A model generated the notes under the pieces. That model saw nothing but the letters and a program-made list of their open reading frames with translations. It was not told where the DNA came from and did not search any database. A DNA stretch of 64,000 nt. Source: Shewanella woodyi ATCC 51908. GTDB lineage: Bacteria; Pseudomonadota; Gammaproteobacteria; Enterobacterales; Shewanellaceae. Position numbers and translations under genes: made by a program. Positions 1-64,000 of this stretch are shown one piece after another (the first letter of the stretch is position 1; every line of letters begins with the position of its first letter). The stretch spans positions 3,658,001 to 3,722,000 of the forward strand of contig NC_010506.1 in assembly GCF_000019525.1 (NCBI RefSeq). The letters are read 5' to 3'.

Positions 1-912
1 ATTTCGACGACGCTTTAAGAATAACCAAAGTAAAATTAGGAAGATAAATGCAGGAAGCGCAGCACCAAGAATAAGAGCTACGGGATTGCTCATCAGCTCT
101 TTCCACTTAATCTCATCCTCTTGAGGAGCTGGTAGCTCCATCTCAGCCAACCTCTCTTTCAGTGCTTCAACATCTGCAGTCAAAGATTCATTTTTTAATC
201 GGCTTGCTTGAAGTTGCTCCTGTAAAACAGCAACCTCTTCATTGAGAAGATCCACTTTCCCAGTCAAGGCTTCGATATCACTGCTACTAAGACTGAGCTC
301 ATCCTGAGCTCTCACTAGTTCATCTGCCAATTGCAGGTTTTTATCTTCGGATGCATCTAACTTGGCTTGCAGATCACTGTTTTGCACAGCGTCATTGACG
401 CTTTTTGGGCTCTCGCTTACAGGCTCTTTAACAGAAGCCGACTCTGGCTGTTCAGTTTTTATTGGCTCAGCGACAGGAGTGCTCGGCTTTTGAGCTGCAA
501 CAGGTTTGGCGGTGATCTTTTTCCAACCAGCATCATTTCGCTCCGCACGCTGCTTGGCCATGCTCTTAGGAATCGCTAACATCACCTCTTTTGAGGGGAT
601 AAGCAGTATCATCCCTTTCTCTAAACTGTTGTAATTTGAGTTGGTAAAGGCGTGTGGATTGGCATCATAAATAGCCCCCATCACCTGATAAATGCTAACA
701 CTAGCATCAGGCTGCATCTTCTGAGCTATACTCCAAAATGTGTCAGAAGAGCGAGTAGGACCATATTGCCTAGTGGTTTCTCTAACCTCACCATCTGGAC
801 CCGTAATCTTTAAAGGTTCAGCTGCAGATACAGTCTGTTCAATGGAGCTGGTAACTAGGACGAGTAATATTGAGGCAATCAAACCGACTAGATACGGAGT
901 GCGAAAGTTCAT
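1..912 (-). CDS. fimV: FimV/HubP-type LysM pole protein, N-terminal part (runs off the window)
   Basis: The reading frame starts at 912 and stays open to the left window edge, so only about the first 300 residues are present. It begins with a signal peptide (MNFRTPYLVGLIASILLVL...). A FimV-type N-terminal LysM-like region follows (SSDTFWSIAQKMQPDASVSIYQVMGAIYDANPHAF). Next come a proline/acid-rich linker, a coiled coil around residues 180-260, and a membrane segment near residue 280 (NPVALILGAALPAFIFLLIL). FimV/HubP proteins organise the cell pole (chemotaxis, pili, flagella). Location directly downstream of asd, with an expected truA beyond the edge, is the usual gammaproteobacterial order. 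A purine-rich ribosome site (AGGGAAGA) precedes the chosen ATG. Confidence 0.85.
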   Translation of the reverse strand, partial: MNFRTPYLVGLIASILLVLVTSSIEQTVSAAEPLKITGPDGEVRETTRQYGPTRSSDTFWSIAQKMQPDASVSIYQVMGAIYDANPHAFTNSNYNSLEKGMILLIPSKEVMLAIPKSMAKQRAERNDAGWKKITAKPVAAQKPSTPVAEPIKTEQPESASVKEPVSESPKSVNDAVQNSDLQAKLDASEDKNLQLADELVRAQDELSLSSSDIEALTGKVDLLNEEVAVLQEQLQASRLKNESLTADVEALKERLAEMELPAPQEDEIKWKELMSNPVALILGAALPAFIFLILLWLFLKRRRN

Positions 913-1043
913 TCATTCTTCCCTTTCAAGCGTAGCGGGCAGCTCACAGGAGCATAGCTTTAGGCAATTGTATTTATTGAGATTACTATAAACCAGAAAT
1001 CAATGGTCTGCTACTGTTCACAATTCAAAAACAAGTGCAAATA

Positions 1044-1074
1044 TAAAAAAAGCCCGCATATTGCAGGCTTTTTC
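1044..1074. terminator. Bidirectional hairpin between asd and fimV
   Basis: An A-rich/T-rich hairpin: AAAAAGCC-c-GCA pairs with TGC-a-GGCTTTTT around a 3-base ATA loop, with one mismatch. It has an A run on the left and a T run on the right. It lies just downstream of asd, so fimV probably has its own promoter in the 913-1040 gap. Confidence 0.6.
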
Positions 1075-1102
1075 AACAAAACAGGCATAAATCAGCCTAG
1101 AA

Positions 1103-2119
1103 CTAGTAATAATCTCTTATTAATACTTCGGCTATCTGTATGCTATTAAGCGCAGCACCTTTTCTAATATTATCAGAGACAACCCACAGGTTAATGCCAT
1201 TTTCATGTGAGATGTCTTTACGTACACGTCCCACATAAACTGGATCACACCCAGCAGCATCGGTCACCACGGTTGGATACTCTTCATCTGATTCAAACAG
1301 TTCAACACCCGGCGCATCTCGCAACACAGACTTAACATCTTCGGCGTCAACTGGTTGCAGAGTCTCTAAATGTATCGCTTCTGAATGACCATGGAAAACA
1401 GGAACACGAACAGCAGTTGGGTTAACAACTATGCTTTCATCGCCGAAGATTTTCTGGGTTTCCCAGACCATCTTCATCTCCTCTTTCGTATAACCATTAT
1501 CCATAAACTTGTCGATATGAGGCAGCGCATTAAAGGCTATCTGCTTAGGATAAGCCTTTGGTTCAATGGGTAAGCCCTGAAGCAACTTGGCACACTGACT
1601 CGCCAACTCTTCTATTGCTTGCTTACCTGAGCCTGAAACAGACTGGTAAGTCGCCACATTGATACGTGAGATCCCAAATGCATCATATATCGGCTTAAGG
1701 GCCACCAACATCTGAATCGTAGAGCAGTTCGGGTTAGCGATAATATTTCGATTACGGAAATCGGCAATAGCTTGAGGGTTCACTTCAGGAACTACAAGCG
1801 GTACATCGATGTCATATCTAAAATGAGAGGTGTTGTCGATAACAACACAACCATGCTCTGCAGCAATCGGTGCCCATTTAGCCGAGACATCGCCACCAGC
1901 AGAGAAAAAGCCTATCTGAGCCTGAGACCAGTCAAACTTATCGACATCAAGAATTTCTACCTGTTTACCGTGGAAGCTTACCGTATTACCAGCACTACGA
2001 CTGCTGGCAAGAGGGAATAAATTCGCAACGGGAAAATTGCGCTCTTCGAGGATCTCAATCATAGTTTGACCCACAGCACCCGTAGCACCTAATACGACAA
2101 CATTAAATTCTTGCGACAT
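1103..2119 (-). CDS. asd: Aspartate-semialdehyde dehydrogenase
   Basis: Cytoplasmic enzyme that reduces aspartyl-4-phosphate to aspartate semialdehyde with NADPH. It feeds lysine/diaminopimelate, threonine and methionine synthesis. The 338-aa product has the N-terminal Rossmann motif (VVLGATGAVGQTM), the catalytic NPNCST loop with Cys132, and the C-terminal VSDNIRKGAALN segment typical of the family. Full length fits. The catalytic cysteine argues for an active enzyme, not a decayed usg-like paralogue. It starts two bases after the pdxB stop, so the two are almost certainly co-transcribed, with a hairpin at 1044-1074 ending the unit. Confidence 0.93.
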   Translation of the reverse strand: MSQEFNVVVLGATGAVGQTMIEILEERNFPVANLFPLASSRSAGNTVSFHGKQVEILDVDKFDWSQAQIGFFSAGGDVSAKWAPIAAEHGCVVIDNTSHFRYDIDVPLVVPEVNPQAIADFRNRNIIANPNCSTIQMLVALKPIYDAFGISRINVATYQSVSGSGKQAIEELASQCAKLLQGLPIEPKAYPKQIAFNALPHIDKFMDNGYTKEEMKMVWETQKIFGDESIVVNPTAVRVPVFHGHSEAIHLETLQPVDAEDVKSVLRDAPGVELFESDEEYPTVVTDAAGCDPVYVGRVRKDISHENGINLWVVSDNIRKGAALNSIQIAEVLIRDYY

Positions 2120-2121
2120 AA

Positions 2122-3285
2122 TTACCGACCGACTCCTGAATATCCTAAATTAAGCAACCAATCTACCTCAGATTGACCCGTAGTTGCTAGCGTTAACGCG
2201 CTAAATTCACGTCTATGCTTGTGATTTTTTCTCATAAGGTCAAACCCATTGTTATTAGAGGAATTAACAGGGGCTTTTTTTGATGGATCTTCAAGCAAAG
2301 TAGCTCTAAATAACGCATCATCATCACGAAGGTCATAAACAAAGCGACTAAGCTGTAATAGCGCTTTTTCAGAAGGCTCCTTGGTCAGTGTCAGCTGCTC
2401 GGTCCAAAAAGAGGGTAAAAGTGCCAGCATCTCTTTCTCCTCCTTTTTACCCAACACCTGCATCAACTTCTGATAAAGCATATAGGTGCCCCGCGCTTTT
2501 CCCTCTAAGCTATAACCTGCAATATGGGGCGTAGCAAACTCCACATAGGGGATCAGTTCACGCATCGGATTCGGTTCCCCCTCCCATACATCAAGCACCA
2601 CTTTAATATCTGCTCTTTGCTGTTTAACGTTTATCAAAGCACGGTTATCTACCACCTCGCCCCGACAGCAGTTCAATAACCAAGTGTCAGCATTAAGGCT
2701 ATTTAGTCTACTCTCGTCAAACAGATACCAAGTTTTATGTTCACCACTCTTAGTGATAGGCACATGTAGGCTGATAACGTTTGCGCGAGTGATAAGCTCA
2801 TCTAACGAAACAAAATTGCGAGGATCGCTTTTTTCAATCAAGGGATCATGTAATAGCACTTCAACGCCGTAAGCTTGTAAACATCTGGCCACCGCACTCC
2901 CAGTATTACCAGCACCGACAATCCCCACCACTTTGTCTTTCAGGCTTGTTCCAAATCGATTGGCCAACTCCAACATGGCGATAAAGGCAAACTCGCCTAC
3001 CGCCGTTGCATTGCAGCCAGGGGCATTTGAAAAGGAGATCTGACGCTGAGTCAGATACTCAGTATCGATATGATCAGTCCCTATTGTTGCACTACCCACA
3101 AAGGTTAACTGACTATTCTTTGATAGTAATGATGCATCGACTTGGGTCACCGAGCGTACCAGCAATACATCAGCATCTTTTACCATTTCAGCTGTTAGGC
3201 TACGGCCATTTACCGTTTCAATGATCCCTAAGTCCCCAAACAGCTCTTGTACATAAGGCATGTTTTCATCGGCTATGATTTTCAT
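2122..3285 (-). CDS. pdxB: Erythronate-4-phosphate dehydrogenase
   Basis: Second step of the DXP-dependent pyridoxal 5'-phosphate pathway: NAD-dependent oxidation of 4-phosphoerythronate. The 387-aa length matches the family. A 2-hydroxyacid dehydrogenase fold is visible, with the dinucleotide motif [16 protein letters not shown] near residue 120, the [12 protein letters not shown] segment with its catalytic arginine, and the [16 protein letters not shown] catalytic-histidine segment near residue 255. A C-terminal dimerisation domain specific to PdxB follows. It is immediately upstream of asd, the order seen for pdxB-usg in E. coli. Confidence 0.93.
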
Positions 3286-3344
3286 TTTGTTCTCAAAAAG
3301 TCAGTGAATAATAGGGTATCTCTACTCTAACAGCTTGAAATAGG

Positions 3345-3782
3345 TTACTTACCATCAACCACAGCACGAATGCTATTAAGCAGTGCTCTATTCGTGCGCG
3401 CTTTCTTTAATTTCTTTGAACTCTCTTTTAATGACTCATCGGAGATACGAGTAAAAATACCACTGTATTCATTTTCCGCTATCGCATCATCGGTATCAGC
3501 AGCCTCTGAGATATCTTGAGCAACACGGCTTAGTTGTAGCCAGGCATTAGCGATATAAAATCCATGGAAGTCTTCCTGAGGTAGCAGAGCTTTTGCACTA
3601 TTTGGCAAAGCTTCCCACCCCTTGATGAACTTCTCATCACTGTCTTCTAATAACTCATTACATAGATTGGCATAGGCCTCAAAAAGATTCTGTGGGATCT
3701 GATCCATTGGAATAACAAGATTACACACGTTTAATGATACTTGCTCAACGCGTGCTTTATATTCTGGGGTTATCTCTATCAT
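3345..3782 (-). CDS. Conserved hypothetical protein, small and acidic
   Basis: A 145-aa soluble, mostly helical protein with no signal peptide and no membrane segment. I do not recognise a named domain. It contains three cysteines or fewer, an acidic middle (EAADTDDAIAENEYSG) and a basic tail (KKLKKARTNR). It lies 59 bases upstream of pdxB on the same strand, so it may be co-transcribed with pdxB-asd. Intact reading frame and plausible composition support a real gene. Its role is unknown. Confidence 0.7.
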   Translation of the reverse strand: MIEITPEYKARVEQVSLNVCNLVIPMDQIPQNLFEAYANLCNELLEDSDEKFIKGWEALPNSAKALLPQEDFHGFYIANAWLQLSRVAQDISEAADTDDAIAENEYSGIFTRISDESLKESSKKLKKARTNRALLNSIRAVVDGK

Positions 3783-4130
3783 GGTTTACTCGATATGGTT
3801 TCAAAAAATAGGAGTCGAGTCGTTTACACAAATCGTGACTCAACTTAAAAATGCCACTAACACTAAGCCACGGTTTCTGTTCACCACTCTAAAGTTAATA
3901 TTGATGGTTTATCTTGGCTCAGCTAAAGCGTGCATTTATACCTGTACCTCTCTCTAAATGCAAAGAAACAAACAGGTATACAAGTGGCTAGATGTCGGTA
4001 CAATACAATTTAACATTCGATTACATGCAGTGATAAGGCACACTAATATTCAACCGATAGTTTACGGATGGTTAAAACTAACAACTATGCTTAAGTTGCA
4101 AAAGAATATTAACTCATAGGGTAATGAACC
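3783..4130. other. Divergent intergenic region
   Basis: About 350 AT-rich bases between a leftward hypothetical gene and the rightward GGDEF gene. It must hold both promoters. I found no clear operator, hairpin or small ORF. Confidence 0.5.
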
Positions 4131-6017
4131 GTGATCAATAGAACAGGCCTTTTACTATTAAGCTTTTGTTTATTAATCCTTTTAACCACCATTTCGGTCG
4201 TAAAAGCTGATGATTACAACACTATTGAGAAGGTGCTAACTGAATTAGAGAGTGGGACAACCATCCCTCAAACTGAATTAATCGAAAAGATAACCTACCT
4301 AAAGAACCAATTATCCGAACGAGATAGCAGCTATTATCTTAGGCTTCAAGCTATTATCTGCTGGAACTATGATGTTGACGACCCAAAACAGAGAGCGCTT
4401 GCCATCAGTTTTGCCAACAAGCAACTCAATAATCCTTTTATTCAACAATCACCTGAACATCATCTGGATATTCAACTCTGTAAAGCCTGGTTTAATCAAA
4501 TAGATGGCAAGGTTACACAAGCATTAAAAGAGTATGATGAGATCATTCAACGAGCCTATCAGATAGAGTCACTGAAGCTTATCGCCGATGGACGTAGCAT
4601 TCGCGGCGCCATGTACTCATTTCAAGGAAACTTCTCTCTCGCTCTTGAAGATCTTATCACTGCACAGCATCTTTATGACAACTTAGGCCTTAACCACTGG
4701 AGTCAAATAAACCTGTCAGATCTCGCCACCAGCTACCGACGTTTCGGTGATCCCCAAACCGCGATAAAATACTATAAACAGCTTGAAGCTAGGTTCATTA
4801 AACTCAATGATATGGACGCAGCCACAGCCATGATCACTGAGATGGCCATCGCTTACGAAGAGTTGGGGGAATATAATAAGGCGATAGAATACTATCAAAA
4901 ATCCTATGAGTACTGGCAAAAACAGGGAGACATTTTTAGCGCATCGACTATCGCGGTTAACATCTCAGGAAGCTTAATTAAACTCAACAGAATAACTGAG
5001 GCTCAAGAATATTTATCTCAAGCCAGTCCCCACATAACCTCAAAAGATGAAGCCTTCTACAGTTTTATGAAGCTTTTTGAGGCTGAAATTAGCTTAATAG
5101 ATGAGAAACCAAGTGAAGCACTCAACGCACTCTTAGAAGCAAAGTCAGCTTTTAATAGAGTAAAAAACAAACGAGGTTTAGCCCAGTTATCACAGATTGA
5201 AAGTCAAGTTTATACCTCACTAGGCGACTGGCCAAAAGCGCTTCAGGCATTACAAAGATATGTGCAACTGCACAATGAACTTGACGCAAAAATGCAATCA
5301 AATCGCACGACAGAGATGCGAACACGTTTTAATACCGAACAGATTGAGACTGAAAATAAACAACTTATCGAATTACAAAAAGCGAGAGAGCTTGAACTAC
5401 ACATTCTTGAGCAAAATCGATACCTTCAATTTACTGTGATTATACTGGCCGTTATCGTGATCCTTTTTGTCTCACTCTTTGCTATCAAACAGGTACAAAA
5501 GTCTAAATTATTAGCGGTACTGGCATTAACCGACCACCTGACTAAGCTCCCAAACCGTAGACAAACTTATTCAGAAGCAGAGAAACACTTTTCAAATAAT
5601 AACAGTAAGTTATCCCTGATACTGTTTGATGCGGATCACTTTAAGAAGATCAATGATAATTTTGGTCATGAGATTGGAGATAAAGTACTGTTTGAACTGG
5701 CCAATATCAGTAATCTAATGATGAGAAGAGCCGATCTTGTCGGACGAGTCGGTGGCGAAGAGTTTCTTATTATTTTGCCCGACACTTCGCTTGAACAGGC
5801 CATAAAAATCGCTAATAGGTTAGTGGAGTCGATCGCAAAAACTGATCTTTCACATTTGTCTCCCACATTGTCTATATCAGTCAGTGCGGGAGTGGCGGAA
5901 AAAGAGCAAGATGCCTCCTTCACTGAGCTACTTAATCGGGCAGATACAGCACTTTACCAAGCAAAAACCAACGGCAGAAATCGCGCTGTCTTTAATACTC
6001 AACAAACGGATCAGTAA
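4131..6017 (+). CDS. Exported TPR-repeat diguanylate cyclase (GGDEF)
   Basis: A 628-aa membrane-anchored enzyme predicted to make c-di-GMP. It starts at GTG with an N-terminal signal/anchor (LLLLSFCLLILLTTISVVKA). About 400 residues of periplasmic TPR-like helical repeats follow (for example AIKYYKQLEARF, YNKAIEYYQKSYEYW). Next come a coiled coil, one transmembrane helix near residues 435-455 (FTVIILAVIVILFVSLFAI), and a cytoplasmic GGDEF domain. The active-site motif is GGEEF near residue 541. An RRAD sequence five residues before it fits the RxxD product-inhibition site. The TPR part probably binds a periplasmic ligand or partner. It is convergent with the solute-binding-protein gene, leaving only 19 bases between them. 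Confidence 0.88.
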   Translation: MINRTGLLLLSFCLLILLTTISVVKADDYNTIEKVLTELESGTTIPQTELIEKITYLKNQLSERDSSYYLRLQAIICWNYDVDDPKQRALAISFANKQLNNPFIQQSPEHHLDIQLCKAWFNQIDGKVTQALKEYDEIIQRAYQIESLKLIADGRSIRGAMYSFQGNFSLALEDLITAQHLYDNLGLNHWSQINLSDLATSYRRFGDPQTAIKYYKQLEARFIKLNDMDAATAMITEMAIAYEELGEYNKAIEYYQKSYEYWQKQGDIFSASTIAVNISGSLIKLNRITEAQEYLSQASPHITSKDEAFYSFMKLFEAEISLIDEKPSEALNALLEAKSAFNRVKNKRGLAQLSQIESQVYTSLGDWPKALQALQRYVQLHNELDAKMQSNRTTEMRTRFNTEQIETENKQLIELQKARELELHILEQNRYLQFTVIILAVIVILFVSLFAIKQVQKSKLLAVLALTDHLTKLPNRRQTYSEAEKHFSNNNSKLSLILFDADHFKKINDNFGHEIGDKVLFELANISNLMMRRADLVGRVGGEEFLIILPDTSLEQAIKIANRLVESIAKTDLSHLSPTLSISVSAGVAEKEQDASFTELLNRADTALYQAKTNGRNRAVFNTQQTDQ

Positions 6018-6036
6018 ACCACACCCCAACTTAAAC

Positions 6037-6828
6037 TCACTCTACTCGCCTGATAAGCTCAACTCTTTCTGGAACCGGTAAGTCGCCAAACCACTTATAA
6101 TAGAGGCGTTTGAATTTACCTGAAGCTTTATAGTACGCCAGCGCACTTTGCCACTGCTTAATCACCTCTAATTCAGTCCCTTTTGAAAAAGCAAGATACA
6201 GCTCTATCTCCGAGAGGACAAAAACAGGTTTAACCGAATCGATATTAGCGCCAATTTTGGTTAGTAAGCTTGCTACTGCAATATCAGCCTGACACCAAAA
6301 CCTTACTCGCCCCTTAATCAACTGTTTAGCTGACTGGTGAGGGAAGCTTGATACCAAAAGCTGTGTTAGCCCTAACTCTTTTAACATCTCTAAACCGATA
6401 GCACTTCGATAGGTACCTATGCTGCCCGCATGGTTTAACTCTTCAAGACTGTTAATTTCAATATGATCATTGGCTTTTGCATAGAGTGAAATTTTACTGG
6501 TAATAATAGGCCCAACAAAATCAAAGTTTTTACGTCGTTCTTCATCGACAGAGGTAGCAAACAACACCACATTTGGCAAAGAGTTAGCAATCGATAAAGC
6601 TCTCGCCCAAGGTAGCACCTCAATCTCCAGTTCAGTCCCCATAATCCGCTGTAACTCATTGACAAGTTCAACAGCAAAACCAGAAGCAATGCCTGCATCA
6701 TCGTAAGAAACAGGAGCCCATGGCTCAGTCAGCAGACGTAACTCAACACTTTCATCGGCAATCGATTGACATATCAATAGAAGGGATAAAAAAATAGAAA
6801 AAAATCCGCTTTTAAAACAACGACCCAT
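6037..6828 (-). CDS. Periplasmic amino-acid-type solute-binding protein (SBP family 3)
   Basis: Resembles family-3 extracellular solute-binding proteins: signal peptide, then LLTEPWAPVSYDDAGIASGFAVELVNEL, a typical ligand-cleft start, and the ending AYYKASGKFKRLYYKWFG. A longer frame begins at 6861, but the ATG at 6828 has a good ribosome site (AGAGG, seven bases upstream) and gives a clean signal peptide (SGFFSIFLSLLLICQSIADE), so I choose it; product about 263 aa. There is no transporter permease or ATPase beside it. In Shewanella such orphan binding proteins are often stand-alone or feed a sensor. Ligand unknown. Confidence 0.82.
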   Translation of the reverse strand: MGRCFKSGFFSIFLSLLLICQSIADESVELRLLTEPWAPVSYDDAGIASGFAVELVNELQRIMGTELEIEVLPWARALSIANSLPNVVLFATSVDEERRKNFDFVGPIITSKISLYAKANDHIEINSLEELNHAGSIGTYRSAIGLEMLKELGLTQLLVSSFPHQSAKQLIKGRVRFWCQADIAVASLLTKIGANIDSVKPVFVLSEIELYLAFSKGTELEVIKQWQSALAYYKASGKFKRLYYKWFGDLPVPERVELIRRVE

Positions 6829-7046
6829 AATACCTCTTCTACAACAAAATTGAGACCACAAACGGAGACGTCAGCACCCAATACCAGTAATTAATAAAAC
6901 AGTTCACCCGTAACTGATAACCCAAAACATAAACAAAACGACGGTTTAATTAAATATCTCTCTAGTCAATTTCTCAGGCGCTACGCTTAGATAACAGAAC
7001 AATACCTGTTATTATACTGAGGTACTCCTTAAACCTTACGCTACCT

Positions 7047-8243
7047 ATGCCCAACTCTGTGTTAACTCAATCAAGTTTTGACTCTCTCACATCAAGCCAA
7101 CTTTCCCAACTGGTAATAAGTATTAAACATTGGGGAAAAGAGCTTGGCTTCGCTCAAATAGGTATTTGTGATACTGATTTAACTATAGAGGAGCCTAAAC
7201 TACAGCAGTGGCTAGATAAGGGCTATCACGGAGAGATGGGGTATATGGAGAGCCATGGCATGATGCGCGCTCGCCCCCATGAGCTACATCCAGGTACAAT
7301 ACGTGTTATATCCGCCCGCATGGACTATCTCCCACCAGAAGCTGGATTTGCGACAAATTTACGCGATCCTAATCTTGCCTACATCTCCCGTTACGCCGGT
7401 GGGCGAGACTACCATAAGCTCATTCGAAATAGGCTCAAAAAGTTAGGGTTAATGATAGAGGAAGAGCTTACTCGCTTAGGCGTAGGTAAGCCTAACTTTC
7501 GCCCTTTTGTTGACTCTGCGCCCATCCTTGAACGACCACTCGCTGACAAGGCAGGCCTTGGCTGGACCGGTAAGCATAGCCTGTTACTCAATCAAGATGC
7601 TGGCAGTTGGTTCTTCTTAGGAGAGCTACTTATTGACTTACCACTTCCGGTCGACATTCCTGTCAGTGAAGGATGTAACACCTGCGTTGCATGCATTAAA
7701 TCTTGCCCAACAAACGCCATTGTCGAACCCTATATCGTCGATGGCAGACGCTGTATCTCCTACCTAACCATAGAGTTGCAAGGCGCAATCCCCGAAGAGT
7801 TCCGCCCTCTTATCGGTAATCGCATCTATGGCTGTGATGATTGTCAGTTAGTCTGTCCAGTCAACAGCAAGTCACCATTGACATTAGAAACAGATTTTCA
7901 CACCAGAGATCCACTCAAACAACCTGAGTTACTCACACTCTTTAATTGGAGTGAAGCCGAGTTTTTGAAAATCACAGAGGGCAGTCCAATACGTCGTATC
8001 GGTCATAAACGCTGGCTGAGAAATATCGCTGTAGCACTGGGGAATGCACCATTTTCACAAACAATTATTGATACTCTCGAACTCAAAAAGCAAACGGAGG
8101 AACTTGATGAGATGGTCGCTGAACATATTGACTGGGCATTAAAGCAGCAGAGATTTAAACAAGGTGGAGAAGTGCCAACAGTAAACCGTAAGACACAGCG
8201 GGTGATACGCAGTGTCGAAAAAGGTCTGCCCAGAGATGCATAA
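7047..8243 (+). CDS. queG: Epoxyqueuosine reductase
   Basis: Last step of queuosine synthesis: cobalamin- and iron-sulfur-dependent reduction of epoxyqueuosine in tRNA. The 398-aa product has the QueG N-terminal domain (GKELGFAQIGICDTDL...YHGEMGYM), the FVDSAPILERPLADKAGLGWTGKH signature, and two 4Fe-4S clusters (CNTCVACIKSCP and CDDCQLVCP). A C-terminal HEAT-like part follows (RRIGHKRWLRNIAVALGN). It is monocistronic here. The usual neighbours (tsaE, nnr) are absent from this window. Confidence 0.93.
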   Translation: MPNSVLTQSSFDSLTSSQLSQLVISIKHWGKELGFAQIGICDTDLTIEEPKLQQWLDKGYHGEMGYMESHGMMRARPHELHPGTIRVISARMDYLPPEAGFATNLRDPNLAYISRYAGGRDYHKLIRNRLKKLGLMIEEELTRLGVGKPNFRPFVDSAPILERPLADKAGLGWTGKHSLLLNQDAGSWFFLGELLIDLPLPVDIPVSEGCNTCVACIKSCPTNAIVEPYIVDGRRCISYLTIELQGAIPEEFRPLIGNRIYGCDDCQLVCPVNSKSPLTLETDFHTRDPLKQPELLTLFNWSEAEFLKITEGSPIRRIGHKRWLRNIAVALGNAPFSQTIIDTLELKKQTEELDEMVAEHIDWALKQQRFKQGGEVPTVNRKTQRVIRSVEKGLPRDA

Positions 8244-8246
8244 AAG

Positions 8247-8270
8247 CGAGTCCCTAGCCTTAGGAACTCG
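8247..8270. terminator. Hairpin after queG, shared with dodecin
   Basis: CGAGT-c-CCTA pairs with TAGG-a-ACTCG (one mismatch, short loop) between the convergent queG and dodecin genes. There is no strong T run, so termination strength is uncertain. Confidence 0.4.
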
Positions 8271-8287
8271 TGGCTCATAGCTAAGCG

Positions 8288-8497
8288 CTAACTCTCCTCT
8301 AGCGTAAAGCCGACTTTAATCGTCACCTGCCAGTGCGCAACGACTCCAGCCTCTAAATGCCCCCGGGTCTCCACCACTTCGAACCAGCGCAGATGTTTTA
8401 ATGTTTGCCCTGCCGTATTAATCGCTTCCTTTATCGCATCATCTGAACTGATAGGCGATGAACCCACTAACTCAATAATTTTATAGGTATGACTCAT
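8288..8497 (-). CDS. Dodecin family flavin-binding protein
   Basis: A 69-aa protein with the dodecin pattern: [44 protein letters not shown]..., then the beta strand [15 protein letters not shown]. Dodecins form hollow 12-mers that store or buffer flavins in the cytoplasm. The conserved tryptophan (W38) that stacks on the flavin is present. Length is standard. It stands alone, facing queG. Confidence 0.9.
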
Positions 8498-9198
8498 AAT
8501 GCACTCCTAATGATGGCTATCTAGACGCTAGGCCTAAGTATAAACAGTATGAATATTGGCAAACCAAATGTGGTACATTTTTCATACTATCTAAAACTGA
8601 AAAATTTTCCATCATTAATGAGTCTCCGTCAGTACACATCCACAGACTTACTCTCTACCAAAATTACCTGAACAACATTAAGAGCTGCTCCAACTGGTTT
8701 CTCACAAGGCTCTTGGCTAAGCGCCCTACTCGCCCTTGTAAGCTCGACAACAACATATATTGACCCACTCGGTTAGCGCCTAGCTTCTCGCTCATGAACT
8801 TGAAACGACACTTCATTCACCGTCTCACTTAAATATCTGCACATTGAGGCGCTCCTGTAGGGTAAAGCCCAATCGACGAGATTTTAGCAACTAAAAATTA
8901 ACATGTGCGACATTTTGTCACATGGCGAGTTTGGCAAAATATTTTAGGATAACAACAAGGTCAGGAATAAAAAATAGCTCTTTTGTTATGGGCCAATAGA
9001 TATTTCTCAAGTGCCCGCTCAATTGCCCCTTTGTAAGCTCGTGTACTAAAGACAGCCACTGTTAATTTCACACTAAAAAACCAATGTCTTAATGACTAGA
9101 AAAACAAAAAACCTAAATAAATCAAAAGATTGACTTGTGGCATACAAAGTGCTTTTACCTAGCACGACTTAAACCACATCATCCCACTAAGAGGTAAT
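8498..9198. other. 700-base divergent intergenic region upstream of the TonB receptor
   Basis: No convincing coding frame. It holds the promoters of dodecin (left) and the TonB receptor operon (right). An imperfect inverted repeat, CATGTG...CACATG, spans 8902-8924, about 275 bases before the receptor start. Two near-copies of a GCCC-TTTGTAAGCTCG string occur at about 8732-8746 and 9024-9041. Neither is assigned to a known regulator. Part of this stretch could be decayed coding sequence. Confidence 0.4.
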
Positions 9199-11316
9199 AT
9201 GAGTAAGCAGAAACTGATCGAATTCACACTTGTAACTGGATTAATGGCACCTTTCGCAGCAATAGGTAGCGAGGGCCCCGCTGAACGAGTTTCCACTGAG
9301 CATGCCAAGGATAACCTTGAACGCATCACAGTCACCGCGTCACGTCAGCGTACTTTAGATACGGATCTGGCCATGTCACTACAAGGAGTCAGCACAGAAG
9401 AGTTAGCCTTAGACAGTGGACAGCATGTCGCCGAATCACTAAACAGTATTTCAGGGGTGCTAATTGACCAACTCTCTGGCGGTCAAGGCCATAAAGCAGC
9501 AATTAGAATGCCCATGAATACCAGCGGTTATTACTTGTATTTACAAGATAATATTCCGCTTCAGTCTCCAGCCTTCTTTAACCATAATGCCCTTTGGTGG
9601 TCCAGTTTTAATTCAAACATTGCCACAATGGAGGTCTTAAAAGGAGCTGGCACCGCCTTATATGGCTCAGGAGCCGTCGCGGCAACGGTAAATATCTTGT
9701 CTAAGGAGGTGGCTGGATCAGATCAAACAGACATGGGATTGATACTAGGACAAGATGATTACGCTAAGGTGCAATTCAGTCACAGCAGTATACTCTCTGG
9801 TACTCAAGGCATTCGCGTGTCAGCTTCATACCTAACCAATGACGGTTGGCGAGATCACACTGGATCAGAACGGGCTGAATTAACACTCAGGCATGAATTA
9901 GAGCTCGAAAACAATGAACGCTTAGTCACCTCTTTAGTGATTTCAGACCTCGAACAGGAGATGGCGGGAAATTTAACTCAAGCCTTGTATGACAATGATA
10001 AAACAAACTCGGGATTATCAGATGAGGTACTAGCCAGCGATCCATTACGCAAAACCAAATATATGCGACTGTCTAGCCATTGGGATAAAACCACCGACAG
10101 TAGTTACTTTTCCCTCATTCCATATTATCGATACCGTACTAACGATTACACCGCAACGTGGAACAAAAACATGCCCAAAGTGGAGTCAGAGGTACACACT
10201 TTAGGCTTACTGGCACTAGCAAATTTTGAGCATGATGGCGACAGTGACACCAGTGTTGGCTTAGATATCGAATTGACTGAAGGGGATCAACTCTCCTATC
10301 AGCCCCTAGACTATACCAGCACAGGTTACAGGGCTGATACCTTCATTAAAGGGGAGAGATTTTATGATGACACCACTCAATACTTGAGTCTTTCTCCCTA
10401 TATTCAGCACAAGCGGGAGTTAACAGAAAACCTCGATTTAACCTTAGGCGCCAGATATGACTATGGTCAATATGATTTTAATAACCACTTAGGTGTTTAT
10501 GGTGACATTGGCCATGGGAAGCGCAGTGTTGAAGACAGAACAGATAACTTTAACCATATTAGTCCTAAGGCAAGTTTAAACTATCATTTGAGTCAAGATA
10601 GCAGCCTCTATCTACGCTACGCCAACAGTTTCCGCTTACCAACAGCCAGTAGTCTGTATCATTTGACCATCAAAGATGATGGCAATGCCGAAGCGGTCGA
10701 TCCTGAGATTTCAGATACCTATGAACTTGGGTTTAAAGCCAATTGGCAGTCAATATCCCTCGACACAGCTGTTTATTATATGGATGTAGACGACGGTATT
10801 GTGCGGGCTTATAACGATGCAGGCCAGCGCTATTTAACCAATGCAGCCCGTGTTATTCATCAAGGAGTTGAAGTCTCTGTGGCCTGGAAGATTAATGAAC
10901 AGCTAAATCTCAGTACAGCTTACAGCAGATCTCACCATGAATTTGATCAACATGAAGCATACTCAGGTAATGAAATGGCGGCTGCACCAGAGCATATCGC
11001 TAACGTGCGATTACGTTATAAGCCCGAGTTTATACAGGGCTTAACTAGCATGCTAGAGATCCAATCCGTAGGAGAATACTGGTTAGACGATGCGAACAGT
11101 CAAGATGATGAGGGAATCGATCGTATTGAAGATGGCTACACCATCGCCAATATCAAAGCCCTTTATCAATTCTCTAAGCAGCTATCTTTCAATGCCAGAG
11201 TACTGAATATCACCGATGAGGAGTATGCACAGGAAGCCTCATACCGATACAACAAAACATTTTACTCTCCAGGCGCACCTAGAACCGCCTACATTGGCGT
11301 AAACTATCAATGGTAA
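9199..11316 (+). CDS. TonB-dependent outer-membrane receptor
   Basis: A 705-aa receptor for an unknown substrate, plausibly a metal complex. It has a signal peptide, a TonB-box-like ERITVTASRQ near residue 43, a plug domain (IRMPMNTSGYYLYLQDNIPL...VLKGAGTALYGSGAVAATVNILSK), a 22-strand-type barrel (LRYANSFRLPTASSLYHL, ...YELGFKANWQ) and the C-terminal aromatic strand ending YIGVNYQW. A ribosome site (AAGAGGTA) lies just upstream. The next gene overlaps its stop codon, so it heads a three-gene operon with a Cys-motif propeller and a TlpA-like protein. The ligand is not deducible from sequence alone; the partners suggest a thiol- or copper-related cargo. Confidence 0.9.
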   Translation: MSKQKLIEFTLVTGLMAPFAAIGSEGPAERVSTEHAKDNLERITVTASRQRTLDTDLAMSLQGVSTEELALDSGQHVAESLNSISGVLIDQLSGGQGHKAAIRMPMNTSGYYLYLQDNIPLQSPAFFNHNALWWSSFNSNIATMEVLKGAGTALYGSGAVAATVNILSKEVAGSDQTDMGLILGQDDYAKVQFSHSSILSGTQGIRVSASYLTNDGWRDHTGSERAELTLRHELELENNERLVTSLVISDLEQEMAGNLTQALYDNDKTNSGLSDEVLASDPLRKTKYMRLSSHWDKTTDSSYFSLIPYYRYRTNDYTATWNKNMPKVESEVHTLGLLALANFEHDGDSDTSVGLDIELTEGDQLSYQPLDYTSTGYRADTFIKGERFYDDTTQYLSLSPYIQHKRELTENLDLTLGARYDYGQYDFNNHLGVYGDIGHGKRSVEDRTDNFNHISPKASLNYHLSQDSSLYLRYANSFRLPTASSLYHLTIKDDGNAEAVDPEISDTYELGFKANWQSISLDTAVYYMDVDDGIVRAYNDAGQRYLTNAARVIHQGVEVSVAWKINEQLNLSTAYSRSHHEFDQHEAYSGNEMAAAPEHIANVRLRYKPEFIQGLTSMLEIQSVGEYWLDDANSQDDEGIDRIEDGYTIANIKALYQFSKQLSFNARVLNITDEEYAQEASYRYNKTFYSPGAPRTAYIGVNYQW

Positions 11317-12560
11317 AACTCCCCATGATTAAAGTTAATCACTTAATAGTATTGCTAATTATCTGCATCCCCTTGAAGTTCACCGACGTTAAAGCAGCTC
11401 ATGAACATCACAAGATGCAATCTCAAACGGACGGTAGGATCACGTGTACTCAGCAAGAGATAAACTGCGCTAAGACGGTGACTTCATCATTCGCCCCCAA
11501 TGGTGATTTGTGGCGTTTGTGGGCTCACAAAGACAGCATGTACTTTCAAACTTCCCAGAATAAGGGCGTCACATTTTCCAGTATAAGACGAGTTCCGATC
11601 CCTAAAGAGAGCATATCGGCACGTAATGAAAACCGTCCCAAAATCGCCTTTGACCAGTATCAAGGGGTATATCTATCATGGGCGATGCCAAAAGCCAAAA
11701 AATACACCGCAGATGTACGTTTTTCCTATTCCAAGGATTACGGAGCCAGCTTTAGCAGACCCGTAACCGTCAATAACGACAAGCTTGAAATCGGCCATAG
11801 TTTTAATGAGATGCAAGTTACCGCTGAAGGTGAGATCACCTTAGTGTGGCTTGATTCACGTTTAGCCCACCAAGCTAGAGCACAGGGAGAGCAAACTAAT
11901 GGCTCATCCTTGTACCTTGGCAGGGCGAACTACCGCAAGCAGCAACTAACTTTCTCTAATCGACCATTAGCCAACAACACTTGCGTATGTTGTCGTATTG
12001 CTATGGATATCAATAAACTTGGGGAAACCGTAATTCTATGGCGGCATATTTATAACGATAATATTCGCGAATTTGCATTACTGACCCTTGAGCAAGATGA
12101 AAAAACTCAACATCCCCCGTACCAAATCAGTCATGATCGCTGGCAAATTGATGGTTGCCCACATCAAGGTGGCGGGCTCAGTATTGATAGCAGCAACCGC
12201 TACCATATGGTGTGGTTTAACCAAGGAGAACTAGGGAAAGGGATTTTTTATGCATCAAGCCTAGATCAGGGCCAATCTTTAACCAAACCTGTGAGTATTG
12301 GCCAACAGTCGGCCCAAGCCGCGCATCCCCATGTCAATACGCTTGGCAGTAGGGTCGACATAGTCTGGACCCAATTCAATGGCACAGAACACCAACTCTG
12401 GCATCAATACTCCGATAACAATGGTCAATCATTTAGCCAAGCACGCTTATTAACCACAGCATCAGCAGGCGCTGACCGACCATTTATTATCACCAATAAC
12501 AACATCAGCTTTGTTTCTTGGCATCGATTGAAACAAGGCCACTGGATACAAGCATTATGA
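11310..12560 (+). CDS. Exported sialidase-fold (BNR/Asp-box) protein with CxCC and CPH motifs
   Basis: A 416-aa exported protein; a signal peptide ends near KAA30. Several Asp-box-like turns (SQNKGVTF, SKDYGASF, SLDQGQSL, SDNNGQSF) indicate a beta-propeller of sialidase type. Unusual features are a His-rich start of the mature chain (HEHHKM), cysteines at 46 and 53, CVCCR at 225-229 and DGCPHQGG at 281-288, which look like a metal- or redox-active site. It overlaps the receptor gene by 7 bases and the TlpA-like gene by 4. An alternative ATG is at 11325. I cannot identify the sialidase catalytic residues, so enzyme activity is doubtful; metal binding is an inference. Confidence 0.75.
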   Translation: MVKLPMIKVNHLIVLLIICIPLKFTDVKAAHEHHKMQSQTDGRITCTQQEINCAKTVTSSFAPNGDLWRLWAHKDSMYFQTSQNKGVTFSSIRRVPIPKESISARNENRPKIAFDQYQGVYLSWAMPKAKKYTADVRFSYSKDYGASFSRPVTVNNDKLEIGHSFNEMQVTAEGEITLVWLDSRLAHQARAQGEQTNGSSLYLGRANYRKQQLTFSNRPLANNTCVCCRIAMDINKLGETVILWRHIYNDNIREFALLTLEQDEKTQHPPYQISHDRWQIDGCPHQGGGLSIDSSNRYHMVWFNQGELGKGIFYASSLDQGQSLTKPVSIGQQSAQAAHPHVNTLGSRVDIVWTQFNGTEHQLWHQYSDNNGQSFSQARLLTTASAGADRPFIITNNNISFVSWHRLKQGHWIQAL

Positions 12561-13036
12561 AGCGATTACAACAACGAGTACTGCTGTTATTTTTCTGCGC
12601 CATTTTTAGCACACATTATGCTCATGCCACTTCATTGGCTCTCAATAAATCGCAACTTGCCAGCATTAAACAGCAAAACATGGGCAAGCGTTGGTTAATG
12701 CTATTGTGGTCTGTCGACTGCCCGCCCTGCTTTAAGGAACTGACAACAGTTCAGCAATTAAAACAGAAATACCCTCAGATCAACGTGGTACTGGTCAATA
12801 CCGATGCCAATGATGAAGCCATAGTTGAGCACCTTGAGATCATACAAGAGTATCAACTCACTGATTTAACCAACTTTCATTTTGCAGTGGATCAAGGAGA
12901 TCAAAGTCGCTTTCTTATCGACCCACACTGGTATGGCGAGTTACCTCGAAGTTATTTTGTGACCAACAATGGTGAGTTCCACGGCAAAAGTGGCGTTATT
13001 AGCCAATCTATTTTGGCCCGTTGGTTAATAGAGTAG
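12557..13036 (+). CDS. TlpA/ResA-like periplasmic thioredoxin (CPPC)
   Basis: The ATG at 12557 overlaps the upstream stop (ATGA) and gives a 159-aa protein with a clean signal peptide (VLLLFFCAIFSTHYAHA). A longer in-frame start at 12518 would lie inside the previous gene and is less likely. The thioredoxin fold shows WSVDCPPCFKEL, a CPPC active site, and a cis-proline segment near ELPRSYFV. It probably exchanges thiols or disulfides with the upstream Cys-motif propeller. Translational coupling across the three genes supports a joint role. Confidence 0.82.
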   Translation: MKRLQQRVLLLFFCAIFSTHYAHATSLALNKSQLASIKQQNMGKRWLMLLWSVDCPPCFKELTTVQQLKQKYPQINVVLVNTDANDEAIVEHLEIIQEYQLTDLTNFHFAVDQGDQSRFLIDPHWYGELPRSYFVTNNGEFHGKSGVISQSILARWLIE

Positions 13037-13165
13037 GTTATGGCGGGGTTAATAACGGTTAATACTGGACTGTTTCCTCATAGGGTTAAGTTTCGGCTAA
13101 TTTCAATTTTGTAAACTAGTCATGAATAACACGATAACCGGCTCAACTTTCAACTAGAGGATATT

Positions 13166-14713
13166 ATGATAACTAAAAAAACTCTTCTTCCTACTACCCT
13201 AACCGCTTCAATCAGTATTGCACTATTTAGTGGTTTTTCAGCACAAGCAGAAACCTTTAAATTTGTGGATCACAATAAGAGTCAAGATGCTGAAACACTC
13301 ATTGTATTTCAAGCTGGTGAGCAGCGCTCTCATGATTTAACCCGACTCGATAAATTATCAAACCAACAGATTTCAGCCGCCTTAGCACTCGATGGCTTTA
13401 CAGGTGAAAAGAGTGAAATTGTTGAGATATTAATGCCCAATGGTATTGAAGCTAAACGTCTTGTGGTGATGGGATTAGGTAGCACAGAGAAGATGAGCGC
13501 AGGTCAAGTCAACCACATTGGCGCATCAGTAACGGCTCACTTAAGCCAGTATTCAACAAATAACATCAAGATTTTAACTGCAGGGATTGAGGATTCAAAC
13601 AGCAATGCCAGTTTCGCTTCAGAGCTTGCACATGGCATCAACCTACGCGCCTATCAATTTGATAAATATCTATCTAAAAAGAAACCTGCCGACAAAAACT
13701 ACACCATCACCGTGACAGATCCCGATAAAGCAGAAGCGAATTACCAGCAGCTATCTGCCATTGAACAAGGCGTATTTTTAGCCCGAGATCTTACCTCTGA
13801 AGTACCTACAGAGATGAACCCAGTACACTTTGCCACGGCAGCTAAAGAGCTTAATAAACTTGGCGTAAAAGTTACAGTGTTAGAGCCTAAGAAGATTAAA
13901 CAACTTGGAATGGGCGCACTGCACGCCGTCGGCCGAGGTTCACAAGAGGGTGCCCGCCTCGTGATAGCTCACTGGCAGGGCAATGATGACTCACCAATTG
14001 CGCTTGTTGGTAAAGGGATCACCTTTGATTCAGGTGGATACAACATCAAGGCAACAGGAGACTCCATCTCACGGATGAAGTCTGACATGGCCGGTGCTGC
14101 TGCGGTTCTTGGCACAGTTAAAGCCATGGCGGTTCAAAAAGCCGATGTCAATGTAGTCGCCATCATGGCAATGGCTGCAAACATGGTGTCTGAAACGGCT
14201 TTTGCCCCAGGAGATGTGGTGGTGACAGCCGAAGGGTTAAGCGTTGAAGTACTTAATACCGACGCCGAAGGTCGACTCGTTTTGGCCGATGCCCTCTGGT
14301 ATGCCCGTGAATTTTATCAACCTGAGGTGATGATCGATGTGGCGACCTTAACTGGTTCAAAAGTTCGAGCCTTAGGTAAACGTTATACCGGCTTATTTAG
14401 CGATGACGATACTCTGGTCAATGAACTGACAATGTCAGGACTGGCGGTTGATGAGAAAGTATGGCGCTTGCCTTTAGCCTATGATGATCTGCTCAAGAGT
14501 CCAATTGCCGATCTTAAAAATGCTGGCTATGGAGGACCTGGAGCTACAACTGCAGCGGTATTCCTACAGCAATTTGCAGGTGATACTAAATGGGCTCATC
14601 TAGATATTGCAGGCAGTGCACTGGCCGCAAAAGATAAAGGTGTAACACCGGCTGGAGGTACTGGACACGGTGTTCGTTTACTTAGCCATTGGATAATAAG
14701 TCAAGAGAAATAA
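13166..14713 (+). CDS. Exported M17 leucyl aminopeptidase
   Basis: A 515-aa peptidase of the PepA family that removes N-terminal residues from peptides using two metal ions. The M17 signatures are intact: LVGKGITFDSGGYNIKA (metal-binding lysine and aspartate) and the NTDAEGRLVLADAL signature with its metal-binding Asp and Glu. Unlike cytoplasmic PepA it opens with a signal peptide (LTASISIALFSGFSAQAE), so it should act in the periplasm or outside. A ribosome site (AGAGGATATT) fits the ATG. It is 129 bases after the TlpA-like gene and probably transcribed separately. Confidence 0.92.
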   Translation: MITKKTLLPTTLTASISIALFSGFSAQAETFKFVDHNKSQDAETLIVFQAGEQRSHDLTRLDKLSNQQISAALALDGFTGEKSEIVEILMPNGIEAKRLVVMGLGSTEKMSAGQVNHIGASVTAHLSQYSTNNIKILTAGIEDSNSNASFASELAHGINLRAYQFDKYLSKKKPADKNYTITVTDPDKAEANYQQLSAIEQGVFLARDLTSEVPTEMNPVHFATAAKELNKLGVKVTVLEPKKIKQLGMGALHAVGRGSQEGARLVIAHWQGNDDSPIALVGKGITFDSGGYNIKATGDSISRMKSDMAGAAAVLGTVKAMAVQKADVNVVAIMAMAANMVSETAFAPGDVVVTAEGLSVEVLNTDAEGRLVLADALWYAREFYQPEVMIDVATLTGSKVRALGKRYTGLFSDDDTLVNELTMSGLAVDEKVWRLPLAYDDLLKSPIADLKNAGYGGPGATTAAVFLQQFAGDTKWAHLDIAGSALAAKDKGVTPAGGTGHGVRLLSHWIISQEK

Positions 14714-15076
14714 TATCAATTGATATAATGCTGCAATCCCTCTACAACAGGTAATATGTTGCAGTCTGAAATGTAATTTAGATGATATTTTAAACGAAAA
14801 AAAACCCGCTCTAGAAGGTTGAGCGGGTAAAGAGTAGTGTTAAAGAATAACTTATTTAGAGGATGAGTAATCACTATATAACCCATTAATTTTTTTACGA
14901 TGACAAAATCAGTAACAAAATAACAAGTCAGAAATCAATCAACTCTAAATTAATTCACTATCTGTATATCTAGGGATAGATAAACAAATATACTACTGAG
15001 CAATTATCCAGCAGAGCATATACAAAAATAACTGTTCCATTAGACAGGTAAGTTATTTAAACAAGATCAATACTAA
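14714..15076. other. Convergent intergenic region
   Basis: About 360 AT-rich bases between the aminopeptidase and luxR. Contents: the palindrome ATATCAATTGATAT at 14713-14726 and the terminator at 14804-14828. No small ORF with a good ribosome site was seen. Confidence 0.5.
14795..14828 (-). terminator. Intrinsic terminator for luxR
   Basis: A perfect 8-bp stem, ACCCGCTC (14804-14811) with GAGCGGGT (14821-14828), and a 9-base loop. On the minus strand it is followed by a run of eight T. The orientation fits the leftward luxR transcript, about 250 bases after its stop codon. Confidence 0.8.
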
Positions 15077-15832
15077 TTAAATCAGCCCTAATCTAATAGC
15101 ACAAACAATCGCCTGAGCTCTATTCTGCACATTTAATTTTTTATAAATATTCTTCAAATGAAATTTTACAGTTCTTTCTGTGATTGAGCAGATCATGCCT
15201 ATTTCCCATGAAGACTTACCTTCAGATGACCACGCCAGTATCTCACTCTCCCTTCCGGTCAACTTCTCGGCAGGAAGTATTAAGCGTTTCATTGCCTGTG
15301 CTGAAACAGCATTAATTAACTCTAAGCTTGCCAGCTGCTCAGGGTTTAAAGAGCAGCCGCACACAGATGTGATAGTCAACTCTTTATATATCTGCCGAGT
15401 TGAAAAAGATCCTATGCTCGCTCCCTCTTTTAACCCCATCTCTTGTGCCCGTTCAAGAAAGTTAAACTGAACCTCTGACAGAGTGATCATCGAAGGCACT
15501 GATGCCCAATTAAAAGATCGTCTGAAGGATGCAGAGCAGCTCACAACGGGGTCAATATACTGAAACTTTTTCTTCTGGTATATATTATCCCACTCCACAC
15601 TTTTACTCTCAAAACCAAAACCTGAACTGACAACCCTTTCAATGGTGATTGTATGATCAGGACGAAGAATAAGGTTGATTAACGCAACCCCATCGACCTC
15701 TAACAAATTCTGTAATGCTTTAACGCATAGCATCATCTCATCAGAAGATGAGGATGAGCTAAACATATGGTACACATCAGAAACCTGTTTAATATTTAGA
15801 AAGTGCTCGCTATCTTCTTGCAATCTCATCAT
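15077..15832 (-). CDS. LuxR-family acyl-homoserine-lactone receptor/regulator
   Basis: A 251-aa transcription factor. The N-terminal autoinducer-binding domain keeps the LuxR-type pocket pattern W81-x3-Y85...D94-P95, and a glycine at 138. The C-terminal GerE/LuxR helix-turn-helix (residues 190-250) has LTGRESEILAWSSEGKSSWEIG...TVKFHLKNIYKKL, with the invariant E195, L199 and G205. It is divergent from a luxI-type synthase across a 382-base gap that holds an 18-bp palindrome. Whether it activates or represses cannot be read from sequence. A poly-serine stretch (SSSSSS) near residue 25 is a little unusual. Confidence 0.9.
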   Translation of the reverse strand: MMRLQEDSEHFLNIKQVSDVYHMFSSSSSSDEMMLCVKALQNLLEVDGVALINLILRPDHTITIERVVSSGFGFESKSVEWDNIYQKKKFQYIDPVVSCSASFRRSFNWASVPSMITLSEVQFNFLERAQEMGLKEGASIGSFSTRQIYKELTITSVCGCSLNPEQLASLELINAVSAQAMKRLILPAEKLTGRESEILAWSSEGKSSWEIGMICSITERTVKFHLKNIYKKLNVQNRAQAIVCAIRLGLI

Positions 15833-16135
15833 TCATCACTCTTCAATTGAATATTTTGCATACTAGGTCACTGCGATTACAAAATATAAAACACCAATTA
15901 AAGTACCACCCTGACGATAGAGCTCTCTATCGATACCTGCCAATGGCATAAATTAATACCAAATAAGCTAAGATGTAAAGTAAACAGAATATAGTTTCCT
16001 TTAACTAATTAGTTATAGACTAAAAATAACACCATTAAGCCAGATAAAACACAATTTAGCAGAGAATAAATACCTATACATAATTTAATTAGCCTTAATA
16101 TTTGTAGGGTAATTAATAAATCAATATCAAAGCTC

Positions 16136-16153
16136 ACTGTCCGATCGGACAGT
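16136..16153. promoter_or_regulatory. Lux-box-type operator upstream of luxI
   Basis: A perfect 18-bp palindrome, ACTGTCCGATCGGACAGT. It satisfies the CTGNCC-N4-GGNCAG form known for LuxR/CviR-type sites. It is centred about 70 bases before the luxI start codon and about 43 bases before the likely transcription start, the usual place for activation. Confidence 0.85.
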
Positions 16154-16175
16154 ACCCTAACATTTACGATGAGGG

Positions 16176-16181
16176 TGTAAT
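16176..16181 (+). promoter_or_regulatory. Probable -10 element of luxI
   Basis: TGTAAT, one mismatch from TATAAT. It places the start of transcription near 16188 and the lux box near -43, as in LuxR-activated promoters with no good -35. No strong ribosome site is visible before the luxI ATG. Confidence 0.45.
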
Positions 16182-16214
16182 CGTTCTAAATAGTGATCAC
16201 AGATTAATTAAGCT

Positions 16215-16892
16215 ATGCAGGAATTGAATCAAACTGACTCAACACAATTTAACAAAAGTAATAACCTCCCCTCTCAAGTAGATACATCCTCACATTACCA
16301 AATCACACACAATCCAACGACTCAACAGATGGACAAGTTGCACCAGTTACGCGCTGAAGTGTTTTGTCGTGAGCTAGCCTGGGTTGGAAGCCCAGAAGAT
16401 AAAAGGGAGTATGATAATTTTGATAATACAACCACACATTTAGGCCTCTTTGTTCGTGGCCAAGCGACAGGATATTTAAGAATTCATCATCATAATAGCC
16501 CTTGGATGATCAACACTATCTTCAATCAACTACTGCCAGACGGCGCACCGACACCTCAAGAAGCTAACGCCTGTGAAGTGTCTCGATTACTGATTGAATC
16601 CTCTCACAGAGGTAAAACAAAGGTTAATAATTATCCACCGATCCACTTGCTCCTCTCATATTTGCAAAACTACTGCAGCAGCAAAAATATAAGGTATGTC
16701 TACATGGTAGTGACACCAGCCACTAGAGTCGTCTTTGCGAAAATAGGTTTTAAGTCAACACCATTATATCAAGCTGTTAAAATGAAAGATGGCTGTTATG
16801 CCATGGCCGCAATATTAGATTTTGATCAGATAGATACCTTAATTCCATCGAAAGACGCACCAAAAATCGAGCCGTTATTCTTTACAGGCTAA
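16215..16892 (+). CDS. LuxI-family acyl-homoserine-lactone synthase
   Basis: Predicted to make an N-acyl-homoserine lactone from S-adenosylmethionine and acyl-ACP. The 225-aa product has the family's key residues in order: R46, F50, W56 (LRAEVFCRELAW), D67 and D70 (EYDNFD), R89 (GYLRIHHH), and E121/R124 (CEVSRLLIE). The first 30 residues are a non-conserved extension. Spacing between D70 and R89 is shorter than in LuxI, so it is a divergent member. Other GNAT-like acyl-transfer enzymes share part of this pattern, but the divergent luxR and lux box make quorum sensing the best reading. Acyl chain length cannot be predicted. Confidence 0.85.
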   Translation: MQELNQTDSTQFNKSNNLPSQVDTSSHYQITHNPTTQQMDKLHQLRAEVFCRELAWVGSPEDKREYDNFDNTTTHLGLFVRGQATGYLRIHHHNSPWMINTIFNQLLPDGAPTPQEANACEVSRLLIESSHRGKTKVNNYPPIHLLLSYLQNYCSSKNIRYVYMVVTPATRVVFAKIGFKSTPLYQAVKMKDGCYAMAAILDFDQIDTLIPSKDAPKIEPLFFTG

Positions 16893-16936
16893 TCAGCTCT
16901 ACACCGAGCAAGCTGGCAACTTAACAGATAAATAAA

Positions 16937-18622
16937 CTAGCCCTTAGCAAAGCGCTCTACAATACTATCAGCGACCCGAAAGGCATTCGCATAAATGGTA
17001 AAAGTAGGTGTTACCGAGCCACCATTTGGCATAAAGCTGCCATCTGTCACATAGAGATTATCGCAATCATGTACCCGACAGTTTCTGTCTAGCACCGAGG
17101 TTGTAGGGTCGTCACCAAAACGGCATCCCCCCGCGACTAAATTAGAGGTTGGCTGAGTAAACACATTGCCCCATGCTTCGTGCGCCCCCATGGCTTTCAT
17201 CACCTCGATCCCGCGATCAACCAAGTATTGCGCTACCCTCTCATCATGGGGATGAAAACCTGCCCGCACCTTAGCCACACTCTGGCCCCACCTGTCCTTT
17301 TCATCGGGATCTAGGCTCACATAGCACTCATCATTGGTCAGCCAATCGCAAAAAACCTCAAACTTAAAGTCTTTAGATTGAGTAAAATGTGACTTTATCC
17401 TCTGTTTAAGTGGTGTGCCCCACAACAGGTTTTCTCCCTGCCATTTGAGGCTTGACACCTCGGAGGTAGGAGACGGTGGATCGAACACAAAATCCAGTGT
17501 GCCCCCTTTAATCGGCTTATCAGATACACTTTCATCATCAATCTCGTACCAGTCTTGCAAAGCACGATTGAAAAATGGCCCTCGTGTTTTAAGCTGTTTC
17601 GCTTCAAAGGATTTTAACTTATCAAGCTCGAACACACCGTGGCCTGTGCCACCGGCACAGCAATGTAGATTCTTGCCCACTTGGCCGTGATTATTCCCAA
17701 TACCATCAGGGTGCTTCTTCCCTCGACTACTTAACAACAAGCGTGAACTTTCGATGGCGTAGCAAGCCACCACAAAAATGTTTGCAGTCACTCGAACACT
17801 CTTATCATTGTCAGTAAGGTCAAAGTAATCCACCGAGTTGACCTTACCTGAGTCATCGGTATTGAGCCTGTATACCTTAGCCTGAGTGACTATTTCACAG
17901 TTTCCAGTTTTAGTCGCTGTATCTAACAAGGCAGCTCGCGAACTCGCCTTGGCCCCAGAATGACAACCATAGCTACCGCAATACCCTGAATACTCGCAGC
18001 TAAGCCGACCATTAAAGGGCTGAGACAGAATGCCACGCGCCATTGGGAGAGGGTGTAACTTTAAGCCTTTACAAGCGCTATCGAATCGTTGTGCAACCGG
18101 ATGTTCAGCCGTTGGGGGAAAGGGGAAGTCCTTACTCGAGCGAGGCTCTAAATGTGGATGTTCAACCACTTTGCCCGATACGCCAACAAGCTGCTCTACT
18201 TTTGTGTAATAGGGCTCCAGTTCATCGTAACTGATTGGCCAGTCAACGGTATTTGCTCCCTCAATATTGCCATATTCAGAAACTAACCTAAAATCTTGAG
18301 GTTTAAGACGGTGAAAATACGCACTCATAAAGTTAGAGGCGCCGCCGACAATATTCCCTCCCCAAAACTGTGACGTGGTATCTGATGACCAGCTCCCATC
18401 ACCATTAGGCTCCTCAAGGGTATGTCGCTCATCCTTAAACTGAGAACGAAATACACTATGGCGACCTAGCTGCTCATCCTTGAAGAAATCTGTCTCTTTA
18501 AACCACCTGCCCTTTTCGAGTACACCAACCTTGTACCCAGCTTTCGCAAGCTCATAAGCAATGGGACCTGCGCCCGCACCGCTACCAATAATACAGATAT
18601 CAAACTTTCTACTCTGCTTCAT
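16937..18622 (-). CDS. GMC-family FAD oxidoreductase (gluconate/sorbitol dehydrogenase-like catalytic subunit)
   Basis: A 561-aa flavoprotein. It has an N-terminal FAD motif (ICIIGSGAGAGPIAYELAKAGYKVGVLEKG), a mid-chain Cys-rich stretch (CEYSGYCGSYGCHSGAKASS) and the C-terminal GMC signature (NLYVTDGSFMPNGGSVTPTFTIYANAFRVAD). It has no signal peptide. The neighbouring subunit carries a Tat-like leader, so export as a complex is likely, as in bacterial gluconate 2-dehydrogenases. It is the last gene of a leftward three-gene operon, 18 bases after the subunit 3 gene. Substrate is unknown (sugar acid, polyol or alcohol). It is convergent with luxI. Confidence 0.88.
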   Translation of the reverse strand: MKQSRKFDICIIGSGAGAGPIAYELAKAGYKVGVLEKGRWFKETDFFKDEQLGRHSVFRSQFKDERHTLEEPNGDGSWSSDTTSQFWGGNIVGGASNFMSAYFHRLKPQDFRLVSEYGNIEGANTVDWPISYDELEPYYTKVEQLVGVSGKVVEHPHLEPRSSKDFPFPPTAEHPVAQRFDSACKGLKLHPLPMARGILSQPFNGRLSCEYSGYCGSYGCHSGAKASSRAALLDTATKTGNCEIVTQAKVYRLNTDDSGKVNSVDYFDLTDNDKSVRVTANIFVVACYAIESSRLLLSSRGKKHPDGIGNNHGQVGKNLHCCAGGTGHGVFELDKLKSFEAKQLKTRGPFFNRALQDWYEIDDESVSDKPIKGGTLDFVFDPPSPTSEVSSLKWQGENLLWGTPLKQRIKSHFTQSKDFKFEVFCDWLTNDECYVSLDPDEKDRWGQSVAKVRAGFHPHDERVAQYLVDRGIEVMKAMGAHEAWGNVFTQPTSNLVAGGCRFGDDPTTSVLDRNCRVHDCDNLYVTDGSFMPNGGSVTPTFTIYANAFRVADSIVERFAKG

Positions 18623-18640
18623 ATAATCTCACCAGTATTA

Positions 18641-19276
18641 TCAATTAAAGTCTAGGTAGGTTTTTCCCTTCACAGGCCGAGGGAAGCCAGGCTGGTGCTC
18701 CAACCACTGCCAACCTATCCCATCGGGATTACCCCCATAAATAGGATCTAACGTGAGAGATTCAAGCAAGTAATAGAGCAGCAGAGAAAGCCAGTTCTCC
18801 CCAGCCCGACTCTTAGCTATCTGTTTAAGCACTGTATCTTGCTCTTTAGTACTGAGCTTAATAAAGCTCGCGCCATGGGTGGATTTGGCTAACTCCTCTA
18901 GCCAGCCTACTCCCTGTAAAATGAACTCTTTATCACCATCAGCTTGGTTTTCAGGATCTTCCAATGCCCATCTCAGGTATTGAAAGCTGTTTAATTGCTC
19001 TGATGAAGGACCATCTCCGTCATCGGGAAATAGCTGCAATTGCACCGCTTTAACAACTGTAACCGCCAGAGGAGTGAATTCAGTACCCCCTCCCACTCTC
19101 GACTCACTCTCCTGTGCTTGTAAGATGGTGGGTTTAGCGCCTATCAGCCCAAGTAAAACAGCAGCGGCGCCAGTTTGTCTTAAAAAGGCCCGCCGGTTAA
19201 GTCCCGACTCATAAGCAGTAACAAAAGTGGGTTTATTTGAGCCTCTTTCCAACTTAGCTTTGGCCGTTTTTAACAT
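18641..19276 (-). CDS. Gluconate 2-dehydrogenase subunit 3-like protein with Tat-type leader
   Basis: A 211-aa protein whose N-terminus has RRAFLRQTGAAAVLLGLIGA, a twin-arginine-type signal. The body (FTPLAVTVVKAVQLQLFPDDGDGPS, then YYLLESLTLDPIYGGNPDGIGWQWLEHQPGFPRP) matches gluconate 2-dehydrogenase subunit 3, the small subunit that accompanies a GMC catalytic subunit. It overlaps the upstream thioredoxin-like gene by 7 bases. No cytochrome c subunit is found nearby, so the electron acceptor is unclear. Confidence 0.88.
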   Translation of the reverse strand: MLKTAKAKLERGSNKPTFVTAYESGLNRRAFLRQTGAAAVLLGLIGAKPTILQAQESESRVGGGTEFTPLAVTVVKAVQLQLFPDDGDGPSSEQLNSFQYLRWALEDPENQADGDKEFILQGVGWLEELAKSTHGASFIKLSTKEQDTVLKQIAKSRAGENWLSLLLYYLLESLTLDPIYGGNPDGIGWQWLEHQPGFPRPVKGKTYLDFN

Positions 19277-19860
19277 GCCGTCTCCTTATGACTTCCCTGT
19301 GTATGCTCCTGACAAGTGACCCCAAACGTCCTGTGATCACGTGCTGGCTTGATGGTATTCCACAAATCAAGATTGGCCGCTAAGGTGTGGGCGATCCCAT
19401 CAATCTGTTTAATCACGCCATTAATATCAATTAAAAAGCCTGTTGGTGTACCGATCACACCATATCGGCGCGTGATATCTGCGTCGAAGTCAAAGGCAAT
19501 AGCATAGTTTGGATTAAATCGTGCTTTAAATTGCTCTATCTCACCTAATGTGTCACTCCAACTAGTATTGATAGCCAGTAACTCAACCTGCTCACCAAGT
19601 TCAGACTGGATCTCAACCAGCTTAGGCACCTTTTTCATACAGTGGCCACACCAAGTATTCCAAAAAATCAGATAAACAGACTTCTCACCTCTAAAATCAC
19701 TGAGGTTAAACTGGCTACCATCAATACGAGATAGGGAGAAATCTGGTGCTAACGTCTCCACAGTTAAAGGCTCTGCATTCACCGTCAACAAGCCAGAGAT
19801 GGTCATCATGCCAATCAAGATTAACCCTTGAATATGCAGTTGTTGGACTCTTTTTAGCAT
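19270..19860 (-). CDS. TlpA-like redoxin (CGHC) heading the GMC operon
   Basis: The ATG at 19860 follows AAGGGG by seven bases and starts a signal peptide (LHIQGLILIGMMTISGLLTVNAE); a GTG at 19878 is the alternative. The thioredoxin fold has FWNTWCGHCMKKVPKL, a CGHC centre, and the TPTGFLIDINGVI cis-proline strand. The C-terminal tail carries two more cysteines (VTCQEHTQGSHKETAC). Its 3' end overlaps the subunit 3 gene. It probably keeps thiols of the GMC complex in the right redox state; that is inference from operon position. Confidence 0.83.
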   Translation of the reverse strand: MLKRVQQLHIQGLILIGMMTISGLLTVNAEPLTVETLAPDFSLSRIDGSQFNLSDFRGEKSVYLIFWNTWCGHCMKKVPKLVEIQSELGEQVELLAINTSWSDTLGEIEQFKARFNPNYAIAFDFDADITRRYGVIGTPTGFLIDINGVIKQIDGIAHTLAANLDLWNTIKPARDHRTFGVTCQEHTQGSHKETAC

Positions 19861-20005
19861 AAAAATCCCCTTGTTCACTCAACCCTAAAGCCGTTAATCT
19901 GATGGCTCGACTCAACTCTTAATTTAGCAGACCGACCTCGTCACTAAAAACATTCATCTGAAATCCATTTCTCACCTTAAACTTGATTTAGAACAAGTTT
20001 TATCC

Positions 20006-20203
20006 CTACTTTCTATATTTCTGCCCTATCTTTAATGATTTTAAAGGCCAAAGAAAATATCGATATCCCCATAAAACTAACAGTAATAATCCATACCTTT
20101 GACTGTTTTTCATGGAACTAAAATCGGTTAACCTAATCCAATTAACTGTAAGCACAAACGTTAAAACATTAATAGCAATCAGTAAAAATTTTGGCTCTAA
20201 CAC
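20006..20203 (-). CDS. Possible small two-helix membrane protein
   Basis: A frame open from 20257 to 20006. Starting at a GTG at 20203 it gives about 65 aa: LLIAINVLTFVLTVNWIRL, a polar loop (DFSSMKNSQRYG), LLLLVLWGYRYFLWPL, and a basic tail. This is a believable small inner-membrane protein. Against it, no ribosome site is visible. Any start further upstream would run into the rightward gene that begins at 20205. No function can be proposed. Confidence 0.35.
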   Translation of the reverse strand: MLEPKFLLIAINVLTFVLTVNWIRLTDFSSMKNSQRYGLLLLVLWGYRYFLWPLKSLKIGQKYRK

Positions 20204-20204
20204 T

Positions 20205-20566
20205 ATGGTAAAAAAGCTCGGACTCACTTTTTGTTTCATCATCATATTAAGTGCCATCGCTTACCACTTTTTAACGCCCAAGATCACCTTAAGTAATGAC
20301 TCCGCAAAAAGCTATGCAGCGCTTAATTTTACCCTACCTAGCAGTCAAATAAGCTTCTCTCCTATCCCCTCCCAGAGCCGTCAGTCGATCTACTTTTCAC
20401 CGCAAAAAAATCGGGACTTATCACCTACCAGCTTGTCTCAAATAAAGGCGGTATCGTGGCGCAAGGGCAACTTAACTACCAGGCATCAGATAAGCTAAGC
20501 TCAGAGCTCGGCAACACCTTAACTTTTACTATAGGTAAAGATTACAGAGTCAGTTTTCAGCAGTAA
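20205..20566 (+). pseudogene. Small exported protein split by a frameshift at an A7 run
   Basis: The ATG at 20205 opens a signal-anchor (LGLTFCFIIILSAIAYHFLTP) and a short beta-rich chain. At 20404-20410 there is a run of seven A. Before it the sensible protein is in one frame (...QSIYFSPQK). After it the sensible protein continues in the -1 frame (SGLITYQLVSNKGGIVAQG... RVSFQQ) to a stop at 20564-20566. Without the shift the first frame ends at 20498 with an unconvincing tail. The run forms an A-AAA-AAT slippery heptamer, so programmed slippage is possible, but a one-base indel or sequencing error is simpler. Function unknown. Confidence 0.55.
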
Positions 20567-20584
20567 TAACAAGCAAGTAACAAA

Positions 20585-20611
20585 AAGGCTGATACCATAA
20601 GTATCAGCCTT
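20585..20611. terminator. Hairpin downstream of the scs operon
   Basis: A perfect 11-bp stem, AAGGCTGATAC with GTATCAGCCTT, around a 5-base loop. Leftward it is followed by TTTTTGTT, so it best serves the scs transcript. It may also end the rightward small gene. Confidence 0.65.
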
Positions 20612-20643
20612 CAACCGTCAGTTTTACTCTATTAACGCATCAC

Positions 20644-21177
20644 CTAATTCAACAGCATTCGCCACCACATGCCGGGCAAACTGGTGAAACCTGTGGTGTA
20701 ATGAATTAACTCTCCATCTTTAAACACCATCAAGGTTGGCGTGAGCTGCACTGACCAATCCCGTGCGATCTCATTATTATTGTCATTAATAGTCTCAAAC
20801 TCATAGCCTTTATGGGATAAGTATTGGGACATTTTATCATCGGAACCAGAGTTCATTGCGATGCTTACCACAGGGTAGATGTTTGCCATGGTATCAACCG
20901 CTGGACTGACAAAGTTACATACTGGGCACCAAGTTCCCCAGAAATACACAAGCACCGCCTGATCTTGACTCATCGCCTTGATATCAATATCACTGCCAGT
21001 GAGGCTCACTCCCTTGATATCAGGCAAGTTATCCCTAGGGATATCTCTCCCACGCCAGATATCCATCACTGCCGTGATAACAATCGCAAAGAGGATAAAC
21101 AGGGCCAGTTGCTTACCCCATCCCCAAAGCTTTGACAGCAAGCCCACCCCAGCCGTATTCAATTTCTCTAGCTTCAT
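20644..21177 (-). CDS. scsD: ScsD-like membrane-anchored thioredoxin (CPVC)
   Basis: A 177-aa protein with one N-terminal membrane helix (LALFILFAIVITAVMDIW) and a periplasmic thioredoxin domain: VLVYFWGTWCPVCNFVSPAVD with a CPVC centre, and cis-proline strand LTPTLMVFKDGEL. Size and order (scsA-B-C-D) match the suppressor-of-copper-sensitivity operon of enterics. It is likely an electron acceptor of the DsbD-like ScsB. It starts one base after the scsC stop and is the last gene of the operon. Confidence 0.85.
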   Translation of the reverse strand: MKLEKLNTAGVGLLSKLWGWGKQLALFILFAIVITAVMDIWRGRDIPRDNLPDIKGVSLTGSDIDIKAMSQDQAVLVYFWGTWCPVCNFVSPAVDTMANIYPVVSIAMNSGSDDKMSQYLSHKGYEFETINDNNNEIARDWSVQLTPTLMVFKDGELIHYTTGFTSLPGMWWRMLLN

Positions 21178-21178
21178 A

Positions 21179-21970
21179 TTACTCCTGTGCCTCTATCGCC
21201 TCTTCAAGTTGCTCTTTAAGCACCTCATAAGTGACCAAGCCTGGTATCACTTTATCCCCAAAAATCATCGCAGGAGTGCCTCTAAGGCCAAGGGCCATCA
21301 TCAAGTTAACATTATCTTTCACCTGCTGATTAACGGTTTTATCTGTATTATTCAGCCATATCTCAGTGCCGGTTAGCTTGGCGACTTTAGCGATTGATTC
21401 AGAATCAAGCTTACGTGGGCTAGACATCAATACCTCTTTTAACTTTAGGTATTTGCTAGGCTCATTAAGCCAAACCGTTTGCGCTAAAGCGACAGCCTCT
21501 TCAGATGCTTCTCCCTGCAGTGGGACCATCTTGATAATGATCTTTAATTGAGGAAATTCCTTAACTAGCTTATCCAGTGATGGCTCCAATTTTTTACAGT
21601 AAGGGCAGTTAAAATCGGTAAAGTAAACCATAGTAATTTCAGGATCTGACGCACCTTTCCAGGGATCTGTTTTGGTCTCAAACAGGGCCTGTTTGTGACT
21701 GTTCAAGGCGCTCTGCCTGGCGGCATCAGCCCCCTGCTGCTCACGGGTTTGCAGTGCAATAATCGCCTCTTTTAACAGCTCAGGATCATTGATTAAGGCA
21801 TCTTTAATAATTGCTTTGACATCCGCTTGCTGCTGCGCAGTTAAGCTCTCAAGCTCAGCGTGAGCTAAGTTTACCCAAGAGATCTGAACTAGACTAATCA
21901 GCAACGCAGTTGCGATAGCTGATATCATTTTTATCTTATATTTACTCACTGTTTTATTTGAAAATAACAT
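21179..21970 (-). CDS. scsC: ScsC-like DsbA/DsbG-family periplasmic thiol oxidoreductase
   Basis: The ATG at 21970 follows AGGAA by about nine bases and gives a good signal peptide; an in-frame start at 22012 is less likely. The chain has an N-terminal helical oligomerisation stretch (LTAQQQADVKAIIKDALINDPELLKEAIIALQTREQQ), then the DsbA fold with YFTDFNCPYCKKLEPSLDKL (CPYC), and the GTPAMIFGDKVIPG cis-proline loop. ScsC proteins act as copper-linked disulfide isomerases kept reduced by ScsB. Gene order supports this. Confidence 0.87.
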   Translation of the reverse strand: MLFSNKTVSKYKIKMISAIATALLISLVQISWVNLAHAELESLTAQQQADVKAIIKDALINDPELLKEAIIALQTREQQGADAARQSALNSHKQALFETKTDPWKGASDPEITMVYFTDFNCPYCKKLEPSLDKLVKEFPQLKIIIKMVPLQGEASEEAVALAQTVWLNEPSKYLKLKEVLMSSPRKLDSESIAKVAKLTGTEIWLNNTDKTVNQQVKDNVNLMMALGLRGTPAMIFGDKVIPGLVTYEVLKEQLEEAIEAQE

Positions 21971-22110
21971 CTTAATATTTCCTAATCTGGTGGCCTCAAT
22001 TACCACAAACATTAATCAAGGCCAAAATATTTTCTTTGATGGCACCAAGCATCAAACTCAATAAACATGTGAGAGCACTACCGATAAAGCACACTCACAC
22101 CCAATAATCA

Positions 22111-24177
22111 CTATGTGCCAGACGCTCTTTCGATAGCAGCTACGACCTCTTTAGCAGATAAGATAACGGGCAGCTCTATCCCCTTAGGAGCCTTGGGGCC
22201 ATACACCACGTTAAAGGGTACTCCAAAACGATTGTGACTCTGTAAGTAGTCAGTAATTTCAGCAGAAGGCGTAGTCCAGTCACCTTTCATGGTCACAATG
22301 TTATCTTGCTTGAGTAAGCTATAGACAGGGTCTTGCAGCACCACACCAACCTTATTAGCCTTACAGGTGATGCACCAGTCGGCCGTAACGTCAACAAAAA
22401 CCGTTTTCCCCTCTGCAACCTGCTTGGCAATTAACTCTTCATTTAGCGCTGTCCAGTGAAGATCGGTTGGCAAAGGCCTTGCCCAGTTTTCAGAGGTCAT
22501 AAACGCAGCAACCACAACGAGTATCAACCCAATGCTAAAAGTTGCAATCAGCGCTGGTAAGCCATATTTTTTTGCCATGATAAACATAAAGATAAAGATC
22601 AGAGCAGCGCCAAGACCCCATAGGTAAGTAGCAGAGATAAAACTGGTTAACAGACTAATTAACCACAAACTTGTGATTAACAGCATTCCAGAGAAGAGCA
22701 GTTTAACAATATTCATCCAGCGGCCAGGCTTGGGAAAATACCTTGCTACCTGAGGGAATGCTGCAACAAGAAGCCAAGGCAACGCCATTCCCAAGGCAAG
22801 TGCAGTGAAAATAACCACTAACCCAGCAACTGGAGCTCCAAATGCGAATGCCACAGCAGTTCCTAAGAAAGGAGCGCTACATGGAGTTGCAAGCAAGGTA
22901 GCAAACATCCCCTGCAGGAAATGACCACGGTTATCATTACCGCCTGTTGTGGCAAGCTTAGTTTGAAAACTTGACGGTAGATTAATCTCAAATGCTCCAA
23001 GCATGTTCAGTGCAAATATTGAGGTCACCAGCGCCATAAAGCCGATAAACCAAGGATTTTGGAACTGCACGCCCCAGCCTATTGCCTGCCCGGTGAATTT
23101 AAGCACTAAAATGAAGCCTGCCAATAACCAAAATGACACTAATATCCCTAAAGCAGAAGCGAGAAACTGTTGACGGATCTGTCTGCGTTCAAGGTTAGGA
23201 GTGGCAACAATAGCGCTGAGTTTCATGCCTAAGACAGGTAAAACACAAGGCATTACATTCAAAATAAGGCCACCAAGCAGGGCAAACAACATCATAGTCC
23301 AAATGGAGCTGGAGCTCCCCACTATGAGTGTTTCCACTACTGGCGCAGAATACTCAAGTGCACGTTGAGCATCCACTACAGTAATATTAAGTGCTTTGCC
23401 TAACAGCTCTGGCTCACCTAGCCAGCTCTCGCCATTGAATGTTGCCACCCATTGTTGACTTCCATTATCACCTTCAACTCGGTTTAGGCTACCAAGCTTA
23501 AACACAGTGTCAGGTTCGCCATCAATCATTATCTCAGGTCGTTGCCACTGAGAGTCCTTTAACACTATCTGTAATTGCGATTTAGCACTGTCCCAACCAA
23601 GATCAATGAAAGAAGCTGACTCATCTTCATCGAGTTTCACTGGCACTTTAGAGACTGCCTTGTTGTAGGCAAACATGGCTTCGGGATCAGACTTTAACGT
23701 GTCAAAATTGAAATCTAATTCAATCTGATAATCGGTTAGCACACAGATAGTTGTACAAGAAGACAGCCTAACTTTACCGTTAAGATGAGTATCAGCATTA
23801 ACATCATCTAAGGTAAGAAACAGAGGAAAAACCACATCCCCCTTGTAGCCTAAGGTTTGTAAACCCAGTAGTGAAAACTGCTCAGGAACGGGCCATGACC
23901 AATCAACATGGTTCAAATTACTAGAATCATCCCACTTTATGCTTGGTGCGATCCCCCCCTCTCCTGGACTGCGCCAGTAAGTTTTCCAATCATCCTCAAG
24001 TTTAACCTCAAGCACTGCAGGTAAGGTTTTTGAGACAGGATCGAACTCCCCCGTCAGCATAAATCGAATCTTTACTGGTGGATGGTTAGGGTTTTCTATC
24101 CAACCTGTGCTCTGAGCAAACACTGAGGAGGATAGTAAAAGTAACCAGAAACCAAATATCATTTTTAAATATTTCAA
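22111..24177 (-). CDS. scsB: ScsB/DsbD-like membrane electron transporter
   Basis: Carries reducing power across the inner membrane to periplasmic thioredoxins. It has a signal peptide, a periplasmic N-terminal domain (about 280 aa, with CTTICVLTDYQ), eight membrane helices with the redox cysteines in NVMPCVLPVLGMKLS and ATPCSAPFLGTA, and a C-terminal thioredoxin domain with ADWCITCKANK. A frame extends to an ATG at 24234. I prefer a TTG at 24177 (GGAG six bases upstream), which yields the compact signal peptide KYLKMIFGFWLLLLSSSVFA; an ATG at 24162 is also possible. About 690 aa, as expected for ScsB. Confidence 0.87.
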   Translation of the reverse strand: MKYLKMIFGFWLLLLSSSVFAQSTGWIENPNHPPVKIRFMLTGEFDPVSKTLPAVLEVKLEDDWKTYWRSPGEGGIAPSIKWDDSSNLNHVDWSWPVPEQFSLLGLQTLGYKGDVVFPLFLTLDDVNADTHLNGKVRLSSCTTICVLTDYQIELDFNFDTLKSDPEAMFAYNKAVSKVPVKLDEDESASFIDLGWDSAKSQLQIVLKDSQWQRPEIMIDGEPDTVFKLGSLNRVEGDNGSQQWVATFNGESWLGEPELLGKALNITVVDAQRALEYSAPVVETLIVGSSSSIWTMMLFALLGGLILNVMPCVLPVLGMKLSAIVATPNLERRQIRQQFLASALGILVSFWLLAGFILVLKFTGQAIGWGVQFQNPWFIGFMALVTSIFALNMLGAFEINLPSSFQTKLATTGGNDNRGHFLQGMFATLLATPCSAPFLGTAVAFAFGAPVAGLVVIFTALALGMALPWLLVAAFPQVARYFPKPGRWMNIVKLLFSGMLLITSLWLISLLTSFISATYLWGLGAALIFIFMFIMAKKYGLPALIATFSIGLILVVVAAFMTSENWARPLPTDLHWTALNEELIAKQVAEGKTVFVDVTADWCITCKANKVGVVLQDPVYSLLKQDNIVTMKGDWTTPSAEITDYLQSHNRFGVPFNVVYGPKAPKGIELPVILSAKEVVAAIERASGT

Positions 24178-24339
24178 CGCCTTCTCCGATATCCATTCTG
24201 TAACGAGAACACAGAACAGACTCAATATATTCACGAATCTCAGTAGATAATAAATGAATAATTAATAGAGTTACCTCATTTATCGAATAAACAATAAATA
24301 AGAGATCATAAAGTTATAATTAATGAGAAAAGTCCGTGT

Positions 24340-24732
24340 TTATTCCTGAAAACGGCAGAGCTGTAGATGTATCCGCCGAGGCTTTCCTTGTGGACGTAAT
24401 ACTGGAAAGAGATGAGCATCTCTAGGTAAGACACAAATTAAGGCTAATACAAATAGAAGTGCAAGTGAGACAACTGGACTTTCAGTATCGCAGCACAAAC
24501 GCATCGACTTTTCTGATAGCTCACAAGTTTTAAACTCAAAATGGCTCAGATCTGAGCCTACCTCTGAGGTGCTACCCGACAAGAAGACTTCCGAATTAAC
24601 AGGCGCATTATGATGTCCATGATTGATCAAACGCTCAATTACGCCACTGTTTTGAGTTAAACAAAACAGTGTCAGCACAGTAAACACAATGACTGACCAA
24701 CTTCTTGCTTTTCCTGATTGTTTGGCAAACAT
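24340..24732 (-). CDS. scsA: ScsA-like small membrane protein
   Basis: A 130-aa protein with one N-terminal hydrophobic segment (WSVIVFTVLTLFCLTQNSG), a short His/Cys-containing periplasmic part (NHGHHN; CELSEKSMRLCCDTE), a second membrane helix (VVSLALLFVLALICVLP) and a conserved-looking tail, RIHLQLCRFQE. Position at the head of scsBCD and this tail point to ScsA, whose function is poorly known. It lies about 160 bases upstream of scsB, so scsA and scsBCD may also be transcribed separately. Confidence 0.65.
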   Translation of the reverse strand: MFAKQSGKARSWSVIVFTVLTLFCLTQNSGVIERLINHGHHNAPVNSEVFLSGSTSEVGSDLSHFEFKTCELSEKSMRLCCDTESPVVSLALLFVLALICVLPRDAHLFPVLRPQGKPRRIHLQLCRFQE

Positions 24733-25092
24733 CTTAGTTAAAAAGCCCCTAATGGCTAGATATAAATCGCATTTTAACGACTCTCGAGAGCATAAACACT
24801 GAGAGCGATAGTGATAAGACCGAGTAACGCAGAAAATAGTTCACTAAAAACAATTTATTTTCTCAAACGCTAGCCTCCCCAGAAGAGCAAACAGGGATTG
24901 CACATTTTTCGCTCTTGCCCTAGGTTAAAGAGTGTAAATAAAACAATAACACTATAAATTGAAGTGGTTTGGGTAGATACGCCAACAACACACCTTACAT
25001 AGCCAGATCTCACTCTGTAACAGTAAAGGTGCTAGACAATCGTACTGTTCACCCCCTCCCACTTACAAACCGAACGCAACGCTGGAGCAGGT
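24733..25092. other. Divergent promoter region, scs operon / CDGSH-GltS gene
   Basis: 360 bases carrying promoters for both directions. CTCTT and AAGAG half-sites 11 bases apart (24912-24932) form a weak dyad. I could not assign a CueR, CopR or other metal-regulator site with confidence. Confidence 0.4.
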
Positions 25093-26643
25093 ATGAGCAA
25101 ACCTATTATTGCAGATAATAAACCAAAGAAAGTCGAATTGAACAAGGGCGAGGAGTATTACTTTTGCGCCTGTGGAAAATCTCAAAGTCAGCCATTTTGT
25201 GACGGTTCCCATGCTGGCACCTCGTTTAAGCCTAAAGCATTTACCGCGGAGCAAGATGGCGAAGCCTTTTTATGTGCCTGTAAACACACGGCCAATGCTC
25301 CTTTTTGTGATGGCAGCCACAAACAGTTCACCGCGAGCCAAATCGGCAGTGAAGGACCGGGAATAACGAACGCAGCAGACAGCAATAGCTCTCCAGCAGC
25401 TAAAGCAACCATTGAAGAACCCACAGTTGAGTTTATTCATCAGTTAGCACGAGATGGTCTGTCAAAGCTTGGACATCACGGCCCTATGACCTCTATGGGT
25501 GTACCTAGACATTTACTTCCTCACTGGGATGATCTACAGATCATGACGGCCCAGATGGCCACTAAGCCTTTGCTCGAAGACCAAGCCGTTTCAACCGAAC
25601 TGATTATCGGCCCTCAGGCACGTAAACCATTGAAGCTAAAGATCCCACTCTTCGTCTCAGACATGAGTTTTGGTGCACTCTCAGAAGAAGCCAAAACAGC
25701 CCTCTCCATAGGCGCAGAGCTTGCTGGAACAGGAATATGTTCAGGTGAAGGGGGAATGCTCCCTGAGGAGCAAGCTGCTAACTCACGCTATTTTTATGAA
25801 TTAGCCAGTGCGCAATTTGGCTATAAAGAGGAGTTAATGCACTCCATTCAAGCCTTTCACTTTAAAGGGGGGCAAGGGGCAAAAACAGGCACCGGTGGTC
25901 ACCTGCCAGGCGTCAAGAACAAGGGAAAAATCTCGCAAGTACGTGGAATACCTGAAGGACAATCAGCAATCTCGCCACCCACCTTTGCCAATTTAAGCTC
26001 AAGCAGCGACTTTAAGCGTTTCGCTGACCGTGTCCGTGAAGTGAGTGGTGGCGTTCCCATCGGCTTTAAGCTCAGTGCCAACCATATTGAGCGTGATATT
26101 CAGTTTGCCCTCGATGCCAGCGCAGATTACATCATCCTCGATGGCCGCGGTGGTGGAACGGGAGCTGCACCTGAGATGTTCCGCGATCATATCAGCGTCC
26201 CCACCATTCCCGCATTAGCTCGAGCTCGCCGATATTTAGATGAGCAAGGTGCAAGTGGGCGTGTAACCTTAATTGTCACTGGTGGATTACGTGTCCCAAT
26301 GGACTTTGTCAAAGCAATGGCCCTTGGCGCGGATGGCGTTGCTATCTCTAACAGTGCAATGCAGTCAATTGGTTGTGTCGCTGCCCGCATGTGTAACACC
26401 AACAACTGCCCTGCTGGCATTGCGACTCAAAAAGCGGATCTGCGTCAACGTCTCAATGTAGAGAAGTCATCACAACAGTTGGCTAACTTCTTCAACGCTT
26501 CTGTGGAGTTGATGCAGGTGATGGCTCGCGCTTGCGGTCATCATAGCCTGAGTGACTTTAACAGGGACGATCTCGCTACATGGCACAGAGAGATGGCTCA
26601 CCTAAGCGGTGTGCAATACGCAGGGCTAACGCCATTAAAGTAA
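25093..26643 (+). CDS. Two CDGSH iron-sulfur motifs fused to a glutamate-synthase-like FMN domain
   Basis: A 516-aa cytoplasmic fusion. Residues 20-85 hold two CDGSH-type [2Fe-2S] sites, FCACGKSQSQPFCDGSH and LCACKHTANAPFCDGSH. After a linker, residues 120-510 form the FMN-binding barrel of glutamate synthase/FMN-dependent oxidoreductase type (SDMSFGALSEEAKTALSIGA; GICSGEGGMLPEEQ; KGGQGAKTGTGGHLPG; DGRGGGTGAAP; VTGGLRVPMDFVKAMALGADGV; CVAARMCNTNNCPAGIATQ). No glutaminase domain is present, so it is not a full GltB. Substrate unknown. A good ribosome site (GGAG) precedes the ATG. Confidence 0.87.
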   Translation: MSKPIIADNKPKKVELNKGEEYYFCACGKSQSQPFCDGSHAGTSFKPKAFTAEQDGEAFLCACKHTANAPFCDGSHKQFTASQIGSEGPGITNAADSNSSPAAKATIEEPTVEFIHQLARDGLSKLGHHGPMTSMGVPRHLLPHWDDLQIMTAQMATKPLLEDQAVSTELIIGPQARKPLKLKIPLFVSDMSFGALSEEAKTALSIGAELAGTGICSGEGGMLPEEQAANSRYFYELASAQFGYKEELMHSIQAFHFKGGQGAKTGTGGHLPGVKNKGKISQVRGIPEGQSAISPPTFANLSSSSDFKRFADRVREVSGGVPIGFKLSANHIERDIQFALDASADYIILDGRGGGTGAAPEMFRDHISVPTIPALARARRYLDEQGASGRVTLIVTGGLRVPMDFVKAMALGADGVAISNSAMQSIGCVAARMCNTNNCPAGIATQKADLRQRLNVEKSSQQLANFFNASVELMQVMARACGHHSLSDFNRDDLATWHREMAHLSGVQYAGLTPLK

Positions 26644-26662
26644 AGGCTTTCACCATTTAACG

Positions 26663-26688
26663 AAAAAGGGAGCCTAAGCTCCCTTTTT
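26663..26688. terminator. Bidirectional terminator between the GltS-like gene and fabB
   Basis: A perfect 11-bp stem, AAAAAGGGAGC with GCTCCCTTTTT, loop CTAA, giving a T run in both directions between two convergent genes. Confidence 0.9.
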
Positions 26689-26736
26689 ATTACATTAGCG
26701 ATGTAATACTAAAACCTTCATATAGAAAGCTAAAGC

Positions 26737-27948
26737 TTACTTGTATTTGCTCATGACTAAAGTAGCATTCGTACCACCGAAACCAAAACTGTTACTCATC
26801 ACAGTGTTAAGTTCCATTTCACGGTACTCTGTCACCACTGGCATACCAGCAGCTTTCTCATCTAAGTTATCGATGTTGATGCTTGGTGCGATGAAGTTAT
26901 TCTCCATCATGATCAAGCTGTAGATAGCCTCGTGAGCACCAGCGGCACCCAATGCATGACCAGTCAAAGACTTAGTTGATGCGATAGCAGGTAGATTCTC
27001 GCCGAAAGTTTCACGTAACGCTTCAAGCTCACGCATATCACCAACAGGCGTCGATGTACCGTGTGTATTGATATAATCAACCGGCGTATTCACATCGGCA
27101 AGTGCCATCTGCATACAACGCACTGCACCTTCACCTGATGGAGCCACCATGTCATAACCATCAGAAGATGCGCCATAACCGACGACTTCAGCATAAATTT
27201 TAGCGCCACGAGCTAACGCATGCTCTAACTCCTCAACTACGACAATACCGCCGCCACCAGAGATAACAAAACCATCACGGTCTGCATCATAGGTACGAGA
27301 AGCTTTTTCTGGTGTATCGTTATATTTAGTCGACAGTGCCCCCATGGCGTCAAAGCCCATGGTCAAAGTCCAGTCGACCTCTTCAGAGCCACCAGCAAAG
27401 ACCATATCTTGCTTACCCATCTGAATAAGTTCAACCGCGTGGCCGATACAGTGTGCACTGGTTGCACAAGCAGAACTGATTGAGTAGTTCATGCCTTTGA
27501 TTTTAAATGGTGTCGCCAGACACGCACTAGATGTACTCGACATAATACGAGGTACTATGTAAGGTCCAACGCGCTTCACGCCCTTCTCACGAAGCGTGTC
27601 TGCAGCTTGAACTTGGTTAGCAGAAGATGCACCACCGGTACCAGCGATGATCCCAACGCGAGGATCTGAATACTGCTCTTCAGTTAGCCCAGCATCTTCA
27701 ATGGCTTCAGCCATCGCGATATACGCATAAGCAGCAGCATTACCCATAAAGCGAAGTGCTTTACGATCTATGTGCTCTTTAGGGTCTAATTTGATATCGC
27801 CCCAAACATGGCTGCGGAGTTTCATCTCTTCAAATTGATCTGAGTGAGTTATACCACTACGGCCAGCTTTTAGTGACTCAGTGACTTCTTGCTTGTTATT
27901 ACCAATACTTGATACGACGCCAAGTCCGGTGATCACGACTCTTTTCAT
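26737..27948 (-). CDS. fabB: 3-oxoacyl-[ACP] synthase I
   Basis: A 403-aa condensing enzyme of fatty acid elongation, needed for unsaturated fatty acids. The catalytic triad is visible: cysteine in [13 protein letters not shown], histidine in [10 protein letters not shown] and histidine in [14 protein letters not shown]. The glycine-rich [14 protein letters not shown]-terminal loop is present. Head-to-head with mnmC, as in E. coli. Monocistronic, closed by the terminator at 26663-26688. Confidence 0.95.
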
Positions 27949-27964
27949 TATTTACTATCCATTT

Positions 27965-27979
27965 TGTACATTCTGTACA
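27965..27979. promoter_or_regulatory. TGTACA-TTC-TGTACA dyad upstream of fabB
   Basis: Two copies of the palindrome TGTACA separated by three bases, 17-31 bases before the fabB start. It is a candidate operator for a fatty-acid regulator such as FabR, but I cannot match it to a known consensus with certainty. It could instead affect the fabB leader. Confidence 0.4.
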
Positions 27980-28059
27980 TCTAGTACCAATTTGCTGGGG
28001 CTATAATATCGCTTTTGCCCTAATTAAGTGGTCAGCTTTCCATAAACATAGGTAAAATA

Positions 28060-30150
28060 ATGCCTAATATGCGACGCAGAGTAAATTCATTGGCCCAAGA
28101 ATGTGAGAAAAATACCCAAATGAACCAAGAAACAGCTAATTTCAGCGAATTTTACCGTTTATTGTCCAACATAGCTGTAGGAAAACAGAGCCTAACCTTT
28201 GGTCAATTGGGCCTTGGCTCTGTCGAGCAGCTTTTAGCCGTTCACTCTTGGCTATCATCCGCTCCCACTTCTGTGCGTATTAAACTTAAGGTATTCGAAG
28301 CCCAACTCGATACTCTGCCTCTATTTATCTCACAACTTAGCAGCTACACACCTCCTAGTTCGAAGCAAGGTTCATTTATTCAAACACTGACAGAGGCAGA
28401 TCCTATCGAAATATTAGGCTGTCAAAGGTTAATATTTGATGATGGCCGATTTGTTATCGATCTCTACCTAAACTCCCCAATCGCCTCACTTAAGAGTATG
28501 CGGCTGCCAACTTGTGATGGTTCAGATGATGACAAAAGCCCCCTTTTCGACCTCTGGACCATCAGCCAAACTAACTCAAACAGAGTGGAAAGTGGTATGG
28601 AGCAAGAGATAAGTCAGGCTTTGTTATGGCAGGTGGCAAAGGTAAGCCAAGATAGTGCACCAGTTTATAACTTCAACCTTAAACAAGGTAAAGAGATTCG
28701 CCAACTGTGCCAAAAAACAGGTTTTTCACTTATCTCATACAGATCTCAAAATGAAGAGATGACACCAAAACTCACTTCGGACTTAAGTAGCTTAGATACT
28801 CAGATCTGTCTGCAGGAGCGAAAAGCCCTTAGGCATGCACAAGCTCAAGATTCACTCTATACACCAGTGGGTCAAGCAAGCAGTGAAACAGATTCAGAGT
28901 CGGATACTTTTGCCATTATTGGAGGCGGCGTAGCCAGCGCGCACCTAGCCCTCTCTTTAGCACAGCGCAATAAAACCGTGCGCCTTTTTTGCAACGACTC
29001 ATCACTGGCTCAACAAGCTTCAGGGAACAAACAGGGCGCGGTTTATCCTCTACTCACCCCAGATAATGGCCACTTAAGCCATTATTATCAGCAAGGTTAC
29101 CTCTTCAGTCGTCGAAGACTGCAATCATTAATTAAGGATGGGTTTAAGGTGGGCTACGATTTTTGCGGCGTACTGCAAACTGGTTTTGATCAACGTAGCA
29201 GCGCACGGTTGGAAAAGATAATCACGGCGCAGCCCTGGAATAAGCAGATAGCCCATGGCGTTGATCGTCATGAGTCGAGTAACCTCGCAGGCATAGATAT
29301 CGATAAGGCGGGCATATTTTATCCTCTTGGTGGCTGGATATGCCCCCATGAGTTTACTCAAGCAGCTTTTGATAAAGCGTCTCAGCTTAGTGATGTGAGT
29401 GCCCATTTTAATACCGATATTAAGCGGATCGAGCAAAGAGAGGGAAAGTGGTACCTGCATAAAACCACTGTGAATACAGGAGGTGAGCAGACATTTGGTC
29501 CATTTAACACCTTAATTCTCGCCAACGGTCAGGGGCTGAATCAATTTAATCAAAGCAAACAACTGGCCGCTACAGGCTTCAGAGGTCAAGTGAGCCATAT
29601 TCCTGCTCGAAATGAACTACTGAAACTGAATACAGTGCTCTGCTCCCATGGTTACCTTACTCCTCAAAATGACGGCGTTCACTGCACAGGCGCTAGCTAT
29701 ATAAAAAACCCTGAACACCTCGACTACAGCCCAAGCGAACAGGCCGAGAACCTTGAGAAAGTGAAGCAAAGTTACCTAGGAAAAGCCTGGACTGAAGATG
29801 TTGATATTAGCGATCATAGCGCCAGAGTCGGCGTAAGAATGGTGACCCGAGATCATGCACCTATGATGGGATGCGCCCCAGATTTTGATGTCATATCGTT
29901 AAACTACCAAAACCACCAGCATACTAAAGAGAGCATCAAATATTGGAGAGAAACACCTGCACCAATCCATCAAGGCCTATTTATTTTAGGTGGACTTGGC
30001 TCTCGTGGGATAACCTCTGGTCCCCTTGCGGCAGAAGCGTTAGCAGCGCAGCTTTGCGGTGAGATAATCCCACTCGATAACGCGACACTGGAACTGCTTA
30101 ACCCTAATCGGATGTGGATGCGTAAACTCATCAAGGGCAAAGCCCTTTAA
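28060..30150 (+). CDS. mnmC: MnmC-like tRNA wobble-uridine enzyme with decayed methyltransferase half
   Basis: MnmC normally has two halves: FAD-dependent conversion of cmnm5(s2)U to nm5(s2)U, and SAM-dependent methylation to mnm5(s2)U. The oxidoreductase half (from residue 285) is intact: [44 protein letters not shown], and the ending [21 protein letters not shown]. The first 280 residues still align in places ([18 protein letters not shown]). They lack the SAM-binding GFGTGLNFL-type motif (here GLGSVEQLL) and the DGFAPAKNPDMW catalytic segment (here [12 protein letters not shown]). Position beside fabB confirms identity. The product may perform only the oxidase step. An alternative start is at 28120. 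Confidence 0.88.
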
Positions 30151-30159
30151 CTCCTTCTA

Positions 30160-30194
30160 TGTAAACTCGTTTTATCGATTAAAACGAGTTTACA
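30160..30194. terminator. Bidirectional terminator overlapping the end of the histidine-kinase gene
   Basis: A perfect 15-bp stem, TGTAAACTCGTTTTA with TAAAACGAGTTTACA, loop TCGAT, followed rightward by TTTTCT. It lies between mnmC and the convergent kinase gene. Its right arm encodes the last residues and part of the stop codon of the kinase. Confidence 0.8.
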
Positions 30195-31441
30195 TTTTCT
30201 GTTGATGAAAAGTTTACGACTGCAATATACTTCTCTGGGGTATTTTCATGTTCAAATTGCCAAACCATCCGCTCGCAAATTCGCTCAACAATCACTAAGC
30301 CGCAGCCATAGCCTTCGTTATACAGATCATGACCATCGTGGCGATTACATATTCTAAGCTCAGTCCCCGTTAGCTCAATATCGATATCACCGACACTGTA
30401 ACTAAAAGCATTCTTAATCAAATTATTAATGATCACGGCGATAAAGCTCTCAGGCGCATGGGCCTTGCTAGGCTCACTGACCCTGAGTTTATATCCGGCA
30501 TCATTCTTAGCAAACAGCAGTGCCAGCTCATCTATCTGCTTAGTCAATATCAGCTCCAGCGAATGAGTCGCCATATACCTTGGCTCAATGGCAGCCCTCC
30601 CTAAGAGCAAAAATGTCTCGGTGAGTAACTCCATCTCATCACTGGCGCGCTCTAAACGTGCAATAGCCTTAGTAGCCACATGGGGAAGCTCAGGGACTTT
30701 TTGCAGTAACTCAGTCGAGCCTTTGATCACCATAATTGGCGTTCTTAACTCATGGGAAGCAAAACGGCTAAACTCCTTCTCACGCTTGAAAAAGTTACTG
30801 ATATTAATCTTACTTTCGAGCAGCGTACTCTCAATCTCTCGGGTTTCACGAAACTTAGTTTCAACACTGAATAACGCATTACCTGGTGGCATTTGACTGA
30901 CTTTTTCCTGAATTTTAGCGAGTGGCTTCGACAAGGTTCTGACAAAATAGAGGCCATAGAGCAACATAGCTAAGGTTAAAAAACCTCCTAAAAATAGCGT
31001 AAGAAAATGAAGGTCGGCCTCATAGTTATCCAAGTAATCATCGGCATCATCTTGAAAGACGATATACATTAAGCCTCTTCCTGATGGATGTTTACTCACA
31101 ATAAAATGTTTATCTTCAGTGCCAATTAAGTGCTCAAAAAAACCTAACTGAGTATATTGAGTCAGCCAAACTGGTAACTCCTCTTCACTCCAATAGGTGG
31201 AAAATTCCGATGGATTGGGTAGCGGCGTAGCAAAACCCAACCTATCAAAATCTCTTGTATATTGACTGGCCTCGGTATCGAGCCAATGATGAAGACTCAA
31301 AACTTCAAGCCTGTCTTCAGCAAAGTAGATAAGTGACCAAAACAGACTAAAAATAAGCAAGGTCATCAAACCAAAACTCCAGCGAATTTTCCAATAAAAA
31401 CTGGGGTAATGACTGTGGTCAGCTACTGTGATCTTATCCAT
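30179..31441 (-). CDS. Two-component sensor histidine kinase
   Basis: A 420-aa inner-membrane sensor with two membrane helices (LMTLLIFSLFWSLIYF and LHFLTLFLGGFLTLAMLLYGLYFV) flanking a periplasmic domain of about 110 aa. A HAMP-like linker (RTLSKPLAKIQEKV), a HisKA domain with phospho-acceptor histidine in FSRFASHELRTPIMVIKG, and an ATPase domain with N-box IINNLIKNAFSYS follow. The ATPase glycine box is abbreviated (EGYGCGLVIVERICERM) and the usual DxGxG is not obvious. It is downstream of its response regulator, 34 bases apart. The signal is unknown; the DUF5666 lipoprotein divergent from the operon is a plausible target or partner. Confidence 0.88.
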   Translation of the reverse strand: MDKITVADHSHYPSFYWKIRWSFGLMTLLIFSLFWSLIYFAEDRLEVLSLHHWLDTEASQYTRDFDRLGFATPLPNPSEFSTYWSEEELPVWLTQYTQLGFFEHLIGTEDKHFIVSKHPSGRGLMYIVFQDDADDYLDNYEADLHFLTLFLGGFLTLAMLLYGLYFVRTLSKPLAKIQEKVSQMPPGNALFSVETKFRETREIESTLLESKINISNFFKREKEFSRFASHELRTPIMVIKGSTELLQKVPELPHVATKAIARLERASDEMELLTETFLLLGRAAIEPRYMATHSLELILTKQIDELALLFAKNDAGYKLRVSEPSKAHAPESFIAVIINNLIKNAFSYSVGDIDIELTGTELRICNRHDGHDLYNEGYGCGLVIVERICERMVWQFEHENTPEKYIAVVNFSSTENVNSF

Positions 31442-31475
31442 CTTTCTCTCACTATTGATGCCGCTCTATAAAGAT

Positions 31476-32144
31476 TTACGCTTTAATCCTGTAACCTTTT
31501 CCATGCAAGGTTTCCAAACACGACTCGCTAAAGCCTTTATCCAGCGCAGTTCTTAATCCATAAACATGACTTCTAAGCGAATCACTATCGGGTGACTCGT
31601 CTCCCCACAGTGCTTGTATTATCTCTTTTCTACTGACTATCCCAGGGGCATTTTTAACGAGTAGCTTTAAGATCTTAAGTTGCGTGCGGCTGAGTTTAAC
31701 TGGCAAACCATCTCTGCTGACTTTATCGGTGCTGATATCAATCACAATATCGGCATAACTAAGCTGACCAACATCACGTCTAGGCCCGCGATTATTCAAT
31801 GCCTGAAGTCGCAAACTCAGCTCCTGCATAGCAAAGGGCTTCAACAGATAATCATCTCCACCCGCTTTAAATGCGGCAACTTTATCTTCTAGGTGATCTT
31901 TAGCGGTAAGAAATAGAATTGGCGTTGGACAAAACAGCTCCTGACGCAGCTTTTTGACTGTCGAGATACCATCGAGCTTTGGCATCATAATATCCATGAT
32001 AATCACATCATAATGGTTATCACTAATAAGTTTGATCGCACTCTCTCCATGATAAGCGCAATCTATAGCGACACCTTCAAGCTCTAAATAATCGGCAATC
32101 GTTTCAGAGACGTTATGGTTATCTTCAACAATTAAAACTTTCAT
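31476..32144 (-). CDS. OmpR/PhoB-family response regulator
   Basis: Starts MKVLIVEDNHNVSETI at 32144; a GTG seven codons upstream (32165) is an alternative start. The receiver domain has the acidic pair (VED), the phospho-accepting aspartate in VIIMDIMMPKLDG and the conserved lysine in FLTAKD. The C-terminal winged-helix domain reads SRTQLKILKLLVKNAPGIVSRKEIIQALWG...LRSHVYGLRTALDKG. Partner of the downstream kinase. A 13-base dyad (TATGCT-C-AGCATA, 32191-32203) in the 92-base gap to the lipoprotein gene could be its operator. Confidence 0.92.
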   Translation of the reverse strand: MKVLIVEDNHNVSETIADYLELEGVAIDCAYHGESAIKLISDNHYDVIIMDIMMPKLDGISTVKKLRQELFCPTPILFLTAKDHLEDKVAAFKAGGDDYLLKPFAMQELSLRLQALNNRGPRRDVGQLSYADIVIDISTDKVSRDGLPVKLSRTQLKILKLLVKNAPGIVSRKEIIQALWGDESPDSDSLRSHVYGLRTALDKGFSESCLETLHGKGYRIKA

Positions 32145-32190
32145 GAAATTCACGTTTTCCTTCACGATCTCTTCACACCTATCTCGATAT

Positions 32191-32203
32191 TATGCTCAGC
32201 ATA
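32191..32203. promoter_or_regulatory. Dyad in the response regulator / lipoprotein divergent promoter
   Basis: TATGCT-C-AGCATA is an exact 13-base dyad in the short region shared by the two-component operon and the DUF5666 gene. OmpR-family proteins more often bind direct repeats, so assignment is tentative. Confidence 0.35.
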
Positions 32204-32236
32204 TCCTCAACCTCAATTAATTAAGGTATGACAAGC

Positions 32237-33550
32237 ATGAAATCTGCAAATGCAAAAAATCTATTATTGGCGAGCATTCTCGCGACATTCGTTGTCGGTT
32301 GTGGCGGCGGTAGCAGTGATAGCGGTAGTACAACACCTGAGATCCCTGTAGCGCCAACAACACCAGCAAAAATTTTTGGATCGGTTGAAGCAGTTTCTAC
32401 CACCAACCAAACAATCACAGTCAATGGCTACACACTGCAAACCGCAGGCACACCGATTAACTATGAAGACAACATTCTTGAACTTGCAGATCTAACTCCT
32501 GGCGTTCAAGTTGAAGTGGAAACTTTAAAAGGTAAAGCAATCGATATCGAACTAAATCCAGCTATTGCTGGTGTTGTGTCTGAAGTTCAGGGGAATAAGT
32601 TAGTGGTTAACGGTACCACCTTTACATTCTCAGCACTTAACAGCGATATCCAAGTGGGTAGCTGGGTGATGATCTCAGCCCTGCAGCAAAACGATGGTAC
32701 TTGGTCTGTATCTTCAGTCAACCAAGCTCCTGTACTCACTCATGCTGAAATAGAAGGTCGTATTTCACTGCTTGATACAACAGCGAGCAAGTTTAACATC
32801 GGTTCAATGCAAGTTGAATACAGTAATGCCACTATTGAATATGGTGACATACTGAAAAATGGCCAGTGGGTTGAGGTTGATGGCAATTTTGAGAACAGTC
32901 ACTTCGTTGCAGCTAAGATAGATGTTGAAAATGATACTGATTATGACGGTGTTGAGATTGAAGGCACTATCACTTGGGTCAACTCAGAACTAAGCTATTT
33001 TGAGATAGACAACCGTACCAAGATACAGGTTACCGCCAACACAAAATTTGAAGATGGTGTTAAAACTGATCTGAAAAGTGGTAACCAAGTTGATGTTGAT
33101 ATGGCCAATAGCAGCTCAGGTTTAGTGGCAACCAACATTGATTTTGAAAACCAGCAACCTGAAATCCCAGTAACTCAAGCAAGAGAGTTTTCAAATCAAG
33201 GCTTTGCAACATTAAACAGTGGTATTGTAACCATCAATGGCACCGAGTTTGTTATCGATGCAGCAACTCACTTCGATGATGGTCTTACCGAAGCGATGTT
33301 AAACAATATTTGGATTGAAGTGGAAGGCATTGAGGTAAAAGCCACTGCACTAACGCCTGCTCACTGGTTAATCAAAGAGATTGAACGTGAGACTAAAGAG
33401 ACTGAAATCAGTTTAGAGGGCCCTGTTAGCAACAACAGTTTATGGAACTACACCTCATCGGATAACTCGCTAGCTCAGTTTGACGGTAAATGGGTTGAAG
33501 TTGAATGTATGCTAAATGGTGATGATCTATTAAATTGTCGCTTAGATTAA
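32237..33550 (+). CDS. DUF5666-repeat lipoprotein
   Basis: Probable start at the ATG at 32237, with AAGG ten bases upstream; an ATG at 32228 sits too close to that site. The lipoprotein signal ends LASILATFVVGCGGGSSDSGS, with the lipidated cysteine in VVGC. The mature part is a string of small beta-barrel units of DUF5666 type (IFGSVEAVSTTNQTITVNGYTL...; EGRISLLDTTASKFNIGSMQVEY; EGTITWVNSELSYFEIDNRTKIQV). The domain's role is not established. It is divergent from the two-component operon and probably under its control. Its own terminator follows at 33581. Confidence 0.85.
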   Translation: MKSANAKNLLLASILATFVVGCGGGSSDSGSTTPEIPVAPTTPAKIFGSVEAVSTTNQTITVNGYTLQTAGTPINYEDNILELADLTPGVQVEVETLKGKAIDIELNPAIAGVVSEVQGNKLVVNGTTFTFSALNSDIQVGSWVMISALQQNDGTWSVSSVNQAPVLTHAEIEGRISLLDTTASKFNIGSMQVEYSNATIEYGDILKNGQWVEVDGNFENSHFVAAKIDVENDTDYDGVEIEGTITWVNSELSYFEIDNRTKIQVTANTKFEDGVKTDLKSGNQVDVDMANSSSGLVATNIDFENQQPEIPVTQAREFSNQGFATLNSGIVTINGTEFVIDAATHFDDGLTEAMLNNIWIEVEGIEVKATALTPAHWLIKEIERETKETEISLEGPVSNNSLWNYTSSDNSLAQFDGKWVEVECMLNGDDLLNCRLD

Positions 33551-33580
33551 TACCAATTGATAGAGAAGCTTACGCCAGAT

Positions 33581-33614
33581 AAAAAGAAACCCAGCAGTTG
33601 CTGGGTTTCTTTTT
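33581..33614. terminator. Strong bidirectional terminator
   Basis: A perfect 16-bp stem, AAAAAGAAACCCAGCA with TGCTGGGTTTCTTTTT, with a 2-base apex. It lies between the lipoprotein gene and the convergent RNA methyltransferase gene. Confidence 0.92.
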
Positions 33615-33679
33615 ATTGTCTGTTAACAATCGAGTGCTCAAGACTTTAAACCAAGAGCTCAAGGCTGTAAATCAAGAGC

Positions 33680-34213
33680 TCAGGACTTAACCTTAACTCT
33701 GTTATTTGTATCTCGGCTACGTTTAATCAGTTCATCATTGGCATCTAAACAGCCTAATTTAGCAAGCCTGTCATAGAGAAGAACATTGACCGATGCCGCC
33801 AAGTTCATACAGCCAACAGTGGGAACATAAACCACAGCGTCTGCCTTATCGATTATCTCTTGACCTATGGTGCCATCTTCTGGGCCAAACACATATAGGG
33901 CTTTGTCGGGATGAACAAACTCAGGTAGTGAAATCGCACCAACCACAAGATCAACACAAACAAGCTTCACATCATCCACTTTCGCTGCAAGTAAGCTCTC
34001 CACGGCTTGAAGCGGAATATGCTGCCCTGCTCTTTTGGTATCTGTGTTGTATTGGGCATTACCATTTCTAGCTGCCAACTCATATCGTTTACCGGTATAG
34101 AGTACGGCATCAGCCTGATAACACCCAGCAGCGCGCATAATACCACCAACATTCGTTGGACTCTTAGGATTAACAAGCCCTATTTGCGCTAGATATTTAC
34201 TGTCCGCACTCAC
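33680..34213 (-). CDS. TrmH/SpoU-family RNA 2'-O-methyltransferase
   Basis: A 177-aa SPOUT-fold enzyme. It shows the N-terminal motif NPKSPTNVGGIMRAAG, the central VFGPEDGTIGQEIID and the knot-forming VYVPTVGCMNLAASVNVLLYD. It should transfer a methyl group from SAM to an RNA ribose; whether the target is tRNA or rRNA is not clear. It starts with GTG and overlaps the yfcL stop by four bases (GTGA), so the two are translationally coupled. Confidence 0.88.
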   Translation of the reverse strand: MSADSKYLAQIGLVNPKSPTNVGGIMRAAGCYQADAVLYTGKRYELAARNGNAQYNTDTKRAGQHIPLQAVESLLAAKVDDVKLVCVDLVVGAISLPEFVHPDKALYVFGPEDGTIGQEIIDKADAVVYVPTVGCMNLAASVNVLLYDRLAKLGCLDANDELIKRSRDTNNRVKVKS

Positions 34214-34479
34214 GCCGCTAATCTGTCGCTAAGCTGCTTCCATGCAGAGTCTACTAACGCATAATCTGTATCGCCTAGCTCTTGCTTAGCCAGCTCCATA
34301 CACACATCCATCTTCTGGCTTAACGCTGATAGGTCTTGCTCTGTTTCAATTTCAAGTTGTGAAATCGCCACAGCGAAATGTCCCTGCAGATAGCCACTGG
34401 CAAACAGGGCATCTTCATTACCTTGAGCGACAATATCTTCAATCCACTCATACAAGGTTGTTTCATACTGCTCTAACAT
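34210..34479 (-). CDS. yfcL: YfcL family protein
   Basis: An 89-aa acidic helical protein (YETTLYEWIEDIVAQGNEDALFASGYLQGHF...DYALVDSAWKQLSDRL) matching the YfcL family of unknown function. In E. coli yfcL also sits just after fabB-mnmC, which supports the name. Coupled to the downstream methyltransferase gene. Confidence 0.85.
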   Translation of the reverse strand: MLEQYETTLYEWIEDIVAQGNEDALFASGYLQGHFAVAISQLEIETEQDLSALSQKMDVCMELAKQELGDTDYALVDSAWKQLSDRLAA

Positions 34480-34560
34480 TAATCACTCCGCTTTCTCTTT
34501 ATTCACAACAGATGCAGTCATAGCAAGCTACAACATATTCTTCATATTACAGTTTGATCG

Positions 34561-35685
34561 CTATAACAGATCAGGATTTGCCACCTGATACATCACATGA
34601 TCATGAAAGCCCGTAATGACTCGATAATAGCCACACAGTGCTCTGTCTAATTCTGGGTCGCCACTATCCACAATTAATGGGCGCCCTTCAAGTGCTTTTA
34701 GCTTAGTTTTGGTCGCTAGGATAATAATATTCTCCTTTGTGACCCTTTTTATCAGCTCGCTGGAGAGTTGTTGGTTGCCCCGCCCTAATATATGGCCTTG
34801 ACCGCCAATTAAGGTGATCACCAATTTTACAGGCTGATCTAAGGTTTGTTCAAGCAGCTGTGCAGCGCTGAGATCAGATGCCACTAACTCTCTGTCTCGT
34901 ACCAAGTCGACACCAAGTAGGGTGTTGTCCAGTTGAAGTTCATCCATAACAGCCGCAACAGTGGTACCTGAGCCCATGATATACAGCTCATCTTCCATGG
35001 TATCGAGCACTTCAGCGGCAATATCGAGTAGCACCAGCTCATCCACTTCGACCCCGCCCATTTTCACCGACTGAATATACCTCGGCTCAGCAGGCACAAG
35101 CATCTCACCAAAACGGCGTGCTTTAACTATCCCCTGTCTAAATGCGGTTTCATCGATATCCATCACATCAGCATTCATCAGGCTGACAAGCTCACCATCA
35201 AGCAGCATCTTCACCACAGTTCCCGATGCGTGCGGAGTGATCCCATATACTCCCGAGTGGATCTTTACCCCTGCGGGTACGCCAAGGACAGGCAAATCAT
35301 CACCAGCGACTTCATAGATATCACGCGCAGTTCCATCTCCACCAGCAAACAGAAGTAGATCCAGCGTCTCCTCCAAGAGCACCTTTACCACAGCTTGAGT
35401 ATCAGTGGCTTCCGTCTCTTCACCAACCCTATGAACTACCCTGACACCAAACCCCATCTCTTTGGCTAAACTCTCGCCCATAGAGCCTGACGCCGTAATG
35501 ATCTCAATCCGATCTCGATAGGGTAAAATAACCTCTAGCGCTTGTTGCATTCGCAGATGAGATTTAGGTTTTGCTCCTCGAGCAAGTGCTTCATCAGCCA
35601 CACCATCGCTGCCTTTTAATGCAACGCTTCCCCCTAAACCTGCCAAGGGGTTGATGATCAAACCTAAACGAAATCGAATTGTCAT
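34561..35685 (-). CDS. ATP-NAD kinase-like protein
   Basis: A 374-aa protein of the ATP-NAD/AcoX kinase group. The NAD-kinase motif is FAGGDGTARDIYEV near residue 115, with GVPAGVKIHSGVYGITP after it and GLIINPLAGLGGSVALKGSDG at the start. This is a longer relative of NadK whose substrate is uncertain. It lies 30 bases upstream-to-downstream from the MFS gene on the same strand, so they may be co-transcribed. Confidence 0.85.
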   Translation of the reverse strand: MTIRFRLGLIINPLAGLGGSVALKGSDGVADEALARGAKPKSHLRMQQALEVILPYRDRIEIITASGSMGESLAKEMGFGVRVVHRVGEETEATDTQAVVKVLLEETLDLLLFAGGDGTARDIYEVAGDDLPVLGVPAGVKIHSGVYGITPHASGTVVKMLLDGELVSLMNADVMDIDETAFRQGIVKARRFGEMLVPAEPRYIQSVKMGGVEVDELVLLDIAAEVLDTMEDELYIMGSGTTVAAVMDELQLDNTLLGVDLVRDRELVASDLSAAQLLEQTLDQPVKLVITLIGGQGHILGRGNQQLSSELIKRVTKENIIILATKTKLKALEGRPLIVDSGDPELDRALCGYYRVITGFHDHVMYQVANPDLL

Positions 35686-35715
35686 TGAGTATCCTTGTTC
35701 AACTAAAAATAAAGC

Positions 35716-36885
35716 CTACACTTCACCAGTACGTTTATCGGAGCCTGGGATAAAAAAGATGGCTAACATGGCGATAAATGCACAAACTGATGCAACCACC
35801 CAAGCCAGTGATGCACCTGACCCATCACCCCATATCATGCCACAAAGCCAAGTTCCTAGCGCGCCACCAACCCCAAAGCTCAAACTTGCATATAACGCTT
35901 GGCCTTTACTACGATGGCTAATGTCAAAGTGTCGATGCACAAACTGAATAGACGCCGCATGCACCAAGCCAAAGGTAAAGGCATGCAGCAATTGACTCAC
36001 ACCTAACAAAAGGTAACTTTCGACAAAAAAAGCCATAAGTAGCCAGCGAACAGCGGTAAAACCTAAACTCACGATTAAGAGTCGATTAACGCCATAACGA
36101 CCTAATAGACGGGGCGCCAACATAAACATTAAGATCTCAGCAAGAACCCCAAAAGCCACATAGATCCCAGCAACGGCTTCGCTGTAACCAGATTGTTTAA
36201 GATACAGAACAAAAAAACCATAAAATGGGCCAGCACTCATCTGCAATAATGTTGCTGAAAGCAGAAACCAAAATAGCGCTTTATCTAGCACTAACTTAGG
36301 GGTTTCAGCTCGCTTTTTAGTTACCACTTTATCCGATGGTAGCGGTAACGCACTTAAGAGCAAGCCAATAAACAACGCCATGCCCACATAAGGTAAAACT
36401 TCAGTGCCCCAGGCGCTGATAGCAAAACCAACCCCCACTACAAAAACCAGATACCCTAAACTACCAAAACTACGTATGGCACCATAACGAGAGGTGTTTT
36501 CTCCAAGCGTCTCTAAGGTTATCACCTCTAACTGAGCTAAGATGGCATTCCAGAAAAAAGTATAGATAGTCAAACTTATCGCCAGATAGGTGAAGCTACC
36601 GTTATAGAAGAAAGTGAGGTAACTCACCGCAGCAGCTGCGGCCCCCCACTTTACCAACTGAGCCCGCATACCCGTTTTATCCGCCACCATGGCCCAGATG
36701 TTAGGTGCAACAATGCGCGTCGCCATCAAAATAGCCAACAGAAAACCTATCTCTTGGGGGTTAAATCCACGGTTTTCAAAAAAGACGCCAAGGTATGGCA
36801 CCATCACGCCTAAAATGGCAAAAAAGAAAAAATAACAGGCGCTTATCCAACGCAACTGTGTGCTAACCTGAGCGGTTTGATTCAT
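35716..36885 (-). CDS. MFS transporter, HcaT/nucleoside-symporter-like
   Basis: A 389-aa inner-membrane protein with about 12 hydrophobic helices. The opening WISACYFFFFAILGVMVPYLGVFFENRGFNPQEIGFLLAI and the mid segment FWNAILAQLEVITLETLGENTSRYGAIRSFGSLGYL fit the HcaT-like (3-phenylpropionate transporter-like) branch of the major facilitator superfamily. Substrate unknown. A similar MFS gene (yfcJ, different branch) lies in the same E. coli neighbourhood, so caution over naming is warranted. Confidence 0.82.
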   Translation of the reverse strand: MNQTAQVSTQLRWISACYFFFFAILGVMVPYLGVFFENRGFNPQEIGFLLAILMATRIVAPNIWAMVADKTGMRAQLVKWGAAAAAVSYLTFFYNGSFTYLAISLTIYTFFWNAILAQLEVITLETLGENTSRYGAIRSFGSLGYLVFVVGVGFAISAWGTEVLPYVGMALFIGLLLSALPLPSDKVVTKKRAETPKLVLDKALFWFLLSATLLQMSAGPFYGFFVLYLKQSGYSEAVAGIYVAFGVLAEILMFMLAPRLLGRYGVNRLLIVSLGFTAVRWLLMAFFVESYLLLGVSQLLHAFTFGLVHAASIQFVHRHFDISHRSKGQALYASLSFGVGGALGTWLCGMIWGDGSGASLAWVVASVCAFIAMLAIFFIPGSDKRTGEV

Positions 36886-36980
36886 TGGGCTATATCTAAG
36901 AAAAAGAGTCGCGCTATTTTAGCCTCATGGCGTTGAAACTGTAAGTGATGTTTAAAAAATAATTCGTGAAAAAAGACAGT

Positions 36981-37005
36981 AAAAAAGGCGCCTAAAGCGC
37001 CTTTT
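36981..37005 (-). terminator. Terminator after aroC
   Basis: AAAAGGCGC pairs with GCGCCTTTT (9 bp, loop CTAAA). On the minus strand the stem is followed by a T run. It lies 10 bases after the aroC stop and upstream of the MFS gene. Confidence 0.85.
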
Positions 37006-37014
37006 CTCAATCAA

Positions 37015-38109
37015 CTAACGCATACCAATAGTCGGAGTTTGACTATTCACATCCATATTTTGAGCTCTGTGTCTCAACAGATGGTCCATTAGCACAATTG
37101 CCAACATGGCTTCAGCGATAGGTACTGCGCGGATCCCCACACAAGGATCATGACGACCTTTAGTGACAACCTCAGCAATCTCCCCTTGGGCAGTGATGCT
37201 TTCACCTGGGATGCTGATGCTGGATGTGGGCTTCATGGCAATATGAGCCACAATAGGCTGACCGGAAGAGATCCCGCCTAAAATACCGCCGGCATGGTTA
37301 GAAGCAAACCCCTCTGGAGACATCAAGTCTCTGTGTTCAGACCCTTTTTGAGTAACAACCTCAAAACCATCGCCAATCTCGACCCCTTTTACGGCATTAA
37401 TACCCATTAGGGCATGGGCGATGTCTGCATCTAGCCTATCGAACACAGGCTCTCCCAACCCTACAGGCACACCAGTGGCAACCACGCTGACTTTAGCACC
37501 AACAGAATCACCGCTCTTCTTGAGATCTCTCATATACTCGTCGAGTTCATCAAGTTTTGATGGATCAGGGAAGAAAAAAGCATTCTGTTCAATCTGAGAA
37601 AAATCTAAGGCCTCAGCCTTAATCGGACCAAGTTGTGAAAGGAAACCATTTATCTCTATACCGTGAACTTGCTTAAGGTACTTTTTAGCCACAGCGCCAG
37701 CTGCAACACGCATGGCAGTTTCACGTGCAGATGAGCGGCCACCACCACGGTAATCTCTTAATCCATATTTTTGCTGGTAAGTATAATCCGCATGCCCTGG
37801 ACGGAATAGATCTTTAATGTTTGAGTAGTCTTTACTGCGCTGATCCGTATTTTCAATCATTAAACCGATTGATGTGCCCGTCGTTTTACCTTCAAAGATC
37901 CCGGATAACACACGAACTTCGTCAGGCTCTCGCCTTGCAGTGGTGTAACGTGAAGTACCTGGACGTCGACGATCTAGGTCGTGCTGCATATCTGCTTCAT
38001 TGAGTTCTAGCCCAGGAGGACACCCATCAATAATACAGCCTAAAGCGACACCATGGCTTTCACCAAATGTTGTCACCACGAAATTTTGACCAATACTGTT
38101 TCCCGACAT
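37015..38109 (-). CDS. aroC: Chorismate synthase
   Basis: A 364-aa enzyme that converts EPSP to chorismate, using reduced FMN, in the shikimate pathway. Signatures are present: [19 protein letters not shown] near the N-terminus, the [35 protein letters not shown] core and GGISSGQPI. Next to prmB as in E. coli, but separated by a strong terminator, so it has its own promoter. Confidence 0.96.
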
Positions 38110-38198
38110 CCTATTTCTACACCTTTTACTGTTATTGACATACTCAAAAAAAATACACCACCTGAGATTAGCCCATATGCGCTTTGAGTAACAGAATT

Positions 38199-38230
38199 AA
38201 AAAAGGCTAACTTATTCGTTAGCCTTTTTT
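38199..38230. terminator. Strong bidirectional terminator between prmB and aroC
   Basis: A perfect 13-bp stem, AAAAAAGGCTAAC with GTTAGCCTTTTTT, loop TTATTC. It ends prmB (leftward) and isolates aroC. Confidence 0.92.
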
Positions 38231-38256
38231 ATCACCAGTGAACTCAATGACCTCTA

Positions 38257-39201
38257 TTATTCGCTGTCTTTATAGATAGCAAACACAGAGCCATGTTCAA
38301 GGAGTTGATCTCGAGTTAACACAAACACACCGTCACCGCCATGTTCGAAGCTTACCCAAGTAAACGGAACATCTGGGAACTGCTCGGCAAGGTGCACCAT
38401 AGAGTTACCCACCTCTACCACAAGCAAGCCGTCTTCGGTCAGGTAATCGGCTGCATTCGCCAAAATACGCTTAGTTAAATCTAGCCCATCACGGCCTGAC
38501 GCCAAGCCAATCTCTGGCTCATGATGATACTCTTCAGGCATATCATCAATATCTTCAGCATCGACATAAGGAGGATTAGATACGATAAGATCGTAATGAG
38601 GTCCTTTAGGGATGGCAGAGAAAAGGTTCGACTCAATAGGGAAAACCCGATCCATCACGCCTAAGGTTTCAATATTTATCTGTGCAACCTCAAGTGCATC
38701 TTCGCTGATATCTAAAGCATCAACTTCCGCTTCATCGAACTCATAAGCACAAGCAATCGCAATACATGCACTGCCAGTACACAGATCTAACACCCGGTTG
38801 ACTGGTTTATTGTAAAGCCAAGGGCTAAATCGATTTGCAATCATCTCTGCAATTGGCGAGCGAGGTACAAGTACACGCTCATCAACATAAAACTGCAGGC
38901 CGGCAAACATCGCTTTGTTAGTAAGATATGGGACTGGTAGACGCTCTCTTACCCTTCTAAGGATAAGCTCAACAATTTTGTGCTTCTCACTACTGGTTAG
39001 GTTTGAGTGTATCACTTGCTGACCAATCTCTTCAGGTAGGTGCAGCGCATGAAAGACTAATGCAATCGCTTCATCCCACGCGTTATCAGTGCCGTGACCA
39101 TAATATATATTTGCATCGTTAAAACGACTGACGCTCCAACGTAACATATCGCCAATGGTGCGCAGCTCTGTCACAGCTTCATCTACAAAAATCTTATCCA
39201 A
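38257..39201 (-). CDS. prmB: Ribosomal protein uL3 glutamine methyltransferase
   Basis: A 314-aa SAM-dependent enzyme that methylates a glutamine of ribosomal protein L3. SAM motif [19 protein letters not shown] and substrate motif [38 protein letters not shown] are both clear. The neighbourhood aroC-prmB-smrB separates it from its paralogue PrmC. Divergent from smrB. Confidence 0.94.
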
Positions 39202-39324
39202 AACTTACTCCAGCATAATAATTCTGCTCCATTGTAACTGAACTCTATTCATATGGCATCGGATTCAATAAAATAGAGGGACAAATAGAAAACTAATGCG
39301 CATGAATTTAAAGAACACAGTGAT

Positions 39325-39855
39325 ATGAATATGAAAAAAGATACCGAAGATGCAGATCTGTTTTCTACCTTAACGGAAGGGATCAAACCTTTTAAGCAGA
39401 ATAAACGTCACTTCACTGCACCACAAAAAGACAAGAAGCAGCTTGAAGAGAAAGAGCAGCAGCTTCATGCCGACAGTTATTTTTCAGATACGTATCAGCC
39501 ACACCTCCCCAGTGAAGGTGCCATGCGTTGGAATCGTGATGATATAGACAGTTTCGAGGTTAAGCGTCTTAGGCGAGGAGATTATCAGCCAGATCTATTA
39601 CTGGATCTACATGGAATGCGACAATCGGAAGCCAAACTCGAACTGGCAGCCCTAATCCAAGCCTGTATAAAGCAACAGATACATTGCTGTTGTGTGATGC
39701 ATGGACACGGTACGGGAATTTTAAAACAGAATATTCCCATGTGGCTAGCTCAGCACCCCCATGTAATGGCTTTTCATAAGGCCCCCAAAGAGTGGGGAGG
39801 CGATGCAGCTTTACTGGTGTTAATTGATATTGGCGATCAGCCCTACAGAAGGTAA
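39325..39855 (+). CDS. smrB: Smr-domain ribosome-rescue endonuclease SmrB
   Basis: A 176-aa protein with an unstructured charged N-terminus and a C-terminal Smr domain: [20 protein letters not shown] and [44 protein letters not shown]. The DLHG and HGHG motifs hold the catalytic residues. SmrB cleaves mRNA between collided ribosomes in E. coli. Two close ATGs (39325, 39331) are possible starts. Divergent from prmB, as expected. Confidence 0.92.
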
Positions 39856-39973
39856 TAAGCGTAAGTTTCGAGCTAAAGGCAAAACAGCGAGCCACAAGAC
39901 AAACACAGGACAAAGAGATCTCGAAAGTTTTCTGCCATAACTAACAGGTCTCTTGCCCCGCTTGTCGCTCAGA

Positions 39974-40444
39974 TTAGCTTATGGAGTGGGGGGTATGCTG
40001 CCAGATTAAGCTGCACTGCTCCCCATGCTTATCAATAAGCGCCAGTCCGGAAGTGGCAAACAGTGGGGGCTCAACGCCTCGCACGAGTTCACTCACCATG
40101 TAACCTAATAGCGGCATATGGGCAATGACTAACACATTATCCGCTTTATACTGTTCAGCATAAGCTAAGGTCAGGTCTGCCGCAGTACTTGGATCTGACG
40201 ACGGTGTTAGATCATCTAACACCAACCACTTCCTTGGCTCTGGAAAATGTTTACTCACCTCTTGCCAACTTTGCTGGGCACGCAGATAAGGACTCACCAG
40301 CACAAGATCAAACTCAGTCACGGACTTAGCCAACCAGTTACTCATCTCACAGGTGTGATAACGACCAGTGTCTGTTAAAGTTCGCTCTCTGTCTGAATGG
40401 GCAAGATAGCTTGCTTCACCATGACGCATTAAAAATAGCTGCAT
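39974..40444 (-). CDS. sixA: SixA-type phosphohistidine phosphatase
   Basis: A histidine phosphatase of about 156 aa with the RHG motif (MQLFLMRHGEASYLAHSDRERTLTDTG) and the later conserved histidine in NVLVIAHMPLLGYM. SixA removes phosphate from phosphohistidine proteins such as PtsO/NPr or ArcB-type kinases. I choose the ATG at 40444, preceded by GAGAGTGGT. The frame extends upstream to 40486 but the RHG motif then sits too far in. Backbone gene beside smrB, as in E. coli. Confidence 0.88.
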   Translation of the reverse strand: MQLFLMRHGEASYLAHSDRERTLTDTGRYHTCEMSNWLAKSVTEFDLVLVSPYLRAQQSWQEVSKHFPEPRKWLVLDDLTPSSDPSTAADLTLAYAEQYKADNVLVIAHMPLLGYMVSELVRGVEPPLFATSGLALIDKHGEQCSLIWQHTPHSIS

Positions 40445-40673
40445 ACCACTCTCGCTACTCATTATTATTATCTTTATATTGCACATTGTAGCCCTAAATC
40501 TCGTTGGGAAAAACCTAAACTAAGTTATTAATTAGTCGAATAGACCATGAGATATTTGCCAAACACATCGAAGGAGCCCAATATGTATTACCTGTGCTGG
40601 AGAATGTGTTTGGCTATGGGAACATTTTATACCTTGGCAGTAACAAAAAGCGCCTGAACATGGAGTTTGCTAG

Positions 40674-43463
40674 TTGAGTGAATCTTTACAAATAATCAAA
40701 AGCCCCAATGATCATCGTCACTATCAATACCTTGCATTAGACAATAACTTGTCGGTATTACTGGTCGAAGATAAATTGGCTAACCAAGCTGCCGCCTCTA
40801 TGGCTGTCAATGTCGGCCATTTTGACGATCCTGTTTCGCGTCCAGGTATGGCGCACTTTTTAGAGCATATGCTTTTTTTAGGTACAGAAAAGTTTCCAGA
40901 CTCAGGCGAGTACCACGCCTTTATTAATCAGCACGGTGGCAGTAATAACGCGTGGACAGGAACAGAGCAAACTAATTTTTTCTTCAGTATCGATGCCGAT
41001 GTATTCGAAGAATCATTGGATAGATTCAGCCAATTTTTTATTGCGCCGCTCTTCAACCAAGATCTGGTCGACAGGGAGCGACATGCCATCGAGTCTGAAT
41101 TTAGTCTTAAGCTAAAAGATGATATTCGCAGAACATACCAAGTCCAGAAGGAAACAGTCAATCCGAGTCACCCTTTCTCAAAGTTTTCAGTTGGAAATCT
41201 AGAAACTTTAAGCGGTGAGCAGTCTATATTAAGAGAGGAGTTGCTCGAGTTTTACCACAATCACTATAGCGCTAACTTGATGACCCTCTGTTTAGTCGCG
41301 CCTCTTCCTCTTCAAGAACTTGAAGTGCTGGCCAAACATTATTTTAGCGAGATTAACGATCATCAATTAACCAAGCAATACCCAAATGTACCTATTTACC
41401 AAGCAGAGCAGCTGCAAACGCGCATTAATATTATCCCAGTAAAAGATCAAAAAAGGGTTGCTATCACCTTCTCTCTTCCTGAGATAGATCCTTACTATAA
41501 ACATAAGCCTCTCACCTTTATCAGCCACCTTTTAGGTTATGAAGGCCGCGGGAGCCTGCTCTCCTACCTTAAAGATCATGGCTATGCGGTAAACTTGTCC
41601 GCTGGCGGTGGCGTCAATGGATATAACTTCAAAGATTACAACATCAGTATTCAATTAACAGAGAAAGGCGTTATCGAACTCGACACCGTTGTTGAGTGTG
41701 CCTTTGAATATATTGAACTGATAAAAACTCAAGGGATACAAGACTGGCGATACCAAGAGAGAGCTAACCTTCTCAAATTGGCATTTAAATATCAGGAGCA
41801 GATTAAGCCACTGGATTTGGCCAGCCACCTTAGTATAAATATGCACCATTATGATGTTGAAGATCTGGTATTTGGTGACTATAAGATGGAGGGCCTCAAT
41901 GTCACTGAAACCCTGATTTTGCTTAACATGATGACACCATCCAATATGCGAATTCAGATAATATCGTCTGAAATGGAGAGCAACAAACAAGCAGCTTGGT
42001 ACCATACACCCTATCAGATACAGCCCTTAGAAAAAGAGCAGCTCGAACGTTGGAGTCAGGTAAACATTCGCCCAGAGTTTGTTCTTCCTAAGCAAAACCC
42101 CTTTATCATCTCAGACTCAGTCGCAAGGGAAGAGAAAAGTCAAAACAAGGTGCCAGTCATTGTTTCTCAAGAAAATGGTTACCGAATTTGGCATAGAAAG
42201 GATGATGAGTTTAACGTGCCAAAAGGCCATATGTACCTCTCTATGGACTCGATTAAGGCCGCTTCATCCCCGAGAAACGCTGCGCTCACTCGGTTATACG
42301 TTGAGATGCTACTCGATTACCTGACTGAATATACTTATCAAGCTGAGGTGGCTGGCCTTAGTTATAATATTTACCCTCATCAAGGTGGTATCACACTGCA
42401 CCTCACCGGCTTTACCGGTAAACAAGAGGAGTTATTGGCTCTGCTTATTGAAAAAGCCAGAGAACGTAATTTTACTCAAGATAGGTTTAAGCTAATTAAA
42501 CGCCAAATTTTAAGGACTTGGTACAATCAAACCCGCGCTAAACCTATCTCGCAAATATTTACCAGTTTGACAGTATCATTACAAAAACGAAGCTATGAGC
42601 CCTCTCGAATGGCAGAGGAGCTTGAAAACATCAGCTTAGATGATCTCCATAACCATGTTAGAAGTTTTTATGAAAAAATTCATCTTGAAGGTTTAGTTTA
42701 TGGCGACTGGCTAGTCAGTGAAGTACAGACCTTAGGGAAACGACTGGAGCATATCTTATCTCTCGTTTCCTCTCCAAGCAGAGAGTCAGAGAGAGAGTTA
42801 GTAAACTTATCAGGTTACGGCACCTTAATGCGTGAGTTAATGGTCACACATCAGGACAGCAGTATCATAGTCTACTACCAAGCTGATGAATCTACTCCTG
42901 AAATGATGGCCTTGTTCAGTTTATTAAACCACACTATGTCATCGACATTTTTTCATGAGCTAAGAACCAAAAAACAGCTTGGCTATATGGTAGGAACTGG
43001 TTACCTACCTTTAAACCGATATCCTGGCATGATCTTCTATATTCAATCCCCCACATCTGGTCCACTTCAGCTACTAGAAGCCATTGACGAATTTATTGCT
43101 GATTTTAACTACGCAATCTTGCAGATAACAAATGAGCAGTGGGAGTTAACAAAACAGGGACTAATTAATCAAGTCATGGAGCATGATCCTAACTTGAAAA
43201 CACGAGGACAGAGGTATTGGTCCAGTATTGGAAATAAAGATTATGACTTTAATCAAAGAGAACTGGTTGTTGCTGAAATAGAGAAGCTGACTCGTTCAGA
43301 TCTGATTAAGTTTATGATGAAAAAGATGCGTAGTAAGCATAGCGATAGATTAGTTCTATTTACAACGGGGGAAAATCATCATCAACTTGAACGTCTAACA
43401 TCTGACAATATGATAACTGACCTTCGCAGTTTTAAAGAAAAAGCAGCAAAGTTTAACTACTAA
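40674..43463 (+). CDS. M16 (insulinase/pitrilysin-family) zinc protease
   Basis: A 929-aa peptidase with the inverted zinc motif in ARPG-type context: RPGMAHFLEHMLFLGTEKFPDSGEYHAFINQHGGSNNAWTGTEQTNFFF (HFLEH near residue 66, with the distal glutamate about 75 residues later). The second inactive half and the C-terminal substrate-gating part are present (KKQLGYMVGTGYLPLNRYPGMIFYIQSP). No signal peptide is seen, so unlike E. coli PtrA it may stay in the cytoplasm. It starts at TTG, with GGAG eight bases upstream. Degrades medium-length peptides by family analogy. Confidence 0.9.
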   Translation: MSESLQIIKSPNDHRHYQYLALDNNLSVLLVEDKLANQAAASMAVNVGHFDDPVSRPGMAHFLEHMLFLGTEKFPDSGEYHAFINQHGGSNNAWTGTEQTNFFFSIDADVFEESLDRFSQFFIAPLFNQDLVDRERHAIESEFSLKLKDDIRRTYQVQKETVNPSHPFSKFSVGNLETLSGEQSILREELLEFYHNHYSANLMTLCLVAPLPLQELEVLAKHYFSEINDHQLTKQYPNVPIYQAEQLQTRINIIPVKDQKRVAITFSLPEIDPYYKHKPLTFISHLLGYEGRGSLLSYLKDHGYAVNLSAGGGVNGYNFKDYNISIQLTEKGVIELDTVVECAFEYIELIKTQGIQDWRYQERANLLKLAFKYQEQIKPLDLASHLSINMHHYDVEDLVFGDYKMEGLNVTETLILLNMMTPSNMRIQIISSEMESNKQAAWYHTPYQIQPLEKEQLERWSQVNIRPEFVLPKQNPFIISDSVAREEKSQNKVPVIVSQENGYRIWHRKDDEFNVPKGHMYLSMDSIKAASSPRNAALTRLYVEMLLDYLTEYTYQAEVAGLSYNIYPHQGGITLHLTGFTGKQEELLALLIEKARERNFTQDRFKLIKRQILRTWYNQTRAKPISQIFTSLTVSLQKRSYEPSRMAEELENISLDDLHNHVRSFYEKIHLEGLVYGDWLVSEVQTLGKRLEHILSLVSSPSRESERELVNLSGYGTLMRELMVTHQDSSIIVYYQADESTPEMMALFSLLNHTMSSTFFHELRTKKQLGYMVGTGYLPLNRYPGMIFYIQSPTSGPLQLLEAIDEFIADFNYAILQITNEQWELTKQGLINQVMEHDPNLKTRGQRYWSSIGNKDYDFNQRELVVAEIEKLTRSDLIKFMMKKMRSKHSDRLVLFTTGENHHQLERLTSDNMITDLRSFKEKAAKFNY

Positions 43464-43870
43464 CACCTTGTTTATCCAAAACAGGGCTCTCTTCGCGCCT
43501 AAGATAAAAGCGGTTAACTAGAGACTTTCGGTTAACCGTTTCCCTTTACAGAATAACACCTTGTAAACAAAAAAATCCCATCCAATCGATAAAAATGCAT
43601 TTGCTGTACAATTATTCAGCTCTCGCTCAGTTAATATATCATTATCGAACTTGCTCACATATCAGAAGGATCCACCTAGGAAACACTAAAAAAGCCAACA
43701 TTCATGCGGTTTTGTGAGGCAAAACAGTACACAGCCCATTCTAAAAATGAAAATAGTAATAATTATCACCACTAAAACCCTGTGATACTTTGACAAACCG
43801 TTCACTTTCTGAAAAAGTAAGGTTAAGCAACTGTTGCTCCCGCATTACTGATTAATAATTAAACTAAAAA
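43464..43870. other. Intergenic region before the propeller-GGDEF-EAL gene
   Basis: About 400 bases. CGGTTAAC (43511-43518) and GTTAACCG (43531-43538) form a hairpin with TTTCCCTTT after it, a weak terminator for the protease gene. The rest is AT-rich and should hold the next promoter; no clear site was found. Confidence 0.45.
43511..43538 (+). terminator. Possible terminator of the M16 protease gene
   Basis: An 8-bp stem (CGGTTAAC / GTTAACCG) with a 12-base loop, followed by a T-rich but interrupted tail. Confidence 0.4.
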
Positions 43871-46800
43871 ATGATGCCTAACGCGCTTATGAAAATAATT
43901 ACAACATTACTGTTGGCCCTCTGTATTTTCGGCCAATCGGTTGCTGTAGAGTCTAACTCTATAACTAAAGAGAAAGTTATAAAGCCTATTCACACCCCAA
44001 AACTTCTAAAAATAAAAAGCTACGGTGTATCGGAAGGATTGTCTCAAAGTGCAGTCACTTCACTCGTTGAAGATGCTGATGGTTTTGCTTGGATTGGCAC
44101 TTTGAATGGACTCAATAGATTCGATGGTGATGAATTCAAACAATATTTTTCTTTCAAAGAAAAGAACTCTCTACCAAGTTCCTTTATTAGAAGCCTATAC
44201 TTCTCGGAAAAATATGGTCTATTCATTGGGACTGATAAAGGATTAACTGTTTATAACAAAACTGATGATGATTTTACTCTAATTAACAACCTACTTTCTC
44301 AACAAATATGGAATATAACTGAACACAATGACCAAATTATAGTTGGAACAGAGAACGAAATAATTTATTTAAACAATAAACTAGAATATGTAAAATCTAT
44401 AGATGGTGATTTCGGAGGTATTAAAAAAATTATTTTCTCCAACAACTTAATATATGTAAGGAATTACATGGGGGATATAATAGCAATTGACAACATTGAA
44501 AAAAAAGTAATATCCGACAATACTAACGACATTGTAGATGCGCACGGAAAAGTAATAATAATAAAGCCAGATGGTGTTTTTGAAGTATTAGGTAAAAAAG
44601 TAAGAAAAATAAATAGCAATCACTACTCCAACCTTACAGCACTACCCAATAAATATATATCAATAAAAGAACAAAACATCTATTCCATTAGTACAGACTT
44701 CTCTCAAACTAGTATTGACAGATTGGATATAAAGAACATAGAAGTTACTAACCCTCACGTAATAAGAGGAAAAAAAACAAACTATATTACAACTCATAAC
44801 ATAGGATTATTAGTTAATTACGATTATAACAATACAATATCAACAATAGATATAGAAGACAAAAACATTTGGTCTATAGCTAAAGATCTAAAATCAAATT
44901 TATTTATTGCTACTGGTTCAAAATATATAAACTTATATAGTAAATCTAATAAGATAGTTGCTAAGTACAACACTGAGGCAGAGGGACCAAAACAAGTTAC
45001 AACACTAAAAGATAGTTTATTCATAACGACAACGGAAGGGTTACTGTCAATTGACAAATATAGTAAAAATAGAGAAGTGCTAAGTCCCGGCCCATTCTTT
45101 GCCATTCATAAATCACAATTTGATGAAGCAGTTTATGCTGGTACAACTGACGGAAAAGTTATTGAGGTTTCTGAAAATAAACAAATTATTATGGAACACA
45201 GTGTAGATATTGGAAACCCAGTTTTCGATATTAAAAAATCTAGCACATCTCTTTGGGTTGCGACGCAAGGTGGACTTTTTAAAATTCAAGATGGAAAAAT
45301 TGAAAATATTTTTAACAAAGGTATCGTCATTAGTATTTCTCTATCGACAAACAATGAAGATATTTATTTTGGAACTGAGACGTCACTATTAAAATTCACA
45401 AGCAAAAACAAAAAAATAGAAACTATCTACTCAAACAATAGGCCAATATACTCTATTGTCACTGACACCGATTACATATACTCCACTTCGATAAAAGAGC
45501 TAGTAGTCACACAAATAGTTGATAATAAAACGATTTCCCTTTCAGATACTTATGGAAGTCAAGATGAGTATAATGCACAATCAATTTTAGACTTTAACAA
45601 CACAATATACATCGGAGGTATTTCAGGTATTAGTGCGATGTCAAAAGTAGTTATTGATAAGATATTCTCATCATCAAAAGCACCTAAAGCCAATATCAAT
45701 GAGCTATTAGTTTTTAATATCCCCGTTAACATAGGAAGCTCGATTTTAAAAGAAAATATTTCCTCGACAAAAAAAATAATATTAAAATATTCTGACTACC
45801 CTTTTACATTAAAATTTAACAGCCCTGGCAATGGTAGTGAAAAAATTGATTATATATATCAAATGCAGGGACTATCTGAATCTTGGATCCACTCTGAGGG
45901 TATAAACTCAGCGACTTATACAAACCTCTCTTCTGGTGAGTACACCTTTAATATTTATGCTTTTGATCCCTTGACTCATAACCAAGGAGAAATAAAGAGC
46001 CTAAATATATTAATAACCCCTCCATGGTGGTTATCTAAGCAAGCAAAATTGGTTTACTTCATTATCACTCTCATTATTTCAGCTGTGATAGTTCAAGGTA
46101 TACTTCGCCGCCGTGAAGTTCAGAAAAAGATAGCTAAATCAGAGGAGAGGCTAAAGCTTTCTCTCTGGGGAAGTGGCGATGAGATGTGGGATTGGGATAT
46201 CGAAACAGGACAGATATACCGCTCTAATATCTGGGGCTCTCTCGAATTCCCAAAAGATGGACAAAGGTCTGGCGATGCCGATGAGGAGAGTAATATTCAC
46301 CCCATGGATCAAGACCGTGTCACTAAGGCGCTGAACAGCCATTTCGATGGTAACAGTGATCATTTTGAAGCAGCATACCGAGTAAAGGGGAAGTCTGATG
46401 AATGGGTGTGGATCTTAGACAGAGCAAAAATAGTGGAACGAGATGAGAAAGACAACCCTCTGCGTATGACAGGCACTATCAAAAATATTAATAACTTTAA
46501 AAATGCTGAGGAGCAACTTCGTCTGTTTGAACGTGCGATTGCCAATATCTCCGAAGGTATGTTTATTTTAGACAATAACTTTATCTTTGTAGAGGTCAAC
46601 GAAGCCTGTTGTGAACTAAGCCTTATCCCTAAAGAGCAGTTTATTGGCTCACTTTTTAAGTTTAACCTCTACCCTGACAGCTATTCAGAGCAGATACGTT
46701 CAATTCTTCATCAGCAAGGTAGCTGGAGCAATGATGTTGAATCAGCAAAAGGAGACGGCACTAGTTTCCTCATGGAGCTAACGGTTGATGCCATCTATGA

Positions 46801-48196
46801 CGAATTAGGACAACTATCTCATTATGTCGGTGTATTTTCCGATATATCTCGCCGTAAACTGCAAGAGGAGGAGCTAAGGAAGCTTACCAATAATGATCTT
46901 TTGACTAACCTGCCAAACCGCTCAAGTTTAATGGTGACCTTAGGCAACTTGGTAAAGAGAGATACTCATCACACCCTTATGGTTCTAGATCTTGATAACT
47001 TCAAAAAGATCAATGACTCCATGGGACATCAGATCGGTGATGAACTACTTATAAAAGTAGCTAAACGTATCGAAGCCGCTGTCCCCTACCACACAAGTAT
47101 CTATCGCTTGGGTGGCGATGAATTTGCGATATTAGTTGATAATAATCCTGACATTGGCTCCAGTGCAGTGATCGCAAATAATGTTATAGATGCTTTCGCC
47201 AGCCCGTTTGAGCTCACCTCAGAAAAAGTCGTAGTGGGCCTTAGTATCGGTATTGTGCTCTATCCTGAGGATGATCAAAACGAACAAGCATTGCTACGCA
47301 AAGCAGATATTGCGATGTATCACGCTAAATCAGGTGGAGGCAACCGCTACCAATTCTACTCAGAATCGATTAACCGAAATGCAATAAGGCAACTGGAAGT
47401 TGAGAACCTTATTCGTGAAGGTTTACGTGATGATCTGTTTGAAGTCTATTACCAGCCTAAAATAGCACTAAAAACAGGAAGAATGGCGGGAATGGAAGCC
47501 TTAGTCAGGCTAAATCATCCTGAACACGGATTAATTCCACCCAGCGAGTTTATTCCTTTAGCTGAAGAAAACGGCTTAATTGTCGATATCGGTGATTTAG
47601 TGATGAGAAAGGCATGCTTTGCTACTCAAAAATGGCGAAGTTTAGGCTTGTTTGATGGTCGAGTCGCTGTCAATTTATCATCATACCAATTTGCCCTCCC
47701 CGATCTTCAGCAGCGTATTGAGTCAATATTACGACTCACTCAGCTACCAGCAGCGAATTTAGAGTTAGAGATCACTGAAGGAACTGTAATTAAGCAACCC
47801 GAGAAAGCCATTAAGGTGATGCAACAGCTATCAAAAATGGGAGTCAGTTTAGCTTTAGATGATTTTGGTACAGGCTACTCTTCACTCTCATACCTAAAAC
47901 GTTTTCCAATTCATACGCTGAAAATTGACAAAGCATTTGTCGATGATATCGATAAATCTGACAGAGATCTGAAGATGGTCGACTCAATTATTACTATCGC
48001 TCACAACATGGGACTATCGGTTGTCGGTGAAGGGGTTGAAGATGCCTCTCAATTGAGCATACTAAAAGCACTAAAATGTGAAGAGATACAAGGATTTCTC
48101 TTTAGTAAAGCGGTCACAGAAACTCAGTTCAGTGAGCTACTAGAGAAGAATTTTATTGAACCTGACATAGTACAAAAAAACACAAAAGCAATCTAG
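43871..48196 (+). CDS. Propeller-sensor PAS-GGDEF-EAL c-di-GMP signalling protein
   Basis: A 1441-aa inner-membrane protein. Signal peptide; a large periplasmic two-component-regulator-type beta-propeller (residues about 40-640; for example DGFAWIGTLNGLNRFDG, TSLWVATQGGLFKI); a Y_Y_Y domain (about 645-715); one membrane helix near 722-745; two PAS domains (about 755-1000); GGDEF (RLGGDEFAILVD near 1078); EAL (MEALVRL near 1205). The EAL catalytic set is complete (EALVRL, ITEGTVI, LDDFGTGYSS, LKIDKAF, GEGVED, EEIQGFLFSKA), so phosphodiesterase activity is likely. GGDEF is canonical but lacks an RxxD inhibition site. The propeller-coding half is far more AT-rich than the 3' half. Confidence 0.92.
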   Translation: MMPNALMKIITTLLLALCIFGQSVAVESNSITKEKVIKPIHTPKLLKIKSYGVSEGLSQSAVTSLVEDADGFAWIGTLNGLNRFDGDEFKQYFSFKEKNSLPSSFIRSLYFSEKYGLFIGTDKGLTVYNKTDDDFTLINNLLSQQIWNITEHNDQIIVGTENEIIYLNNKLEYVKSIDGDFGGIKKIIFSNNLIYVRNYMGDIIAIDNIEKKVISDNTNDIVDAHGKVIIIKPDGVFEVLGKKVRKINSNHYSNLTALPNKYISIKEQNIYSISTDFSQTSIDRLDIKNIEVTNPHVIRGKKTNYITTHNIGLLVNYDYNNTISTIDIEDKNIWSIAKDLKSNLFIATGSKYINLYSKSNKIVAKYNTEAEGPKQVTTLKDSLFITTTEGLLSIDKYSKNREVLSPGPFFAIHKSQFDEAVYAGTTDGKVIEVSENKQIIMEHSVDIGNPVFDIKKSSTSLWVATQGGLFKIQDGKIENIFNKGIVISISLSTNNEDIYFGTETSLLKFTSKNKKIETIYSNNRPIYSIVTDTDYIYSTSIKELVVTQIVDNKTISLSDTYGSQDEYNAQSILDFNNTIYIGGISGISAMSKVVIDKIFSSSKAPKANINELLVFNIPVNIGSSILKENISSTKKIILKYSDYPFTLKFNSPGNGSEKIDYIYQMQGLSESWIHSEGINSATYTNLSSGEYTFNIYAFDPLTHNQGEIKSLNILITPPWWLSKQAKLVYFIITLIISAVIVQGILRRREVQKKIAKSEERLKLSLWGSGDEMWDWDIETGQIYRSNIWGSLEFPKDGQRSGDADEESNIHPMDQDRVTKALNSHFDGNSDHFEAAYRVKGKSDEWVWILDRAKIVERDEKDNPLRMTGTIKNINNFKNAEEQLRLFERAIANISEGMFILDNNFIFVEVNEACCELSLIPKEQFIGSLFKFNLYPDSYSEQIRSILHQQGSWSNDVESAKGDGTSFLMELTVDAIYDELGQLSHYVGVFSDISRRKLQEEELRKLTNNDLLTNLPNRSSLMVTLGNLVKRDTHHTLMVLDLDNFKKINDSMGHQIGDELLIKVAKRIEAAVPYHTSIYRLGGDEFAILVDNNPDIGSSAVIANNVIDAFASPFELTSEKVVVGLSIGIVLYPEDDQNEQALLRKADIAMYHAKSGGGNRYQFYSESINRNAIRQLEVENLIREGLRDDLFEVYYQPKIALKTGRMAGMEALVRLNHPEHGLIPPSEFIPLAEENGLIVDIGDLVMRKACFATQKWRSLGLFDGRVAVNLSSYQFALPDLQQRIESILRLTQLPAANLELEITEGTVIKQPEKAIKVMQQLSKMGVSLALDDFGTGYSSLSYLKRFPIHTLKIDKAFVDDIDKSDRDLKMVDSIITIAHNMGLSVVGEGVEDASQLSILKALKCEEIQGFLFSKAVTETQFSELLEKNFIEPDIVQKNTKAI

Positions 48197-48343
48197 TTCG
48201 CAATAAAAAACCAACAAAAAACACAAGATACTGAAAACATGGCATAACAACTGCAACATTTATCTCAAGTGTCAAAAATAATGACAGCCTTATAAATTCG
48301 AAACCATCGCTTGATGGTTTCAATAACTTGAGAGAAGAATAAC
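48197..48343. promoter_or_regulatory. Leader region of the tandem-repeat exported protein
   Basis: Holds a TATAAA element near 48291 and a perfect hairpin at 48300-48321 (GAAACCATC / GATGGTTTC, loop GCTT), followed closely by a purine-rich ribosome site (GAGAGAAG) before the ATG at 48344. The hairpin lacks a T run, so it may be a 5' leader structure. Confidence 0.45.
48300..48321 (+). repeat. 9-bp perfect inverted repeat before the tandem-repeat gene
   Basis: GAAACCATC and GATGGTTTC pair perfectly around GCTT, ending 22 bases before the start codon. It could protect the mRNA end or gate translation, or be a remnant terminator of the upstream EAL gene. Confidence 0.6.
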
Positions 48344-48796
48344 ATGATTAAAATACTAGCTACCTCTATCGCCCTTGCATTAACAGCTCCAGCTATGGCA
48401 TTTGAAATTCCTGCAACAGATTCTAATCAGTTACTTCTATCTAATGTCCCCCATGTGAAATTTAAGCCGCTGCAAACGGCTAACGTACCTCATGTGAAGT
48501 TTAAACCATTACAAACGGCTAACGTACCTCATGTGAAGTTTAAACCATTACAAACGGCTAACGTGCCTCATGTAAAGTTTAAACCACTACAAACTGCTAA
48601 CGTGCCTCATGTGAAGTTTAAACCACTACAAACTGCTAACGTGCCTCATGTGAAGTTCAAACCGCTGCAAACAGCTAACGTGCCTCATGTGAAGTTCAAA
48701 CCGCTGCAAACAGCTAACGTGCCTCATGTGAAGTTTAAACCACTACAAACCGCTGGCACACCAAATGTTAGATTTATAAATTCAGTAACAGCTTAG
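48344..48796 (+). CDS. Exported tandem-repeat protein (8 x NVPHVKFKPLQTA)
   Basis: A 150-aa protein I do not recognise. Residues 1-19 are a clear signal peptide (LATSIALALTAPAMA, cut before FE). After a short spacer come eight perfect copies of the 13-residue unit NVPHVKFKPLQTA (residues 34-137) and a ninth, degenerate unit (GTPNVRFINSVTA). The repeat is basic, has one His, one Phe and two Lys per unit, and no cysteine. It has no LPXTG, lipobox or anchor. A good ribosome site precedes the ATG, and a second small ORF with a strong ribosome site follows 17 bases later. It could be a polycationic secreted or surface peptide or a precursor cut into identical peptides; both are guesses. Confidence 0.8.
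   Translation: MIKILATSIALALTAPAMAFEIPATDSNQLLLSNVPHVKFKPLQTANVPHVKFKPLQTANVPHVKFKPLQTANVPHVKFKPLQTANVPHVKFKPLQTANVPHVKFKPLQTANVPHVKFKPLQTANVPHVKFKPLQTAGTPNVRFINSVTA
48443..48793 (+). repeat. 39-bp tandem repeat array (8 units plus one degenerate)
   Basis: Eight in-frame 39-base units (48443-48754) and a ninth divergent one (48755-48793). The eight encode the same 13 residues, but the DNA differs at third positions (for example GTA/GTG/GTC for Val, TTA/CTA/CTG for Leu, GCT preceded by ACG/ACT/ACA/ACC). Neighbouring units 2-3 and 6-7 are identical in DNA, consistent with recent duplication. Confidence 0.9.
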
Positions 48797-48813
48797 GCTT
48801 AAGGAGAGATATT

Positions 48814-48933
48814 ATGTTTGATTCAATCATGAAAGCTCTTGGTCTTATTAACAAACCTGAGCGTAGAAGAGTACAACTTCCTGAAGGATTAAATCACCTA
48901 GAGGTGATCCCAGCTAAAGTGTGGTGGCACTAG
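48814..48933 (+). CDS. 39-aa ORF coupled to the tandem-repeat gene
   Basis: Short ORF with a very good ribosome site (AAGGAG, seven bases before ATG), just 17 bases after the repeat gene stop and followed by a terminator at 48988. The product begins MFDSIMKALGLINKPERRRV and ends EVIPAKVWWH. It starts with an amphipathic helix, has a basic middle and an aromatic end, and has no signal peptide. I know no family for it. Its ribosome site and operon position argue it is translated. It may be a partner, chaperone or regulator of the repeat protein. Confidence 0.65.
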   Translation: MFDSIMKALGLINKPERRRVQLPEGLNHLEVIPAKVWWH

Positions 48934-48987
48934 ACCATTTAGTTAGAAAGCATTCAGGTAAAAAGCATTAACTGAAATTAAAGATGG

Positions 48988-49014
48988 AAATGGAGCCTAC
49001 GGCTCCATTTTTTT
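48988..49014 (+). terminator. Terminator of the repeat-protein operon
   Basis: A perfect 10-bp stem, AAATGGAGCC with GGCTCCATTT, loop TAC, followed by TTTT on the plus strand, about 55 bases after the 39-aa ORF. It marks the two small genes as one transcript. Confidence 0.88.
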
Positions 49015-49045
49015 ATCAATTAGATTTAAAAACAAAATCTTAAAA

Positions 49046-49252
49046 TTAGCACTGGAACTGACTAGAGCCCTTTACTGAGGCTTTTTTCATAGCGAATCGT
49101 TTATAAGTATTTAACAGAGGATAACCCGCAGGTCCCAATAATAAGCCAACAACAGCCCAACGCTTCACCCCAAGCCCAGCCTGAAAAGCTAGTTTTCCCA
49201 TAACATAACCCGACAACGGCAGCACAGTGACGATGAAAATTGATAGCAACAT
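49046..49252 (-). CDS. Small two-helix membrane protein, unknown
   Basis: A 68-aa protein with two membrane helices (LLSIFIVTVLPLSGYVMG and WAVVGLLLGPAGYPLL) and a basic tail. The glycine/proline-rich second helix resembles small conserved marine gammaproteobacterial membrane proteins of unknown role. It is convergent with the repeat-protein operon and 249 bases downstream of fadJ. Confidence 0.6.
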   Translation of the reverse strand: MLLSIFIVTVLPLSGYVMGKLAFQAGLGVKRWAVVGLLLGPAGYPLLNTYKRFAMKKASVKGSSQFQC

Positions 49253-49414
49253 TTATCTAGAACCTCTCAAGTAGGGTCAACAACAGATAAGAACCCTTGC
49301 ATCCTCCTAGCAAATCTATACCAAAAGTTACAAGCTAACCTTAAAACGGGGCTATTTTACACTAAAGAGTAGGGTGAAGAGAGTAAAATATAGGCTAAAC
49401 AATTCCTCTTACGC

Positions 49415-49441
49415 ATAAAAAAGCGGCAAACTATTGCCGCT
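49415..49441 (-). terminator. Terminator after fadIJ
   Basis: AGCGGCAA pairs with TTGCCGCT (8 bp, loop ACTA) and is followed on the minus strand by a T run. It lies about 60 bases after the fadJ stop. Confidence 0.85.
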
Positions 49442-49500
49442 ACTTTAGAGTTTAAAGCTGTCAATTAGATATTCGCCAGACAAAAGCGTCAATGAAATGA

Positions 49501-51648
49501 CTAACCAAAGAACTTAACACCATCTTTAGCCATCTTTCTTAGCTGATCACAAGGTGTAAATCTATCACCAAACTCAGCCTGATAAGCTTCGAGTTTAGAC
49601 ACTAAAGCATCAGCACCTAGTGTATCTATGTAGTGGAATGGCCCCCCTAAGAAAGGAGGGAAACCTATCCCAAAAATAGCGCCGATGTCACCATCTCTTG
49701 GTGAGGCAATAATCCCCTCCTCTAAACAACGAACTGCTTCATTAAGCATCTGCACAACACAGCGCTGTGACATTTCAGCAAGCTCGCTAGAATGCTCATT
49801 GCTATTTTCTGGTGTTCTTAACCCCAACACGCCATAAACTGAACTATCTACTTGCTTAGTTTTCTTCTTACTTTTACTGCCATAAAGGTAGAAGCCTTTG
49901 TTATTCTTACGACCTTTACGCTCATCTGCCAATAACTTATCAAATGCAGCTGGCGCTAAAAAGCGTGCTCCAAGTTCTCCCTCTAGAATAGGCGATATCT
50001 TAGCACCGACATCAATGCCAACTTCATCCAATAGCGTCATAGGTCCAACGGGGAAGCCAAACTTAACTAACGCCTTATCTAAGGCTTCAACAGCTCTGCC
50101 TTCAAGAAGTAGTTGCGCAGCTTCGTTCATATACAGAGCTAAAATTCGATTCACGTAAAAACCAGCACCATCTTGTACAACAATTGGTGTCTTACCTTGT
50201 TTACGTGCAAAAGCAACTGTCGTTGCAATCGTTTCGGCAGAGGTTTTCTTATGAGCAATAACCTCAACCAATGGCATCTTCTCTACTGGCGAAAAATAGT
50301 GCAAACCGATAACATTTTCAGGTCGAGTCGCAGCTTGCGCTATTTGGGCAATTGGCAAAGAGGAGGTGTTCGATGCAAAGATAGTATTTTCGCCACATTC
50401 ACGCTCAACATCTTTAACCATCTGGTGTTTAAGATTTAGATCTTCAAATACAGCTTCAACTACAATATCAGCGTCTTTTATGCCTTTATACTCAGTTGTT
50501 GTTGTCATCAAGGACATGAGATTATCTCTCACTGCTGGCGTCATGTGACGACGCTTAACTCCTTTATCCAATAACTTGTAAGCATAGGACAGTGCGTTGC
50601 TTAGTCCCTGCTCGCTGATATCTTTGACTCGAGCTGGGATCTTAGCCTTAGTCGTCGTCACAGAGGCGATACCGCCCCCCATCAAACCACCACCAAGTAC
50701 CATCACCTTCTTGACACTTCGTGGCTTAGCATCACCTGCCCCACTCTCTTTTTTCATCTCAGTGGTGGCAAAAAAGATACTTCTTAATGCTTCAGACTCT
50801 TTCGAGACCACAAGATCCGCAAAATGGTTTGCCTCAACTTCAAGCCCTTTAACTATGCCTTTAGCCATCCCTTGTCGTACACAATCGATAATTTTAGCGG
50901 GTGCAGGATAATTACCCTGTGTCTTCTTCTGTACCTGCTTGCCCGCTTGATCAAAAATAATACTGCGGCCAGCATTTGTGCCCTCAAGCACACGATTGAT
51001 CATTGACTGTTTTGGTTTTGACGAGACACGCTTACCTTTCAATGCCATCTCTACCGCAGTTTGCAGCAGTATCGATTCTGGCACCATGTCATCAATCAAA
51101 CCCAGTTTAAGCGCCTGCTTTGGACGCAACTGTTTGCCCGTTAGCATCATATCCAATGCAGATGTGATCCCAACTAACCTAGGCAACCTTTGTGTACCGC
51201 CACCACCAGGAAGGAGTCCTAGCTGAACTTCAGGCACCCCCATCATGGTTTTACTGTTTAAACTACATATACGCTGATGACAAGCAAGAGCCAGCTCTAA
51301 ACCGCCCCCCAAACAAGCACCGTTAATGGCAGCAATAACAGGAATAGAGAGTGACTCAAGTTCATTAAAAACAATATGTCCCTGCTGAGAGAGTTGCTTT
51401 GCATCTGCAGCCGTTTCACAAGCATCCAACATAGAGATATCGGCGCCAGCAACAAAAGAGTCTTTTTTACCAGAGATAAGCACTAAACCTTTAATGCTGC
51501 TATCACCCTTGATATCAGCTAACACTTGGCTAATCTCAGGTCCAAATTCGGCCCGCAGTGTATTCATACTCTCGCCAGGAACATCCATGGTCAGTACGGC
51601 AATGCCATCTTCACGTTTAGCTAAATTAAATGTCTTATCCATTACCAT
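49501..51648 (-). CDS. fadJ: Fatty-acid oxidation complex alpha subunit FadJ
   Basis: A 715-aa bifunctional enoyl-CoA hydratase / 3-hydroxyacyl-CoA dehydrogenase. The N-terminal crotonase part has the oxyanion loops (GKKDSFVAGADISML; GACLGGGLELALACHQRI; PEVQLGLLPGGGGTQRLPRL). The NAD domain starts at KKVMVLGGGLMGGGIASVT, with catalytic HYFSPVEKMPLVEVI. The C-terminal part is complete. It starts on the base after the fadI stop, so the two form one operon. The FadI/FadJ pair (anaerobic or alternative beta-oxidation) fits the backbone order sixA-fadJ-fadI. Confidence 0.94.
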   Translation of the reverse strand: MVMDKTFNLAKREDGIAVLTMDVPGESMNTLRAEFGPEISQVLADIKGDSSIKGLVLISGKKDSFVAGADISMLDACETAADAKQLSQQGHIVFNELESLSIPVIAAINGACLGGGLELALACHQRICSLNSKTMMGVPEVQLGLLPGGGGTQRLPRLVGITSALDMMLTGKQLRPKQALKLGLIDDMVPESILLQTAVEMALKGKRVSSKPKQSMINRVLEGTNAGRSIIFDQAGKQVQKKTQGNYPAPAKIIDCVRQGMAKGIVKGLEVEANHFADLVVSKESEALRSIFFATTEMKKESGAGDAKPRSVKKVMVLGGGLMGGGIASVTTTKAKIPARVKDISEQGLSNALSYAYKLLDKGVKRRHMTPAVRDNLMSLMTTTTEYKGIKDADIVVEAVFEDLNLKHQMVKDVERECGENTIFASNTSSLPIAQIAQAATRPENVIGLHYFSPVEKMPLVEVIAHKKTSAETIATTVAFARKQGKTPIVVQDGAGFYVNRILALYMNEAAQLLLEGRAVEALDKALVKFGFPVGPMTLLDEVGIDVGAKISPILEGELGARFLAPAAFDKLLADERKGRKNNKGFYLYGSKSKKKTKQVDSSVYGVLGLRTPENSNEHSSELAEMSQRCVVQMLNEAVRCLEEGIIASPRDGDIGAIFGIGFPPFLGGPFHYIDTLGADALVSKLEAYQAEFGDRFTPCDQLRKMAKDGVKFFG

Positions 51649-52959
51649 TTACTCCACTTCAACTATCATTGCCGCACCTAAACCACCCGCTGCACATGCG
51701 GTCGTCAGTCCTGTACCACCGCCGCGACGTTTAAGCTCGTTACACACCTGGGTTATCAATCTCGCTCCTGTCGCAGCAAACGGATGACCATAAGCAAGGG
51801 AGCCACCCAACACATTAAATTTGTTCATATCTATCTCGCCAATAGCACGGTTACGACCTAACTTCTCCTGTGCGAACTTCTTTGAAGCAAACATCTTCAT
51901 ATTGGCAAGAGCTTGAGCGGCAAATGCTTCATGCATCTCAATCAATGTCAGATCTTCAAGTTCCATCCCTGCACGTTTAAGTGCTATCGGTGTCGCATAA
52001 GATGGCCCCATCAACATATCTTCCCATACATCTATGGCACTAAACGCGTAGCTTTTGATGTAACCAATCGGGTTATAACCTAGCGCCTTAGCGCGGCTTT
52101 CACTCATCAATAGAATGGCAGATGCGCCATCTGTCAAAGGTGTACTTGTCGCAGCTGTAACTGTGCCGTGTTTGCGGTCAAAGGCAGGTCTTAACTTGGC
52201 ATAAGATTCGATAGAGGAGTTTTCGCGAATATTATTATCACGATCAATAAAAGCTTTATAAGGTGGCACATGGGCTGTCATCACCTCTTGAGCCAAATTC
52301 CCACTGTTCCAAGTTTCAGTCGCAAGAGAGTGAGAACGGTGGGCAAGTGCATCTTGGTCGGCGCGACTAATATTATAAGTTTTTGCCATCTGCTCTGCAG
52401 TTTGTCCCATCGACAATCCTGTTGAATATTCAGCAACAGCAGGGGGCACAGGTAGCAGGTCTTTCAATCCAAGACGGCGGAAGATGGCCAGTTTTTGACC
52501 AAATGAGCGCGCTTTATTAAGATCTACCAACCCATGAGCTAGCTTCTTTGACACGCCAATTGGCAAAACAGATGATGAATCAGAACCACCAGCAATACCG
52601 ATATCAATATTACCAGTCATGATAGATTCAGCCACATTGACAGTAGATTGAAAACTGGTCGCACAAGCTCGTGTCACACTGTATGCGTCAGTGGCGATAT
52701 CCATGCCAGTGCCTAACACAATCTCACGGGCAATATTTGGCGCAGCCGGCATCTGAACCACCTGGCCATAAACCAGTTGCTGTATCTCTTTCGGGTCAAG
52801 CTCTGAACGTGAAAGCAGCTCATTGACAACCATCTTGCCCATATCTAATGCTGATACACCGTGGAATGCGGTGGCTTGCTTAGCAAAAGGGGTTCTCAAC
52901 CCAGTTACTATTGCAATACGATCGCCCTTTGCGTTCGTTACCTGTTGTCTGTCACTCAT
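51649..52959 (-). CDS. fadI: Acetyl-CoA acyltransferase FadI
   Basis: A 436-aa thiolase, the beta subunit of the FadIJ complex, cleaving 3-ketoacyl-CoA. The active-site cysteine is in [17 protein letters not shown]; the later catalytic motifs are [33 protein letters not shown] and a C-terminal [21 protein letters not shown]. First gene of the fadI-fadJ operon. A PsrA-like site lies about 160 bases upstream. Confidence 0.95.
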
Positions 52960-53381
52960 TTTTCACCCTCTTCTTATACGCCCCGACTGAATGCGGTCGA
53001 CGATATTATGTCCCTGCGGCTATCAATGAACCGAACCCGATAAAGATACATCACATATAACAGGTCTGACCATTAAAATGTGATCTGATTCTAACTTCTT
53101 ACAGGCAAGTTTTAAACACTTGTTTGGTTTTTAAACCGAAATTTATCTAAAAACACTATATTAACAATGTTTAATGGAGTTTATTTAAAAGCGTATTGTC
53201 CTAGATAAATTGATAATAATTAAGTAAATGTAGTTAGAACGACAAATGCCCGTATCTCTAAGTCATACAATAGTGATGACTTTATACACTAATGGTAAAT
53301 TGGCACTAGCCAAACCCTATGGGAATTTTTTACCATGTTGTTGGTCTATATCCAAACTAACTAAAATAACCGAGTAGCATC
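52960..53381. other. Divergent promoter region, fadIJ / moxR operon
   Basis: 420 AT-rich bases holding promoters in both directions. It contains the PsrA-like site at 53113-53126 and, directly next to it, GGTTT-TT-AAACC (53126-53137). No other element was recognised. Confidence 0.5.
53113..53126. promoter_or_regulatory. PsrA-like operator upstream of fadI
   Basis: TAAACACTTGTTTG contains AAAC-N4-GTTTG, close to the (G/C)AAAC-N2-4-GTTT(G/C) form described for PsrA, a TetR-family fatty-acid regulator in Pseudomonas and Shewanella. Only the first flanking base differs. The distance to the fadI start is about 155 bases. Confidence 0.5.
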
Positions 53382-54338
53382 ATGCCTTTGAGTCGATTTC
53401 ACGCATTACGCGAATACCTGAACAAGGTCATTTTAGGACAACCCGTCCTGACCGAAAACCTGTTAATAGCACTAATTGCCGATGGACATTTACTCGTAGA
53501 GGGACCTCCAGGTCTGGCAAAAACCCGCGCAGTTAAAGCCCTGTGTGATGGCGTAGAGGGAGACTTCCATCGTGTGCAGTTCACCCCAGATCTACTGCCT
53601 GCCGATCTAACCGGCACCGATATCTACCGTGCACAAACTTCAAGTTTTGAGTTTGAAGCAGGCCCTATCTTCCATAACCTGATTTTGGCTGATGAGATAA
53701 ACCGAGCACCAGCAAAAGTACAATCGGCGCTACTAGAAGCGATGGCTGAAGGTCAGGTCACAGTTGGAAAGAACAGCTACAAACTGCCAGAGCTATTTTT
53801 AGTGATGGCAACGCAAAACCCATTAGAGAATGAGGGAACCTATCCGCTCCCTGAAGCTCAACTCGATCGATTTCTCATGCACCTTAATCTGGATTACCCC
53901 AGCGCCGAGACTGAATTTGAGATCATGCGTATGTCGCGCAAAGAGGCATTGAAACAAGACGCCCCTACGGTTGAACCTATCATTCAAAAAGATATCTTTG
54001 AAGCAAGAGATGAATCTCTAGAGCTCTACCTTGCAGAGCCTCTGGAGCACTATATTGTCGATATCATCATGGCCACCCGTCAGCCACAGAAGTTCGGCGA
54101 TGAGTTAGCTTCTTGGCTCGAGTATGGTGTCAGCCCACGTGCTACTTTAGCGCTAGAGCGTTGTGCCCGTGCCCGTGCTTGGCTATATGAGCGTGATTTT
54201 GTTTCACCTGAAGATATTCAAGCTGTTGCACCCAATGTACTAAGACATAGGTTGCTGTTGAGCTATCAAGCACAAGCGGAAGGGATCAGCAGTGATCATG
54301 TGATAAACCATATTCTTTCTCAAGTTGCGGTACCTTAA
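53382..54338 (+). CDS. MoxR-family AAA+ ATPase
   Basis: A 318-aa ATPase, probably a chaperone for von Willebrand factor A (VWA) proteins. Walker A GPPGLAKTRAVKAL, Walker B LILADEINRAPAKVQSALLEAMAEGQV, sensor ATQNPLENEGTYPLPEAQLDRFLMH. It is followed directly by DUF58, DUF4381, two VWA genes and BatD, the classic Bat/MoxR operon whose job involves envelope stress or protein maturation. First gene of the operon. Confidence 0.93.
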   Translation: MPLSRFHALREYLNKVILGQPVLTENLLIALIADGHLLVEGPPGLAKTRAVKALCDGVEGDFHRVQFTPDLLPADLTGTDIYRAQTSSFEFEAGPIFHNLILADEINRAPAKVQSALLEAMAEGQVTVGKNSYKLPELFLVMATQNPLENEGTYPLPEAQLDRFLMHLNLDYPSAETEFEIMRMSRKEALKQDAPTVEPIIQKDIFEARDESLELYLAEPLEHYIVDIIMATRQPQKFGDELASWLEYGVSPRATLALERCARARAWLYERDFVSPEDIQAVAPNVLRHRLLLSYQAQAEGISSDHVINHILSQVAVP

Positions 54339-55268
54339 ATGGCCGATACTAGACTACCGCTTTTTTCTGACGGGGTTAACCTGACACAAAAAGAACTGTT
54401 GGCCTGTCAAACTATCGCCAGAGCTCTACCGGAAAAGCGCTCAAAGGCTCGGGCAAATTTAGCTGGTCATCGTGCAAGCTTGATTAAGGGTCGGGGAATG
54501 GAGTTTGCCGAAGTGCGCCATTACCAGCCCGGTGACGATGTTCGCACCATAGACTGGCGCGTCACGGCGCGAACAGGCAAGGTACACACTAAGCTTTTTG
54601 TTGAGGAGCGTGAACGCCCGGTCCTGATCTTACTCGATCTTAGTCATAGCCTCTATTTTGGCTCGAGCTTGCTGCTTCAATCGGTACAAGCGGCACACTT
54701 GGCGACCACATTAGGCTGGAGTGCGATTCAGCACGGGGATCGTCTTGGGGCCTTGATCGCCACAGAGGCGGAGCATCTGGAGCTTAAACCTCGAAGCCGT
54801 CAACAAGGTATACTGCAACTTATCTCTGCAATACAATCATTACATGAAAGGCAGCTTAATCAGCTTTCAGAGTATCAATCTGAGCCTGAGCATCTGTTTA
54901 GGGCTTGCCAACGACTCAGACGAATTGCGAAACCTGGCTCATTGATCTGGATAATCAGTGATGGGGCTAACCTCACTGAAAACTGCCTTGCTCCCCTGTC
55001 AGATCTTAAGCGTCATTGTGATATGGGGGCTTTTCTCATTACCGACCCTCTGCGGCAAGGTACACTGGCTTTGCCTAAACAGTTTCAACTGCCAGTCAAA
55101 GAGGGAAATAGAGAGATGGTGCTTAATAGAGCCGGTTATGATGCCTGGCTACAAAAGCAACTCAGCTCACAAGCCCACTTTACGCAGATGATGCAAAAGT
55201 TGAATGTGAGAACACGTTTTATCGATGCCGGTATGAGTTTAAACGATCAAATAGGGAGCTTGAGATAA
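54339..55268 (+). CDS. DUF58 domain protein
   Basis: A 309-aa protein with the DUF58 core GRGMEFAEVRHYQPGDDVRTIDWRVTARTGKVHTKLFVEERERPVLILLDLSHSLYFG. The DLSHS segment resembles the metal site of VWA-like domains. Starts on the base after the moxR stop. DUF58 proteins regularly pair with MoxR ATPases. Exact function unknown. Confidence 0.9.
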   Translation: MADTRLPLFSDGVNLTQKELLACQTIARALPEKRSKARANLAGHRASLIKGRGMEFAEVRHYQPGDDVRTIDWRVTARTGKVHTKLFVEERERPVLILLDLSHSLYFGSSLLLQSVQAAHLATTLGWSAIQHGDRLGALIATEAEHLELKPRSRQQGILQLISAIQSLHERQLNQLSEYQSEPEHLFRACQRLRRIAKPGSLIWIISDGANLTENCLAPLSDLKRHCDMGAFLITDPLRQGTLALPKQFQLPVKEGNREMVLNRAGYDAWLQKQLSSQAHFTQMMQKLNVRTRFIDAGMSLNDQIGSLR

Positions 55269-55795
55269 TGCAAGCAGCCGCTACTAACCCCGCTCTTCAG
55301 GCTTTGAAAGATATTCACACTCCCGCAGTGGTGGAGAGTTGGCCCATTGCACCGGGCTATTGGCTTATTCTATTAGTATCTGTCAGCACACTTCTTTTTA
55401 CTGTTATCTGGCTCAAACGCAGAATTCAGCGCTCAGCGGCAAAACGTGCTGCGCTTATGGAGCTCGAGAGACTCGATATTCACAACACAAATATCTGCGT
55501 AGAGATCAACACTCTCATTAAACGTGCAGCTCTTAGTTACTTGCCAAGAGAAGATGTTGCAGGCTTAGAGGGCCAAGCTTGGTACGCTTGGATAAATAGT
55601 CAGGTAAAGCAGCCGCTCCTAGAGCTTGAAAAACTGCTCGATAGGCGTTATCAAAGAGAGCCATTAACACCCGATGAGGCTCAAAGATTAAAACAGATAA
55701 CGGCAAGCTGGCTGAAAGAGGCACTCCCTCTTACACAGCAAAAGAGTGCTCAATCACCACTTTCACACAAGCAGGAGCAAGAACTGAAATGCTAA
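55268..55795 (+). CDS. DUF4381 membrane protein
   Basis: A 175-aa protein with one membrane helix (YWLILLVSVSTLLFTVIWL), a basic cytoplasmic part and the DUF4381 pattern (INTLIKRAALSYLPREDVAGLEGQAWYAWINSQ). Its start overlaps the DUF58 stop by one base (TAATG) and its end overlaps the next gene by 7. Typical member of this operon, function unknown. Confidence 0.85.
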   Translation: MQAAATNPALQALKDIHTPAVVESWPIAPGYWLILLVSVSTLLFTVIWLKRRIQRSAAKRAALMELERLDIHNTNICVEINTLIKRAALSYLPREDVAGLEGQAWYAWINSQVKQPLLELEKLLDRRYQREPLTPDEAQRLKQITASWLKEALPLTQQKSAQSPLSHKQEQELKC

Positions 55796-56781
55796 CACTT
55801 GCATGGGCTTGGTTACTCCTGTTGTTGCCCTTACCGCTTATCTTCAGAAAGAAACAACAAGATGTTGAGATAAGTGGCCACTTACACCTGCCTGGTATTG
55901 CTCAAGATGGCAAACAAGAGATGGAACAAAGCCCCTCATCTCGTAAAACCTACTGGGTGATCTGGATATTATTGGTTATCGCCGTTGCCAGACCTCTGTG
56001 GATGGGCGATCCCATTGAGTTACCCAGTAAAGGTCGCGATCTGATGGTCGCGGTGGATCTCTCTGGCAGTATGCAGATTGAAGATATGGTACTTGACGGT
56101 AAAGCCGTCAACCGATTCATTATGGTTCAAAGTGTTGTCAGTGACTTTATTGAGCGCCGAAAAGGCGACAAACTGGGATTAATTCTGTTTGCCGACCATG
56201 CCTATCTACAAGCACCATTAACCCAAGATAGACGTTCAGTTGCTCAATTTCTTAAAGAGGCACAGATAGGCTTAGTCGGCAAACAAACCGCCATCGGTGA
56301 GGCCATTGCCCTGAGTGTTAAACGTTTCGATCTTGTTGACGAAAGTAACCGTATATTGGTGCTGTTAACCGATGGTTCCAATAACTCAGGTTCAATCTCT
56401 CCCGAGCAAGCTGCTGATATTGCGGCTAAACGAGGTATAAAAATATACTCAATAGGCGTTGGTGCAGATGTGATGGAGCGTCGAACGCTATTTGGTAAAG
56501 AGCGCGTAAACCCCTCTATGGATCTCGATGAGGAGCAGCTTACCTCTTTGGCCCAAACCACTGGAGGACGGTACTTTCGTGCCAGAAATGCACAGGAGCT
56601 AGAGCAGATCTATCAAGAGATAGATAAATTGGAACCGATAAGCCGAGATCAAGTCAGCTACCGTCCTCAATCGGAACTCTTTTACCTGCCATTAGCCGCA
56701 GCTCTCATTGTCTCAATCTTAATAGCTTTGGCTCAACTGCCGCTTATGAGACGATTAAATATTCGCTGGGGAGAGAAATAA
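55789..56781 (+). CDS. BatA-like VWA-domain membrane protein
   Basis: A 330-aa protein with N-terminal (WAWLLLLLPLPLIF; YWVIWILLVIAVARP) and C-terminal (LPLAAALIVSILIALAQLPLM) membrane helices around a VWA domain. The MIDAS metal site is DLMVAVDLSGSMQIEDM...; later metal-binding threonine and aspartate are in VLLTDGSNNSGS. It likely forms a periplasmic-facing complex with the next VWA protein and BatD. Confidence 0.92.
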   Translation: MLTLAWAWLLLLLPLPLIFRKKQQDVEISGHLHLPGIAQDGKQEMEQSPSSRKTYWVIWILLVIAVARPLWMGDPIELPSKGRDLMVAVDLSGSMQIEDMVLDGKAVNRFIMVQSVVSDFIERRKGDKLGLILFADHAYLQAPLTQDRRSVAQFLKEAQIGLVGKQTAIGEAIALSVKRFDLVDESNRILVLLTDGSNNSGSISPEQAADIAAKRGIKIYSIGVGADVMERRTLFGKERVNPSMDLDEEQLTSLAQTTGGRYFRARNAQELEQIYQEIDKLEPISRDQVSYRPQSELFYLPLAAALIVSILIALAQLPLMRRLNIRWGEK

Positions 56782-56783
56782 TC

Positions 56784-58736
56784 ATGTTGCACTTCTTACG
56801 TCCAGAGTGGTTTTTAGCTCTGCTCCCTTTGCTTATAATTCTGATATTAATCTGGAAAGCTGAGCGAGTAAACTCCACTTGGAGCCGCTATATCTCTCCT
56901 CATTTAGCTAACTTTTTAGTCTCAAAAAGTCAGCAAGTTAAACGCAGCAACCTTAGCTATTTAGCAGCGTCTTGGTTTATCGCCGTACTTGCCCTTTCAG
57001 GGCCCGCCATCTCAAAACAGTCACTGCCAGTATTTGAAGCCGCACAGGGACGAGTGATTCTGATGGATATGTCCCTCTCTATGTACGCTACCGATCAGGC
57101 CCCCAACAGACTGACACAAGCCAAGTTTAAAGCCACCGATCTGATTGAAGCATTAACTGAGGGGGAAACTGGACTTATCGCCTATGCTGGCGATGCGTTT
57201 ACCATTAGCCCGCTTACACGGGATCGAGCAACACTGCTGAATCTACTGCCAACACTCTCACCACAAATAATGCCTGTTAGAGGCTCTAACCTGCCTGCTG
57301 CACTTGAGCAAGGAAAAAGTTTACTGGTGCAAGGTGGACATATTCAAGGCGACATTATTTTGCTCGCAGATGGTGTCAGCCCAAGTCAGATGAATGCAGC
57401 TAAAAAAGTATTAAAGGGAACTCAATACCGCCTTTCAATCTTAGTATTTGGCAGTGAACAAGGCTCACCAATTCGTCTTCCTGACGGTCAGTTGCTACGT
57501 GATAATAGCAACCAAGTGGTTGTTGTCAAAACCGATTACTCGTTGCTCAATGAATTAGTTCAAAACGCCGATGGTGTACTTGTCCCCTTTCGCAGCGATG
57601 GCGCAGATCTTGAGCAGTTAACTCAGTGGCTAAACACCAGCAGTGATGACACTAAAGCCACCGATCTTAATGGCGAAGCTTGGCAAGATGCTGGCCCCTA
57701 TATCGCACTATTATTGCTACTGCCGGTTCTACTTAGCTTCAGACATGGATTAATTGCATCACTACTTGTAATGACCATCTACCAGCCCTCCCCCGTCATG
57801 GCTTCGACTTGGGATGACCTATGGAAGACTAAAAACCAACAGGGGATGCAAGCCTATCAAGCTGAAGATTACGGCAATGCATCGACGACTTTTACCGATC
57901 CTCAATGGCAAGCCAGTGCACACTATAAAGCAGGTAAATATGATGAAGCGCTGAGCTTGTTTGAACAAGATAGCAGTGCATCAGGGCTCTATAACCAAGG
58001 CAATAGCTTAATGCAGAAAGGTGAATTTGAGCAGGCGGCGCAGCGTTACAGCAAAGCACTGGAACTCGACCCCAAGCTTGAAGGGGCTAATGAGAACCTT
58101 GAACTTGCCAAAAAATTAGAGCAAGAAAAACGAGAAAGCCCTGAAAAATCTGATAATAGTGATAATGGTGATAATGGTGACAAATCAGAGCAAGGTGAGG
58201 AAGGCGATCAACAAGATAAGCAATCCGATCAGAGTGACTCAGAACAAGGTAAAGATCAGGAGCAAAAGCAACAAGGTCAAAACGGTGAGCAGGACAATCA
58301 AGAGCAGCAAGGCGATCAACAACAAAACTCAGAGCAGTCTGACTCACAGCACAATGAGCAGCAATCATCGAAAGATAATGATGCACAGATGCAAGCCGAC
58401 CCTAACGAGCAGCAGCAAACCGCTGATGACAATGATAAAAATCAACAAGCTCAAAGCAATGATGAGAAAGCTGCAGCTAAAGATGAGGAGAGTAAAGAGG
58501 AGCAAACGGCTCAAGCTCAAGCAATGCAGCAGGAACAAAATGAGCAACAAGGTGAACAACAACAAACCCAAGCGGCACAAGCGGTAACAGGCCCTGAAGA
58601 ACTACCACCAGAGATGGAGCGCGCAATGCGCGCCTTAGTCGATGATCCTCAAGTTTTACTCAGAAACAAGATGCAACTTGAATATCAAAAGCGTCGTATG
58701 CAAGGCCTAGCATCTAAGGAGCAGGAACAGTGGTAA
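56784..58736 (+). CDS. BatB/BatC-type VWA-TPR fusion with long Gln/Asp-rich tail
   Basis: A 650-aa protein. Two N-terminal helices (FLALLPLLIILILIWKA; LSYLAASWFIAVLAL) precede a VWA domain (VILMDMSLSMYATDQ, IILLADGVSPSQ). A further membrane segment (ALLLLLPVLLSFRHGLIASLLVM) leads to a TPR-type part (QGNSLMQKGEFEQAAQRYSKALELDPKLEGANENLELAK). About 150 residues of Gln/Asp/Glu/Ser/Asn-rich, probably disordered sequence follow (residues about 455-610), then a conserved end (PEELPPEMERAMRALVDDPQVLLRNKM). This fuses BatB and BatC of other bacteria. Confidence 0.9.
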   Translation: MLHFLRPEWFLALLPLLIILILIWKAERVNSTWSRYISPHLANFLVSKSQQVKRSNLSYLAASWFIAVLALSGPAISKQSLPVFEAAQGRVILMDMSLSMYATDQAPNRLTQAKFKATDLIEALTEGETGLIAYAGDAFTISPLTRDRATLLNLLPTLSPQIMPVRGSNLPAALEQGKSLLVQGGHIQGDIILLADGVSPSQMNAAKKVLKGTQYRLSILVFGSEQGSPIRLPDGQLLRDNSNQVVVVKTDYSLLNELVQNADGVLVPFRSDGADLEQLTQWLNTSSDDTKATDLNGEAWQDAGPYIALLLLLPVLLSFRHGLIASLLVMTIYQPSPVMASTWDDLWKTKNQQGMQAYQAEDYGNASTTFTDPQWQASAHYKAGKYDEALSLFEQDSSASGLYNQGNSLMQKGEFEQAAQRYSKALELDPKLEGANENLELAKKLEQEKRESPEKSDNSDNGDNGDKSEQGEEGDQQDKQSDQSDSEQGKDQEQKQQGQNGEQDNQEQQGDQQQNSEQSDSQHNEQQSSKDNDAQMQADPNEQQQTADDNDKNQQAQSNDEKAAAKDEESKEEQTAQAQAMQQEQNEQQGEQQQTQAAQAVTGPEELPPEMERAMRALVDDPQVLLRNKMQLEYQKRRMQGLASKEQEQW

Positions 58737-58818
58737 CAGATAAGCGATTACTCACTCAATATCAGCAAGATATTATGTTTCTCATTGGTTTCAACATGAT
58801 TTCAAAGGATCTAAAACA

Positions 58819-60465
58819 GTGCTAATACGACAACTTTTTCTTTTAGCTCTTATCATGCTAACAGCTTCATTTCCGAGCTATGCCCTTACAAGCATTGAAG
58901 CGAGTGTCGACAGAAATCCTGCGGTCGAAGGCCAATATTTGGTGCTCACCGTTGAAGCTGACGATGATGTTAGTACCTCAAAGCTAGACACCTCTTCGCT
59001 GCTTAAAGACTTTATTGTCGGTCGAACTAGTGTCAGCCGTAATACTCAGATCATTAACTTCGATGCGAGTAAAAAAACCACTTGGCAGATATTGATAGCA
59101 CCACTTCACTCTGGCAATGTTCAGATCCCTGCGATGACAATAGATGGGATCAGCTCTGCGCCGATAACACTTACGGTTGTCACACCTGACAGCCAGCCAG
59201 AGCAGATGGAAACCCTGTTTATTCGAACCAGTATATCGGTGGATGAAGCCTATGTGGGCCAGATGATCACCTACAAGGTTAAACTCTACCTAGCGGTCGA
59301 CCTACAACGGGGTATCCTTAGCGCCCCAAGCTTAGATGGGGCACAACTCAAACAACTTGGCGAAGATATTGATAAAACAGAGATCCTTAATGGTAAGCGA
59401 TATCGAGTCATTGAGCGCACCTACAGCATTATCGCCGATCAACCCGGTGAGCTGACCATTGACGGAACCAGCTTCTCTGGTGATGTATTGGTACAATCTT
59501 CAAGACGTGGCGGCATGTTTGCCTTCAATGAAAGCAAGCCTATGCAAGCCAGAGCTGCAAAATCTGTCATACAGATCAATCCTATTCCCACTGAATATCA
59601 CGGCGAGTGGTTAGTATCAGATCTTGTTGTTATCAATGAAGATTGGCCTAGCGAAGATAAAGAGTATGAAGTTGGCAGTCCCATCACTCGCACCATCAAT
59701 TTATTAGCCTCCAACACAGATGAAACCAGCCTACCCGAACTCAATATTCAGGTTCCAGCAGAGCTGAAAACTTATCCAGAGAAAGCACAGCGAAAAGCGT
59801 TTCTTCGAGAGCAGCAGATCGTTTCACAATTAACTCAGACCTTAGCAATAGTCCCGACTAAAGCTGGTACATTCACCTTACCAGAGATCCGTGTTCCTTG
59901 GTGGAATCCTCACACAAGGCGCCAAGAAGTCGCCAGTCTCCCAGCTCGAACGATTAACGTGATCGACAATCAAAGTGTTGAAAGTGAGCTCCCCACTCTG
60001 AACTTAGAGGCTAGCCCATCGTCAACTACAAGCGGAATTTGGCCATGGCTAACCCTACTCTTTGCCTGTTTGTGGCTAGTCACACTCGTACTCTGGCGTA
60101 AAAGCGCAGCTAAAGTAAGTGCTGCTACACTCTCTACTCCTCATTCAACATCAACTAAAGTAGATAAAGTGAGTGGTGCTGAGTTTCAAAAACTAGAAGC
60201 TGCATGTCGTGAAAAAGATACAGGGAAAGTACTTTCAGCTCTGCAGTTTTTTTGTAGTAAAACCTATGGTAAAACAATGACATTAAATGAGATCGCAGGT
60301 TTATCAACACCTCTTAATCAGGTTATTAGTGAGCTGCAAGTCAGTGCATTTAGCCGAACCACAAGCGAGTTGGATTATGATCTTGTGTTATCAGCAGTAA
60401 AATCGATGCCAACAGCCAAAGCAGAACATAACCTCAGCCCACTGGCAAAACTCAACCCCAGCTAA
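58819..60465 (+). CDS. BatD (oxygen-tolerance-type) protein
   Basis: A 548-aa exported, single-pass protein. GTG start with AAGGA ten bases upstream; signal peptide LLALIMLTASFPSYA; repeats of immunoglobulin-like beta domains (ASVDRNPAVEGQYLVLTVEADD; FIRTSISVDEAYVGQMITYKVKLYL). A membrane helix lies near residue 405 (IWPWLTLLFACLWLVTLVLW), with a cytoplasmic tail. Last gene of the MoxR/Bat operon; closed by a 16-bp hairpin at 60481. Confidence 0.9.
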   Translation: MLIRQLFLLALIMLTASFPSYALTSIEASVDRNPAVEGQYLVLTVEADDDVSTSKLDTSSLLKDFIVGRTSVSRNTQIINFDASKKTTWQILIAPLHSGNVQIPAMTIDGISSAPITLTVVTPDSQPEQMETLFIRTSISVDEAYVGQMITYKVKLYLAVDLQRGILSAPSLDGAQLKQLGEDIDKTEILNGKRYRVIERTYSIIADQPGELTIDGTSFSGDVLVQSSRRGGMFAFNESKPMQARAAKSVIQINPIPTEYHGEWLVSDLVVINEDWPSEDKEYEVGSPITRTINLLASNTDETSLPELNIQVPAELKTYPEKAQRKAFLREQQIVSQLTQTLAIVPTKAGTFTLPEIRVPWWNPHTRRQEVASLPARTINVIDNQSVESELPTLNLEASPSSTTSGIWPWLTLLFACLWLVTLVLWRKSAAKVSAATLSTPHSTSTKVDKVSGAEFQKLEAACREKDTGKVLSALQFFCSKTYGKTMTLNEIAGLSTPLNQVISELQVSAFSRTTSELDYDLVLSAVKSMPTAKAEHNLSPLAKLNPS

Positions 60466-60480
60466 TACCACCCAACATAC

Positions 60481-60519
60481 AAGTGCAAGAGGTTAACTTA
60501 AGATTAACTTCTTGCACTT
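60481..60519. terminator. Long hairpin between the Bat operon and the sigma-factor gene
   Basis: A 16-bp stem (one G-U pair) of AAGTGCAAGAGGTTAA with TTAACTTCTTGCACTT around a 7-base loop. No T run follows, so either a weak terminator of batD or an mRNA-stabilising structure. It begins about 15 bases after the batD stop. Confidence 0.55.
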
Positions 60520-60570
60520 AATCTTCATAAGGTTAAGCTAACAAATATAGATGTCGTTAGTGAAACCAGC

Positions 60571-61146
60571 ATGAATTCGAAAATGTTTAATTTCTCGCGA
60601 AATAAAAAACCGACTACCACGGTCAATTCAGACATGGTAAGCAAACAAAGACGATACGATAGCCTTGTCAGGGCACTCCATGCAGATATTTTCCGATATG
60701 GCTATTGGCTATGCGGTGATAAACATGTAGCGGAGGATATCACTCAAGAAACGTTTTTACGGGCGTGGCGTTCACTCGAGTCTTTAAAAGATGATAAAGC
60801 CGCTAAAGCATGGCTTATCACTATCCTTAGACGTGAGAATGCTAGGCGTTTTGAACGTAAGCAGTTTAACTACTCTGATGTTGAGCAGGAGACCATTGAA
60901 GATCATATCTCCTCAAGCAATGAAGATCAGGCCGAACAACACCTTATTCGACGACAGATAGCTAAACTAGAGCTTGAATATCGCGAACCGCTACTTCTCC
61001 AAGTTATTGGTGGATTCAGCGGAGAAGAGATAGCTGGCATTTTAGAGCTGAACCGTAATACGGTAATGACAAGATTATTTAGAGCACGTAACCAATTGAA
61101 AGACGTATTAGAACAACCCCAAGTGCGAGGGCAATCCAATGGATGA
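60571..61146 (+). CDS. ECF-type sigma-70 factor
   Basis: A 191-aa sigma factor with region 2 (HADIFRYGYWLCGDKHVAEDITQETFLRAWRSLESLKDDKAAKAWLITILRREN) and region 4 (LELEYREPLLLQVIGGFSGEEIAGILELNRNTVMTRLFRARNQLKDVLEQ). Gene overlap of 8 bases with a membrane protein of anti-sigma type downstream suggests a sigma/anti-sigma pair. In-frame ATG codons at 60571, 60583 and 60634 leave the exact start open. Target genes unknown; an autoregulatory promoter was not recognised. Confidence 0.9.
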   Translation: MNSKMFNFSRNKKPTTTVNSDMVSKQRRYDSLVRALHADIFRYGYWLCGDKHVAEDITQETFLRAWRSLESLKDDKAAKAWLITILRRENARRFERKQFNYSDVEQETIEDHISSSNEDQAEQHLIRRQIAKLELEYREPLLLQVIGGFSGEEIAGILELNRNTVMTRLFRARNQLKDVLEQPQVRGQSNG

Positions 61147-61843
61147 GCTAAAATTTAGACGACAAGCCTATGGAGATCCGAACAATCAAGATCCCGACTT
61201 TTTAGCAGAGATGCACAGCTCTGTAGAGAAGGAAGCTTTTGTTAATGATCTAAAAATGATGGACAGTAAAATAGAGCGAGCGTTAGACATTGATGTCCCT
61301 GACGATCTTGCTGCAAAACTGCTACTCAACCAACAGCTTCATCAGCATCAACAACAGCGAAAGCGTTCAGGTTTCACCTTAGCCTTAGTCGCTTCGGTAG
61401 CCTTTATTGCTGGGATCACTTTTACCCTATTGAGAATGTCGCCAGTCGATCTCGGTCAACATGCACTTGCCCATGTTTATCATGAGACGAAGGCACTTCA
61501 AGCAGACGACAATGTCCAGTTTTCCGATGTTAACTTCCAACTCGCTTCATTAGGAACCTTCGGAGATTCAAAATTTACACAGCAACCCGGAAAAGTCTAT
61601 TACAGCACCTTCTGCGATTTTCAGGGTGTGCAAAGCCTGCATCTCGTCATGCAGGGAGAGCACAGTAAAGTCACGCTGTTTATTGTTCCCCTTGAGAATC
61701 GTATGGTACTTGAGGAAGCTTTTGCCGATAACAAATACAAAGGTAATGGGTTCGTAACCGATAATGCTTATATGCTACTCGTCGGCGAAACCAGCGAAGA
61801 TGTGAACTTTGTCAAAAAAGAGGTTGAACAGACCTTTATCTAA
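61139..61843 (+). CDS. DUF3379-type anti-sigma candidate
   Basis: A 234-aa single-pass membrane protein: cytoplasmic N-terminal 80 residues (RRQAYGDPNNQDPDFLAEMHSSVEKEAFVNDLKMMDSKIERALDIDVPDDLAAKLLLNQQL), a helix (FTLALVASVAFIAGITFTLL), and a periplasmic domain. It follows an ECF sigma gene with an 8-base overlap. The layout is that of an anti-sigma factor, and the DUF3379 assignment is from resemblance. Histidines and one cysteine in the periplasmic part could sense a signal; that is a guess. Confidence 0.78.
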   Translation: MDELKFRRQAYGDPNNQDPDFLAEMHSSVEKEAFVNDLKMMDSKIERALDIDVPDDLAAKLLLNQQLHQHQQQRKRSGFTLALVASVAFIAGITFTLLRMSPVDLGQHALAHVYHETKALQADDNVQFSDVNFQLASLGTFGDSKFTQQPGKVYYSTFCDFQGVQSLHLVMQGEHSKVTLFIVPLENRMVLEEAFADNKYKGNGFVTDNAYMLLVGETSEDVNFVKKEVEQTFI

Positions 61844-62227
61844 TTTTGAAGACCTGTCTCCCTCCGAGACAGGTCTTACCATCTATACTCAAGCTACTTG
61901 GAAGTGTAGGCTTCAGTGGGAATTTAATGCACATTAAGCAAGGCATTGTTTCCAGTTAATAGTTGTTCCCTTAGCAAAATCAATAACGCAAAATAAAGTA
62001 CATTAAAACCCATCAATAAAGGCTTTTCGCGAGCCAATTTGATTTTTTATTAGCTTAGAAGAGAACCATTATTCCTAAAATAACGCGTCTAGAATTGAAC
62101 TAGCGCATCGCCTCTGAAACTAGTATTTCCATGCCGCTTGAGTATATGACCCAGTTCACATTTCACATCCTTATTGGGCTTAACCTCAAACATCTGCTAG
62201 CATGTCGACCACATTTTAAAAATAACA
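61844..62227. other. Intergenic region before putP
   Basis: A perfect 12-bp hairpin at 61849-61877 (AAGACCTGTCTC / GAGACAGGTCTT) follows the anti-sigma gene and probably ends its transcript. The remaining 350 AT-rich bases should contain the putP promoter. No other feature was seen. Confidence 0.5.
61849..61877. terminator. Hairpin after the sigma/anti-sigma pair
   Basis: AAGACCTGTCTC pairs perfectly with GAGACAGGTCTT around CCTCC. There is no T run, so efficiency is uncertain. Confidence 0.6.
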
Positions 62228-63694
62228 ATGAATGGCAATAGCATGAGCATTGAATTACCAGTCTTAATTACTTTTATCGGCTACCTCTCCTTAATGATGG
62301 GAATAGGACTTTGGGCCTACAAAGCCACTGATTCAGTTGACGACTATATTTTGGGCGGCAGGGGAATGGGTCCAGCAGTCACGGCTTTAAGTGTTGGTGC
62401 ATCCGACATGTCAGGTTGGTTATTACTCGGTCTACCAGGGGCTGTTTACCTTGGTGGTTTAGGAGAAGCGTGGATCGGTATAGGCTTGGTCTTTGGGGCT
62501 TGGTTAAACTGGCTATTTGTTGCTAAACGCCTGCGTATCTATACGGAATTTACCGATAATGCACTTACCCTCCCCGACTTCTTTGAAAAACGTTTTGAAG
62601 ACAACAAAGGTTTACTTAAGCTTGTTTCAGCCATCACCATTTTAATATTTTTCACCTTCTATGCCTCATCGGGCATGGTAGGCGGTGCCATACTGTTTGA
62701 AAAAGTGTTCGGCTTAGATTACACCTTAGCCCTCATCATAGGCTCAACGATTATTGTTGCGTATACCTTTGTTGGTGGCTTCTTTGCCGTAAGCTGGACA
62801 GACTTTTTTCAGGGCTGTTTAATGTTAGTCGCGCTGCTTATCGTTCCAGTCGCTATCTTTTCTCAACCTGAAACACAAAACGGACTGGACTCTTTAGATC
62901 CTTCCATGTTGGCACTGTTTCATGAAAACACCACCTTTATCGGGCTTATCTCTTTATTGGCATGGGGACTGGGCTACTTTGGTCAGCCTCACATTCTTTC
63001 ACGTTTTATGGCTATCAATAGCCCTGACGATATTAAAGTATCTCGTCGTATTGCTATGAGCTGGATGTTAGTTGCTCTGATTGGGGCACTGGCCACCGGT
63101 ATTGCGGGTAGTTTGTACTTTGCTAGCGAACCGCTAGCAAATCCTGAGACTGTCTTCATCCACTTAGCCCATGCAGCATTCAACCCTTGGATTGGCGGCC
63201 TGTTAATTGCGGCAATACTCTCTGCGATTATGAGTACGATTGACTCCCAACTTTTGGTTTGCTCAAGTGTTATCACCGAAGATTTCTATAAAAAATGGCT
63301 ACGTCCAGAAGCAAGCAGCAAAGAGCTGATGCTAGTGGGTCGTATTGGTGTCCTTGTCATTGCGGTTATTGCAGGCATCGTAGCTCTAAACCCAGAGAGC
63401 AGTGTACTTGGATTGGTCAGCTACGCTTGGGCTGGTTTCGGAGCAGCATTTGGTCCAGTTGTACTGCTAGCACTGTTTTGGAAGGATTATAGCCGTAACG
63501 GTGCTATTGCAACTATCTTAGTTGGAGCGATCACCGTTGTTATTTGGAAGCAGCTATCTGGCGGAATTTTTGATCTCTATGAGATACTGCCAGGCTTTAT
63601 ATTTGCCACGCTTATCGGTGTGATTGTGAGCCGATTCTCAGCGCCTTCTGATGCAACAAAAGAACAATTTAGAGTATTTACTTCAAAACTTTAA
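62228..63694 (+). CDS. putP: Sodium/proline symporter
   Basis: A 488-aa sodium/solute symporter closely resembling PutP: YILGGRGMGPAVTALSVGASDMSGWLLLGLPGAVYLGG, ALTLPDFFEKRF, WGLGYFGQPHILSRFMA, and VLGLVSYAWAGFGAAFGPVVLL. About 13 membrane helices. Imports proline with Na+. ATGs at 62228 and 62243 are both possible starts; the second (SIELPVLITFIGYL) is closer to PutP. No put catabolic genes are adjacent in the window. Confidence 0.93.
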   Translation: MNGNSMSIELPVLITFIGYLSLMMGIGLWAYKATDSVDDYILGGRGMGPAVTALSVGASDMSGWLLLGLPGAVYLGGLGEAWIGIGLVFGAWLNWLFVAKRLRIYTEFTDNALTLPDFFEKRFEDNKGLLKLVSAITILIFFTFYASSGMVGGAILFEKVFGLDYTLALIIGSTIIVAYTFVGGFFAVSWTDFFQGCLMLVALLIVPVAIFSQPETQNGLDSLDPSMLALFHENTTFIGLISLLAWGLGYFGQPHILSRFMAINSPDDIKVSRRIAMSWMLVALIGALATGIAGSLYFASEPLANPETVFIHLAHAAFNPWIGGLLIAAILSAIMSTIDSQLLVCSSVITEDFYKKWLRPEASSKELMLVGRIGVLVIAVIAGIVALNPESSVLGLVSYAWAGFGAAFGPVVLLALFWKDYSRNGAIATILVGAITVVIWKQLSGGIFDLYEILPGFIFATLIGVIVSRFSAPSDATKEQFRVFTSKL

Positions 63695-64000
63695 ATAGTA
63701 AAAATAGGGGTTTGAAAGACTCAAACCCCATTTAAGCTTACAACTGTACACCGAAAATTACATTTATTTTTCAAGCTCAGCTTCACAAGGTGTTAACCTT
63801 TGTAAAAACACGCTCAAGCCCTTAACCTTACTATAGATAAGCCCTTCAGCCATACATTAAAACTCCCCCCTCTACTTCCCTGTTTTTATCCTTTGGAAAT
63901 TAACAAAAACACAACTTGAAAACCCATCTGGTCGGAGTTGTTGGCATACAAAACCATCCCTACTATGCACAGGTCTAATAAATGGACTTCACATTGAGCT
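63695..64000. other. Right-edge intergenic region
   Basis: Contains the putP terminator at 63707. The remaining 270 bases show no coding frame with a good start. Confidence 0.5.
63707..63729 (+). terminator. Terminator after putP
   Basis: GGGGTTTGA pairs with TCAAACCCC (9 bp, loop AAGAC) and is followed by ATTTAAG; 12 bases after the putP stop. Confidence 0.75.

Follow-up and report, generated by a model that had tools for sequence, protein, structure and literature searches.

Why would a bacterium encode an exported protein made of one 13-residue unit repeated eight times without change, and what would read it? The gene lies in a stretch of 64,000 nucleotides of Shewanella woodyi ATCC 51908 (NC_010506.1, positions 3,658,001 to 3,722,000), called the window below. 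Using comparative sequence analysis and prediction, on which the whole study is based, we found that the gene belongs to a cassette present throughout Shewanella, and we consider it probable that the adjacent upstream sensor has the repeat protein as its cognate, self-encoded ligand, the pair being kept as co-inherited specificity alleles.

The repeat protein and its cassette

An earlier note on this DNA had described the repeat gene correctly and had missed its companions, the sensor gene, the promoter and the ORF of 39 amino acids, which are listed here in window coordinates:

40674-43460, + strand: M16 (insulinase-type) peptidase gene, directly upstream of the sensor
43871..48196, + strand: sensor gene, 1441 aa, with an ectodomain, one TM segment and a cytoplasmic PAS-PAS-GGDEF-EAL half
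about 43952-46018, + strand: sensor ectodomain, a periplasmic double beta-propeller plus Y_Y_Y, HTCS-like
about 46022-46106, + strand: sensor TM segment, placed by eye
48240..48255, + strand: sigma54-type promoter TGGCATAACAACTGCA, with GG and GC at standard spacing
48344..48796, + strand: repeat protein gene, 150 aa by ORF translation, predicted exported
48344-48400, + strand: signal peptide of the repeat protein, its end (AMA) judged by eye
48443-48793, + strand: repeat array, eight exact units and a degenerate ninth
48814..48933, + strand: gene of the conserved 39-aa peptide MFDSIMKALGLINKPERRRVQLPEGLNHLEVIPAKVWWH, 17 nt after the repeat gene

A signal peptide is recognisable by eye, as claimed, and both translation and TRF (8.1 copies x 39 bp, 92% match, at 48441-48754) confirm the array: residues 34-137 of the translated ORF are eight exact copies of NVPHVKFKPLQTA, after which comes GTPNVRFINSVTA. 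As had been noticed, the DNA copies vary at third codon positions around an invariant peptide, with pS = 0.503 and pN = 0 among the window's eight units. Across 100 related arrays pS exceeds pN in 99, and the pooled pN/pS is 0.070. This low non-synonymous variation between units supports the earlier suggestion of selection on the peptide itself, and recent duplication as the sole cause of unit identity was rejected on the same comparison.

The impression that no named family fits the protein also holds. Searches of NCBIfam, PADLOC and PDB sequences gave nothing relevant, the one PDB match (E 0.25) being judged chance. The lone Pfam match above cut-off, to the plant-type C2H2 zinc finger zf-C2H2_STOP2_3rd (E 1.4e-6, 28.6 bits, cut-off 27), is taken as a sum over repeats, as no stretch passes alone and the best spans 13 of 35 profile positions; an MTPAP-like match below cut-off, and two below cut-off for the relative P0002, are dismissed as repeat sum or chance. 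A homologue search returned only two database relatives, both named Shewanella, and one started from an outside-genus repeat protein returned none. AF2 gave no confident fold and no usable model (pLDDT 42.6), and nothing was found in support of the idea of surface-binding repeats. The leader between promoter and repeat gene holds a perfect inverted repeat, GAAACCATC-GCTT-GATGGTTTC (48300-48321), a possible 5' UTR hairpin, and further short tandem repeats lie at 33636-33688 (21 bp x 2.5) and 58151-58180 (9 bp x 3.3) of the window.

The order membrane sensor, sigma54-type promoter, repeat gene, short conserved peptide gene is found genus-wide. Our locus set holds one locus from each of 119 genus genomes and six from outside the genus (125 in all, nine taken from earlier loci); the 15 that lie at a contig edge without an upstream ORF were left out of the synteny counts. 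In 103 of the 104 genus loci with upstream DNA, and in all six outside loci, a homologue of the cytoplasmic half of the sensor ends within 2 kb of the peptide on its upstream side, the sole exception among the 104 being L211, where repeat and peptide genes stand without an adjacent sensor. By tblastn the ectodomain is recognisable in 107 of 110 loci (not in L157, at a contig end, L191 or L211), and frameshifts split the sensor in L182, L191, L168, L204, L119 and L216. The signature residues of bifunctional c-di-GMP enzymes are intact, GG[DE]EF being present in 87 of 91 sensors and E[AV]L[VIL]R and DDFG[TA]G in all 91. The best solved relatives of the ectodomain (BT4663) bear titles of heparin/heparan sulphate sensors and not of peptide sensors, which counts against the ligand reading.

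Within 200 nt upstream of the repeat gene, TGGCAY-N7-GC occurs in 104 of 105 loci, compared with 0.116 loci in shuffles, 0 of 103 in downstream controls and 1 of 100 in front of the sensor gene. The one locus without it, L215, has a near-match, and L092, outside the 105, is without the exact pattern. At E <= 0.01 the 39-aa peptide has a match in 119 of the 129 genus genomes, and its invariants L-P-x-G, A and W-W hold also in the five outside-genus rows aligned. A pattern scan for it returned 50 named loci, all titled Shewanella. It occurred in 32 of 345 genomes drawn from the order (26 Shewanella and six of two other families) and, among 369 drawn from the class, only in the window's own genome. 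The six outside-genus loci preserve the order sensor, short ORF, peptide, and the sensors of L092 and L093 likewise carry Reg_prop, PAS, GGDEF and EAL. Two diverged tandem copies of the peptide gene are seen in 16 of the 125 loci (L128, L129, L134, L136, L138-L140, L142, L145, L148, L154, L167, L046, L052, L096 and L097).

The window places the cassette between methyltransferase, Smr, histidine phosphatase and M16 peptidase genes upstream and fadJ/fadI-type genes downstream, and no exporter gene was found beside it there. All 93 loci in which the sensor is complete and the DNA extends far enough upstream, including three from outside the genus, have M16 gene, sensor and cassette in succession on one strand. 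Of 15 entries searched among the named or outside loci, 12 extend far enough downstream, and all 12 have fadJ/fadI there, again also outside the genus. Given this fixed gene order on both sides, a mobile element was rejected. Silent-cassette antigenic variation was rejected as well, the window's own genome (5,935,403 bp, one contig) having one array and a chance-level hit (E 0.139). The same genome has Reg_prop matches at E <= 0.001 in two ORFs only, a threshold that weaker propellers may escape, and PADLOC defence models gave 0 families for three cassette proteins. A hydrophobic ORF of 68 aa on the - strand (49046-49252), with no significant Pfam match, lies between cassette and fadJ/fadI-type genes and has relatives in the same place in some loci.

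Unit variation and its link to the sensor ectodomain

The repeat protein matches 117 of 129 Shewanella genomes at E <= 1, seven of these weakly (best E > 0.001). Of 100 comparable arrays, 90 have a period of 13 and the others one of 9 (three arrays), 12 (three), 14 (one), 15 (two) or 17 (one), and the number of core motifs runs from 3 to 34 (median 11.5). These cores are heptapeptides, mostly x-x-P-x-[VI]-[KR]-[F/V/L/Y/W], spaced by short linkers. Pro3 and Ala13 are the modal residues in every one of the 88 13-mer arrays; positions 2, 4, 5 and 7 vary between species (0.54-0.86) and hardly within arrays (0.007-0.029; ratio 0.014-0.034), and positions 9-12 are looser (within/between ratio 0.10-0.23). 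Since positions 2, 4, 5 and 7 behave in this way, each array carries one word, specific to species or allele. The reported invariance thus stands within an array, whereas there is no universal unit: the word tracks the neighbouring sensor ectodomain, as detailed below.

As to the reading frame in relatives, an open middle ORF was taken from 105 of the 110 loci with upstream DNA. The five left out are L125 and L148 (stop or frameshift inside the array), L092 (a middle ORF of only 43 aa) and L182 and L211 (skipped); within the 105, L214 has a frame shift close to its end, and the ORFs of L119 and L173 include masked bases. Such breaks are either real or assembly errors. L203 has a single unit, and in L092 and L093, outside the genus, the middle gene is an ORF of 40-43 aa with a hydrophobic start and zero repeats, perhaps the ancestral state.

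These arrays could belong to a structural or adhesive protein, a fibre, solenoid or matrix array uniform for stacking, which the sensor merely regulates. Uniform tandem units behind a signal peptide could serve homotypic stacking, and the sensor does hold both a GGDEF and an EAL domain, but we regard this as improbable: copy number and period range widely (3 to 34 cores, 9 to 17 residues), one member of the genus has just one unit and two relatives have none, the low AF2 confidence adds weak evidence, and stacking does not predict that the unit tracks the sensor ectodomain across a conserved 2-kb core.

Alternatively, a multi-copy precursor might be cut to free 13-mers in the manner of alpha-factor, an unlikely route which would be compatible with the ligand reading. 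Consistent with it are the signal peptide, the exact units, the modal Ala that closes 13-mer units in 88 of 88 arrays and the Ala that ends 96 of 100 genus repeat proteins. The peptide might in principle be a substrate of the M16 peptidase encoded just upstream of the sensor; this enzyme shows no signal peptide by eye, however, and its gene belongs to a wider conserved gene order, so that nearness to the cassette proves little. Dibasic or other obvious cleavage sites are absent, and four outside-genus relatives end at the core (VRF, IRY, IRF, IRI), not in Ala.

The relation between unit and sensor was measured in 86 species, with sensors shorter than 1380 aa, arrays without readable units, L215 (its unit in another register) and four outside-genus sensors excluded. 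These 86 sensors differ on average by 66% in the ectodomain and 19% in the cytoplasmic half. Near-identical cytoplasmic halves come in two kinds, either with matching units and similar ectodomains or with differing units and strongly differing ectodomains (mostly 38-72%). For example, L110 and L117, with units GYPHVKF and GFPHVKV, are 0.000 apart in the cytoplasmic half and 0.562 in the ectodomain, and L151/L153 (0.007 and 0.670) and L200/L201 (0.006 and 0.713) also differ in unit. Pairs sharing a unit are L109/L117 (0.004 and 0.238) and the window's sensor with L112 (0.003 and 0.042).

Below a cytoplasmic distance of 0.02 there are 31 pairs, in 13 clusters and 34 species. The 11 with identical units have ectodomain distances of 0.003-0.337, and the 20 with at least one unit mismatch 0.378-0.717, except one at 0.033 (L181/L183, two mismatches at 3.3%, whose arrays mix the same two unit types). 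The rank correlation of unit with ectodomain distance is 0.855, a value that the within-cluster null (mean 0.541) reached in 0 of 5000 permutations, clusters, thresholds and example pairs having been chosen after a first look at the data; with cytoplasmic distance it is 0.042. At a threshold of 0.04 (67 pairs) the two rho values are 0.617 (0/5000) and 0.473 (4/1000), and at 0.06 (116 pairs) 0.646 (0/5000) and 0.122. Ectodomains in the 29 disjoint nearest pairs have a median distance of 0.06 where the unit is shared (n = 6) and 0.56 where it differs (n = 23; p = 2.5e-5); in these pairs the rho of unit distance is 0.657 for the ectodomain and 0.387 (p 0.038) for the cytoplasmic half.

Moreover, where the nearest ectodomain lies at a distance below 0.35, it gives the 7-residue core to within one mismatch in 35 of 35 cases, compared with 19 of 34 for a nearest cytoplasmic half at a distance below 0.02; over all 86, mean core mismatches are 1.34 by nearest ectodomain, 2.28 by nearest cytoplasm and 3.58 at random. 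On this basis the sensors P0013 and P0029 would be expected beside an AAPNVRF-like and a GHP[YA]VKF-like unit, respectively. The relation blurs with distance: a partial Mantel test over the 86 species does not separate ectodomain from cytoplasm (ectodomain given cytoplasm 0.167, cytoplasm given ectodomain 0.205), perhaps because distances are saturated, and six of 39 pairs with identical 7-residue cores have ectodomains more than 50% different. The 39-aa peptide gave no positive rho with the unit; it tracks the conserved core of the locus and not the alleles, and is therefore more likely a partner of the cytoplasmic half, with which it would perhaps work.

Nucleotide identity profiles of 13 hand-picked pairs, eight of them with differing units, reveal two divergent islands, ectodomain and array, flanking a conserved core of about 2 kb. 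In L151/L153 identity is high upstream (0.97), low over sensor codons 1-700 (0.48-0.64) and high again from codon 801 (0.94-0.98) and in the gap (0.98); the mature repeat protein is at 0.59, the peptide gene at 0.98 and the downstream flank at 0.96. Across the eight differing-unit pairs, core (codons 801-1400), intergenic gap and peptide gene stay at 0.79-1.00, 0.75-0.98 and 0.90-0.99, and sensor codons 101-600 fall to 0.42-0.61. Flanks are less alike in some pairs (upstream down to 0.27 in L089/L090; downstream 0.63-0.66 in L163/L164 and L110/L114). Owing to differences in copy number, identity over the array is a poor guide, reaching only 0.67-0.88 even in same-unit pairs. By BLASTP, seven differing-unit ectodomain pairs retain 30-44% identity over nearly their full length, so that their divergence is not caused by misalignment.

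Trees give the same picture. In 13 species of one group, chosen for mixed alleles, the ectodomain tree unites the GHP-type units in a single clade (100/100, one change), and the cytoplasmic tree rejects that clade (five changes; AU p 7e-32, to be read, like the permutation values, in the light of choices made after a first look); on whole-set trees, the 59 core words take 59 changes with the ectodomain and 64 with the cytoplasmic half. These results bear on passive hitchhiking, in which a recombination hot spot would let unit and ectodomain travel together as neighbours. Unit and ectodomain lie about 2.2 kb apart, and the high or saturated ectodomain dS of many close pairs points to allelic replacement. 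Nevertheless, the core that sits between the islands stays conserved, together with gap and peptide gene, in all eight differing-unit pairs, and has a history separate from that of the ectodomain, with which the unit goes. Simple neighbour linkage thus fails to explain the association, and we hold hitchhiking to be very improbable. In one pair, L177/L186, the ectodomains are 2.4% apart (dS 0.17) and the cytoplasmic halves have a dS of 1.25, which looks like horizontal transfer of an allele.

Two paralogous propeller sensors of the same genomes served as controls. The ectodomain of a propeller histidine kinase without the cassette differs by 2.6% in G052/G040 (cassette sensor 56%), 4.2% in G082/G016 (61%) and 9.4% in G128/G008 (71%), and by 2.6-13.8% over the 13 pairs listed. 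In a second paralogue, a propeller GGDEF-EAL sensor, the difference is 8.8% in G114/G084 (cassette sensor 65%), 17.5% in G114/G113 (66%) and 17.5% in G084/G113 (46%), and 4.9-17.9% over 13 listed pairs with cytoplasmic distance below 0.06. Thus, hyperdivergence belongs to the cassette sensor, and not to propellers or to these genomes in general.

Ectodomain types within species and a model of the locus

Divergent ectodomains also coexist under one species name. We compared 37 proteins of 11 species names with at least two entries each, from the best 120 of 1123 matches; the comparison covers sensor proteins only, and the species labels are the depositors'. Among the matches listed, S. colwelliana has four ectodomain types (50-67% apart, cytoplasmic halves <=0.9%; one sequence partial), S. 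marisflavi three (55-66%, <=0.4%), S. glacialipiscicola three (56-65%, 0.9-2.2%), and S. cyperi and S. insulae two each (52-53%), with cytoplasmic halves at least 99.1% identical in S. colwelliana, S. marisflavi, S. cyperi and S. insulae. In the same matches S. oncorhynchi and S. mangrovisoli each have types about 60% apart plus closer ones, the pairs from S. waksmanii and S. fidelis differ by 33-34% in the ectodomain, two S. putrefaciens are 62% apart (cytoplasmic halves 8.4%), and ten S. baltica sequences are of one type (<=1.9% difference).

This pattern suggests diversifying or balancing selection on ectodomain types, and the simplest account of the data would be that the propeller ectodomain reads the exported heptapeptide cores and that matched pairs are under selection. 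As a sub-case of the ligand reading, the repeat protein might stay in the cell as a purely periplasmic regulator, its fit to the sensor maintained by compensatory drift and with no role in communication. We regard this as possible, though on the unlikely side. A Sec signal peptide alone reaches the periplasm, where the ectodomain lies, and a look at the window's neighbouring genes revealed no exporter; drift, however, is a poor fit to ectodomains 50-67% apart in one species beside cytoplasmic halves at least 99.1% identical (best 120 of 1123 matches), and to ectodomain types common to several species.

In the ligand reading, sigma54 RNA polymerase would transcribe the repeat gene and the 39-mer together, and Sec would export the repeat protein. 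Its heptapeptide cores would bind the periplasmic double propeller, and binding would alter c-di-GMP synthesis or breakdown through the GGDEF-EAL half. Ectodomain and unit would stay paired as specificity alleles, so that several ligand-receptor pairs would circulate within and between Shewanella species. The comparisons establish the gene order, the promoter motif, the uniform unit of each array and the joint divergence of ectodomain and unit around a conserved core; from these we infer direct binding, the sign of the response, the part played by the 39-mer, and any passage of the repeat protein beyond the outer membrane or action from cell to cell.

The persistence of several types in one species resembles pherotype polymorphism. 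A further, tentative proposal, to which we give somewhat less than even weight, is that the cassette is a Gram-negative self-recognition (pherotype) locus: released allele-specific repeat peptides would be read by the matching propeller of same-type neighbours and switch a c-di-GMP-controlled group behaviour, many alleles being held by balancing selection as two linked islands around a homogenised core, as in self-incompatibility loci.

Taken together, the comparisons suggest a strain-specific peptide-receptor pair controlling c-di-GMP, previously undescribed; no description of the locus was found in the open-access literature searched, mostly by titles and the starts of abstracts. If the ligand reading is true, a class of orphan periplasmic c-di-GMP sensors gains a genetically encoded ligand, and does so in a genus to which a standard laboratory species belongs. 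It would also allow direct tests of what is sensed by HTCS-type propellers outside Bacteroidetes, of how specificity shifts jointly in a receptor and its tandem-repeat ligand, and of whether Shewanella strains recognise kin.

Comparison with known systems

The predicted sigma54 control of an exported protein has a likeness in a Gram-negative floc-forming bacterium, where an exported PEP-CTERM protein is reported to be RpoN-dependent (PMC9850573). In the window's repeat protein, by contrast, no PEP-CTERM signal was noticed by eye. We know of no repeat relation between the two proteins.

With HTCS sensors such as BT4663 the cassette sensor shares the double propeller plus Y_Y_Y ectodomain. It differs from them in having no single-chain histidine kinase, receiver and AraC regulator, its output being PAS-PAS-GGDEF-EAL, in a hyperpolymorphic ectodomain tied to a self-encoded repeat protein, and in its neighbours in the window, an M16 peptidase and fatty-acid oxidation genes.

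Yeast alpha-factor-type precursors combine a signal peptide with tandem identical short peptides that differ between species and are paired with a receptor. The cassette protein likewise has a signal peptide and identical tandem units that differ between species, with receptor pairing proposed here, but it belongs to another domain of life, has no known processing sites and would act on an unrelated receptor.

In the ComQXPA system of Bacillus, the ligand gene lies beside the receptor gene, the C-terminus of ComP is conserved and several types exist among relatives. The Shewanella locus is alike in the adjacency of the sensor (103 of 104 genus and 6 of 6 outside loci) to a gene whose product is probably its ligand, and in a sensor polymorphic in its sensing part only, linked to unit type. 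In Bacillus, ComP is polymorphic in its N-terminal part and pre-ComX in its C-terminal part (PMC5385187). In contrast to ComQXPA, the cassette is without a ComQ-type prenyl-transferase beside the putative ligand gene, as judged from the window's neighbours, and its sensor has a GGDEF and EAL output instead of a histidine kinase. It further differs in having a tandem array in place of one peptide, a propeller ectodomain, a Gram-negative host and an extra conserved short peptide. The cassette and ComQXPA thus share no parts, and the ligand reading, if true, would add a new polymorphic peptide-receptor pair built from parts unlike the Gram-positive ones.
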